Under the pieces are notes generated by a model. The model did not search any database and had not been told where the DNA came from. It was given only the letters and a program-made list of their open reading frames with translations. The position numbers and the translations under genes are program-made. From a virus, in IMG/VR virus record IMGVR_UViG_3300029286_000007, positions 1-34,013 of that record: DNA of 34,013 bases; one strand, given 5' to 3'. Below are positions 1 through 34,013 of the stretch, in pieces. Every line of letters begins with the position of its first letter. The stretch's first letter is position 1.

Positions 1-127
1 TTTACACTCATTTAAGTCTCCTTTTTTAACCCTGAGCCAAAACCGCATCAATTTCTTCTTTCGGAAACTGATTGATTTGTTCAGGTGTTAATGTTTTTAA
101 TACTTCTTTTGTTAATTTTGTTTTACC
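1..127. repeat. terminal direct overlap, left copy
   Basis: These 127 bases are identical to the last 127 bases of the window (33887-34013). The copy holds the first 11 nt of the major capsid gene (start codon at 9-11 on the minus strand), the 14-nt spacer with its AAAGGAG ribosome binding site, and the 3' end of the scaffold gene. A 127-base exact overlap equals the largest k-mer of a common short-read assembler, so I read it as an assembly overlap on a circular or circularly permuted molecule rather than a true terminal repeat. Confidence 0.95.
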
Positions 128-640
128 GGGAGCAACTATAATTCTCCCGTTCTGCTGTTGAAATTCAGAAGTCAATTTTTCTTTGTGATTAACAAATACT
201 TTTTCAAGCGAAGCAATCACATTGTCAACTTCTTCTTCTGAATCAACTCTCGAGACTAAATCTGCTAATTCCGTTGATAGCCCTTTTGTGGTTAAGGTTT
301 GCAAGACTTTATTCTTGATTGCCTCTTTAGCTCTCGCTTTTTTTTCTACATTTAACGATTCTCTCATTTCCCTGATTTCTTTTTGTTCAGGAGTTTCGTT
401 TTTAGAGGCGGCAACTGCATCGTCTTTAATCTTTGAAAGATTATTGTCTTGCCAAGTTTTCAAGCCCTTTGTGAAAAACTCGTCATTGATAGGTTGTAAT
501 ATTTTCTTGCCCTCGTCGGTTGCAAGAAACTTTGTTACATCATCTTTACCTACCTTTTTAAATTCTCCCAAATAAGCCTGAACATCTTTGTCATCTTTAG
601 CCTGATCCAAAAGTGCCTTCAACTGTTCTAGTAAATTCAT
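26..640 (-). CDS. capsid scaffolding protein (DUF4355-like)
   Basis: A 204-aa protein, mostly helical and highly charged, as expected for an internal scaffold that directs assembly of the capsid shell and then leaves. The block at about residues 54-70 (FFTKGLKTWQDNNLSKI) matches the 'VTKGIETWKxNNL' signature I associate with DUF4355 phage scaffolds. The middle (about 80-115) is a Glu/Lys-rich probable coiled coil, and the short C-terminal segment (about 180-204) would be the likely capsid-binding end. A GGGAG ribosome binding site precedes the ATG. It sits between the MuF/portal genes and the major capsid gene, the standard place. The stop codon is 14 nt before the capsid start, across the window junction. 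Confidence 0.85.
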   Translation of the reverse strand: MNLLEQLKALLDQAKDDKDVQAYLGEFKKVGKDDVTKFLATDEGKKILQPINDEFFTKGLKTWQDNNLSKIKDDAVAASKNETPEQKEIREMRESLNVEKKARAKEAIKNKVLQTLTTKGLSTELADLVSRVDSEEEVDNVIASLEKVFVNHKEKLTSEFQQQNGRIIVAPGKTKLTKEVLKTLTPEQINQFPKEEIDAVLAQG

Positions 641-741
641 TTTGCGTCTCCCGAGCCTATAGTGTTTTTAACCCTATAGTCTTCTTTTTTATTTTCAATC
701 CCATAGTCAAAAATCTTGCCTAAGGTATTAAAGTTTAACAT
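637..741 (-). CDS. 34-aa ORF between MuF and scaffold genes
   Basis: A short reading frame (MLNFNTLGKIFDYG... to ...IGSGDAK) that fills the only gap between the MuF-like and scaffold genes. It starts inside the last codons of the MuF gene, eight bases after a GGAG, and its TGA overlaps the scaffold ATG in the coupling pattern ATGA. This gapless arrangement is the main support. The peptide is rich in Lys, Asp and Gly, has no membrane segment, and I do not recognise it. It could instead be a coupling leader that keeps ribosomes moving onto the scaffold start. Confidence 0.55.
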   Translation of the reverse strand: MLNFNTLGKIFDYGIENKKEDYRVKNTIGSGDAK

Positions 742-1636
742 TGTTCATCTCCATGTACGTTTCACGTGACACATACGGTATCGTGTCGCCTTTTGCATTA
801 CTTCTAAATGCAGGTTCAAATCCTTCAATAACTTCTATAACCGAACATCTGCAATTTATATCTTCCCCCGCATTTCCCGATAAACCCGGACCTTCCGCTG
901 ATACCTTACTACCATCTGCCGCTATCCATTCAAATTCTTCATCAATATTAACTTTCTCACCATCCAATTCGGAGTGTGTATCTCTTGTTCTCGAATCTAT
1001 TGAAGCAACCCACATCTTTTTTATCTTAACTCCCAAATCTTCGGCTTCTGCCATGCCAACTACCTTGCCCTCAATTAAAGCCCTGTGAGTTTCCGTTCTT
1101 ATAATTCTCGTTGCTTCATAAGCTCTTTTATTAAAAGTATCTTTTATATTCGTTCTTAACTGTGAAACACTTAAGCCCTGTGCCAAGCCACTACGAACCG
1201 CCGAAGTATACTGAAAAGCATCGTTTGTAATCATTTTAGCAATACGCTCGTTGATTGTAGCCCCGCCAACTAATTGATTCACAATAGCATCAAGCATTTC
1301 TTTTGTAGGTTTTGTAAAAGCTACATTTGTTCTTGACTGCATACTGACTTTATAGGCAACATCGTAATAACCGGCACTGTAAAGCTTAGAAACAAACTGT
1401 TTATCAACTGCATACAAGTCTTGCCCTAATATTTTTAACTCGGCTCTTAAATCTTTCTCAAAGTTAGCCAAGCGATTGTATTTAACTGCCTCTGCATAGT
1501 CCAATTTGCCATTCTTTTCGTATTTTTCATAGAAAGCCGATACTTTGCCCCTAATAGAGTCTAAGCCCTTTTTATAGGCTTTAGCGACTGCCCTATCGGC
1601 TTCTAATTCTAATAGTTCCAAATACGTTTTAGCCAT
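728..1636 (-). CDS. MuF-like minor capsid protein (SPP1 gp7-type)
   Basis: A 302-aa minor head protein. The C-terminal half carries the Mu gpF signature in order: RTETHRA (180-186), W209, D214 followed by RTR, H221, and the final NCRC (261-264). The N-terminal half (about 1-115) is helical and probably contacts the portal. In SPP1 the homologous gp7 binds the portal, enters the capsid in a few copies and influences DNA ejection. The domain here ends soon after NCRC, so no toxin domain is fused, unlike some MuF proteins. Its ATG shares bases with the portal stop (TAATG), which implies translational coupling. Confidence 0.9.
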   Translation of the reverse strand: MAKTYLELLELEADRAVAKAYKKGLDSIRGKVSAFYEKYEKNGKLDYAEAVKYNRLANFEKDLRAELKILGQDLYAVDKQFVSKLYSAGYYDVAYKVSMQSRTNVAFTKPTKEMLDAIVNQLVGGATINERIAKMITNDAFQYTSAVRSGLAQGLSVSQLRTNIKDTFNKRAYEATRIIRTETHRALIEGKVVGMAEAEDLGVKIKKMWVASIDSRTRDTHSELDGEKVNIDEEFEWIAADGSKVSAEGPGLSGNAGEDINCRCSVIEVIEGFEPAFRSNAKGDTIPYVSRETYMEMNNVKL

Positions 1637-3075
1637 TATTCCTCTACACTCTCATCTTCGCTATCGTTATTCATATTATCCAAATCAATTGGAGTCTGCT
1701 CTAACTGTTTCCTGATTATTTCATCATCTGCATTTTTTACGATTGATAAATTCTCAAATAAAGTTCTATCTGAAACAATCCCTTTCAAATTAGCTGCTAC
1801 TTGTGATTCTTGCAACATTTCAACCGGCAAATTGCGGTCAAACTGTATGTTTATCATTGATTCGTTTAAGGAAATACCTATTTTATTCCAAGCACTTGCT
1901 AAAACTTTAAACTGATAATTCAAAGCCTTTTTAAACTTAGCAATTTTTATGCTACCTTTGTTTTCAAGCGACAATAAAGCCCACTTTCTTGCTTCGCCAC
2001 TTGCTCCGCTACCTGTAAACGTTTCTGATGTAACGTCAACTGATTTTGAAAATCTATATATATTTTTTGTTGCTCTGTCTAAATGAGAGTCTGTAAATTC
2101 TTTATTTATTTGTTTTGTCAGATATTCCATTTTATCGGTTGCTTCCATTTGAAAAACACCGGCTGCTTTTGCTTTTTTAATATCTGCGGTTGACAGTGTA
2201 ATCCCATAAGTAACCAAATATGCCAATCTAAAAGCTTCAATTTCATTCTGATTATCTGAAAAAGACCTGTCATAAGCATCAATCAGCTCTTCAACCTTTT
2301 CAAAGTCGCCCTGTTTGTTTACGTTATTCATAACTTCAAACAATGGCACATAATCAAAATTATGCAGTTGAGGCTCTCTGTTTTTTATAAAGTTTTGGAA
2401 TGAATAATCCGATAAATAATAATAAACATATTGCTTATCGTAAAATTCTGCCTGATATTTTTTCCTCAAAGTTCCCTGACTGTCAGTTTCCCAAATAGCA
2501 TAAAAACGGACCGAATAATCAAGTTCGCCTGTTGACGGATTATAAACAAATACACATTCGGTTGGATCAATGTTAACGACTCTGTAATCAGGATAACCGC
2601 TGAGAGTTTTGTTTAAACCAACATAACATAATCTTGCCCCGTGTCCACAAACTGATTGGAAAATGCCTGTCTCAAAATCGGTATCGTCAAATTGATTGAC
2701 TTCTAAAAACTCATCAAAGAAATCGGTATCTTTTTTAAATGCTGCCGACTTCTGCCCGTCTATATATCTCTCGGGCTTGATTGTGTACTTAATCGGATTG
2801 CCTAAAATATAAGCCGTTCCGGTATCAACAATGTCGCCTCGAAAATCGTTATTGATTTTATTATTGATTTGGTCTAGTGCACTCGTTGTTCTTGATTGGA
2901 TTGGTAGACTTGTTCCCTGATAGCGTAAAAACAAATTCTCTTCGATAAATCTTCTCGGTCTTGAACTTAACCATAAATCAGATAACATCGCAGAAGTAAT
3001 CGCACCCTCAGCAGATTTTATTTCTGCATAAAACTTAGTGATTGAATAAGTCTGTGATAATATATCTAAAAGCAT
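1636..3075 (-). CDS. portal protein (SPP1 gp6 family)
   Basis: A 479-aa portal, the usual size for SPP1-type portals, which form the dodecameric DNA gate at one capsid vertex and dock the terminase. The stretch at about 71-98 (NKINNDFRGDIVDTGTAYIL followed by GNPI) matches the family signature 'N..V....k.iVd...sYllGkPi'. Its stop overlaps the MuF ATG by one base, and its start overlaps the TerL stop the same way (TAATG). The extreme C-terminus, residues 471-479, is DSEDESVEE. That acidic-serine tag recurs in other virion proteins of this phage and lies past the conserved portal core. Confidence 0.93.
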   Translation of the reverse strand: MLLDILSQTYSITKFYAEIKSAEGAITSAMLSDLWLSSRPRRFIEENLFLRYQGTSLPIQSRTTSALDQINNKINNDFRGDIVDTGTAYILGNPIKYTIKPERYIDGQKSAAFKKDTDFFDEFLEVNQFDDTDFETGIFQSVCGHGARLCYVGLNKTLSGYPDYRVVNIDPTECVFVYNPSTGELDYSVRFYAIWETDSQGTLRKKYQAEFYDKQYVYYYLSDYSFQNFIKNREPQLHNFDYVPLFEVMNNVNKQGDFEKVEELIDAYDRSFSDNQNEIEAFRLAYLVTYGITLSTADIKKAKAAGVFQMEATDKMEYLTKQINKEFTDSHLDRATKNIYRFSKSVDVTSETFTGSGASGEARKWALLSLENKGSIKIAKFKKALNYQFKVLASAWNKIGISLNESMINIQFDRNLPVEMLQESQVAANLKGIVSDRTLFENLSIVKNADDEIIRKQLEQTPIDLDNMNNDSEDESVEE

Positions 3076-4280
3076 TATGCTACTCTCCTTAAATGAGAAT
3101 GTATGCCATATCTTTCAGCATCTGAACTGTGGTCATCTTGCTTGATTGGTGCATCAATGCCTAATTTCTGTGCTTTCTTATCCCACGCATACGATGATTT
3201 TTCTCTTATCAATTCCTTACAACAGCTTAAAACTTTATAATTGCCTCTCGCTATAAACTTTGAAACTGTCTTTATCCCTGATAAAACATCGTTATCTGCT
3301 GACCTGAAATAGCCAAAACTCTTTGTTCTTAATTCTAATTTTAACGAACTTGCCGACGGGTCAATGTAGCCATACTGCACATCAAAACCGTTTGTAAAAT
3401 CGGCATAATCTCTGACATATTCATCATCGGTTTTCTGCCTGCCTGATTTTACCGCATCGTAGTAATATTGCTTGACTGCTCTGACCTGATTGCCCTTTAC
3501 TGCAAATAATATAAAAGTACACACGGAAGCAGTCGCATAATCTATCGATGTAAAATAATATTCAGGTATAAAATCTAACTCTTCGATAATGTTTATTTCA
3601 TCACTCCACATATCGTAAATGCTGCCTTCGGCAATCGCCCACAATCCGTCAATATATCTTTTTTTGTAAACGCCGGAATATTCTCTCTTTAAGTTTTCTA
3701 TAAACTCAGGACTTAAAAAACATTTACCATCGTCAAGTGTAAAAGTCAAACGATATTTTTGTATATTTGGATTGTCGATGAAATCTTGTTTGAAATAGTG
3801 ATAAGGACTTTCAGGATTTAAAAAATTGTCACTCATTGCACCGGGTGCGGAAAGTCTTGCTTGTAATTGCTTGTGGAAGTTTTCAGGATATAAAGCTGCT
3901 TCGTCATTGAACGAATATTTTATTGTCAAACCCTGTGCCTTAGATGCCGACTTCTCATCGTTTGCCGGTAGTGCTAAAAACCTTTGCCCGAAAATATAAC
4001 ACTCGCCTGTTTTATAATTCAAATCCGAAACGTATTGATGACCATACATTTCTTGCAGTGGCATTATCGTATTTCTCACGATAGTTTTTTCAGTCTTGCC
4101 GCATAAAGTACAAAAACCCTCGACGCCTTTAAATTGTTTTATTCTCTTAGGAAGTAAGAAAAAACCACCTTTTGATTTACCGCTTCTAACTGCACCGTCA
4201 AAAATATTACAACGAGCATTAGCTTCGGTTAGCATCTTCGCTTGCTTTGGAGACATAATGAATTTTTTATTGCTGCTCAT
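3075..4280 (-). CDS. terL: terminase large subunit (ATPase/nuclease)
   Basis: A 401-aa packaging motor. The N-terminal ATPase has a Walker A GAVRSGKS (29-36) and a Walker B ending YSFNDEA (122-128), with the catalytic Glu after Asp. The C-terminal RNase H-like nuclease has its acidic residues at D247 (SIDYA), D307 (YIDPSA) and D387 (SSDAERYG). The length fits short PBSX-type large terminases. It cuts concatemeric DNA and pumps it through the portal encoded next. The start is preceded by AAGGAACAAA inside the end of terS, and the two genes overlap by 14 nt. Confidence 0.95.
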   Translation of the reverse strand: MSSNKKFIMSPKQAKMLTEANARCNIFDGAVRSGKSKGGFFLLPKRIKQFKGVEGFCTLCGKTEKTIVRNTIMPLQEMYGHQYVSDLNYKTGECYIFGQRFLALPANDEKSASKAQGLTIKYSFNDEAALYPENFHKQLQARLSAPGAMSDNFLNPESPYHYFKQDFIDNPNIQKYRLTFTLDDGKCFLSPEFIENLKREYSGVYKKRYIDGLWAIAEGSIYDMWSDEINIIEELDFIPEYYFTSIDYATASVCTFILFAVKGNQVRAVKQYYYDAVKSGRQKTDDEYVRDYADFTNGFDVQYGYIDPSASSLKLELRTKSFGYFRSADNDVLSGIKTVSKFIARGNYKVLSCCKELIREKSSYAWDKKAQKLGIDAPIKQDDHSSDAERYGIHSHLRRVA

Positions 4281-4731
4281 TTTGTTCCTTTGCGAGTTCA
4301 GATCCTTCTTCTTTTGATTCGTTTGATTCTTCGTCTAAAATTTCATTTGCTTTATTATCAAGCGATTCGATAAGCTGATCCAACTTCTCGCCGGCATCTG
4401 TAATGCTTTCCTTCGGCTTTTCGCCGATTGTATCTCTGATAACTTGAAAAGCTTTTAAATCTATTTCGTCTAAATTGCCGTTATTTACACGACTCAAGGC
4501 ATTGGCTATAAGTTTATAACTCCAAGCTGTTTTTTTACTGACAACCTTACCGTCGTGCTCAATGCTTTCGTCTAAAATATTTTCCATTATTTCTTTAAAA
4601 AGTGCTTTTTGTCTTTTTGCTTCACCGGAAGCTTTGCCGCCTTTTATGGCAATCTGTTTCATTTCTTCGGGGGTTCTGTTTTGAAAACTGCCGTCTTTTA
4701 AGTTTTCAAGTGAGTTCGGATTAACCGCCAT
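4267..4731 (-). CDS. terS: terminase small subunit (probable)
   Basis: I choose the start MAVNPNSLENLK because AGGAG lies eight bases upstream, giving 154 aa. An upstream in-frame ATG (4759-4761) lies in the terminator stem and T-tract and has no ribosome binding site. The N-terminus ('NPNSLENLK..', '...GGKASGEAKR') resembles small terminase or DUF5681-like DNA-binding proteins placed directly before TerL. The middle (about 55-110) is helical. The C-terminus is very acidic and contains ESNESKEE at 135-142, matching the tag in the virion proteins. It is the first gene of the late unit, behind its own promoter and terminator. Confidence 0.75.
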   Translation of the reverse strand: MAVNPNSLENLKDGSFQNRTPEEMKQIAIKGGKASGEAKRQKALFKEIMENILDESIEHDGKVVSKKTAWSYKLIANALSRVNNGNLDEIDLKAFQVIRDTIGEKPKESITDAGEKLDQLIESLDNKANEILDEESNESKEEGSELAKEQNEQQ

Positions 4732-4749
4732 TTTAAATCTCCTAAAAAT

Positions 4750-4800
4750 AAAAAAAAACAAAAGCCTGAGACGTAGTTGTAGCGTACTCTCAAGCTTTTG
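4750..4800 (-). terminator. intrinsic terminator in the terS leader
   Basis: On the minus strand CAAAAGCTTGAG pairs with CTCAGGCTTTTG in a 12-bp helix. One pair is a U-G wobble in the minus-strand RNA but a C-A mismatch on the plus strand, which points to a minus-strand RNA. The stem is followed directly by nine T, one A and five T. It sits between the late promoter and terS, so it would stop both early read-through and late transcripts unless antitermination occurs. Confidence 0.85.
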
Positions 4801-4818
4801 TGTTCAGTTTTCAAGGTG
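4801..4818 (-). promoter_or_regulatory. boxA-like antitermination element
   Basis: The leader RNA reads CACCTTGAAAACTGAACA immediately 5' of the terminator stem. This closely resembles the 'CTTTGAAAACT' boxA-region sequence of rRNA operon leaders and spacers in many Firmicutes, where NusB/NusE bind to give antitermination. The similarity is from memory, not a search. Its position between promoter and terminator supports the role. Confidence 0.5.
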
Positions 4819-4839
4819 AATCTCTTTACTTCTGATTGG

Positions 4840-4868
4840 ATTATAAACGTTTTTTAATTATTTGTCAA
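4840..4868 (-). promoter_or_regulatory. late promoter (sigma70/sigmaA type)
   Basis: A perfect TTGACA (4868-4863) and a perfect TATAAT (4845-4840) are separated by 17 bp on the minus strand. Upstream lies TTTAAAAAACAC. Transcription would begin near 4833 and run into the terS leader. The block CACTTGACAAA is shared with the early promoter at 17547-17575. Confidence 0.88.
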
Positions 4869-4922
4869 GTGTTTTTTAAATCGCAGTTTTTCATTTGCTT
4901 TTGTTGTAAAAACAACGGAATA

Positions 4923-5507
4923 TTAAATCTCGCTTTTTACAGTCTCTTTTGCTAAGTTTTCCAATCGTTTAATATTTTCTTGATTTGGCAATTCTTTCGG
5001 CTCTGAAATAAACTCAAGCATTTTACCGCCGTTTTTAAGGTCATCTTTGAAAATTCGGCATAAGTTGTTATACTCACGAATAAAGTTGCTTTTAATTACC
5101 GTGTTCATATTTTCCGTTGTGCTTTCGTATTCCCATTCAATCAACGTATGAGGGTTTCCTAAAACCTTTTTTATAATCGGATCTAATTCTTCAAAGGCGT
5201 CGTTTGTTGTTTTTGGAATATCGGGATGTGATTTTTTCATTGCAAATCTGACTTGATTCCATGCAGTTGCCGAGTCGATAAAAACATCATCCGGGACAAG
5301 TAAATCTTTTATTTTTGCTATCAATCCATTTTGGAATAATTGTTTTTCCGTCGTCATAAGTTTTTTGATTGCATTATTAACTTTTAAATATTCATCTTTT
5401 TTAAAACAATCTGCCCATATGTTTATAATTATATCCGTATCTCCTTCAAATTTTACACCTATGCCTTTCAACACTGATAAAATTTTGATAGTATCTTCTC
5501 TCGTCAT
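4923..5507 (-). CDS. replication protein, possible helicase loader/inhibitor (G39P-like)
   Basis: A 194-aa soluble, mainly helical protein. The N-terminus (MTREDTIKILSVLKG..., then 'IINIWADCFKKDEY...VNNAIKKLM' and a Lys/Ile segment near residue 65) has the layout of the small G39P/DnaB-loader-inhibitor family found beside replication initiators in Gram-positive phages. No ATPase motif is visible, so it is not a DnaC-type loader. Its ATG overlaps the stop of the preceding replication gene (ATGA), and it is the last gene before the late promoter. The assignment rests on pattern and position. An unrelated replication-associated protein remains possible. Confidence 0.45.
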   Translation of the reverse strand: MTREDTIKILSVLKGIGVKFEGDTDIIINIWADCFKKDEYLKVNNAIKKLMTTEKQLFQNGLIAKIKDLLVPDDVFIDSATAWNQVRFAMKKSHPDIPKTTNDAFEELDPIIKKVLGNPHTLIEWEYESTTENMNTVIKSNFIREYNNLCRIFKDDLKNGGKMLEFISEPKELPNQENIKRLENLAKETVKSEI

Positions 5508-6214
5508 AGATTTGTCCTCTCTTCATTTAATTTTTCCAAGAATTCGTTTTTAAATGGTTTTTTAACTTCTTTTGTTTTTCTATCCCAATTACGCAAAGTC
5601 GCTTTCCAATCTTTCATTGGTACTTTTCCTACTTTCCAACCGTTGCTTTCGTAGTGGTCTTTAAATATTTCAGGGTTTACTGAAAGCTTTTCTTGAGTTA
5701 TATAATTTTTAATTTCAAGCAAGGATGGTTTCACAAAATTCACAGAGATGTGTCTTTTAGTAGTTACTTCTTTTTTATTAACATCTTCTTTTAAAACAAC
5801 ATCATCCTTTAAATCAACATCAACATCAACTGCAACATCTACTTCTACTTCCTCTTTATAGTTATGTTTGTTATCCCTTGTTATTTTTGTTATGTCAGAA
5901 TAACATTTGTTATTTTTGTTATTATTGATTGATTTTTCAATGTGTTTTTTGTGATTTTGCCATCTTTTGTCCATACCAATTTTACCCGCTTCACTCCTTT
6001 TTGTCTGTATTTCGTTGTACTTTTGGTTATCTATTTTAAATTGGTTTTTGATAAAAGAAAATGCCATTTTTATTTCATTTGTTAGTTCAATTTCTTTGCC
6101 ATTTACCTGATATTCAAATATTGCCCTAAATAATAATCCTAGTTTATCATTTGGAATATCTTTTAAAATTTCATAATAACTTGTATAAATTATAAATCCC
6201 TTTTTTTCTATCAT
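5504..6214 (-). CDS. phage replication initiation protein (DUF6291-type N-terminus)
   Basis: A 236-aa protein with two parts. Residues 1-75 (GFIIYTSYYEILKDIP... LFRAIFEYQ... AFSFIKNQF) match DUF6291-like N-termini of phage replisome organisers, and the next segment (RSEAGKIGMDKRWQNHKK) is the basic linker common in such proteins. Residues about 165-222 (IKNYITQEKLSVNPEIFKDH... MKDWKATLRNW) form the usual C-terminal WKxxLRNW domain. Between them is a low-complexity stretch of alternating Val and Asp (about 123-140). It would recognise the origin and recruit the host helicase. No origin repeat is obvious inside the gene. Confidence 0.7.
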   Translation of the reverse strand: MIEKKGFIIYTSYYEILKDIPNDKLGLLFRAIFEYQVNGKEIELTNEIKMAFSFIKNQFKIDNQKYNEIQTKRSEAGKIGMDKRWQNHKKHIEKSINNNKNNKCYSDITKITRDNKHNYKEEVEVDVAVDVDVDLKDDVVLKEDVNKKEVTTKRHISVNFVKPSLLEIKNYITQEKLSVNPEIFKDHYESNGWKVGKVPMKDWKATLRNWDRKTKEVKKPFKNEFLEKLNEERTNL

Positions 6215-6222
6215 GGCAACCC

Positions 6223-6402
6223 CTATTTTATCAATTTGATTTTTCTTTTGTCTTGTTTGTTGCCTTTGCCTTTTTGTTTAATTCCAAATGCTTTTAAATA
6301 TGATACCAATGTTGGCTGTGTTATGCCTAGATTTTTGCAAATAACTTTGTTTGTCAATGTTTCATACATTTTTTTTAATTCAGACTTTGTTATGCTTATC
6401 AT
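6223..6402 (-). CDS. 59-aa helix-turn-helix protein
   Basis: A small gene with a strong ribosome binding site (GGAGGAAAA before the ATG). The protein is basic. Residues about 14-40 (YETLTNKVICKNLGITQPTL, then VSYLKAFG) form a clear helix-turn-helix of the 'x-V-C-x-x-L-G-I-T-Q-P-T-L' type, followed by a Lys-rich tail (41-59: KQKGKGNKQDKRK...). It is likely a sequence-specific DNA-binding protein acting in replication or as a regulator. It sits directly upstream of the replication initiator, so autoregulation or origin binding is plausible but not shown. Confidence 0.8.
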   Translation of the reverse strand: MISITKSELKKMYETLTNKVICKNLGITQPTLVSYLKAFGIKQKGKGNKQDKRKIKLIK

Positions 6403-6431
6403 TTTTCCTCCGTTTTGATTTTACTTTTATA

Positions 6432-6779
6432 CTACAAAACTATAAACTGTTTGTCAACTACTTTTCTGCCGATACCACACTGCAATATCCCCCTTATAAT
6501 ATTTAATTTTTCTTGACAATAACTCTCAATAAAAGCTAATATAATCTCCTTTTTTATTTTTCTTCTCTTGCAAATCCTATCTATGTTTTTCGTAAAAGCA
6601 TTGCATGTAACCTTTATGTTGATTTCGTTGATGCCTATTGGATAGGCAATATTTGGTTCAATATAGGCTATTTTTGTTCTAAATAAAAATATCATTTCAT
6701 TCGTTTCGTGAATTTTAGATACAATCCTTAGTTTTAATTTATTGTCCTTAACATATTTTGTAATTTCATCATTTGTCAT
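6432..6779 (-). CDS. uncharacterised 115-aa protein
   Basis: I do not recognise this protein. It is basic and Ile/Lys-rich, with no membrane segment or signal peptide. The first half looks like beta strands (LRIVSKIHETNEMIFLF, then a Pro/Ile-rich segment), and the second half is helical with a Lys/Arg cluster (RICKRRKIKKEIILAFIESY, about 68-87) that could bind nucleic acid. Three cysteines (at about 59, 70 and 88) are too scattered for a clear zinc site. It lies 1 nt after the second Stealth-like gene and before the helix-turn-helix gene, and may belong to either group. Confidence 0.6.
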   Translation of the reverse strand: MTNDEITKYVKDNKLKLRIVSKIHETNEMIFLFRTKIAYIEPNIAYPIGINEINIKVTCNAFTKNIDRICKRRKIKKEIILAFIESYCQEKLNIIRGILQCGIGRKVVDKQFIVL

Positions 6780-6780
6780 C

Positions 6781-7503
6781 TCATCTCTCCCACCTGCTTT
6801 TATTTGGATAATTCTCTTTTAAAAACTCTACAATCCCGCCTGATATAACATTCCCGCTAATGCTAAAAATATCTCGACCTTTTATCGCAAGTTCAATTTC
6901 TTGTTTAGATATTATTTTTTTAATTTTACAATCAGATATATATTTCCCTGCTACTTCAAAATTATTAAGATAGCAGCTTCTCGGCAACAATCCTTTTTGT
7001 TTGTCGTTAAAATCAATGAATTTAGTAAACTTATATGCAAATTCATAAAATTTATGACGGTTATAAATTATTGGACAATGCACTTCGAAATTCTTAACAG
7101 GTTTATCTAAACTTTTCAATATTTGTTTTGTAAATAATAATGATCGTGTATGTTTATTATTTACAGTAAACGCTTCCGGTATAACTTCTGCCCTGTAATA
7201 AAAAGGACAGGTTGATATATCAACATTTTTAATAAAAAAATTATCATCATAATTTAATAAAATATCATCTGAAATATCGGTATTTTGAAAAGTCCATAAA
7301 ACTTTTAGAAAATGATTTATGCAACCGATATGTTTATCAGGTTGATAATTATAAATAACATTATCTTTCATAAAGTCAGGTTTTTCGCCGGTTAAAAACA
7401 ATCTATTGTAGTTTTTACCGTGTTTTTCTAATGACCTTAACGAATATCTTAACTCGTTATTATTCCAACGACTGCCTGAACCTAAAATATACAATATGTC
7501 CAT
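6781..7503 (-). CDS. Stealth-type sugar(-phosphate) transferase, paralog B
   Basis: I choose the start MDILYILGSG (240 aa). A longer frame adds 28 residues lying inside the GT8 gene, without matching the paralog. The protein follows the Stealth family order: 'DILYILGSGSRW' (CR1-like), 'NELRYSLRSLEK...RLFLTGEKPDF' (CR2-like, about 17-44), then 'LNYDDNFF' (about 84-91), the Asp-Asp expected in the active site, and 'FEVHCPIIYN' (about 142-151). Stealth enzymes transfer hexose-1-phosphate in capsule synthesis. It is clearly paralogous to the protein at 8615-9334. There is no membrane segment, so it acts in the cytoplasm. The acceptor is unknown. Confidence 0.72.
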   Translation of the reverse strand: MDILYILGSGSRWNNNELRYSLRSLEKHGKNYNRLFLTGEKPDFMKDNVIYNYQPDKHIGCINHFLKVLWTFQNTDISDDILLNYDDNFFIKNVDISTCPFYYRAEVIPEAFTVNNKHTRSLLFTKQILKSLDKPVKNFEVHCPIIYNRHKFYEFAYKFTKFIDFNDKQKGLLPRSCYLNNFEVAGKYISDCKIKKIISKQEIELAIKGRDIFSISGNVISGGIVEFLKENYPNKSRWER

Positions 7504-7504
7504 T

Positions 7505-8170
7505 TTATAATCCCATTTTTTGTAAATCAACCGCCATAAATCTTTTAGTTCTTGCCGGATAGTGTAGAATATAAGCATCCTTATCATAAATTGGATTTTT
7601 ATAATAATTACCTCGACCCTTACAATAATGATATTTTTTGTCTATGTAAGTCAACTTATCCTGATAATTCAAATTTATTAGTCCTTCTTCATGCCACCAG
7701 AAGCCCTGTTTATAATCCATATTTTTTAAACATTTATTGCAAAAGTCATCTTCTCTTAAAGCTTTCAAATTCATTAACATAAAGCCCATTAGTGCATGGC
7801 TTTTATTATTAGGATATTTTTGTGGGAGATAATGTTCAGTAACACAAATATATTGACAGTCCATATTCCAAATATCGTCAAGTGGCTTTTGGCATAAAGT
7901 ATCGCAATCCATATAAATAATCTTATCAAATGGCAGTGTTGGTAGTAATAATTTGTAATAAGTTAAAGCGGTCAGTCGGTCATTTGGATTAAACCTTAAT
8001 TGTGATAAAAACTCTTGCGGTGGGTTAAATACAATATTTTCATATTGAATATCAAGTGGTTTATCTGATACTACAAGTATTTCTGCCTGTGGATTGTGTT
8101 TTAAAACCGATTTTGCCGACATATTCAGATACTGAATATAGTTTTGGTCAGTGATATAAACGATTTTCAT
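7505..8170 (-). CDS. GT8-family glycosyltransferase (LgtC-like)
   Basis: A 221-aa retaining glycosyltransferase. The N-terminus 'MKIVYITDQNYIQYLNMSAKS' is the start of a GT-A fold as in glycogenin/LgtC proteins. The metal-binding DxD is D88-C-D90 within 'KIIYMDCDTL'. 'HALMGFMLMNL' (about 125-135) is the usual 'fNaGvmliNl' segment in altered form, and 'HEEGLINL' (160-167) is the 'DQdilN' position. 'ILHYPARTKRF' (201-211) matches the C-terminal 'iiHf.g..KPW'. It would move a sugar from a nucleotide-sugar onto an unknown acceptor. Two bases separate it from the next Stealth gene. Confidence 0.85.
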   Translation of the reverse strand: MKIVYITDQNYIQYLNMSAKSVLKHNPQAEILVVSDKPLDIQYENIVFNPPQEFLSQLRFNPNDRLTALTYYKLLLPTLPFDKIIYMDCDTLCQKPLDDIWNMDCQYICVTEHYLPQKYPNNKSHALMGFMLMNLKALREDDFCNKCLKNMDYKQGFWWHEEGLINLNYQDKLTYIDKKYHYCKGRGNYYKNPIYDKDAYILHYPARTKRFMAVDLQKMGL

Positions 8171-8171
8171 T

Positions 8172-8615
8172 TCAAATCTCCATTTTGTTTTTATTTGTTG
8201 GTTTAAAAATACAAACCATACTATCGTGCATCCCGCATTTATTTGATACTACTTGACCAAAAGTATTTATTCCCTCAAATTTAACTCTGCCTTTTAAAAA
8301 GCGTATTTCACAATGTTGCAAAATAATTTCGTGAAATATTTTTGTTGAAGTTGAGACAGGCAATAACATCACTGTTTTTTTACCTTTTTTATATTCCTCA
8401 TATGCTTTATAAATAAAAGCCACTTTCAATTTACGACTATACGGCGGATTTAAAAAATTTACCCCCCCCCATTCAACATTTAACCCGTCCCATTTTGTTA
8501 TATCGTGATTTAAAGGACAAGGATCAAAATCAAAATTAAATTCGTTATTTAATTTATCATATAAATCTTTGGGAGTTTTCCAATTATCGTTATTTTCTAA
8601 ATTTCTATTTTTCAT
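8172..8615 (-). CDS. phage DNA N6-adenine methyltransferase (Dam-like), G9 tract in gene
   Basis: I choose the start MKNRNLENND (147 aa), because GGGAG lies six bases upstream and the ATG overlaps the upstream stop (TGATG). The pattern 'NWKTPKDLYDKLNNEF-FDFDPCP' (11-33) and the catalytic motif NPPYS (56-60) are those of the phage Dam family (PF05869), which methylates adenine N6. The family is often single-domain, as here. Codons 48-52 (E-W-G-G-V) contain nine consecutive G on the coding strand (8462-8470), exceptional in this AT-rich genome and just before the catalytic motif. A one-base slip would remove activity. It lies inside the glycosyltransferase island. Confidence 0.85.
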   Translation of the reverse strand: MKNRNLENNDNWKTPKDLYDKLNNEFNFDFDPCPLNHDITKWDGLNVEWGGVNFLNPPYSRKLKVAFIYKAYEEYKKGKKTVMLLPVSTSTKIFHEIILQHCEIRFLKGRVKFEGINTFGQVVSNKCGMHDSMVCIFKPTNKNKMEI

Positions 8616-9334
8616 CAAATCTCCCATTTAGATTTTACAACAAATGCATTCTGTAAAAATTCTTTTTCATCTGCCCTTGCCGAATTATAACCTGAAAACA
8701 AATCCAATCTTTTAATAAATCTTGCAATCGGAACTCTTTTATTTAATAGTTTATTCTCCCTTTTATAAACTTTATTTGGAACATTGTGCCAATTACCGTA
8801 CAAATCCCTTAATGATAGTCCTAATGGCGATAATTTAAAGCCTTCTGCGAATAAAGGTATCAATGCTTGAAGTTTAGTTTTATTGTAAATTATTGGATAG
8901 TGTGGCTTAAAATCAAAGATAGGCTTATTGTGTTTTAATAAAAATTCCCTAGTTCTTAAAGCCATTTCGTTGAAAGTATTGTTATTGGCATAGACTGTCG
9001 CTATCTCGTTTCTTTTGAAATAATAAGGTATATTTCTTAAACTTATATATCTTAACAAATAAAAATCGTCATTAAATAAAATGAAATTTTCAGATACATC
9101 CGAGTTTGAGCACACATAAAGCAATTTTAAGAAAACATTGTAATCCGGCACAGCATATTTGTCCTGATGTACCAAATGAATAATCTTATTGTAATCCAAA
9201 AATTCAGGTTTACCGCCAACCAAGAAAACTCTGTCATAATTTCTGCCAAATCTCTCTAAACTCCGCAGAGAATATCTTATTTCGTTATCTTGCCAGTCGC
9301 TAGGTTCATTTTTTAAAACATAGACTATATCCAT
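8615..9334 (-). CDS. Stealth-type sugar(-phosphate) transferase, paralog A
   Basis: A 239-aa paralog of the protein at 6781-7503, with the same order of motifs: 'MDIVYVLKNEPSDW' (CR1-like), 'NEIRYSLRSLERFGRNYDRV' (about 17-36), 'ILFNDDFYLL' (about 85-94) with the Asp-Asp, and 'FKPHYPIIYN' (about 142-151). The variant 'FNDDfyl' is closer to the canonical Stealth 'NDD' than the other copy. AAGGA precedes the ATG. Two diverged copies in one small genome suggest two different donors, acceptors or linkages. No membrane or signal segment is seen. A function in polysaccharide, protein or DNA decoration cannot be told from sequence alone. Confidence 0.75.
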   Translation of the reverse strand: MDIVYVLKNEPSDWQDNEIRYSLRSLERFGRNYDRVFLVGGKPEFLDYNKIIHLVHQDKYAVPDYNVFLKLLYVCSNSDVSENFILFNDDFYLLRYISLRNIPYYFKRNEIATVYANNNTFNEMALRTREFLLKHNKPIFDFKPHYPIIYNKTKLQALIPLFAEGFKLSPLGLSLRDLYGNWHNVPNKVYKRENKLLNKRVPIARFIKRLDLFSGYNSARADEKEFLQNAFVVKSKWEI

Positions 9335-9336
9335 TT

Positions 9337-10230
9337 TTAGTCCTTGTAAATAATATTTTTAGCCATCATTTGATGTAATTTCTGATTGTATAATTTCTCG
9401 CCACAAAACGAAACAATTAAGTCTTTGTTTGAATTAAATATTTCTAAACATTTTCTATAAATATCCTTAGTCATTGAAAATTCTTTTATGTGAGGATTCA
9501 ATAACTCTCCTAACTCAAAAGGTGCTACAATGCCAAATCTTGCTTTTAAGTTTCTACAAACTATATTTGCGTGGTCAGTTGCTATTTGGTCTGTGTTTAG
9601 TGAACTATCGCTGCTCGTATGTTTACGATATTTGAGTAAAATTTCAGGTATTATATCTTGCTTAATATCCCATCTGCGAGAAGTCCACTCAAAGTCTTTT
9701 GCTACTTTTGCCACTTTGTCGGTTTGGTCTAAGTCAATTTTAACGCGTCTACGGGTTGCCAAAGTCGGTATCATTATATGCTGTCTGAAAACTAATTGAC
9801 GTTGCAGTTCTTCGTTTTTCATTGTCCAACAGACTTTTATTCCGTTGGAAGCACCAAAAGTTATTATCCCGCCCGAACAAGCGTCTAGTTCAGGATTTTG
9901 GGTTAAATACTTTACTTGAGTTTCTATTCTGTGAGGTAGAGATACATCGTCATCGTGGTGATGTATTATTATTTCACCCTGTGAGTTATCTATGAGATAT
10001 TGCCATTGGTCGTCTTTGTTGTATTCGCCGAGATGTTTTATTCGTTTATCGTTTGGAAACCAGTCTTTTGTTGAGACGTTAGAATCGTGGTCGCAAATAA
10101 TAAGTTCCCAGTTTTGATATGTTTGATTAAAAAGTCCGTCTAAGAGTTCAGATATAAATTCTTTTTTACTATTATGGCAAGATAAAATAACTGAGACCAA
10201 TGGAATATCTGTTAGGTTTTTTATTTTCAT
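9337..10230 (-). CDS. GT2-family glycosyltransferase
   Basis: A 297-aa inverting GT-A enzyme. 'PLVSVILSCHNSKKEFISEL' (10-29) is the typical nucleotide-sugar-binding start, 'NQTYQNWELIICDHDSNVST' (35-54) continues the Rossmann-like half, and 'IIIHHHDDDVSLPHR' (87-101) supplies the DxD-type metal site at 93-95. 'DFEWTSR' (about 178-184) stands where GT2 enzymes have the catalytic 'ED..l..R'. The last 80 residues are helical and may bind the acceptor. There is no transmembrane helix, unlike GT2 enzymes that work on lipid-linked sugars, so a cytoplasmic acceptor is likely. It is the first gene of the sugar-transferase island. Confidence 0.85.
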   Translation of the reverse strand: MKIKNLTDIPLVSVILSCHNSKKEFISELLDGLFNQTYQNWELIICDHDSNVSTKDWFPNDKRIKHLGEYNKDDQWQYLIDNSQGEIIIHHHDDDVSLPHRIETQVKYLTQNPELDACSGGIITFGASNGIKVCWTMKNEELQRQLVFRQHIMIPTLATRRRVKIDLDQTDKVAKVAKDFEWTSRRWDIKQDIIPEILLKYRKHTSSDSSLNTDQIATDHANIVCRNLKARFGIVAPFELGELLNPHIKEFSMTKDIYRKCLEIFNSNKDLIVSFCGEKLYNQKLHQMMAKNIIYKD

Positions 10231-10233
10231 TTT

Positions 10234-10485
10234 TTAGTCCTTTTTTATAAAAGTATCTAAATTCTTACTTATGTAATTCCAAACATCTGTATAAATATCC
10301 AATGGGTCTATATCATTTTTACCGTCTTCTGTTATAAACTCTGAATTTTTAATAGTTAGCGATATAAGTTCAGCAGGTTCTTTGTTTATTTCGTATTCAA
10401 TCTCGGATTTTAAAGTACCGAAAACATATTTTACATTTTCGCCATCTCCGTTCAATTCAAACTTATAAGGCATTTCTAATATCAT
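10234..10485 (-). CDS. uncharacterised 83-aa acidic protein
   Basis: Not recognised. The protein is acidic, with a predicted beta-rich first half (YKFELNGDGENVKYVFGTLK...) and a helical end (DVWNYISKNLDTFIKK). It has no cysteines, membrane segment or known motif. The ATG follows the upstream TAA directly (TAAATG), behind a purine run GGAGGGGGAATAA that serves as ribosome binding site. It is probably a small early or accessory protein made together with the Cys-rich protein upstream. Confidence 0.6.
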   Translation of the reverse strand: MILEMPYKFELNGDGENVKYVFGTLKSEIEYEINKEPAELISLTIKNSEFITEDGKNDIDPLDIYTDVWNYISKNLDTFIKKD

Positions 10486-10773
10486 TTATTCCCCCTCCCC
10501 AAACAGTCTGACAACGACTGCTTTTGCATAATTTTTTGCTTTTATTTTAAGGTTTTTTGTTGCAAAGTCTGGTATGCCGAATGTACAATGTTTAAATTCT
10601 TCTTTTGAAATTTGATTATAAATACTCTCCGCAATCATATCCTCGTACTCTGCTCGGGTTTTTCCTTCTTCTTTCGGGCATTCAATGTCTTCGCAATCAC
10701 CATCTTCGTGTGGACAAATATCACATTCCAACGGTCTTGCTTTTCTAATCACATATATATCATTATCTGCCAT
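10486..10773 (-). CDS. small Cys-rich protein, probable zinc binder
   Basis: A 95-aa protein with four closely spaced cysteines (C17, C20, C27, C32) in the pattern CxxC-x6-C-x4-C within an acidic loop, a likely zinc knuckle. A fifth cysteine (C63) lies in 'KHCTFG'. The C-terminus is basic and helical (TKNLKIKAKNYAKAVVVRLF). It may contact nucleic acid or a host protein, but I cannot assign a function. It follows an 18-codon YopX-like ORF by one base, and its ribosome binding site (GGGGGTAAGTAAT) lies in the end of that ORF. Confidence 0.6.
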   Translation of the reverse strand: MADNDIYVIRKARPLECDICPHEDGDCEDIECPKEEGKTRAEYEDMIAESIYNQISKEEFKHCTFGIPDFATKNLKIKAKNYAKAVVVRLFGEGE

Positions 10774-10774
10774 A

Positions 10775-10831
10775 TTACTTACCCCCTAATAAATGACTAT
10801 CCCAAACCCTAAACTTCAATCTATCGTTCAT
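10775..10831 (-). CDS. 18-aa ORF resembling a YopX N-terminus (possible remnant)
   Basis: A start codon behind a perfect GGAGG opens an 18-codon frame, MNDRLKFRVWDSHLLGGK, that ends one base before the next gene. 'MNxRLKFRxWD' is what YopX-family phage proteins begin with, and those run to well over 100 residues. Here the frame stops after the first strand. It overlaps the upstream gene by 11 nt. It may be a decayed yopX kept as a coupling leader for the Cys-rich gene, or a genuine micropeptide. Confidence 0.45.
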   Translation of the reverse strand: MNDRLKFRVWDSHLLGGK

Positions 10832-11036
10832 TTTGAACCTCCGTAAATAATTTATTACAAATCAACTCTGCACATTTTTCATAAGTCATTGAATCTGATT
10901 CTTCTGTTAACCAACTTTTTATAAGTTTTCTGAAATATTCCTTACTTTTTAATCGTTCCAATGGTATTCTTGCTATATGTTCAAAATTATCGTAAGGCTT
11001 TAAAGTTACTTCAACAACTGCAAATAGTTTAGTCAT
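10821..11036 (-). CDS. uncharacterised 71-aa protein
   Basis: Not recognised. The first 20 residues suggest beta strands (LFAVVEVTLKPYDNFEHIAR), and the rest is helical with a basic segment (PLERLKSKEYFRKLIKSWL). There are two cysteines only. GGAG precedes the ATG. The gene lies in the early unit between the DNA methyltransferase and the YopX-like ORF. It could be a small regulator or inhibitor of a host function, but nothing in the sequence decides this. Confidence 0.6.
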   Translation of the reverse strand: MTKLFAVVEVTLKPYDNFEHIARIPLERLKSKEYFRKLIKSWLTEESDSMTYEKCAELICNKLFTEVQNER

Positions 11037-11056
11037 TTTCTCTCCATTTTGTTATT

Positions 11057-11671
11057 TTAAAACAATTTTAACTGCTTGTTGTAATTCTCTAACCTTTGAC
11101 AACTTGCTTCGTAATACTGTTTATCTTTTTCTATACAAATAAAGTTTCTTTTTAATTCTGAACAGGCTATTGCAGTCGTTCCTGAACCACTAAAACAGTC
11201 TAAAACTAAATCGTTTTTGTTTGAATAATTAGATAAACACCATTTAATTAATTTTATGGGTTTTTGTGTAGGGTGTATTCTTTGTAATTTTTCAGAATTG
11301 CATTTATATATCTTTGCATTTTTATCAAAAGAAGTCCAAGCCAACTCGCACATAGCAAGACTAAAATTTTCACTTATTTGTTTATCCCAAACAATAAAAC
11401 ATCTTGAAGTCGGAAAATTAAAATAATTTCCACCCCGAATAATCTGATTTTTTGATATTCTAAATATTTCATTAAAATATAAATCTATTGGTTTTTTATC
11501 CCAACCCTTATCACAAATGCTATTAAAATTCATTTTAGCGCTTTTGCCACCTTTAAATTTTGTGTCTATCCCATAAGGCGGGTCGGTCAGTACCAAATCA
11601 ATACTCTTGTCAGGCAGTTGTTTCATAAATTCTAGGCAGTCAGCATTATGTATCTTGTTTATTTCTAGCAT
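11057..11671 (-). CDS. DNA methyltransferase (N4/N6, beta-class, PF01555-like)
   Basis: I choose the start MLEINKIHNADC, since AAAGGAT stands eight bases upstream; a longer frame adds seven residues that contain this site. The 204-aa protein has the catalytic motif DPPYGID (30-36) near the N-terminus, HPTQKP (133-138) and the SAM-binding FSGSGTT (160-166) near the C-terminus, i.e. the beta order. It methylates exocyclic amino groups of adenine or cytosine in DNA. No restriction endonuclease gene adjoins it, so it is an orphan phage enzyme, probably protecting phage DNA from host restriction. The target-recognition region between residues 40 and 90 is short. Confidence 0.92.
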   Translation of the reverse strand: MLEINKIHNADCLEFMKQLPDKSIDLVLTDPPYGIDTKFKGGKSAKMNFNSICDKGWDKKPIDLYFNEIFRISKNQIIRGGNYFNFPTSRCFIVWDKQISENFSLAMCELAWTSFDKNAKIYKCNSEKLQRIHPTQKPIKLIKWCLSNYSNKNDLVLDCFSGSGTTAIACSELKRNFICIEKDKQYYEASCQRLENYNKQLKLF

Positions 11672-11717
11672 TTTTTTATCCTTTTGATACAATCTATCCT
11701 AAAACCCAAAATATCGC

Positions 11718-11924
11718 TTAATTTTGCAATCTGTATCTTGCATAATGCGAACCGTTCCCCTGTTCAAGTTCCATTGTTATTTTATGTCCGAGTGCTTTTA
11801 AATCAAATATTCTTGCACCAAGCCTAAAACAATTAAATTTAAAAAAAGCGTCAACTGGTGTGATCCCTTCTTTATTTTCCTGTAAAAACTTTAAAATCTG
11901 CTCTGCCTGTGTTTGTTTAGACAT
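11718..11924 (-). CDS. helix-turn-helix protein (winged, HTH_55-like)
   Basis: A 68-aa protein with the pattern 'ILKFLQENKEGITPVDAFFK' (10-29), 'FRLGARIFDLKALGHKI' (33-49) and a C-terminal 'NGSHYARYRL' wing. It matches the small winged-helix proteins that read 'T..eAl..fg..RLsaRI.dLr..G..I'. These occur in many phages and probably bind DNA; their targets are mostly unknown. AAAAGGAG lies upstream of the ATG. The preceding gene is a 24-aa membrane peptide. Confidence 0.75.
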   Translation of the reverse strand: MSKQTQAEQILKFLQENKEGITPVDAFFKFNCFRLGARIFDLKALGHKITMELEQGNGSHYARYRLQN

Positions 11925-11939
11925 AGATTTTATCTCCTT

Positions 11940-12014
11940 TTATCTTTTTCTTATAAACCAAAATATAAAGCTAATATACATTCCTATAAAAAATACTATT
12001 GTCAATGCTTCCAT
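11940..12014 (-). CDS. 24-aa single-span membrane peptide
   Basis: A very short frame starting behind GGAGAGATTG, with its ATG overlapping the upstream stop (TGATG). The peptide MEALTIVFFIGMYISFIFWF followed by IRKR is one uninterrupted hydrophobic helix of about 20 residues with a basic tail, so it should insert with its C-terminus in the cytoplasm. Perfect coupling and a sensible membrane topology make chance less likely. The function is unknown. Such micropeptides can modulate host membrane proteins. Confidence 0.55.
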   Translation of the reverse strand: MEALTIVFFIGMYISFIFWFIRKR

Positions 12015-12259
12015 CAATCTCTCCATTCATCAACGATTATTGTTTCATGACCCAAACCGTTACATACTGGGCAATCACTCCATCCGTTATTTTTAAGACC
12101 TCTCAAATAATTTAAGTTAACCGTTATTTCAAATTCTGACTTCCAATGACTTATATGTTCAAGAATATTACGAAAGCTATTATCTTTGTCGATTCTTAGC
12201 TCCATTGAACCCTTACAACAATCGCAAGTTCTTTTTTGTTTGCTCGCATAGTGTCCCAT
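12014..12259 (-). CDS. zinc-binding protein with DnaJ-like CxxC pairs
   Basis: An 81-aa protein with two cysteine pairs: CDCC (12-15) near the N-terminus and CPVCNGLGH (63-71) near the C-terminus. The latter is the CxxCxGxG unit of DnaJ zinc fingers. The two pairs probably build one zinc centre, with a helical, charged segment in between (RIDKDNSFRNILEHISHW). The role is unknown. Zinc-ribbon proteins of this size are common in early phage regions. Its ATG overlaps the RuvC-like stop (TAATG). Confidence 0.65.
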   Translation of the reverse strand: MGHYASKQKRTCDCCKGSMELRIDKDNSFRNILEHISHWKSEFEITVNLNYLRGLKNNGWSDCPVCNGLGHETIIVDEWRD

Positions 12260-12762
12260 TATCTCATCTCCGTTTTAAAATGATGTGCTATAAGAACACT
12301 GTCGGCATTTTCTTTTGTTAATTTTTCTGATAGATAAGGGTATAAACGCTTTGCAATATCAAGCGACGCCTTTTTTAACTCTGTACTTCCTTTAATTCCA
12401 CTCGGCAAGATATGTTTCTGCCAATCCTTTGAGTTTATTACAGTGTATCCTATCTCACACTCCTCTAATGCAACAAGCTCTGATTCCATACATCTAAAAG
12501 CATTTACGGAAGTTTTAATAAATCTAGCACCACCCATAAAAGGCTTTTCCATATAAACGTGAATATCATTTGTTGTATCTTTTTTAATCTGAGTAAATAA
12601 TTCACATAACGCCGGATAGTCAATTCTTGTTATATGTTGCACTGCTTTTGTATAGTCCAATTCTTTTTTAATAGGCAGTTTGTGTAATCCCATAACATTT
12701 AAGTTTGAATCCCAAACAGCAAGACTTCCGGTAGTTCCGTTATCAAGTCCGAGTATTTTCAT
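12259..12762 (-). CDS. RuvC-like Holliday junction resolvase / RNase H-fold nuclease
   Basis: I choose the start MKILGLDNGT because GAGGAG lies seven bases upstream; the longer frame adds 16 residues overlapping the previous gene. The 167-aa protein has the RuvC order of acidic residues: D7 in 'ILGLDNGT', E72 in 'HVYMEKP', then D154 and H160-H161 in 'ENADSVLIAHH'. It would cut branched DNA before packaging or during recombination, alongside the exonuclease, RecT and SSB encoded upstream. The length agrees with phage RuvC-like resolvases. Confidence 0.85.
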   Translation of the reverse strand: MKILGLDNGTTGSLAVWDSNLNVMGLHKLPIKKELDYTKAVQHITRIDYPALCELFTQIKKDTTNDIHVYMEKPFMGGARFIKTSVNAFRCMESELVALEECEIGYTVINSKDWQKHILPSGIKGSTELKKASLDIAKRLYPYLSEKLTKENADSVLIAHHFKTEMR

Positions 12763-12926
12763 CGTTTGCTCCTCAAATAATTCTTTTCCTGATCTAAACC
12801 ATAAACACATTTTCCTGAATAACTTACTGTTTTATCTTTTTTATATTTGCAAACAAACTCAACACCACCGAATATATCATTTTGAAATCTTGCCTTGTCG
12901 CAATTACAACATTTTTTAGTTGCCAT
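12759..12926 (-). CDS. 55-aa Cys-rich protein
   Basis: A short gene that fills the gap between a membrane protein and the RuvC-like gene. Its TGA overlaps the RuvC ATG (CGATGA), and its own ATG lies in the end of the preceding gene behind GGGGAAAACA. The protein starts MATKKCCNCDKARFQNDIFG and has C6, C7, C9, C26 and C40, so a small zinc or disulfide knuckle is likely. Similar Cys-rich micro-proteins occur near the endolysin in this genome. Function unknown. Confidence 0.7.
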   Translation of the reverse strand: MATKKCCNCDKARFQNDIFGGVEFVCKYKKDKTVSYSGKCVYGLDQEKNYLRSKR

Positions 12927-13116
12927 TGTTTTCCCCGATTGTTAATATTTTAATAATCTCATTTGTGTTTTTTAATATCTTGCTATCTGACTTTTTTAAC
13001 TCTACATACTGACACGATACTGTAACTGCTAAAACAAAACAGATACCTAAAAGAATAAATATCATTACTCTTTTATCCCCGTTGCTTTTAATCAACATCT
13101 GCATCGTAACTCTCAT
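12916..13116 (-). CDS. small single-span membrane protein
   Basis: A 66-aa protein with a basic N-terminus (MRVTMQMLIKSNGDKR), one hydrophobic helix (VMIFILLGICFVLAVTVSC, about 17-35) and a polar, probably coiled tail (VELKKSDSKILKNTNEIIKI). AAGGAG precedes the ATG. The likely topology is N-in with the tail outside. There is no canonical lipobox before C35. It resembles an inner-membrane spanin or exclusion protein in layout, but its early location argues against a lysis role. Confidence 0.6.
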   Translation of the reverse strand: MRVTMQMLIKSNGDKRVMIFILLGICFVLAVTVSCQYVELKKSDSKILKNTNEIIKILTIGENNGN

Positions 13117-13173
13117 TGTAACTCCTTTTGATTTTATATTTTAAATCTAGAACACATTGCCAAGAAGTGTGTT

Positions 13174-13647
13174 TTAAAAAGGTACATCTAAATCCTCAGC
13201 ATCCTGATTGCCTTTTACAAAAACATCGTCTTTCTTTTCTTCTTTAAACATAGCTTTCATTCCCTCATCGATGTTTCCTGTTTTCTCAGCTAATTCTTCA
13301 TTTTTTACTTCTTCAACCTTCTCAACCTTTTCTTTTGGAACTATGAAATTAAGATTGATAACTTCAACTTGAATATAAGTTCTTTTAACTCCGTCTTTTT
13401 CAACTGTATTACTCGTCAACTTGCCCTGAATTGAAACTGCAACCCCTTTATCTAAACCGAGAGTATTGCCAAATTTAACACAGTTTATAAAATAGCACTT
13501 ATTTGTCCACTCATCACTTCCTAACTTCTTATAATCGTCATTGGAAGCGATAGAAAACGATTGTATGTGTTTGCCTGAGGTTGTTGCTCTCAATTCGCTA
13601 TCTTTCGTAAGCCTACCTGTTAAAAATATAACATTTACATCTTTCAT
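13174..13647 (-). CDS. ssb: single-stranded DNA-binding protein
   Basis: A 157-aa OB-fold protein. It opens with 'VNVIFLTGRLTKDSELRATT' (4-23), then 'FSIASNDDYKK', 'FINCVKFGNT' and 'VSIQGKLTSNTVEKDG', the strand order of bacterial SSB. A disordered Lys/Glu-rich linker (about 105-145) leads to an acidic tip DAEDLDVPF that mimics the 'DDDIPF' tail by which SSB recruits partner proteins. It would coat phage single strands during replication and RecT annealing. It is shorter than typical SSB, mainly in the linker. Confidence 0.93.
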   Translation of the reverse strand: MKDVNVIFLTGRLTKDSELRATTSGKHIQSFSIASNDDYKKLGSDEWTNKCYFINCVKFGNTLGLDKGVAVSIQGKLTSNTVEKDGVKRTYIQVEVINLNFIVPKEKVEKVEEVKNEELAEKTGNIDEGMKAMFKEEKKDDVFVKGNQDAEDLDVPF

Positions 13648-13648
13648 T

Positions 13649-13978
13649 TTAAGCTCCTATTTTTAAATCTTCCAAAGTAACAAAAGACATACTGCATTTT
13701 TTTGCAACCAAATCTTCTATTGTAGAACCATCCGATATTGCAATCCGTGCAATCGGCAACACGGCATCCGCTTCTTCCATAAGCCTTAAGGCATCAAACA
13801 TACAACATCTTTCGCTCATTTTATTTATGTGAGATTGTGTCCTTATTGGCGACAACGGAGTAAGTCCGGCGGCAATTATGGCTTTCTCAGCCTTTTCAAA
13901 ATCTTTTTTGAAATTTGGATTATTTGTTATCGCACCTGAAATATAAATCCTATAAACCGATTTTCCATTTATTATCAT
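13649..13978 (-). CDS. DUF4406 protein (nucleoside deoxyribosyltransferase-like)
   Basis: A 109-aa protein with the DUF4406 pattern: 'YRIYISGAITNNPNFKKDFE' (9-28), 'AGLTPLSPIR' (37-46), 'LRLMEEADAVLPI' (64-76) and 'SDGSTIEDLVAKK' (82-94), where Ser, Gly and Glu would hold a nucleotide. It belongs to the same fold group as nucleoside 2-deoxyribosyltransferases. Whether it acts on nucleotides or senses them is not known. It starts just after the tRNA-like RNA, behind AAGGAC. Confidence 0.8.
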   Translation of the reverse strand: MIINGKSVYRIYISGAITNNPNFKKDFEKAEKAIIAAGLTPLSPIRTQSHINKMSERCCMFDALRLMEEADAVLPIARIAISDGSTIEDLVAKKCSMSFVTLEDLKIGA

Positions 13979-14010
13979 TTTTAGTCCTTTTTATTCTTTT
14001 ATTCTTTGAA

Positions 14011-14171
14011 CGAGAGGGGCAGGGAATCGAACCCTACATTAGTCCACTTTCAGCCTAACTCATATAAGCGAGTATTGGACACTTGTCTTTAATCCTCTAA
14101 ATACTTAAATATTATTTTCTTTAGATTTCTTATATGCCATCGCCTCTAATACCATTTAAGGCTACCCTCTC
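14011..14171 (-). ncRNA. tRNA-like RNA with about 105-nt insert in place of the anticodon arm
   Basis: On the minus strand GAGAGGG (14171-14165) pairs with CCCTCTC (14018-14012) as a 7-bp acceptor-like stem. Next come TA, a D-arm (GCCT, a 13-nt loop with GG, AGGC), and at the other end a T-arm with the consensus TAGGG-TTCGATT-CCCTG. CTTTGAA and TTCAAAG extend the end pairing outside. Between D and T arms are 105 nt (14141-14037) with CATATAAG/CTTATATG, TCTAAA/TTTAGA and GTTAG/CTAAT helices. Oddities are an extra C between T-stem and acceptor, no A14 and no CCA. It is not an ordinary tRNA. An intron-bearing or degraded tRNA, or a tRNA mimic, are options. Confidence 0.6.
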
Positions 14172-14190
14172 AATTCAAAGAACTTTTTAT

Positions 14191-15081
14191 TTATGCTAGT
14201 GGATCAACCGCTTCTTCTTTTTTAACTTCTTCTTTTTTATCTTCGCCAAAAGGGATTTCATCTTCCTTTTCAACACTAATTGTTTCGCCGGTAGTATCAA
14301 TAATTTTTTCATCTGTTTCAATAGCTTTTTGTAATTCAACCGATAAAATTCCCCATTTGCTTAATATCTGACGTAACATAGTTTTTAAACCCATACCGTC
14401 AAAATCCTGATACCAAAAAGAGCTAAACTTCCACATATCCTCTTGGTTAATTTTACCTGCCTTTAATTTTGCAAAATCGGCAAGATTAAAAGCCTTTGAA
14501 TACTTATCTGCATGTCCTTCCATTTTCTTTTTAGACCAATAAAGAGATTTTGTAAAACCATTTAGATATTCAAACATTGCATAATATCCTATTGTTTCTG
14601 CCTTTTCTCTTTCTGAATCATCCGTAATCATTTTAGCTTGAAAATCTTCCGTTAGAGGATTATAGGATATAAATTCACCCTCTTTTATTGCCAATACATT
14701 TATTCTTTTATAAAAGCCGGAACGGATAGCCAACTGCAACAATCCTTTATAGCCTAAAATAAACTGTGCCAACATGACCTTTCTGCCTAATTCTCTACTC
14801 TGTTTTTTATCTTCAAAGGGTATAAAATAAAACTGACCTAAAGTTGGCGACATTTGCAGATTTAAACTTGCACCTAAAAGAGCAGCACTTAAAACACTTT
14901 TATGTTCGCATTCTGCCAATTTTGGATTGGTAGCAACTGCCGAAACGATTGAACTAATAAAACCCTTTTCATCTTTTACTGCATTTTTAACTAAATTCTT
15001 TACACCCTCTGTTGAGATAAACAGGCTGAACTGATTTTTTGATGACGTTTCTGTTTTCTTTGCTACTAAAGTATTTGCCAT
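14191..15081 (-). CDS. recT: RecT single-strand annealing protein
   Basis: A 296-aa RecT-family recombinase, near the usual size. The core signature is present: 'LSAALLGASLNLQMSPTLGQ' (64-83), 'FYFIPFEDK' followed by 'GRKVMLAQFILGYKGLLQLA' (99-118), 'GFYKRINVLAIKEGEF', 'IGYYAMFEYLNGFTKSLYWS' and 'DGMGLKTMLRQILSKWG'. The C-terminus is a disordered acidic tail. It anneals complementary single strands produced by the YqaJ exonuclease of the same operon. GGGAG precedes the ATG. It and the DUF4406 gene flank the tRNA-like RNA. Confidence 0.95.
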   Translation of the reverse strand: MANTLVAKKTETSSKNQFSLFISTEGVKNLVKNAVKDEKGFISSIVSAVATNPKLAECEHKSVLSAALLGASLNLQMSPTLGQFYFIPFEDKKQSRELGRKVMLAQFILGYKGLLQLAIRSGFYKRINVLAIKEGEFISYNPLTEDFQAKMITDDSEREKAETIGYYAMFEYLNGFTKSLYWSKKKMEGHADKYSKAFNLADFAKLKAGKINQEDMWKFSSFWYQDFDGMGLKTMLRQILSKWGILSVELQKAIETDEKIIDTTGETISVEKEDEIPFGEDKKEEVKKEEAVDPLA

Positions 15082-15100
15082 TTTTTACTCTCCCTTTTTA

Positions 15101-15943
15101 TTATTTTACTGAACCGTATTTAATGCCTTTTGCAATAAAGAATGTTTTTAGCATATTTTTTTGTTCTTCAGTAACCCAAACTCTGAAATCTATTTGTTGA
15201 AGTTTCGGCTCTTCTGTTGGTTTTTCTACTTCAACCGGAGATTCTAAAACAGTTTCTGTATTTACAACTTCCTGTGTTTTTTTCTTTTCTTCTTCTGCCT
15301 TTTTAGATTCTTCTTCCATTTTTTTAATTCTCTCTGCCTGTTCAGTCAATCTTTTATTCTCTGCCAAAGCTGTCGGCAAATCTAAGGTCTGAATAAACTT
15401 ATCAAGAACTTGTTGTGAATATGGAGTCTGCAAATCCCTTAAAACATTAAAAGAATTCTGCAAGTTTGTAACTATTGCGGTTATCTCAGCTTTTGCATTT
15501 ATAATATTAACCGAAGCATTTAGCCATTTTTGATTCAAGATTTTTTCAAACGGAACTACGTCTCCCATTGTGCCGGATAATTCTGCATACCATAAACCTA
15601 AAGCAATATATTTAGCTTTTTTCTGTTCTTCCTCATACTTTATAACCTGTGAATCAATCGATTCGATTGGTTGGTCTATCATATTAACCAACTCTTTAAT
15701 TTTTGATTCGAATTCTTCGTAAGGTTTTAAACATTGCTTTTTAATTTCCTTTCTTTTGTTTTCAATGGCTTCTTTTAACTTATTCAATGTAGCCCTGTCA
15801 GTTTTTGCCAATTTAATCTCAGAGTCGCTAAAAACAAGATTTTGATATTTTTCTAATCTTATTGATAACTCTTTTTTTAATTCTTCGTAGTTAAACTCAA
15901 TCGCTTCAACAAATTTATTCGGTTTATAAATAATTATTTCCAT
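15101..15943 (-). CDS. DUF1351 protein of the recombination module
   Basis: A 280-aa protein of the DUF1351 type. The N-terminus 'VEAIEFNYEELKKELSIRLE' is followed by a long coiled coil ('LNKLKEAIENKRKEIKKQCL', about 53-72). 'NQKWLNAS' (about 137-144) is typical, and a second Glu/Lys-rich coil (about 200-225) precedes 'IDFRVWVTEEQKNMLKTFF' (about 251-269) near the C-terminus. These proteins regularly lie between a YqaJ-like exonuclease and RecT, as here, and probably assist recombination. The biochemical role is not established. Confidence 0.85.
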   Translation of the reverse strand: MEIIIYKPNKFVEAIEFNYEELKKELSIRLEKYQNLVFSDSEIKLAKTDRATLNKLKEAIENKRKEIKKQCLKPYEEFESKIKELVNMIDQPIESIDSQVIKYEEEQKKAKYIALGLWYAELSGTMGDVVPFEKILNQKWLNASVNIINAKAEITAIVTNLQNSFNVLRDLQTPYSQQVLDKFIQTLDLPTALAENKRLTEQAERIKKMEEESKKAEEEKKKTQEVVNTETVLESPVEVEKPTEEPKLQQIDFRVWVTEEQKNMLKTFFIAKGIKYGSVK

Positions 15944-15960
15944 TTTCTTAAAACTCCTTT

Positions 15961-16638
15961 TTATATGTTAGGCAATTGCAATGGTGGTTCAATGTCTTTT
16001 TGTATATAATCCCAAAACTTCAATTCTTCCTGTAATAAATATTCAATATCTTCTTTTACGTTTTCTCTCCAGTAAATTTTATGGATCGTTTTAGTCTCGA
16101 CCTTTTTAAATTCAAATGGCACAATTTCGTTTATGTTTTTATTCGGATAAACAAATTTTAACTGTGCTTTAATAATCGCAAAATCGTAAGCAGTAATTAA
16201 AAGATAATGTAATAATTGTATATAGTAATTTTGCGGAATATTGTCATAATTCCATTTTTCTTTATGTTGCGAACTTAAAATATTAGTTGTTTTAGCTTCA
16301 AAGATACCTCTTAAATTTGTTTCTTTGTGTGTAAGTTTTCCGTCTAAAGAACCCAACAGGAAAGGATATTTGGCATGGCAAATAATATCATATTGTTTAT
16401 GTTCTAATTCATAATCAGGATAATCTAAAACAAACAATTCTCTTAAATATTTTTCAGATTCTACTCCATATTTTACATAAGGCTTACCAGATATATCTTC
16501 TGGTATTGTTTTGCCTGTTTTTTCTCTCCAAAGTTGGACATTTGTTTTATAAGGGTTTTCGCCAACAATAGAAGAGGCATCGCTACCACCTATGCCCTTT
16601 TGCCTTAATTCAAGCCATTGCTGACGGTTTAATGCCAT
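15961..16638 (-). CDS. YqaJ-family 5'-3' exonuclease
   Basis: A 225-aa lambda-exonuclease-fold protein. It has 'QQWLELRQKGIGGSDASSIV' (6-25) with GGSDAS, 'YVKYGVESEKYLRELF' (54-69) with the conserved Glu near 60, 'GSLDG' (96-100, D99 a metal ligand), 'FEAKT' (113-117, E114 and K116) and 'YYIQLLHYLL' (138-147, Q141). This set forms the PD-(D/E)xK active site. It resects double-strand ends for RecT. Its ATG shares bases with the stop of the acyl carrier protein gene (TAATG), so the two are coupled. Confidence 0.93.
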   Translation of the reverse strand: MALNRQQWLELRQKGIGGSDASSIVGENPYKTNVQLWREKTGKTIPEDISGKPYVKYGVESEKYLRELFVLDYPDYELEHKQYDIICHAKYPFLLGSLDGKLTHKETNLRGIFEAKTTNILSSQHKEKWNYDNIPQNYYIQLLHYLLITAYDFAIIKAQLKFVYPNKNINEIVPFEFKKVETKTIHKIYWRENVKEDIEYLLQEELKFWDYIQKDIEPPLQLPNI

Positions 16639-16880
16639 TATTTAACCACCTTTTCAATATAATCAACGATGTCTTTTATGGTTTTAAATTTAGCAAGTTC
16701 TTCTTCCGATATGTCAACATGAAACTCTTCTTCAAAAATCATTCCGAGTTCTAACGTATCAAGCGAATCTAATCCGATGTCATCTTTTAAAATTGATTCT
16801 TCTTCAATAACTCTATCTTCGCAACATACCTGCCCTGCCACTAATTTTTTTACTTTTTGCAAAATCTCTGTTCTGGTCAT
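16638..16880 (-). CDS. acpP: acyl carrier protein
   Basis: An 80-aa acidic four-helix protein. 'IGLDSLDTLELGMIFEEEF' (35-53) contains the DSL motif with Ser39, the serine that receives 4'-phosphopantetheine. Length and layout match bacterial fatty-acid ACP. C19-C20 in helix I are unusual. A phage copy could divert acyl chains to a phage product, or bind ACP-dependent host enzymes (ACP contacts many proteins). No phage acyltransferase or ketosynthase is seen nearby. It is translationally coupled to the exonuclease gene and has its own AGGAG. Confidence 0.92.
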   Translation of the reverse strand: MTRTEILQKVKKLVAGQVCCEDRVIEEESILKDDIGLDSLDTLELGMIFEEEFHVDISEEELAKFKTIKDIVDYIEKVVK

Positions 16881-16882
16881 TT

Positions 16883-17125
16883 TTATTCTCCTATTTCGTT
16901 ATTTTCATACTCGGTCTTTTCGTTCCCGTAAGCCAAAACTTCGCCATTAGAAAATACTGCCTGACTAAACCTTTTGCCGTCCAAATACTTTGTCTTTGTA
17001 ACTTCGTCATAAAACAATACTCTCGGTTTTGAAAAACAATAAACTGCCGACAAAATCAACAAAACGATTACCGCAAAAACATACCTTAATTTTAACTCTG
17101 ATTTTTGAGCAGGTGTTTTTTTCAT
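16883..17125 (-). CDS. small membrane-anchored protein
   Basis: An 80-aa protein with a basic N-terminus (MKKTPAQKSELKLR), one hydrophobic helix (YVFAVIVLLILSAVYCF, about 15-31) and a polar domain of about 48 residues ('VLFYDEVTKTKYLDGKRFSQ', then 'SNGEVLAYGNEKTEYENNE'). The domain would lie outside the cytoplasm. The cysteine at 30 is not preceded by a clear lipobox. The location at the start of the early unit suggests superinfection exclusion or takeover of the host membrane, but this is only inference. Confidence 0.6.
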   Translation of the reverse strand: MKKTPAQKSELKLRYVFAVIVLLILSAVYCFSKPRVLFYDEVTKTKYLDGKRFSQAVFSNGEVLAYGNEKTEYENNEIGE

Positions 17126-17319
17126 TAGTTAACTCCTATCATATTTCCGAGAAAACTCCCGAAAGATTTATTTTCTTTCTCTTTTTCAATAGCCAAGTCA
17201 AGATTGTAAATTCTGTTTTTGAGATTTAAAACTTCTGGATTTTCTTCTGACAAGAGATATTCTAACCTTTTGATTAAAATTTCCCTTTCGTGTTGCAGTT
17301 CTGACAGTGTTTTTTTCAT
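17125..17319 (-). CDS. 64-aa coiled-coil protein, first gene of early unit
   Basis: I choose the start MKKTLSELQHER because GGGAGG stands six bases upstream; the longer frame adds six residues translated from that site. The protein is a probable coiled coil (about 4-53) ending with a Gly/Phe-rich tail (KSFGSFLGNMIGVN). It is the first gene after the early promoter and leader. Its ribosome binding site lies in the loop of a hairpin (AAATGC-TTGGGAG-GCATTT), so initiation may be controlled by an RNA-binding factor. Confidence 0.65.
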   Translation of the reverse strand: MKKTLSELQHEREILIKRLEYLLSEENPEVLNLKNRIYNLDLAIEKEKENKSFGSFLGNMIGVN

Positions 17320-17322
17320 AAA

Positions 17323-17337
17323 ATGCCTCCCAAGCAT
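17323..17337 (-). promoter_or_regulatory. hairpin with Shine-Dalgarno in loop, copy B
   Basis: On the minus strand ATGCTTGGGAGGCAT folds as ATGC/GCAT (extendable to AAATGC/GCATTT), with the GGGAG ribosome binding site of the first early gene in the loop. It matches copy A at 17496-17510 in 14 of 15 bases. It could be an operator for a translational repressor. Confidence 0.5.
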
Positions 17338-17540
17338 TTAGTTTATTTGACACTAGCGAGAGATAATTAAATCCCTCGCCAATGCCATATTATGCAGGTA
17401 GCTTGAGAGCTGATATTACATAGAAATGTAATAACAGTTTGAAACCTGCACTTATTACAGTTTGCAGTTGATTGATTAAGTCTGATTGTTTGATTATGCC
17501 TCTCAAGCATTTTTGTTTTCCTTTTGGTTTTTTAAGAACT
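17338..17540 (-). ncRNA. structured early leader RNA
   Basis: About 200 nt between the early promoter and first early gene. On the minus strand several perfect helices are possible: GCTTGAGAG/CTCTCAAGC (17508-17500 with 17409-17401), TGCAGGT/ACCTGCA (17450-17444 with 17399-17393), ATTACAT-ttct-ATGTAAT (17432-17415), TGTAATAA/TTATTACA (17459-17452 with 17434-17427) and GCGAGGGAT/ATCTCTCGC (17379-17356) with one G-U pair. The third and fourth helices exclude each other, suggesting a conformational switch or attenuator. A 47-codon frame behind AAAGGA inside it is probably not a real protein. Confidence 0.55.
17496..17510 (-). promoter_or_regulatory. hairpin element, copy A
   Basis: ATGCTTGAGAGGCAT on the minus strand, ATGC/GCAT around TTGAGAG. 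It differs from copy B by one base and lies about 30 nt after the expected transcription start. The inner GCTTGAGAG also pairs with a downstream CTCTCAAGC, and the same nine bases occur in the late terminator stem. Confidence 0.45.
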
Positions 17541-17546
17541 ATGACA

Positions 17547-17575
17547 ATTTTAAACTATTTATTTTATTTTGTCAA
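17547..17575 (-). promoter_or_regulatory. early promoter (sigma70/sigmaA type)
   Basis: TTGACA (17575-17570) and TAAAAT (17552-17547) are separated by 17 bp on the minus strand. Upstream sequence AAAAACAC and the block CACTTGACAAA match the late promoter. Transcription should start near 17540 and serve genes from 17319 down to 4923. Confidence 0.8.
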
Positions 17576-17584
17576 GTGTTTTTA

Positions 17585-17606
17585 ATATTTCACAAATATT
17601 TCACAA
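17585..17606. repeat. two tandem 11-bp repeats upstream of the early promoter
   Basis: ATATTTCACAA occurs twice without spacing (17585-17595, 17596-17606), about 10-30 bp upstream of the -35 box. One helical turn between copies suits a protein binding the same DNA face. It may be an activator or operator site, or an AT-rich UP-like element. Confidence 0.5.
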
Positions 17607-17704
17607 GTTGGCTTGATTTTATTATTTTAATTTTATAAGATTAAAACATCAGAAGCATTGTTCTTTTAGAAGTATTTTTTTTATCATTGGATTTACAAGA
17701 GAAA

Positions 17705-17733
17705 AGCAGACCGTCTTAGAAGTGAGCGGTCTG
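17705..17733 (-). terminator. late-unit terminator
   Basis: Directly after the stop of the last late gene, CAGACCG (17733-17727) and CGGTCTG (17713-17707) form a perfect 7-bp stem. On the minus strand it is preceded by AAAAAA and followed by CTTTTC, so it can work in both directions. Between it and the early promoter (17607-17704) I see no gene. Confidence 0.75.
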
Positions 17734-17738
17734 TTTTT

Positions 17739-18269
17739 TCATTTGAGATAGAAATTTAAACCAACAATAACTTTACTTTTTGAATTGTAGCCTAAAAAGA
17801 GAGATAGGTTCGGTATGGTTAAAACTCGCAGTCTATAATCAATACCTGCAATAGCATTGAGGTCTTTGGCAATAATATCATAACCAAGCCCTGTAATAAG
17901 CCCAAAATCACGATAAAACACAAATCTTGATGAAATACCTATGTTTAAGTTTTCAGCATAACCTAGTGCCAAAGCCGGTCTAAAGCAAAATCCTAAGACT
18001 TTCTGTTTAATCTCATAGCTATCATCATCTGTAATATTGACAATAACCGCACTTTCGGGATAATTTGGCAATATTTGTGTAACAGTCCCCGATCCTGAAC
18101 TCACCTTAACGATAGTCTTATCAGGTTGACTGACTACTTGTGCATGGACTCCCTGCGGTAGCGGAGTATTTTCAAATATAATATTCTGCTTTTTATCTCT
18201 TTCGTAACTCCATAAAAAGTAAAAAACAAAACATATAATGATTAAAATTGGTATTAAATATTTATTCAT
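17739..18269 (-). CDS. membrane-anchored protein with beta-rich C-terminal domain
   Basis: I choose the start MNKYLIPILI (176 aa), one base after the holin stop. The earlier TTG start is inside the holin gene. One hydrophobic helix (YLIPILIIICFVFYFLW, about 4-20) is followed by a polar region. From about residue 95 a series of short alternating strands (GFCFRPALALGYAENLNIGI, 'SRFVFYRDFGLITGLGY', 'LSLFLGYNSKSKVIVGLNFY') looks like beta-barrel or beta-sandwich hairpins ending in an aromatic-x-Lys. The last late gene in a lysis cassette suggests a spanin-like or exclusion function. Homology is not recognised. Confidence 0.65.
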   Translation of the reverse strand: MNKYLIPILIIICFVFYFLWSYERDKKQNIIFENTPLPQGVHAQVVSQPDKTIVKVSSGSGTVTQILPNYPESAVIVNITDDDSYEIKQKVLGFCFRPALALGYAENLNIGISSRFVFYRDFGLITGLGYDIIAKDLNAIAGIDYRLRVLTIPNLSLFLGYNSKSKVIVGLNFYLK

Positions 18270-18270
18270 T

Positions 18271-18480
18271 TTATTTTTTAACAAACTTATCTAAACTTGA
18301 AAATCCTAGACAAGCACCCGTAAAAATCAAAAAGGAATTTAAAATATTTACATCTTTTAAAATAAAAGCACAAAATATTGAAGTCACAAAACCTGCCAAA
18401 GCAAAGTGCATTTTTCTTGCAGGTGTAACTCCGTCTTTTTCTTTCATTAACTTTCCTAAATAATCTAAAATCTTTTTCAT
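18271..18480 (-). CDS. holin candidate (two membrane spans)
   Basis: A 69-aa protein with a charged N-terminus (MKKILDYLGKLMKEKDGVTP) and two hydrophobic helices, 'MHFALAGFVTSIFCAFIL' (about 24-41) and 'ILNSFLIFTGACLGFSSL' (about 46-63), then a Lys-rich end. The size and two-span topology suit class II holins, and the gene lies in the endolysin region. GGAG is nine bases upstream of the ATG, which overlaps the stop of the 53-aa Cys-rich ORF (ATGA). It would permeabilise the inner membrane to release the endolysin. Confidence 0.65.
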   Translation of the reverse strand: MKKILDYLGKLMKEKDGVTPARKMHFALAGFVTSIFCAFILKDVNILNSFLIFTGACLGFSSLDKFVKK

Positions 18481-18638
18481 TTTGTTTTCTCCATTTTTTC
18501 AACATAATTTTTACATCTTTTTTGACAATCTTTAAAATTACATTTGTGTTCTGTTAAATCCGAATAACCATATTTTTTTACTTCTTCTGCACAATCTTTA
18601 TCGCAATATCTCTCATAAACAAAATATAAACAAACCAT
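18477..18638 (-). CDS. 53-aa Cys-rich protein between endolysin and holin
   Basis: A short gene linking the endolysin and holin. It starts right after the endolysin TAA (TAAATG, GAGGA upstream) and its TGA overlaps the holin ATG. The protein (MVCLYFVYERYCDKDCAEEV...) has six cysteines (C3, C12, C16, C33, C38, C42) in two CxxxC-type groups among charged residues, so zinc or disulfide knuckles are likely. No signal peptide is evident. I do not recognise a family. Confidence 0.7.
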   Translation of the reverse strand: MVCLYFVYERYCDKDCAEEVKKYGYSDLTEHKCNFKDCQKRCKNYVEKMEKTK

Positions 18639-19073
18639 TTAATCCTCAATCAGTTCAATATGTGGAATGTCAGAAAAACCTTCGTCTTTTGTTGCCCGAT
18701 CATTGTCCCAGTCGCCTCCCCATCTAATCATATGTTTTATTTCATTTCTATTATATAAAATCTCTGCAATTCCTAAAAATACACCTGCTAAATAACAAAA
18801 TCTTTCTCTATCTTCCCATTTTACCGGATATGGTGCGAAATCAAAGGCTCTTGAATAGTCTTTATTATAATCTATAAAATATTTTTTTAAATGTTTTGAA
18901 TTTAAAGTTTTACTTTTGCCTTCTTTAAAAAATTGCATTTGTTGTTCATTTGTTCTTATTGTACTATCTAAAATAGTGAAATCAAAAAACTTTATAGCCG
19001 TATCAGCAATAATTTGTAAATCAGGATGACATTGAGTTAATAATAAGATGCTTGATTCACTAAACTTTGGCAT
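18639..19073 (-). CDS. endolysin, M15 peptidase (L-Ala-D-Glu / D,D-type)
   Basis: I choose the start MPKFSESSIL (144 aa) because GGAG stands nine bases upstream. The catalytic features are 'TIRTNEQQMQFFKEGKSKT' (38-56), H61 in 'SKHL', D78 in 'SRAFDFAPYPVKWED', and H138 with E140 in 'IPHIEL'; the family uses His, Asp and His to bind zinc. 'RWGGDWDND' (117-125) is also typical. Relatives have only a few residues between the 'SKH' and 'A-x-D' motifs; here KKYFIDYNKDY adds an insertion. No cell-wall-binding domain is attached, which favours a host with an accessible thin wall. It cleaves peptidoglycan peptides. Confidence 0.88.
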   Translation of the reverse strand: MPKFSESSILLLTQCHPDLQIIADTAIKFFDFTILDSTIRTNEQQMQFFKEGKSKTLNSKHLKKYFIDYNKDYSRAFDFAPYPVKWEDRERFCYLAGVFLGIAEILYNRNEIKHMIRWGGDWDNDRATKDEGFSDIPHIELIED

Positions 19074-19230
19074 TTTTATTCTCCATGAACATACCACATC
19101 TTCCTTTCTTGTCTTTTTCTAATGTATAGAAATCTGCCCAATTTTGATATTTAGTTGCCTTAGAAGTAAACCGATAACATTTTTCTTTTGCTTTACATTT
19201 TTCGCCATTACATTTGCAAATTTCGTTCAT
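19060..19230 (-). CDS. 56-aa Cys-rich protein overlapping the endolysin start
   Basis: A frame with AAAGGAT upstream. It begins inside the stop of a 27-aa membrane peptide (ATGA) and ends 14 nt inside the endolysin gene. The protein starts MNEICKCNGEKCKAKEKCYR and continues FTSKATKYQNWADF, with a late C45. This 'CKC.GekCk.keKCYRfTsk...YQ' layout resembles a type of small Cys-rich protein common in phage genomes ('C-x-G-x-x-C-P-x-k-x-x-C-Y-R-Y'). It is likely metal-binding. Function unknown. Confidence 0.75.
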   Translation of the reverse strand: MNEICKCNGEKCKAKEKCYRFTSKATKYQNWADFYTLEKDKKGRCGMFMENKNAKV

Positions 19231-19310
19231 TTGAATAATCCTTTAAAAAGTAAAAATATAAAAATTCCGAGTGGGCACATACACATATACATTAAAACAT
19301 AGTCAGTCAT
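19227..19310 (-). CDS. 27-aa membrane micropeptide in the lysis cassette
   Basis: The start overlaps the stop of the upstream gene (ATGA) and its own stop overlaps the next start (ATGA). The peptide MTDYVLMYMCMCPLGIFIFL followed by LFKGLFK is almost entirely hydrophobic with a short basic end, so it should span the membrane once. It has two cysteines. Its place between a one-span membrane protein and the endolysin suggests a lysis accessory or antiholin role. Confidence 0.55.
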   Translation of the reverse strand: MTDYVLMYMCMCPLGIFIFLLFKGLFK

Positions 19311-19600
19311 TTTGTTCTCGCAATTAAAATATTTAACTTCTGGTCTATACTCTGATAAGTTGTTTCTAATACACAAATTCTAGTTTCGTGTTCGGCAACA
19401 ATTAAATCTCTTTTTTTACCCTGCTCTATTGCATTTTTCCCGTCGGTAATCGCTTGTTCTGCATTGTAAATCCATTTTGTGATACTTGCCTGTGTTGTAT
19501 AAACTGCACCAATAATCGTGCCGATAATACAAATAACTGCAAATAAGGTTTTCGGTTCACACTCTCTTAAAAAGTCCAACCATTTAAAAACTTTTTTCAT
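19307..19600 (-). CDS. one-span membrane protein with coiled-coil tail (lysis-associated)
   Basis: A 97-aa protein. The cytoplasmic N-terminus (MKKVFKWLDFLRECEPK) is followed by one hydrophobic helix (TLFAVICIIGTIIGAVYTT, about 18-36) and a long probable coiled coil (about 40-95, 'AEQAITDGKNAIEQGKKRDL', then 'ETRICVLETTYQSIDQKLNI'). This layout resembles XhlA-like or i-spanin proteins near endolysins. AGGGGAA lies upstream of the ATG. It begins the lysis region just after the tail fibre gene. Confidence 0.6.
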   Translation of the reverse strand: MKKVFKWLDFLRECEPKTLFAVICIIGTIIGAVYTTQASITKWIYNAEQAITDGKNAIEQGKKRDLIVAEHETRICVLETTYQSIDQKLNILIARTK

Positions 19601-19615
19601 TGTTGTATTCCCCTT

Positions 19616-22600
19616 TTATCTTGATGTTGTATACCAAGTCAAATCACTTACTGTTACTTCTTTCCCTGCCGAAGTTGTATTAACTACAAAAATTTCAAGG
19701 TAATCTTCAAATCCAAAATCATCTATATAATCAGTATAACTGAAATTGTAATAAACGTCTGGAGTTACTGTTCTTATTTTCATTTTTGCAACTAGTTCCG
19801 TGCCATTTTTAAACACTGCAATTATTAGGTTTTGTCCATTAGCATTAACGGCTACATTTCCTGATATTGAAACTTCGGCGTCAAAAGGATATGCAGCTAA
19901 ATTTGTAATTTTATTTTCTTCAATTTTAAATTTACAAGTATAAAAAGATGGTGTTACTGTTATTGTGGTTACACCCGTTAAAGAATTAGTTGCACTTTGT
20001 GGCAATAAAAAACCCTCGCCTGATGTTGTAAATTCTACGTTCCACTCGGTCGCTTCAACAACTGTCGTTACTGTTACTGCCGTAACTCCGTCAAGTGCTT
20101 CTATTGCATTTTTAATGTTAGTTGCGAAAGTAGCAGGTGTTGCGTCATAATTTATTGCACCTGTTGTCAGTCCGTCTAATGTAAATGTAAACGAACCACC
20201 CGATGAAGCAGTATCACATTTAATATTTGTTTTGCTGTTTACTCTTGCAACTTTGTAATAAACATTTTGGTCAGTGCAAGTTGTTACAGTTGCATTGTCA
20301 GCAACACTAACTTCACAATGAGGCGTTTTATCTTCCTCGCCTACGTTAGATTTTATAACTATATTTGCGTCTCTTCCTGAAGGAAGTGTAAAATCAAATC
20401 CAGTAACAAAAGTGCCGATAAAGTTATAAGCACAATCTTTTATATTCCTGAATTTCAAATTTGCAACTATATAAGTAGCAGGTGTATATTTTACTCCTAT
20501 ATCGCCTGAGTCACTGTGTACAAATAAAATTTGCGAAAGATTAAAACAAGTTTTTGTTCCCTGCAATAAATCTACTCCTATCGGACAAGACTCATAATTA
20601 CCAATTTCTAAATCTAACTTGTTAAAATTAGTTGGTGTTGCTGAATAATTTATTTGCGTTCCTATTGCACAATTTGCAATTATAAAATTGAAACTAAAAA
20701 TCCCGACACCGATTAAATCTGCAATACCAATTTTAAAGTTTGAAATATTACAGTTTGTTATTTCATAACTTATATCTGAATTAGTTGTAAATGAGATAAA
20801 ATTTTCGTTTGTTAAAGTGCCATAACTTGTGAGTGTGCTACCATCAGCAGATAATCTATCTATATCGCATTTCGTTTTTATTTCAAACATAGGCTTACCA
20901 GTCAAACCTGTACTTGCATTTAATATAGTTGAACTAACTCCTAACCCTCTAATTTGTAAATTATATGTCGCATTGTTTACTGTTACAGTACCTGTGATTA
21001 GATGTACTCCTGCATCTAAAAGTATTTCAGTATTAGCAGTTGCAGAAGCATTAAAGTAGTCAACTGCACTTTTTAATGTTGCATAATCTCCATTTGCACT
21101 TACGGATATTCTGTTAACTAAACTATTAGGCAATTCAGAAACTTTCGCAAATCTTTCTTGGTTAACATCATTTATCAAAGGACAAACGTAACTAGTATCA
21201 ACTATCATATAGGCATATCCGACGTTCCAACGTGGCAATTGTAGTGTTTCTCCTGTCGTGTCTAAAACCATATAAGGAACATTTCCTGACAAATTCCACA
21301 AACTTAACAATGTCGCATTTTGGTCGGGCATACATATTTTATTTCCTTTTGCAGTGAGATAATAACTAATAGTCAAATCGCCTTTTGTATCGGTAGAAGC
21401 TGTTCTAAAAGTTTCTAAATATACGTAGGCTTCATCCGTTAAAGAACTCATTGCAATCCCATCGCCAATAAGAACCGCATTAATTCTTTTATCATTATCG
21501 GTTGAAACTGATTCTGCAGTATCAACTTTATTCCAATCACTAAACGGTGCAGACGTAGCGGTTAAACCCAAATATTTTCCAAACACAATAAATCTATTGT
21601 CATCTGTTGGTGCAAACCATATGTCATTAGTTGAAGTTTTTGTTACCCACGTCCAATTTGTTCCATCGGTTGAATAACCGTGCGACAGAGTTGTTACAAG
21701 CCTTCTCTCTCTAATAACGATATAATCTTCGTTACAACAAATATTTGGTGCAAAAGTACCAGCAGTAACATTATCTCTTGTCGCAATCACTGTTCCAATT
21801 GTATCTGTATTTAAATCTACAGGAGCATATTGATGTGTAATATCACTTACACCGACAGAATTTGTAAAACCAATATATACAGTTCCTTTAAAGCTACAAA
21901 TAGAATGAATCCACTTGCCTAAGGTATGAGTAACAATAGTTGCTGTATATGTTTCAGTACCTTCAACCATTTCTGTTTCGTCAGGTATTTCAAAAATTTC
22001 ATTTCGTCCAACTAAAATATTCTCGCCAACTTTAACAACAGGATATTTAAAATAATTAGAATCAATATATCCTATTGATGTATTTGATAATAATACCCAA
22101 GTTTTTGAATAAATTTTTAATTTATTGTCATTGCTTGGACTGTCTATAGAAGTTATAACTACATTGATATTATCAAAAATACCAAATCCAATTACTGTTT
22201 CGCCAATGGCTTTTTCTGTCGTTATATCCGATAAATCAACTTTTGAAGCTGATTTAATTGTTGTTAAGTCTGTATGTATGAAGTATATTTTATCGTCATA
22301 TGTACCTAAATGTCTATAGGCAGACGATAATTTTAAAGTTACTTTTGTTTCATCGTCATCAATAACTTTAGGTATAGCTTCAAAAGCATTTAAAGCCTTT
22401 GCATAAGCCAATGGTATGTCTGCTTTTGCTAATGGATTTACTGCGTCTGAAAACAATCCAGCACGACCTGCTTTTGTTGTTCTTTCGCTTTCAATTACTA
22501 TATCAAATATCTCGCCACCAGCACTATCTAATCCAGTTTTAAGTTGCAAAGGATTGACTGCTATATCTTCTGCTGTTCCTGCACCTGCTTCTACATCGGT

Positions 22601-23398
22601 TGCAAATCTACTTGCACCAATTACGGTATTTGAAGCATTTGGAATTACTGCTACTTTACTCCCATTTACTATTGTCGTTCCACCGATTATTACATCTACA
22701 ACATCGTTTACTTCTGCACCTGTTTCTATGCCACTTAACTTATTTTTCTCTGCTGTTGTATAATCATTTGTTGACAATCCTTTCCCTGCTTCTTTGTCTA
22801 CTTTAGTAGCCAACTGTAATGGATTGACTGCCAAAACTTCTGACGTCCCTGTTGTTGATTCTCCGTTGGTTGCTATTCTGATTTTACCCTCAACTGTATT
22901 TGAAGCTGATGGCAGAGTATCTTGTTTTGATGCTAACGATGTACTTACTGCTTTTTCTGTTGCCAAAGCTAAATCCGTTGCACTTCCAACTCCTCTGACA
23001 GTTGTTTGCACAACTCCTGTTTTAAAATTATCAACTTCTACATTTGATAAAGTATTGTTATCTACATTTATGGTTTTATTTGTTAATGTAATTGTGTTAT
23101 CTTTCGTTACCATATCAATATTTGACAAGTCTAAATCTGTCGTTAAAATTGTCGCACCGGAAGCAACATCTTTATTAAATACTATTATGTCGCCACTTGT
23201 ATAAGTAACCGTATCAATAGTAGTTGTCCCATTGACTAAATAACCCCATCCTTTTGTCGCAGGTAACGGTATTGTTGAATAATCGGTCTGTCCGGTTGCT
23301 GTCCATACTCCTTTTAAAATAACCGATCCGCCACCTTCACCTTCCTCACACTCTTTCGCAAGTCCTAAATAAACCGTATTCAATTTTTTTAATGACAT
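19616..23398 (-). CDS. tail fibre / tail spike, putative receptor-binding protein
   Basis: The largest protein (1260 aa). Residues 1-130 are a Gly/Thr-rich N-terminal attachment region. Residues 163-198 and 253-288 are two copies of a fibre repeat ('ASNTVxGxxRxAT...AVNPLQLxT'), separated by 'NDYTTAEKNKLSGIETGAEV' (211-230), a common trimeric-fibre motif. About 340-670 may be a beta-propeller, with an Asp-box-like 'STDGTNWTW' at 576-584. From about 765 ('ISVSANGDYATLKSAVDYFN') a right-handed beta-helix of the pectate-lyase type is likely. The last 250 residues are beta-sandwich-like. It probably binds or cuts a host surface glycan. Confidence 0.85.
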   Translation of the reverse strand: MSLKKLNTVYLGLAKECEEGEGGGSVILKGVWTATGQTDYSTIPLPATKGWGYLVNGTTTIDTVTYTSGDIIVFNKDVASGATILTTDLDLSNIDMVTKDNTITLTNKTINVDNNTLSNVEVDNFKTGVVQTTVRGVGSATDLALATEKAVSTSLASKQDTLPSASNTVEGKIRIATNGESTTGTSEVLAVNPLQLATKVDKEAGKGLSTNDYTTAEKNKLSGIETGAEVNDVVDVIIGGTTIVNGSKVAVIPNASNTVIGASRFATDVEAGAGTAEDIAVNPLQLKTGLDSAGGEIFDIVIESERTTKAGRAGLFSDAVNPLAKADIPLAYAKALNAFEAIPKVIDDDETKVTLKLSSAYRHLGTYDDKIYFIHTDLTTIKSASKVDLSDITTEKAIGETVIGFGIFDNINVVITSIDSPSNDNKLKIYSKTWVLLSNTSIGYIDSNYFKYPVVKVGENILVGRNEIFEIPDETEMVEGTETYTATIVTHTLGKWIHSICSFKGTVYIGFTNSVGVSDITHQYAPVDLNTDTIGTVIATRDNVTAGTFAPNICCNEDYIVIRERRLVTTLSHGYSTDGTNWTWVTKTSTNDIWFAPTDDNRFIVFGKYLGLTATSAPFSDWNKVDTAESVSTDNDKRINAVLIGDGIAMSSLTDEAYVYLETFRTASTDTKGDLTISYYLTAKGNKICMPDQNATLLSLWNLSGNVPYMVLDTTGETLQLPRWNVGYAYMIVDTSYVCPLINDVNQERFAKVSELPNSLVNRISVSANGDYATLKSAVDYFNASATANTEILLDAGVHLITGTVTVNNATYNLQIRGLGVSSTILNASTGLTGKPMFEIKTKCDIDRLSADGSTLTSYGTLTNENFISFTTNSDISYEITNCNISNFKIGIADLIGVGIFSFNFIIANCAIGTQINYSATPTNFNKLDLEIGNYESCPIGVDLLQGTKTCFNLSQILFVHSDSGDIGVKYTPATYIVANLKFRNIKDCAYNFIGTFVTGFDFTLPSGRDANIVIKSNVGEEDKTPHCEVSVADNATVTTCTDQNVYYKVARVNSKTNIKCDTASSGGSFTFTLDGLTTGAINYDATPATFATNIKNAIEALDGVTAVTVTTVVEATEWNVEFTTSGEGFLLPQSATNSLTGVTTITVTPSFYTCKFKIEENKITNLAAYPFDAEVSISGNVAVNANGQNLIIAVFKNGTELVAKMKIRTVTPDVYYNFSYTDYIDDFGFEDYLEIFVVNTTSAGKEVTVSDLTWYTTSR

Positions 23399-23400
23399 GA

Positions 23401-23982
23401 TTAAGCCTCCAACTCATCAATATTTACAAGAACTTTTCTGTTTTTAGCTCTTACACAAAGAATTGAACTGCTAACCGTATCAACAACGTATTCAATAAGT
23501 TCGCGTTCAGCAACTTCAATTCCTATTTCGCCGGTATTACTTGCTATAAAATCAATCGTTACAATATCTCCGTCATTTGGAGTACCTGTAACTGAAATCC
23601 CATAGTCAGACAATGTAACATCAACTCCGTTAAAGGTCCAACTAGGTTCTATTGACTCGCCTGACTCATCTGATTCTAAACTGCCAATTCCTGAATCGTA
23701 AATAAAATCGTAAACACCTGATTCAAATACTATCGACTCAAATGTTGTTTTTACAACGGATGCCGCACTAATACCTGTACTTGTACCAATACTTGCAGTT
23801 GCCACACTTAAAGACGGTAGCCTTACAAATTCGTCTACAAAAAGATTGTTCGGACTTTTACACTGTATTTGATATTTTTTCGCTGCATTAAAAGCAAAAG
23901 CTGACTGACCGTAAATTTGTGCCTTAATTAAATCTTCTAACTTTGCCCATGTTGTTGAAATTTCTACTTGTCCTAAATACAT
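23401..23982 (-). CDS. tail/fibre-associated structural protein with acidic-serine tag
   Basis: A 193-aa beta-rich protein, not recognised as a named family. The segment 'WTFNGVDVTLSDYGISVTG' (115-133) followed by 'PNDGDIVTIDF' is a common phage fibre or baseplate domain. Just before it, residues 103-110 are ESDESGES, in a loop where related proteins usually have a short linker. The gene lies between two fibre genes, two nucleotides before the large fibre. It is probably an adaptor or minor baseplate component. The tag matches those in portal, connector, tail tube and distal tail proteins. Confidence 0.7.
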   Translation of the reverse strand: MYLGQVEISTTWAKLEDLIKAQIYGQSAFAFNAAKKYQIQCKSPNNLFVDEFVRLPSLSVATASIGTSTGISAASVVKTTFESIVFESGVYDFIYDSGIGSLESDESGESIEPSWTFNGVDVTLSDYGISVTGTPNDGDIVTIDFIASNTGEIGIEVAERELIEYVVDTVSSSILCVRAKNRKVLVNIDELEA

Positions 23983-24014
23983 AATAATTCCTCCTATTTT
24001 TATTTTTAAATTTT

Positions 24015-24827
24015 CTATCTAACACCTTTTTTTACATAAGCAATCATTGATTGCATACCTGAGCCTGTATATTGATAATACTGACCTTTTAAAATTGTCA
24101 AATTCGCTGTTTGTGTATTACTTGCACCATTTATTGTTGCTTTCCATAATTCAGTCGCTGGACTTGAAGTTGCACCGACATTTATTGTTGCACCTGTTGC
24201 GTCGTCTTGGTCATACCAATTTATTTTTAAAACTATATCGGTAGAAGCCTGTTGAACTGAACCTGATAAAACATTTGTGCCACTTGAATAATCAGCTTCG
24301 TAATGAGTCGGTTGACAAATCCAACTTGTACCGTCATAAATAAAATCTATAATGTCGCCTGCAACACTACAAAACCTGCTATTTGAAATTCCGTTAAATA
24401 ATATGATTGGTTTAGCACCTGTACCCTCAACATTAAGTGTCGGAGTAGCACCTGTATTTGCATTTGTAAATTTAACAGTTACTCGGCAATAATTACTCAA
24501 AACAAAATTTGTTATAGCGACAGTTTTAGCTTCGGTTGCACCTGCGGTTGAACATTCCCCTGCAGGATTTAATGAACCCCAAAAAGGGTTAGTTCCGTCT
24601 GTCTGTAAAATTTTAAATCCATTGCCCGTTTGGTCAGGATATACTACATTTGCAAATAATATTTGTAATGCTTGATATACCTGTGTTGTATCAGTGCTAT
24701 CAAGTACAATCTCTGCAAGTGTTATTATATATTGCAATTCGGCAACTATCTGATTAATCTCTTCCGCTTTTAAAACATACGGACTTTCAGGAAAAGTGTT
24801 TTTATTCTGCTTTGTACCTATATCCAT
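24015..24827 (-). CDS. tail fibre / appendage protein
   Basis: A 270-aa protein. The N-terminal helix (VLKAEEINQIVAELQYIITL, about 18-37) could form a trimeric stalk. The middle, 'CSTAGATEAKTVAITNF' (about 91-107) followed by 'RVTVKFTNANTGATPTLNVE' and 'GTGAKPIILFNG', is a widespread phage fibre domain ('TaAgTaaKtv.. G..V.V.F...NTa.aPTLnVnGtGakpI'). The C-terminus (Gly/Ser/Thr-rich, ending 'YYQYTGSGMQSMIAYVKK') is a probable beta-sandwich. It lies between the hub and the large fibre and likely helps attach or extend the fibre. Confidence 0.8.
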   Translation of the reverse strand: MDIGTKQNKNTFPESPYVLKAEEINQIVAELQYIITLAEIVLDSTDTTQVYQALQILFANVVYPDQTGNGFKILQTDGTNPFWGSLNPAGECSTAGATEAKTVAITNFVLSNYCRVTVKFTNANTGATPTLNVEGTGAKPIILFNGISNSRFCSVAGDIIDFIYDGTSWICQPTHYEADYSSGTNVLSGSVQQASTDIVLKINWYDQDDATGATINVGATSSPATELWKATINGASNTQTANLTILKGQYYQYTGSGMQSMIAYVKKGVR

Positions 24828-24845
24828 TTTGCACCACCTCTTTTA

Positions 24846-27209
24846 TTATTTCTTTATATCAAATTCTGTACTTAATTCATAGTCAAATTCTTTACCCTGT
24901 GCTATCGGATAATCTGAGGCTTCGGTATAATCTATCAAATCAAGAGTTGTGATTTTTCTATTAAAATCAGTGTAAATACCGACGACCTTACATTTCATAT
25001 AATAAGTACCTGTTTCAAGCCATTTGGTATAATCTGTAAAACTTTTATCAGTCAATAAATTATTATTATGTTTTACTCTAACATAATCGCCGAGTTCCAA
25101 TTCTAAATCAATTAAAACATCTATTGACAAAGTCAACCTTAATGTTGATAATTCAGCATATACCGTCGGTGCTATTGCATAGGCTAAATCCACATTGTCG
25201 GCAGGTAGCAATTGCGAACTATCAATAAGTTTTTCTCTATTGCCGTATTTATCTTTATTGGTCGGTGCGGTTTCGCCCTCTGTGTCGCTATCAACAATTT
25301 TATTAAAGCCACCGTAATTTACTACAACTCTTGTAACAAGTCTGTCAATATCAAAAGCAACCTTTGACATATTAAATATTTTGTCATCATTAAATTCTTT
25401 TATCTCGGCAGTTTTTTTTCTGTTACGAAAGAAAAACTTATCATCGGCATCAAAACCTATTTCATAGGCACTCATTGCAGCCAATTCAGATATTGCACCG
25501 AATACCGACATATTTGTTAAATTGCAAACACCAAGCGGTATATTTTGTGTTAAAAATGCCCATAACTTAACATTAGATAATTCATAATTATTACCAAAAC
25601 TCGCAGTATTTTTAATTATAAAATCTACACTATCGTAATTTAAAGTCATCGTGGTGCCTAAAGAATATTCTATAAAATCAGTCCAGTCGGTTAAGGTATT
25701 GCCATAACTGACTGATATGCTAGGAGTTGGTACACCATCTGTTGATACTGTTGCATTTAATCTGTCAAACCCTGCAAAAGATACTTCACTGTTTTGATTT
25801 TGAAATCTACAATATTGATAATCAATCCAATCTTCTGCGGTATCTAAAGGATTTGTTGAACGTTTTACTGCTATCTCTTTAATTTCTGCTTTTGTAGAGT
25901 TAAAAGCGGTTTCTATAAATAAATAGTTAGCTGTTATTCCTTCGGCTGTACTCCAAATAGATACACCATTTTTATATAAACGAGTTTCACTATCAGAAAA
26001 AGAAACATAATAAACATCATTTAAGTTTCCGGTTGTAATTGTTGAATATGCCGAAGCCTTAAAACTTACTGCAATATCATAAGCACCGGAAGTTCCTCGC
26101 ATAAATCTGACAGCGACTTCATTATTTGTAGCAGTTCCGATCTTAACTCTTAAAATTGATATACCTAAATCAAGTTGAGGTATAAGTTGAGTAACTTTAA
26201 ATTTAAATGAACCGTAAGTCATATTACAGCCCCAAGTTGCAGTTGCCATTTGACCGGGAGTTCCGAAATAAAATGAAGTATTTGAATTAACGATACCGCT
26301 ATGATATTCGGCGATACTATCATCGGTAGTTCTATATAACCAAGCCCAAGCACTGCTCAATACGGTTTCGTTGGCAACTCTTGAAGCATTTTGAAATATT
26401 ACCGGATCAACAATCCTGTGTGCCGAATCTATATCAGCGACATCAAGCAAATCTTCTACAAGTTCATCAATTTGTAACCCCTTTGCCCAGTAAATATAAC
26501 TTGCAAATATTTTTTCGCCTGCCAAAAGTTCAGAGTCTAAGGTTATTATTGCACCGAGTGAATATTCATTTAATTGAGATATTGAATAATCGGTTTTTTC
26601 AACAAGTTCAACTGCCGTGCCAAGAGTTGTACCTTTTAAAACTTTACTCACTCTGCCAACCGCAGAATTTGTAGTAACACAATGAGTTGAATCGGTTATA
26701 CTGACTTCTTCATCGGTTATAGATGTTGATACACCCTCAGCCGATACATTATCAAGCCAATCAAGCCTGCTTAAAGCCCTAATTTCAACGAGATTATCAT
26801 CTGGTCGATAGTTAGGACTCTCGGTCAAATATCCTGTAAAGCATTTGATATAATCATCCAAAGTTGGACTGCCTATAAAATATTCAATTTTACTACCATA
26901 GATAATATAAGGCTCTGCAAAATAACCGTCATATTTACCCTGCCAAAATTGATTTCTATCGTTTACTAATATTAAAGTCAAATTTGCGACTTTCCAAACA
27001 TCAGCTTCATCTGTGTCGAGTGAAAATTTAATTTTACCATTTGTATTATTTGCTTCAAGCTCGGTTGTAATTTCAATCGGAGTTGTTTCTATTATATAGG
27101 CGGAAGTTCCAACATCCCATTTTCTGCGATATAGTAAAACCTTATGTTTCAAATCTGATAAGTTTTTATTTTCAAGTAATGATTTTAATTCATCGCTAAT
27201 AACTCGCAT
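24846..27209 (-). CDS. tail hub / tail-associated baseplate protein (Tal-like)
   Basis: I choose the start MRVISDELKSL (787 aa) with GAGG eight bases upstream; the longer frame adds six residues. The N-terminal part ('IIETTPIEITTELE', 'LDTDEADVWKVANLTLILVN') and the C-terminal 'LELGDYVRVKHNN' with 'KITTLDLIDY' resemble hub proteins of siphoviruses. The middle (about 285-460, 'FYFGTPGQMATATWGCNMTY' to 'YYVSFSDSETRLYKNGVSIW') looks like an inserted concanavalin-like lectin domain. It would close the tail tip and touch the cell surface. It overlaps the upstream gene by 14 nt. Confidence 0.75.
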   Translation of the reverse strand: MRVISDELKSLLENKNLSDLKHKVLLYRRKWDVGTSAYIIETTPIEITTELEANNTNGKIKFSLDTDEADVWKVANLTLILVNDRNQFWQGKYDGYFAEPYIIYGSKIEYFIGSPTLDDYIKCFTGYLTESPNYRPDDNLVEIRALSRLDWLDNVSAEGVSTSITDEEVSITDSTHCVTTNSAVGRVSKVLKGTTLGTAVELVEKTDYSISQLNEYSLGAIITLDSELLAGEKIFASYIYWAKGLQIDELVEDLLDVADIDSAHRIVDPVIFQNASRVANETVLSSAWAWLYRTTDDSIAEYHSGIVNSNTSFYFGTPGQMATATWGCNMTYGSFKFKVTQLIPQLDLGISILRVKIGTATNNEVAVRFMRGTSGAYDIAVSFKASAYSTITTGNLNDVYYVSFSDSETRLYKNGVSIWSTAEGITANYLFIETAFNSTKAEIKEIAVKRSTNPLDTAEDWIDYQYCRFQNQNSEVSFAGFDRLNATVSTDGVPTPSISVSYGNTLTDWTDFIEYSLGTTMTLNYDSVDFIIKNTASFGNNYELSNVKLWAFLTQNIPLGVCNLTNMSVFGAISELAAMSAYEIGFDADDKFFFRNRKKTAEIKEFNDDKIFNMSKVAFDIDRLVTRVVVNYGGFNKIVDSDTEGETAPTNKDKYGNREKLIDSSQLLPADNVDLAYAIAPTVYAELSTLRLTLSIDVLIDLELELGDYVRVKHNNNLLTDKSFTDYTKWLETGTYYMKCKVVGIYTDFNRKITTLDLIDYTEASDYPIAQGKEFDYELSTEFDIKK

Positions 27210-27987
27210 TTTCTTGTGCCTCTGCATTTAAAGTTAAATTATAAAGTCCACTCCAACGATTAATATCAAAATTTAAATCTTTAAGGCTGATAGCAACTTC
27301 ATAAACGTCTCTTTCTTCAAAATCTTCCCATGGGATTACAGTAACAAATCCGTCTGCAATAATAAAAGATTTCAATAAATCATATTGTGTTTTAGAATTG
27401 TTTTGTATTTGGATAGTTGCTGCCCATTTGTAATAATCAGTCCAAGTTATTAAACGACCGCCATAAGTTCTTACCTGTCCGTCTTGTACACTGTTTCTTG
27501 CGGTTGTTTCTGTAGTAGCAACCAAATCAATTATGCTTTCACAAACCCTTAATTGTCCTATGTAAATATATGTCCCTTCAAATACGTCAGTTATCTCAAA
27601 TGTAATTTTCGTCGTGTCAACTTTGCTATTAAGATAAATTCTTATTTCGTGTTCATCATTATTTGTTAAAGTATATAAAACAGTTTCAACACCTAAAGAA
27701 CTTAAATATTTAACTGTCATGCTTTTAATATTAGTGTTTTGAATAATTATAGTGTCAATATTTCTACTTATATAATCAGAATATTTATCTTTAAACCAAC
27801 AAACAATAACTCCGTTTGTATCTACAAATTGAAAAAGCTCATTTGAATCATAAGGCTTAAAATCGCAAAGTTTCGTTCCGTCTGATTCTTCTGCGGACTC
27901 ATCCGACTCTTCCGATAACTCAAATAAACATTTGTCATTAAGATAATTTTGAGATAAAAATTTTATTTCTTGGTCTATAGCTTTCAT
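27196..27987 (-). CDS. distal tail protein (Dit-like, probable) with acidic-serine tag
   Basis: A 263-aa protein between tape measure and hub, the Dit position. Beta-rich segments ('CESIIDLVATTETTARNSVQ', 'GGRLITWTDYYKWAATIQIQ', 'YDLLKSFIIADGFVTVIPWE', 'VYEVAISLKDLNFDINRWSG') fit a tail-tip ring protein. Near the N-terminus residues 27-34 are ESDESAEE, followed by SDGT, in a loop flanked by C20 and C41. The loop is acidic and exposed by prediction. The assignment rests on position and fold-like pattern, with no specific motif. Confidence 0.65.
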   Translation of the reverse strand: MKAIDQEIKFLSQNYLNDKCLFELSEESDESAEESDGTKLCDFKPYDSNELFQFVDTNGVIVCWFKDKYSDYISRNIDTIIIQNTNIKSMTVKYLSSLGVETVLYTLTNNDEHEIRIYLNSKVDTTKITFEITDVFEGTYIYIGQLRVCESIIDLVATTETTARNSVQDGQVRTYGGRLITWTDYYKWAATIQIQNNSKTQYDLLKSFIIADGFVTVIPWEDFEERDVYEVAISLKDLNFDINRWSGLYNLTLNAEAQENASY

Positions 27988-27996
27988 TATCTCCCC

Positions 27997-30264
27997 TTAT
28001 ACAACAACATTTGACTGCTTTGCACCGATATTATAAGTTAATCCGGCAAACTCTAAGGCTTCCGATGTTCCTCTGCGAATTGCCTGTGTTAATTCTTCCA
28101 TATTACCGCCTGAATTTATGTTAAAGTTTTGTTCAATACTGACGGATTTATTACCATTAGAAGAAGCAACTCCATTAGCTAACTTCCATAAATTCGCCTG
28201 TTGTCCTTCATTTAAAATCATTTCGCCACTATTTACTTTAGCAACCATATTATCGCCTGAAAAAGAAGTACCACCAACGATTCCGCCATTTGCAAAAGCA
28301 CCTGCCATTGCTAAAATACCTGCACCGATTGCCGCACCGATTGCTATTGCTCCCCATAAAGTCCATGCCATTGCTGCCGCCGCTCTTGCTGCACCAACTG
28401 CTGCCGCTGCTCCGATTTCAATAGCTTTCCATGCCAAAGTAACACCCTTCATAATTACATGGCTCATTACCCACTGTGCCACTATGTCAGCAAAAGCACT
28501 TATTAAAGCACTTTTAATCGCATTGCCAATATTTGTAGCAAAAGCCCCAAAATCTGCAAAGCCATTTGATAAGTCAGTGAATAAAGTATTAAAAGCAGAA
28601 GATATGCCTGATTTCATATCATCATATATTTTAATCATTACATCTTTATAATTCATTGTTCTATTTTCAAGTTCAGACATTGCATTATTAAAACCAGTAA
28701 CCATATTTGTATTAGCCAAGTCATCCAATTCTTTTTTATTGGCTACTCTTTGTTGCATCAAAATAAAATATTGTTCAGTTAATCCATGTTCTAAAGCCAA
28801 CCTTTCGTCAATTATTTGTTTTTCGTCATTTAATATTTTCTGCTTTTGTTCAACCGAATAAGAGTCAAATCTTGACTTTTCCCAAGAAATCCGAGCATCA
28901 ACTGCCTTACGAGCATTTTCGGCGATTGTTGTCAAAGTTTCCATATCTCTTTTAATAACAATCTCTGCTCTTTTTCTGCCTGCTTCCAAAACTACTGCGG
29001 ATAATTCATCCTCTCTTTTTCTTTGTTCATCGGCTTCTTTCTTTTTTTGGTTAGTTGTTTCTTTAGATTTTTCAATTTCATAGGCAGTTATTTTATCTAA
29101 AATAATTTTTGCATTTTCATATCTCTGTTTGTTTAACTCTTGAATTGCATTGTTTACTGTTTTAGATATAAAAGGAATACTTTTTAATGCCTCCAACATT
29201 GTAATTGTGCTTGCCAATACCACATCAACAAACAAAACCCAAGCCTTTTGCATTTGTAAAACAACCCAATCCCAATTCTTGTAAAGTGCTGTAATTGCTA
29301 CCGTTAAGGCAATAATACCACCAATAACCCAACCTACCGGACCCATTATGATAGCCCAAGAAGCCGCTATTGTAGGAGTTAATGTTAAAATTGTACCGAT
29401 AACCGTTAATAGTCCGCCGAAAGCAGTCGCCAAAATACCAACCGAAACGACCACTTTTGTTAATATAACAACTAATTCTCTGTTATCTTGCACCCATTGT
29501 TTGATGCCAAGAAAAGTATTTGATACGGAAGTTGCTAGTTTTTGCATTGTAGGCAACATCTGAGCCGAAATTATAGCAAAAATGCCTTTCATTGATACAA
29601 TAGTCCTTTCCAATGTGTCGTTGAAATCTTCGGCTGCCTGTGCGGTTGCTGTATCAACAGTCGTTCCGTATTTTCTAAATTCCTCAGCCATTGCTTTCAA
29701 TCCGGCTGAGCCATTTTTAAGCATTGGTATGAGTTCAGTTCCTGACCGACCGAAAAATTCAATCGCTCTAGCTGTCCTTTCGGTAGGATTTTTAATATCT
29801 GCAATAGCCCCTGCGATTTTGTAAAATTGTTCTTCAGGATTAAGGTTTTTAATATCTTCAAGTCTAATACCAAGATTTTTGAAACTGTCGACATATTGCT
29901 GAGTTCCGTCTTTAGCTTCAGTAATTGCACGAGATAGAAACTTTGTAGCAACTATAACAGAATCAAGCGAAGAACCTGCTAAATTTGCAGCATATCTTAA
30001 CTCCTGTAAGCTTTCTACCGCAATCCCTGTTTTTTGTGACATTTTATTTAAAGAGTCGGCATCATTAGCAAAAGACTTAAACATTAAACCAAAAGAAGCG
30101 GCAACAGCAACGCCCATAGCAGAAAGAGCAATCCCTGTTTTTTGTAATTTCGCACCTAAGTCGGCGAACCCTTTCATTTTTTGTTCTATTTGTTCGAGTT
30201 CTTTTACAAAAGATTCAGCATTTGTACTTAGCTTTATTATTATTCCGCCGAGTTCTTCTGCCAT
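27997..30264 (-). CDS. tail tape measure protein
   Basis: A 755-aa protein with the tape-measure layout. The N-terminal helix (about 1-45) is followed by 'SLNKMSQKTGIAVESLQELR' (72-91) of the PhageMin_Tail domain, several hydrophobic helices (about 265-325), a long charged coiled coil (about 400-510) and an Ala/Gly-rich hydrophobic region (about 610-665). By the usual 0.15 nm per residue the tail would be about 110 nm. It follows the G/GT chaperone genes directly, as in most siphoviruses, and passes into the host membrane during DNA ejection. Confidence 0.93.
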   Translation of the reverse strand: MAEELGGIIIKLSTNAESFVKELEQIEQKMKGFADLGAKLQKTGIALSAMGVAVAASFGLMFKSFANDADSLNKMSQKTGIAVESLQELRYAANLAGSSLDSVIVATKFLSRAITEAKDGTQQYVDSFKNLGIRLEDIKNLNPEEQFYKIAGAIADIKNPTERTARAIEFFGRSGTELIPMLKNGSAGLKAMAEEFRKYGTTVDTATAQAAEDFNDTLERTIVSMKGIFAIISAQMLPTMQKLATSVSNTFLGIKQWVQDNRELVVILTKVVVSVGILATAFGGLLTVIGTILTLTPTIAASWAIIMGPVGWVIGGIIALTVAITALYKNWDWVVLQMQKAWVLFVDVVLASTITMLEALKSIPFISKTVNNAIQELNKQRYENAKIILDKITAYEIEKSKETTNQKKKEADEQRKREDELSAVVLEAGRKRAEIVIKRDMETLTTIAENARKAVDARISWEKSRFDSYSVEQKQKILNDEKQIIDERLALEHGLTEQYFILMQQRVANKKELDDLANTNMVTGFNNAMSELENRTMNYKDVMIKIYDDMKSGISSAFNTLFTDLSNGFADFGAFATNIGNAIKSALISAFADIVAQWVMSHVIMKGVTLAWKAIEIGAAAAVGAARAAAAMAWTLWGAIAIGAAIGAGILAMAGAFANGGIVGGTSFSGDNMVAKVNSGEMILNEGQQANLWKLANGVASSNGNKSVSIEQNFNINSGGNMEELTQAIRRGTSEALEFAGLTYNIGAKQSNVVV

Positions 30265-30266
30265 GT

Positions 30267-30581
30267 CTACCTCTTTTTAGTTTTAGTTGCCAATCCTTTC
30301 ATAAATGTTAAAAGGTCAACTTCTTGGTCGTTGCTTTGTTTCTTTTCTCTACCGATAATATCTTCAATTTTTACTGCCCTTTGTTTTTTAGTTCTATTTA
30401 CGTTTATGATAGTTGCTGTTATTAAAGCCGAGTTTGTAAGTTCTCGCCTATCATTTGCATATTTTCTATCACACAAAAGATTAAACAATTTTGGAGTAAG
30501 TCTCATAAATTGTTCTTCCGTCAAATGCAAATCGTAAAGAGCAATGCACCAGAAATCGCTTAAATCTGGTGCTTTTCTTCC
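30267..30581 (-). CDS. tail assembly chaperone, T part (expressed by -1 frameshift)
   Basis: This frame has no ATG at its start; the first in-frame start-like codon is a TTG. From the slippery site it reads GRKAPDLSDFWCIALYDLHL then TEEQFMRLTPKLFNLL, matching lambda gpT-like C-termini. Joined to 112 residues of the upstream frame it makes a fusion of about 216 aa (30916 down to 30267). G and GT wrap the tape measure protein during tail assembly and are absent from the mature virion. The rest of T is basic (LITATIINVNRTKKQRAVKI). Confidence 0.85.
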   Translation of the reverse strand, partial: GRKAPDLSDFWCIALYDLHLTEEQFMRLTPKLFNLLCDRKYANDRRELTNSALITATIINVNRTKKQRAVKIEDIIGREKKQSNDQEVDLLTFMKGLATKTKKR

Positions 30582-30587
30582 AAAGGG
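30546..30587 (-). promoter_or_regulatory. -1 programmed ribosomal frameshift site
   Basis: The slippery heptamer C-CCT-TTG (30587-30581) is in the zero frame of G and fits X-XXY-YYZ. Eight bases later a stem GCACCAGA/TCTGGTGC (30572-30565 with 30553-30546) with an 11-nt loop follows. The G stop lies in the loop. The -1 frame is closed by TGA eight bases before the slip site and open after it. Confidence 0.9.
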
Positions 30588-30916
30588 TTGTCACTTCCTA
30601 CCTGACCTGTATTTTCAACTGTTCCTTCCGGCTTAACTTTGCCATCTGAAACTAAATCGTTTATAACCGAGTTTATCTCAACCATATTTGACGGAGACAT
30701 GCCTCTTGCTACATCTTCAAAGCTGATTTTTTCACCACCCGATATAATCATTGACCTAATCAATGAAACCGTATCGGTAGCTGAAAAACCTGTACCAATT
30801 TTAAAGAAGTTTTTGCCGGTAGACTTTTCAAATTCAGTAATTGCCAAGAAATCAAATCTTAATTTAAAATCTTTACCGTTTAATTTAATTATTCTCTCTT
30901 TAACAAGTTCACTCAT
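30560..30916 (-). CDS. tail assembly chaperone, G part
   Basis: A 118-aa protein with the G-type layout: 'IIKLNGKDFKLRFDFLAITE' (9-28), 'GKNFFKIG', 'DTVSLIRSMI' and an acidic, variable C-terminus. It lies between the tail tube gene and the tape measure gene. Most ribosomes end at TAA (30562-30560); a fraction shift at the CCCTTTG heptamer to give the GT fusion. The G:GT ratio controls tail length in lambda-like phages. Confidence 0.88.
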   Translation of the reverse strand: MSELVKERIIKLNGKDFKLRFDFLAITEFEKSTGKNFFKIGTGFSATDTVSLIRSMIISGGEKISFEDVARGMSPSNMVEINSVINDLVSDGKVKPEGTVENTGQVGSDNPLEEKHQI

Positions 30917-30930
30917 AGCCTATCTCCCTA

Positions 30931-31401
30931 TTATACAGATTCGTCGGATTCGTCAGTTGCCGGAGCATATGTAATCACACCTGATACTCTGATTGTAGCA
31001 GTAAAAGGAACGAGACCACCCTCTGTTAAATCGCCCATTCTTACACAGTTTTTAACATAGCCTGAACCTGTGATATTTGCAGCTACTGCTTCAGTTCCTT
31101 TCAAAGGAGCTTCAATTATAAATTCTATATCGGAACCTGCCGTGAAAGCTGAATAAACTGCGGTCTGCCCTGCATCCGTGTCTACGAAATTGCCTGATAT
31201 TTCAAACTCGCCATTATCTACCGGTCCTAAAATAAATTCTTTAGCTGTACCGGGAGAATCCAAAGTTGAAACATCTATCTCGTCACTTTGTGGCGATGGC
31301 TGACCTACCGTTGTTAAGTCGCCGACATAAGTATAAGTACTACCACCAACAGCTCTTATACCAAATTTAGAGCCTCTTGCCATTCTTGCCTTGATTGTCA
31401 T
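30931..31401 (-). CDS. major tail tube protein
   Basis: A 156-aa protein with the tube-protein pattern: 'MARGSKFGIRAVGGSTYTYV' (7-26), 'DEIDVSTLDSPGTAKEFILG' (40-59), 'DNGEFEISGNFVDTDAGQTA' and 'GGLVPFTATIRVSGVITYAP'. The fold is a beta sandwich that stacks as hexamers to form the tail tube. The C-terminus beyond the fold (residues 149-156) is TDESDESV, an acidic-serine tail that would be exposed hundreds of times along the tail. GAGG precedes the ATG. Confidence 0.88.
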   Translation of the reverse strand: MTIKARMARGSKFGIRAVGGSTYTYVGDLTTVGQPSPQSDEIDVSTLDSPGTAKEFILGPVDNGEFEISGNFVDTDAGQTAVYSAFTAGSDIEFIIEAPLKGTEAVAANITGSGYVKNCVRMGDLTEGGLVPFTATIRVSGVITYAPATDESDESV

Positions 31402-31424
31402 TTTAAATACCTCACTTTTTTAAT

Positions 31425-31802
31425 TTAACAAAAAACCATATAATCACTTATTACGCCGTGAAATTTTGTTGTTGGTTCGTATCTGTCAACTGAATTATTC
31501 TTTGTTGTACTTCCAATAGTTGTATCTGTTTCGTGCCAATCATCCATAAGGTCGTCTATAATTTTAGAAACCTGATGAACGGTTAAATATTTAGTTCCCC
31601 ATACACTTATTTGCACCCTTTTTTGTGATAATTGAGTATTGCCATCGAGAGTATATTCAGGAACATCGGAAACAATGGTATAAACAACGTAAGGCTCGAC
31701 AGTTCCTGTTTCTGCAACATTTGGATATATTCTCGTTGATACCTTATCAGTTAACAATACACTTTGACTTAAATAAGCGTATATTTTATTTGATATATCC
31801 AC
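31425..31802 (-). CDS. tail terminator / completion protein (DUF3168-like)
   Basis: A 125-aa protein in the tail-completion position between HK97 gp10-like and tail tube genes. 'MDISNKIYAYLSQSVLLTDK' (1-20), 'VSTRIYPNVAETGTVEPYVV' (21-40) and 'QKRVQISVWGTKYLTVHQVS' (60-79) match the tail-terminator fold (alternating strands with a helix). It would cap the tail tube and join it to the head. Confidence 0.75.
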   Translation of the reverse strand: MDISNKIYAYLSQSVLLTDKVSTRIYPNVAETGTVEPYVVYTIVSDVPEYTLDGNTQLSQKRVQISVWGTKYLTVHQVSKIIDDLMDDWHETDTTIGSTTKNNSVDRYEPTTKFHGVISDYMVFC

Positions 31803-31805
31803 TAT

Positions 31806-32240
31806 TTACTCCCCCAAGTTATTGTCAATGGCTAATTTAATCAATTTCTCAACATCTTTTTTGCATAAATCGTAAGCAGGTCTCAAATAAGGTTGTGCCG
31901 CCATTTTTGACGTTCCACTTTCCACGTATTTGCCATAATCAAGAGAAGTTCCAATAAAAGCCACATTGTTTTCTTTTGATTCAGGAGTCATTTGTTCATT
32001 TGTAGCTTTTGCACCGGCACTTGAATTACCGCCTGCGGTTTCGCCACCGATAGAATAAGACAAACTATTTCTTAAAAGCCCTGTTTGATAACCTTGAGTA
32101 AAATCTGCCAATAGAACTGCTTGTCCTTTCACTTTAATAGCGGCTAAAGTCAAACCGTTTTTTATTCCGGTATTAACTCTTCCGAAAAAATCTTTAGATT
32201 TAAAATTTGATTCTATTGCAATTTTTACCTGTAAAGCCAT
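31806..32240 (-). CDS. HK97 gp10-like head-tail / tail component
   Basis: A 144-aa protein with the HK97_gp10 pattern: 'FGRVNTGIKNGLTLAAIKVK' (19-38), 'GLLRNSLSYSIG' (53-64), 'NNVAFIGTSLDYGKYVESGT' (91-110), then 'AAQPYLRPAYD' (114-124). The GT-x-x-x-Y-x-x-x-x-E-x-G-T and P-Y-L-R-P motifs are diagnostic. It works at the neck or tail-terminator interface. A two-to-four base spacing to neighbours fits a tight structural operon. Confidence 0.88.
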   Translation of the reverse strand: MALQVKIAIESNFKSKDFFGRVNTGIKNGLTLAAIKVKGQAVLLADFTQGYQTGLLRNSLSYSIGGETAGGNSSAGAKATNEQMTPESKENNVAFIGTSLDYGKYVESGTSKMAAQPYLRPAYDLCKKDVEKLIKLAIDNNLGE

Positions 32241-32248
32241 TTTAACCT

Positions 32249-32569
32249 CTAAGAAATTCTTATTAAATCAATTTCCAAATGTTCGGCAATCTGATTATTA
32301 ACAAAGACAACCTCATAAGTTTGACTATTTGCAATAATGCTATCGCTATTTAAAATAGTGTAGCCTTTTGCAAGATAGAGTCTATAAGTAGCAACGTCTG
32401 CATATTTATCAGAGACTACACTTTCATTACCGGAGTTCAATTTAATATAACATGGCAAAGCAGTGTATATCGTAGCCCAAGTATTGATAACCTGACCGGT
32501 TGAATCTTTAGTTCCGGTTGCTCTTTGTACATTGCAGTTATAAATAAAGAAATCTCTGTTAATGTCCAT
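32249..32569 (-). CDS. head-tail adaptor (SPP1 gp16-like stopper)
   Basis: A 106-aa beta-barrel-type protein. 'NVQRATGTKDSTGQVINTWA' (13-32) followed by 'YTALPCYIKLNSGNESV' is the usual start of head-tail joining stoppers (PF05521), and 'YTILNSDSIIANSQTYEV' (71-88) gives the later strands. It closes the portal after packaging and connects to the tail. It lies one base after the connector gene. Confidence 0.8.
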   Translation of the reverse strand: MDINRDFFIYNCNVQRATGTKDSTGQVINTWATIYTALPCYIKLNSGNESVVSDKYADVATYRLYLAKGYTILNSDSIIANSQTYEVVFVNNQIAEHLEIDLIRIS

Positions 32570-32986
32570 TTATGCCTCTGTAAAAGTCATATATCTTTTA
32601 ATTTGACTAACAATATTTGCAGGATAATTAAAACGAAGTTCAGAGCTAAAAACTAAGGATTCGATATAACTGATTGAATGATCACCCCAACTTTCAGATT
32701 TAACTTCCTTACCTGCTACAACTGCTGTGCCTGTAACAACTACACTTGACGTTGATTTAATCTTATACATAACCATTTGTGCAGCCACTTCTTCCGAATT
32801 AACAGGATAAACTGTGTACTCTTCCAAAGATTCATCAGACTCGGCATCCTCAACTTCAAAGGGAGCATTTCTTATCGCTAAATAATTAGCTTCAACAATC
32901 GGAATAAAAAACGCTATTCTTGTGTCAAGTTCCGAGCCTGTGATATTAAAATAGTCTTTAACAAAATCAACTGTTACAATAGCCAT
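32570..32986 (-). CDS. head-tail connector (gp6/gp15-like) with acidic-serine insert
   Basis: A 138-aa helical connector. 'DFVKDYFNITGSELDTRIAF' (7-26) and 'NYLAIRNAPF' (34-43) are typical of gp6-like connectors, then 'YPVNSEEVAAQMVMYKI' (60-76), and the C-terminal 'INSQIKRYM'-type helix. Between them residues 49-56 are ESDESLEE, an extra acidic loop where relatives go directly to 'YPVGxE..A..M'. The protein binds under the portal. GAGGA precedes the ATG. Confidence 0.82.
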   Translation of the reverse strand: MAIVTVDFVKDYFNITGSELDTRIAFFIPIVEANYLAIRNAPFEVEDAESDESLEEYTVYPVNSEEVAAQMVMYKIKSTSSVVVTGTAVVAGKEVKSESWGDHSISYIESLVFSSELRFNYPANIVSQIKRYMTFTEA

Positions 32987-32999
32987 TTAATCCTCTTTG

Positions 33000-33033
33000 T
33001 TTTGAGGTGGCTAATTTAATAACCACCCCAAAA
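33000..33033 (-). other. RNA hairpin after the major capsid gene
   Basis: On the minus strand TTTTGGGGTGG pairs with CCACCTCAAAA in an 11-bp helix around a 12-nt loop. One pair is G-U in this RNA but A-C in the opposite strand, favouring a minus-strand RNA role. No T-tract follows, so it is more likely an mRNA-stabilising or partial-attenuation element than a full terminator. Confidence 0.65.
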
Positions 33034-33042
33034 GTTTATTCC

Positions 33043-33897
33043 TTAAGCCGGTCTGTTAATAATCAAAACTGCCATTGTTGAAGGTCTTACAAGTTTAGCA
33101 CCGTAAACATGTAATCCTTTTATTGCATCGGCAAATCTTAACTCTGGTCTGTATGCTTCAACAAAAAGTATCTGTTCAGCATAAGACAAAGTTCCTGCAT
33201 ATCCTGCCTGAATTTTAAATTCTGTGGTTGCTGTTGCTTTTGGCACATTATTTGACACGTAAATATTAAACCCTGCAGCCTTACCAACAACTCCGACAAA
33301 TAGGATGTTTGTATTTGTGTCTGTTCCGGCTTGAACGAATCTGTTATCTTTCAATAACAATCCGTGAAACCAAGAAGGTACAATGACCCATCTGCCAATT
33401 TTTGGAGTATTTGATTCGTCAAGAATTGTAGCCATATCAACCAAGTAATTATAAGCATCTGCTGCGGCTGATATTGTTTTTGGAGTTCCGACTTCACCTA
33501 TAACATTACCGGCATCTGCACCTGCATAAAGCCCTGCGATGTAAACATCTGCTGCATCTGCAAGTCCTGCGGCAGCATTTTCTGTTGCTTCGCCAATAAC
33601 TTTAGGTTTTGTTTGTGTTTTGTCTACGTCATCAACTTGGAAATTAAAATAATTTCCCTGATTGATTAACAAAATCTTTTGTGCATCTGTCAAATCATCT
33701 GCTGCTGCGATGTTGGTATTTTTCGTAAAAGCTTTAATTGTTACCGCACCAACTGAATTGATTTTTACTTGGTCGCCCATATCTTTGATTTCGCCTTCAT
33801 AATCTCTGTTGGCAACCTGTGAATAAACTGACATTTTTGGCAAAAACTTTAATAACTGTGCCGACCATACTGCCGGTATAAAATTATTTACACTCAT
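33043..33897 (-). CDS. major capsid protein (HK97 fold)
   Basis: A 284-aa shell protein. 'FIPAVWSAQLLKFLPKMSVY' (6-25), 'RDYEGEIKDMGDQVKINSVG' (31-50), 'NYFNFQVDDVDKTQTKP' (82-98) and 'DAADVYIAGLYAGAD' (114-128) follow a well-known siphovirus coat family, with 'GRWVIVPSWFHGLLLKDNRF' (168-187) later. There is no N-terminal delta domain, which agrees with a separate scaffold gene. AAGGAG stands before the ATG. The gene crosses the artificial window junction: its first 11 nt also appear at 1-11. Confidence 0.93.
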   Translation of the reverse strand: MSVNNFIPAVWSAQLLKFLPKMSVYSQVANRDYEGEIKDMGDQVKINSVGAVTIKAFTKNTNIAAADDLTDAQKILLINQGNYFNFQVDDVDKTQTKPKVIGEATENAAAGLADAADVYIAGLYAGADAGNVIGEVGTPKTISAAADAYNYLVDMATILDESNTPKIGRWVIVPSWFHGLLLKDNRFVQAGTDTNTNILFVGVVGKAAGFNIYVSNNVPKATATTEFKIQAGYAGTLSYAEQILFVEAYRPELRFADAIKGLHVYGAKLVRPSTMAVLIINRPA

Positions 33898-34013
33898 TTA
33901 AGTCTCCTTTTTTAACCCTGAGCCAAAACCGCATCAATTTCTTCTTTCGGAAACTGATTGATTTGTTCAGGTGTTAATGTTTTTAATACTTCTTTTGTTA
34001 ATTTTGTTTTACC
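33887..34013. repeat. terminal direct overlap, right copy
   Basis: Exact second copy of bases 1-127. It confirms that the molecule closes on itself between the major capsid and scaffold genes with the reading order preserved. Confidence 0.95.
33912..34013 (-). CDS. capsid scaffolding protein, 3' part (duplicate of 26-127)
   Basis: The last 34 codons, including the stop, of the scaffold gene, repeated because of the circular overlap. It is not a second gene. The complete copy is at 26-640. Confidence 0.95.
   Translation of the reverse strand, partial: GKTKLTKEVLKTLTPEQINQFPKEEIDAVLAQG

Follow-up and report, generated by a model that had tools for sequence, protein, structure and literature searches.

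What does a phage modify with a set of sugar transferases that takes up about a tenth of its genome? Lysosomal sorting and the capsules of pathogens are the settings in which Stealth phosphotransferases are known, and the human relative GNPTAB starts the mannose-6-phosphate tag. The viral genome studied here (the window, a stretch of 34,013 nucleotides that is IMG/VR record IMGVR_UViG_3300029286_000007) is complete, with a terminal repeat of 127 bp, and carries on its minus strand, at 6781-10230, genes for a GT2, a GT8, a pair of Stealth-type sugar-1-phosphotransferase homologues and a Dam-like DNA methyltransferase (Table 1). Profile searches recovered in this island all four transferase genes that an earlier note on this DNA had named, and the share of the genome given there is borne out (3450 bases of 34 kb); the Dam-type gene had been overlooked. 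Neighbouring genes overlap by as much as 13 bases or are separated by no more than 2, so the island looks like one transcription unit. Replication genes lie on one side of it and the terminase on the other, outside the head operon, and a second N6/N4 methyltransferase is encoded nearby. Megablast of the island region found no match among cultured phages.

Table 1. Genes of the transferase island, in the order in which they are read.
Feature	Coordinates	Strand	Length (aa)	Profile match	Remarks
GT2 glycosyltransferase	9337..10230	-	297	PF00535 E 2.3e-14	First cassette gene
Stealth B, short Stealth phosphotransferase homologue	8615..9334	-	239	PF11380 (CR2) E 2e-8; phrog_7999 E 6e-23	NDD type
Dam-type N6-adenine DNA methyltransferase	8172..8627	-	151	PF05869 E 1.8e-20	Inside cassette
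GT8 glycosyltransferase	7505..8170	-	221	PF01501 E 7.9e-21	Single-domain
Stealth A, short Stealth homologue	6781..7503	-	240	phrog_7999 E 1.8e-20	YDD type; last cassette transferase

Homology to the CR2 region and the predicted fold place both short proteins firmly among the Stealth phosphotransferases. A check for the Stealth regions CR1-CR4 by HMM search and structure prediction, as the earlier note had proposed, recovered the fold and the CR2 homology, with Pfam CR2 (PF11380) scores of 34.8 bits for Stealth B and 18.7 bits for Stealth A (a weak match, E 0.002) that both fall under the curated cut-off of 39.4; Pfam CR1, CR3 and CR4, however, were not detected in either protein. A Stealth profile (alignment A4) matches GNPTAB with an E value of 3.4e-16, and PHROG 7999 matches both window proteins over their full length. 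The best 13 PDB fold matches of the AlphaFold2 models are CpsY/GNPTAB-type enzymes for Stealth B (pLDDT 91.5) and Stealth phosphotransferases for Stealth A (pLDDT 95.4). The fold and the CR2 core are shared with human GNPTAB, M. tuberculosis CpsY and bacterial capsule polymerases, as are the D-D metal motif, the CR3 His and Arg and a C-terminal FP-x-x-S-x-[YFW]-E, whereas the window proteins have half the length of the known enzymes, no spacer domains and no CR4 CLND tetrapeptide. In place of C-[LI]-N-D both have an S-x-x-[DN]-like segment (SISG, SGYN), and the alignment to CR4 is limited to its final FP..S..E part.

Stealth B has N88, D89, D90, H145 and R176; H145 is present in 76 of 76 aligned relatives and R176 in 59, with Lys replacing it in 9. 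Both proteins keep the catalytic D-D, the CR3 catalytic His and the phosphate-binding Arg, and the NDD motif that is intact in Stealth B is replaced by YDD in Stealth A, which sets the latter apart from the known enzymes. Mapped through our alignments, the conserved positions match N406/D408/H956/R986 of the human enzyme (PMC11418123) and N322/D324/R419 of CpsY (PMC10668966). Loss of the Asn of NDD lowers the activity of CpsY 200-500-fold (PMC10668966), and the Tyr that Stealth A has there counts against the Stealth chemistry proposed below. That Stealth A is degraded was considered and rejected, since all 16 members of its clade have YDD while H, R and D-D are retained. A recent duplication was likewise rejected; Stealth A and B are 35-36% identical, no closer to each other than to L018 or L020, and belong to different clades. 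Stealth A probably starts at 7503, beside the stop codon of the GT8; the open reading frame listed for it runs on to 7587 and so gains 28 spurious N-terminal residues.

The GT2 scores 54.1 bits against PF00535 (cut-off 23.3) and has an acidic DXD-like motif, D94-D95, that is also kept in L019; its nearest curated models are EpsE and TuaG, with scores far under cut-off. The GT8, which lies above the PF01501 cut-off and matches LgtC in the PDB (E 8e-6), carries its DXD as D88-x-D90 and a C-terminal metal-binding H203, all three invariant across the window, L019 and L027. The Dam-type protein matches phrog_111 (E 3.5e-39) and, below cut-off, TIGR01712 (E 3.5e-14). None of the five island proteins has a convincing membrane segment (top 19-residue hydropathy 1.24), which agrees with what the earlier note said of the four transferases; its step from there to a cytoplasmic acceptor is weak, as soluble or peripheral enzymes are also common among the GT2 and GT8 of LPS, capsule and teichuronic-acid synthesis and include the bacterial capsule Stealth polymerases.

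Comparison with other sequences indicates that the island is one copy of a mobile cassette that is conserved among phages and recurs in other uncultured ones. In 17 phage contigs collected via GT8, a Stealth gene stands at most four genes from the GT8 in 13, and a GT2 in 10; in L144 a GT2-GT8-GT29-like fusion sits beside the Stealth gene. The Stealth partner in GT8 cassettes is of the YDD and not the NDD type in 16 of 16 cases, which form one clade that occurs only in GT8 loci and includes the window's Stealth A. The window's cassette differs in its extra NDD paralogue and in its lack of the GT29-like domain that is fused or adjacent to the GT8 of its relatives. The most similar cassette, in L143 (GT2 64% and Stealth A 51% identical), lies next to structural genes unrelated to those of the window, so that the cassette and the structural genes travel separately. 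The compact Stealth form has more than 531 relatives in IMG/VR. Bacterial matches are three Bacteroidota MAG loci (alignment A7), in Bacteroidales/Chitinophagaceae MAGs. Relatives came to light only with alignments; when Stealth B, GT2 or GT8 was used alone as the query, scans of viral contigs gave no matches. A literature search of the open-access subset found no published phage Stealth cassette.

Among the genes within two of a phage Stealth gene, glycan enzymes are frequent (GT1, GT4, GT2, and rhamnosyl, pyruvyl and sulfo transferases); they are absent from the 25 commonest families of a far-gene control set. This test and the conserved cassette back the glycan-modifying role that the earlier note had assigned to the island. 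A different proposal is that the phage's own DNA is glycosylated or hypermodified by the cassette against restriction. The Dam-like gene within the island, the other N6/N4 methyltransferase nearby, the Stealth-Dam adjacency that recurs in L026 and one TET-associated glycosyltransferase near one GT8 locus would favour it. However, phage Stealth genes lie near enzymes of sugar polymers, the 25 commonest neighbour families include no base-hydroxylating one, a single TAGT occurs among 92 neighbours, and the Stealth enzymes whose function is known work on sugars. The scanned window proteins, a part of the proteome, include no homologue of a base hydroxylase, thymidylate synthase or hydroxymethylase, the last as the earlier note had said. 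We consider modification of DNA improbable.

The earlier note had gone further and proposed that the Stealth enzymes add sugar-phosphate to serines of acidic ESDES tags on the portal, connector, tail tube and tail-tip proteins. The tags do exist, and only virion proteins carry them: SDES occurs four times in the window's proteome against 0.18 in shuffled sequences, and as each site uses different synonymous codons, the tags are selected or shared at the protein level. The tail tube gene has no room before the next gene for a fusion or frameshift that would lengthen its product, and such an extension was rejected as source of the tag. The tags do not follow the transferases, however. In the closest distinct relative, L004/L136 (62-79% identical), a residue-by-residue comparison finds no tag at the four homologous positions aligned; across 80 Stealth loci and the GT8 loci (460,000 residues) the tags stand at chance level, with 9 observed against 7.8 by shuffling; 37 portal relatives have no Stealth gene; and the structural genes beside the L143 cassette are untagged. 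Co-occurrence of Stealth genes and tags in related phages, the check put forward in the earlier note, is thus without correlation, and we regard the tags as very unlikely acceptors. Identical tags occur in L003, whose contig ends before the island; scans with TerL and MTP for close relatives returned only L003 and L004/L136, both contigs ending before the island.

With the tags set aside, a virion acceptor is still possible, and we propose that the cassette is a mobile phage glycan-decoration kit whose product most likely decorates virion proteins in late infection, to which we assign a probability of about 0.4. What the enzymes do, in which order, with which donor sugar and on which acceptor, we infer as follows. 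With nucleotide sugars of the host, the GT2 and GT8 would make a short glycan or lengthen one, the two Stealth enzymes would attach sugar-1-phosphate to it (the YDD type possibly another sugar unit), and the glycan would be put on virion proteins late in infection, so that the particle is shielded or its surface altered. From the gene arrangements, a virion protein is our leading guess for the acceptor, with host glycan a close rival; the former is favoured by the position of Stealth genes in other phages, with the portal gene on one side and protease or capsid genes on the other (L027, L029, L030, L037, L040, L042, L061 and L071). Head genes flank Stealth genes on both sides, within two genes, in 8 of 78 cases, compared with 7 of 766 other ORFs. 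Counting against virion proteins are the position of the window's own cassette outside the head operon, the origin of the head-operon cases in about two lineages of NDD-type single Stealth genes, and the resemblance of the GT2 and GT8 to cell-surface polysaccharide enzymes.

That resemblance leads to the alternative that the cassette alters a host surface glycan (LPS, capsule or a teichoic-type polymer) during infection and so keeps competing phages from adsorbing, or progeny from adsorbing to debris. The GT2 is closest to EpsE/TuaG-like enzymes and the GT8 to LPS galactosyltransferases, CpsY is a capsule-type Stealth enzyme (PMC10668966), and the pyruvyl, rhamnosyl, acetyl and sulfo transferases near phage Stealth genes are typical for surface polysaccharides. 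The bacterial matches in Bacteroidales/Chitinophagaceae MAGs point the same way, and a cassette that travels independently of the virion genes is just as compatible with a generic or host acceptor. On the other side, the operon has no membrane translocase, flippase or Gtr-type membrane protein, and the placement of Stealth genes between portal and capsid genes is left unexplained. Inspection of the ORFs of the complete genome revealed no integrase-like or repressor-like large gene, which makes long-term lysogenic conversion unlikely and leaves only a brief time for a surface change. We hold a host acceptor to be a serious possibility, somewhat less probable than virion decoration.

Virion decoration has a precedent in Che8, Corndog and Myrna, whose capsid and tail-tube proteins are glycosylated by phage transferases (Freeman 2023, via PMC12363180, PMC11256854); as proposed for the window, cytoplasmic sugar transferases encoded by the phage itself carry out the decoration, and these accounts mention no Stealth enzyme. 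Serotype-converting gtr systems of temperate phages also carry sugar transferases, but the window's operon has no gtrA/gtrB-like membrane proteins, and inspection of its ORFs showed no integrase-like gene. A more specific version of virion decoration, which we think rather unlikely, is a modular glycophosphorylation in which GT2, GT8, a GT29-like capping domain and a YDD Stealth enzyme would put a phosphodiester-linked glycan on virions, the window having swapped the GT29-like step for a second phosphotransferase, of NDD type; it would be a first modification of a phage protein or particle by Stealth enzymes. If virions are the acceptor, glycan shielding by phages would extend to phosphate-linked glycans.

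The tie of the YDD subtype to a fixed GT2-GT8-GT29-like set offers a concrete pathway for testing, and the compact form of some 230 residues is widespread in phages in a family filed until now as of unknown function. PHROG 7999, to which no function is assigned (Fionnbharthvirus gp6, Gordonia phage OneUp gp115, Microbacterium phage A3Wally gp246), has the same conserved residues as the window proteins at 25-29% identity. Fionnbharthvirus grows on M. smegmatis mc2 155, which opens the pathway to experiment; the isolates whose regions were examined carry a single copy with no annotated glycosyltransferase beside it, whereas the window has two copies within a cassette.

Our analysis of the enzyme families of the island, the neighbourhoods of related genes and a natural gene fusion makes it close to certain that this cassette assembles a glycan. 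At 34,013 bases, with a terminal repeat of 127 bases, the window is a complete phage record, and every clear gene lies on the minus strand. The island coordinates and transferases of the earlier note were correct on a gene check, but the Dam-type methyltransferase had been overlooked and the start of Stealth A set too far upstream. Since the gene junctions range only from a 13-base overlap to a 2-base gap, the five genes look like one operon; this lies downstream of SSB, RecT and YqaJ (replication and recombination genes), and is followed 3' by two more replication-type genes and then the terminase. A second DNA methyltransferase (N6_N4_Mtase, CcrM-like; 11057-11692, minus strand) is conserved with phage contigs L027/L148 and L143.

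Features of the window and of related phage loci
Feature	Position	Strand	Remark
GT2	9337-10230	-	first of island in transcription order
Stealth B	8615-9334	-	second
Dam-type adenine methyltransferase	8172-8627	-	third
GT8	7505-8170	-	fourth
Stealth A	6781-7503	-	fifth
ESDES-like acidic Ser tags, five virion proteins	32570-32986, 30931-31401, 27196-27987, 23401-23982, 1636-3075	-	commoner than chance
Stealth flanked by portal on one side and by protease or scaffold/capsid genes on the other	L061:4417-5127; L029:2300-3013; L071:4919-5569		

Pfam evidence alone is equivocal for the Stealth assignment: of the conserved regions CR1-CR4 only CR2 is matched, below its cut-off of 39.4 bits (Stealth B, 34.8; Stealth A, 18.7). 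A profile from 59 phage family members matches human GNPTAB at 3.4e-16 and M. tuberculosis CpsY at 9e-8, and the first 13 PDB matches of each predicted structure (pLDDT 91.5 for Stealth B, 95.4 for Stealth A) are Stealth phosphotransferases, ahead of any ordinary glycosyltransferase; these searches back the proposal of two Stealth-like paralogs. Residues N406, D408, H956 and R986 matter in GNPTAB (PMC11418123), as do N322, D324 and R419 in CpsY (PMC10668966), and the profile alignment maps N88, D90, H145 and R176 of Stealth B to these key positions. In contrast, the CR4 tetrapeptide CLND of known Stealth enzymes is not conserved in the phage family. From the profile and fold matches, the retained key residues and the missing CLND, we infer that the phage proteins form a Stealth subfamily, compact and divergent, that coincides with PHROG 7999, whose members in mycobacteriophages, Gordonia phages and one Microbacterium phage are unnamed proteins.

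Rescanning with a GT8 alignment (window, L019 and L027) gave 20 credible phage loci; in the 17 GT8 contigs left after dereplication, Stealth lies within four genes of GT8 in 13 and GT2 in 10, while L019/L154, from an earlier search, unites all three. The 16 YDD Stealth sequences all sit in GT8 loci, although most loci were retrieved via GT8, whose presence is partly by construction; they form one clade (support 0.925) containing Stealth A, with the NDD-type Stealth B outside. The part of this association that is independent of the GT8-based search is that the sole YDD member of the Stealth-retrieved set, L019, also has GT8 and GT2. Judged by sequence, the Stealth protein that accompanies GT8 in the cassette is a distinct type; the window carries a second Stealth gene, which the other GT8 cassette loci lack. 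A 652-residue protein of L144, adjoined by a Stealth gene, combines GT2, GT8 and GT29-like domains, which points directly to these activities forming a set. A GT29 (sialyltransferase)-like domain is joined to GT8 at L019:12606-13799, L143:7312-8496 and L144:5930-7888; this domain is fused or encoded nearby for all GT8 relatives in cassette loci, and a search of the window for it found none.

More than 531 Stealth relatives were found in IMG/VR. Within two genes of Stealth in the best 80 loci, the families include GT1, GT4, GT2, rhamnosyltransferase, polysaccharide pyruvyl transferase, Gly_transf_sug, Caps_synth, sulfotransferase and methyltransferase, as well as portal and Mu F. No glycan family is among the 25 commonest in an equal-size control set at least seven genes away, a comparison that covers the 25 commonest of each set, so that rarer glycan matches in the control are possible. 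Modification of DNA by the cassette is disfavoured because the scanned proteins include no base-modifying partner. The earlier note took the lack of membrane segments to make a cytoplasmic acceptor probable; none is apparent in the island, but this absence cannot choose between virion, host glycan and DNA.

In L029, L030, L042 and L061, Stealth has the head protease on one side and a portal or minor-head gene on the other; in L027, L037, L040 and L071 it sits between portal/minor-head and scaffold/capsid genes. By a homology-based count, head genes flank 8/78 Stealth genes on both sides within two genes, against 7/766 other ORFs, numbers that overstate independence as the eight stem from about two lineages. 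This placement implies expression together with virion genes. Three things fit a virion acceptor: these head-operon cases, the apparent absence of lysogeny genes and, as precedent, the virion glycosylation by phages Che8, Corndog and Myrna described in PMC12363180 and PMC11256854.

The acidic serine tags, the acceptor proposed earlier, are real: SDES occurs four times in the window against 0.18 in shuffles, with codons that differ at each occurrence, and the tags are loop insertions or C-termini. Their partnership with the transferases is not borne out. The relative L004/L136 is 62-79% identical over most of the structural module, and its connector, tail tube, Dit and portal carry no tags at the aligned positions; for the homologue of the fourth tagged protein, the alignment flanks the tag region and does not span it. 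Nor are tags and transferases correlated: SDES is at chance in transferase-bearing loci (9 seen, 7.8 expected), and 0/37 loci with related portals have a Stealth gene. The L004/L136 tail tube protein (L004:7470-8168) has an extra C-terminal domain in place of the window's TDESDESV.

In L143 the window's cassette recurs (GT2 64%, Stealth A 51% and GT8 45% identical) together with a replication gene (76%), while the structural genes there are unrelated and, over the extent of the contig, untagged. L003 keeps the structural module of the window intact, tags included, and differs in the sequence upstream of gene 5504-6214, a stretch in which its contig ends; relative to L003:157-795, the C-terminal part of this gene is identical and the N-terminal part and upstream sequence differ. 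The recombination point lies within it and marks a module swap beside the island. Since L143 shares the cassette and L003 the structural module, the two are exchanged separately. Action on a host glycan fits this independent travel and the likeness of GT2 and GT8 to surface-polysaccharide enzymes. The parts are ordinary and their combination unusual, a phage glycan-modification variant with a defined Stealth subtype rather than an established tag-phosphoglycosylation system.

Elsewhere, this 34-kb phage encodes a stand-alone acyl carrier protein (16638-16880, minus strand; PF00550 1.9e-11, NF002148 above cut-off, DSLD motif present). In a distant relative, the TerL gene (L011:2369-4570) looks by eye to be interrupted by an intein-like insert, overlapped by a homing-endonuclease-like ORF (L011:3706-4416).
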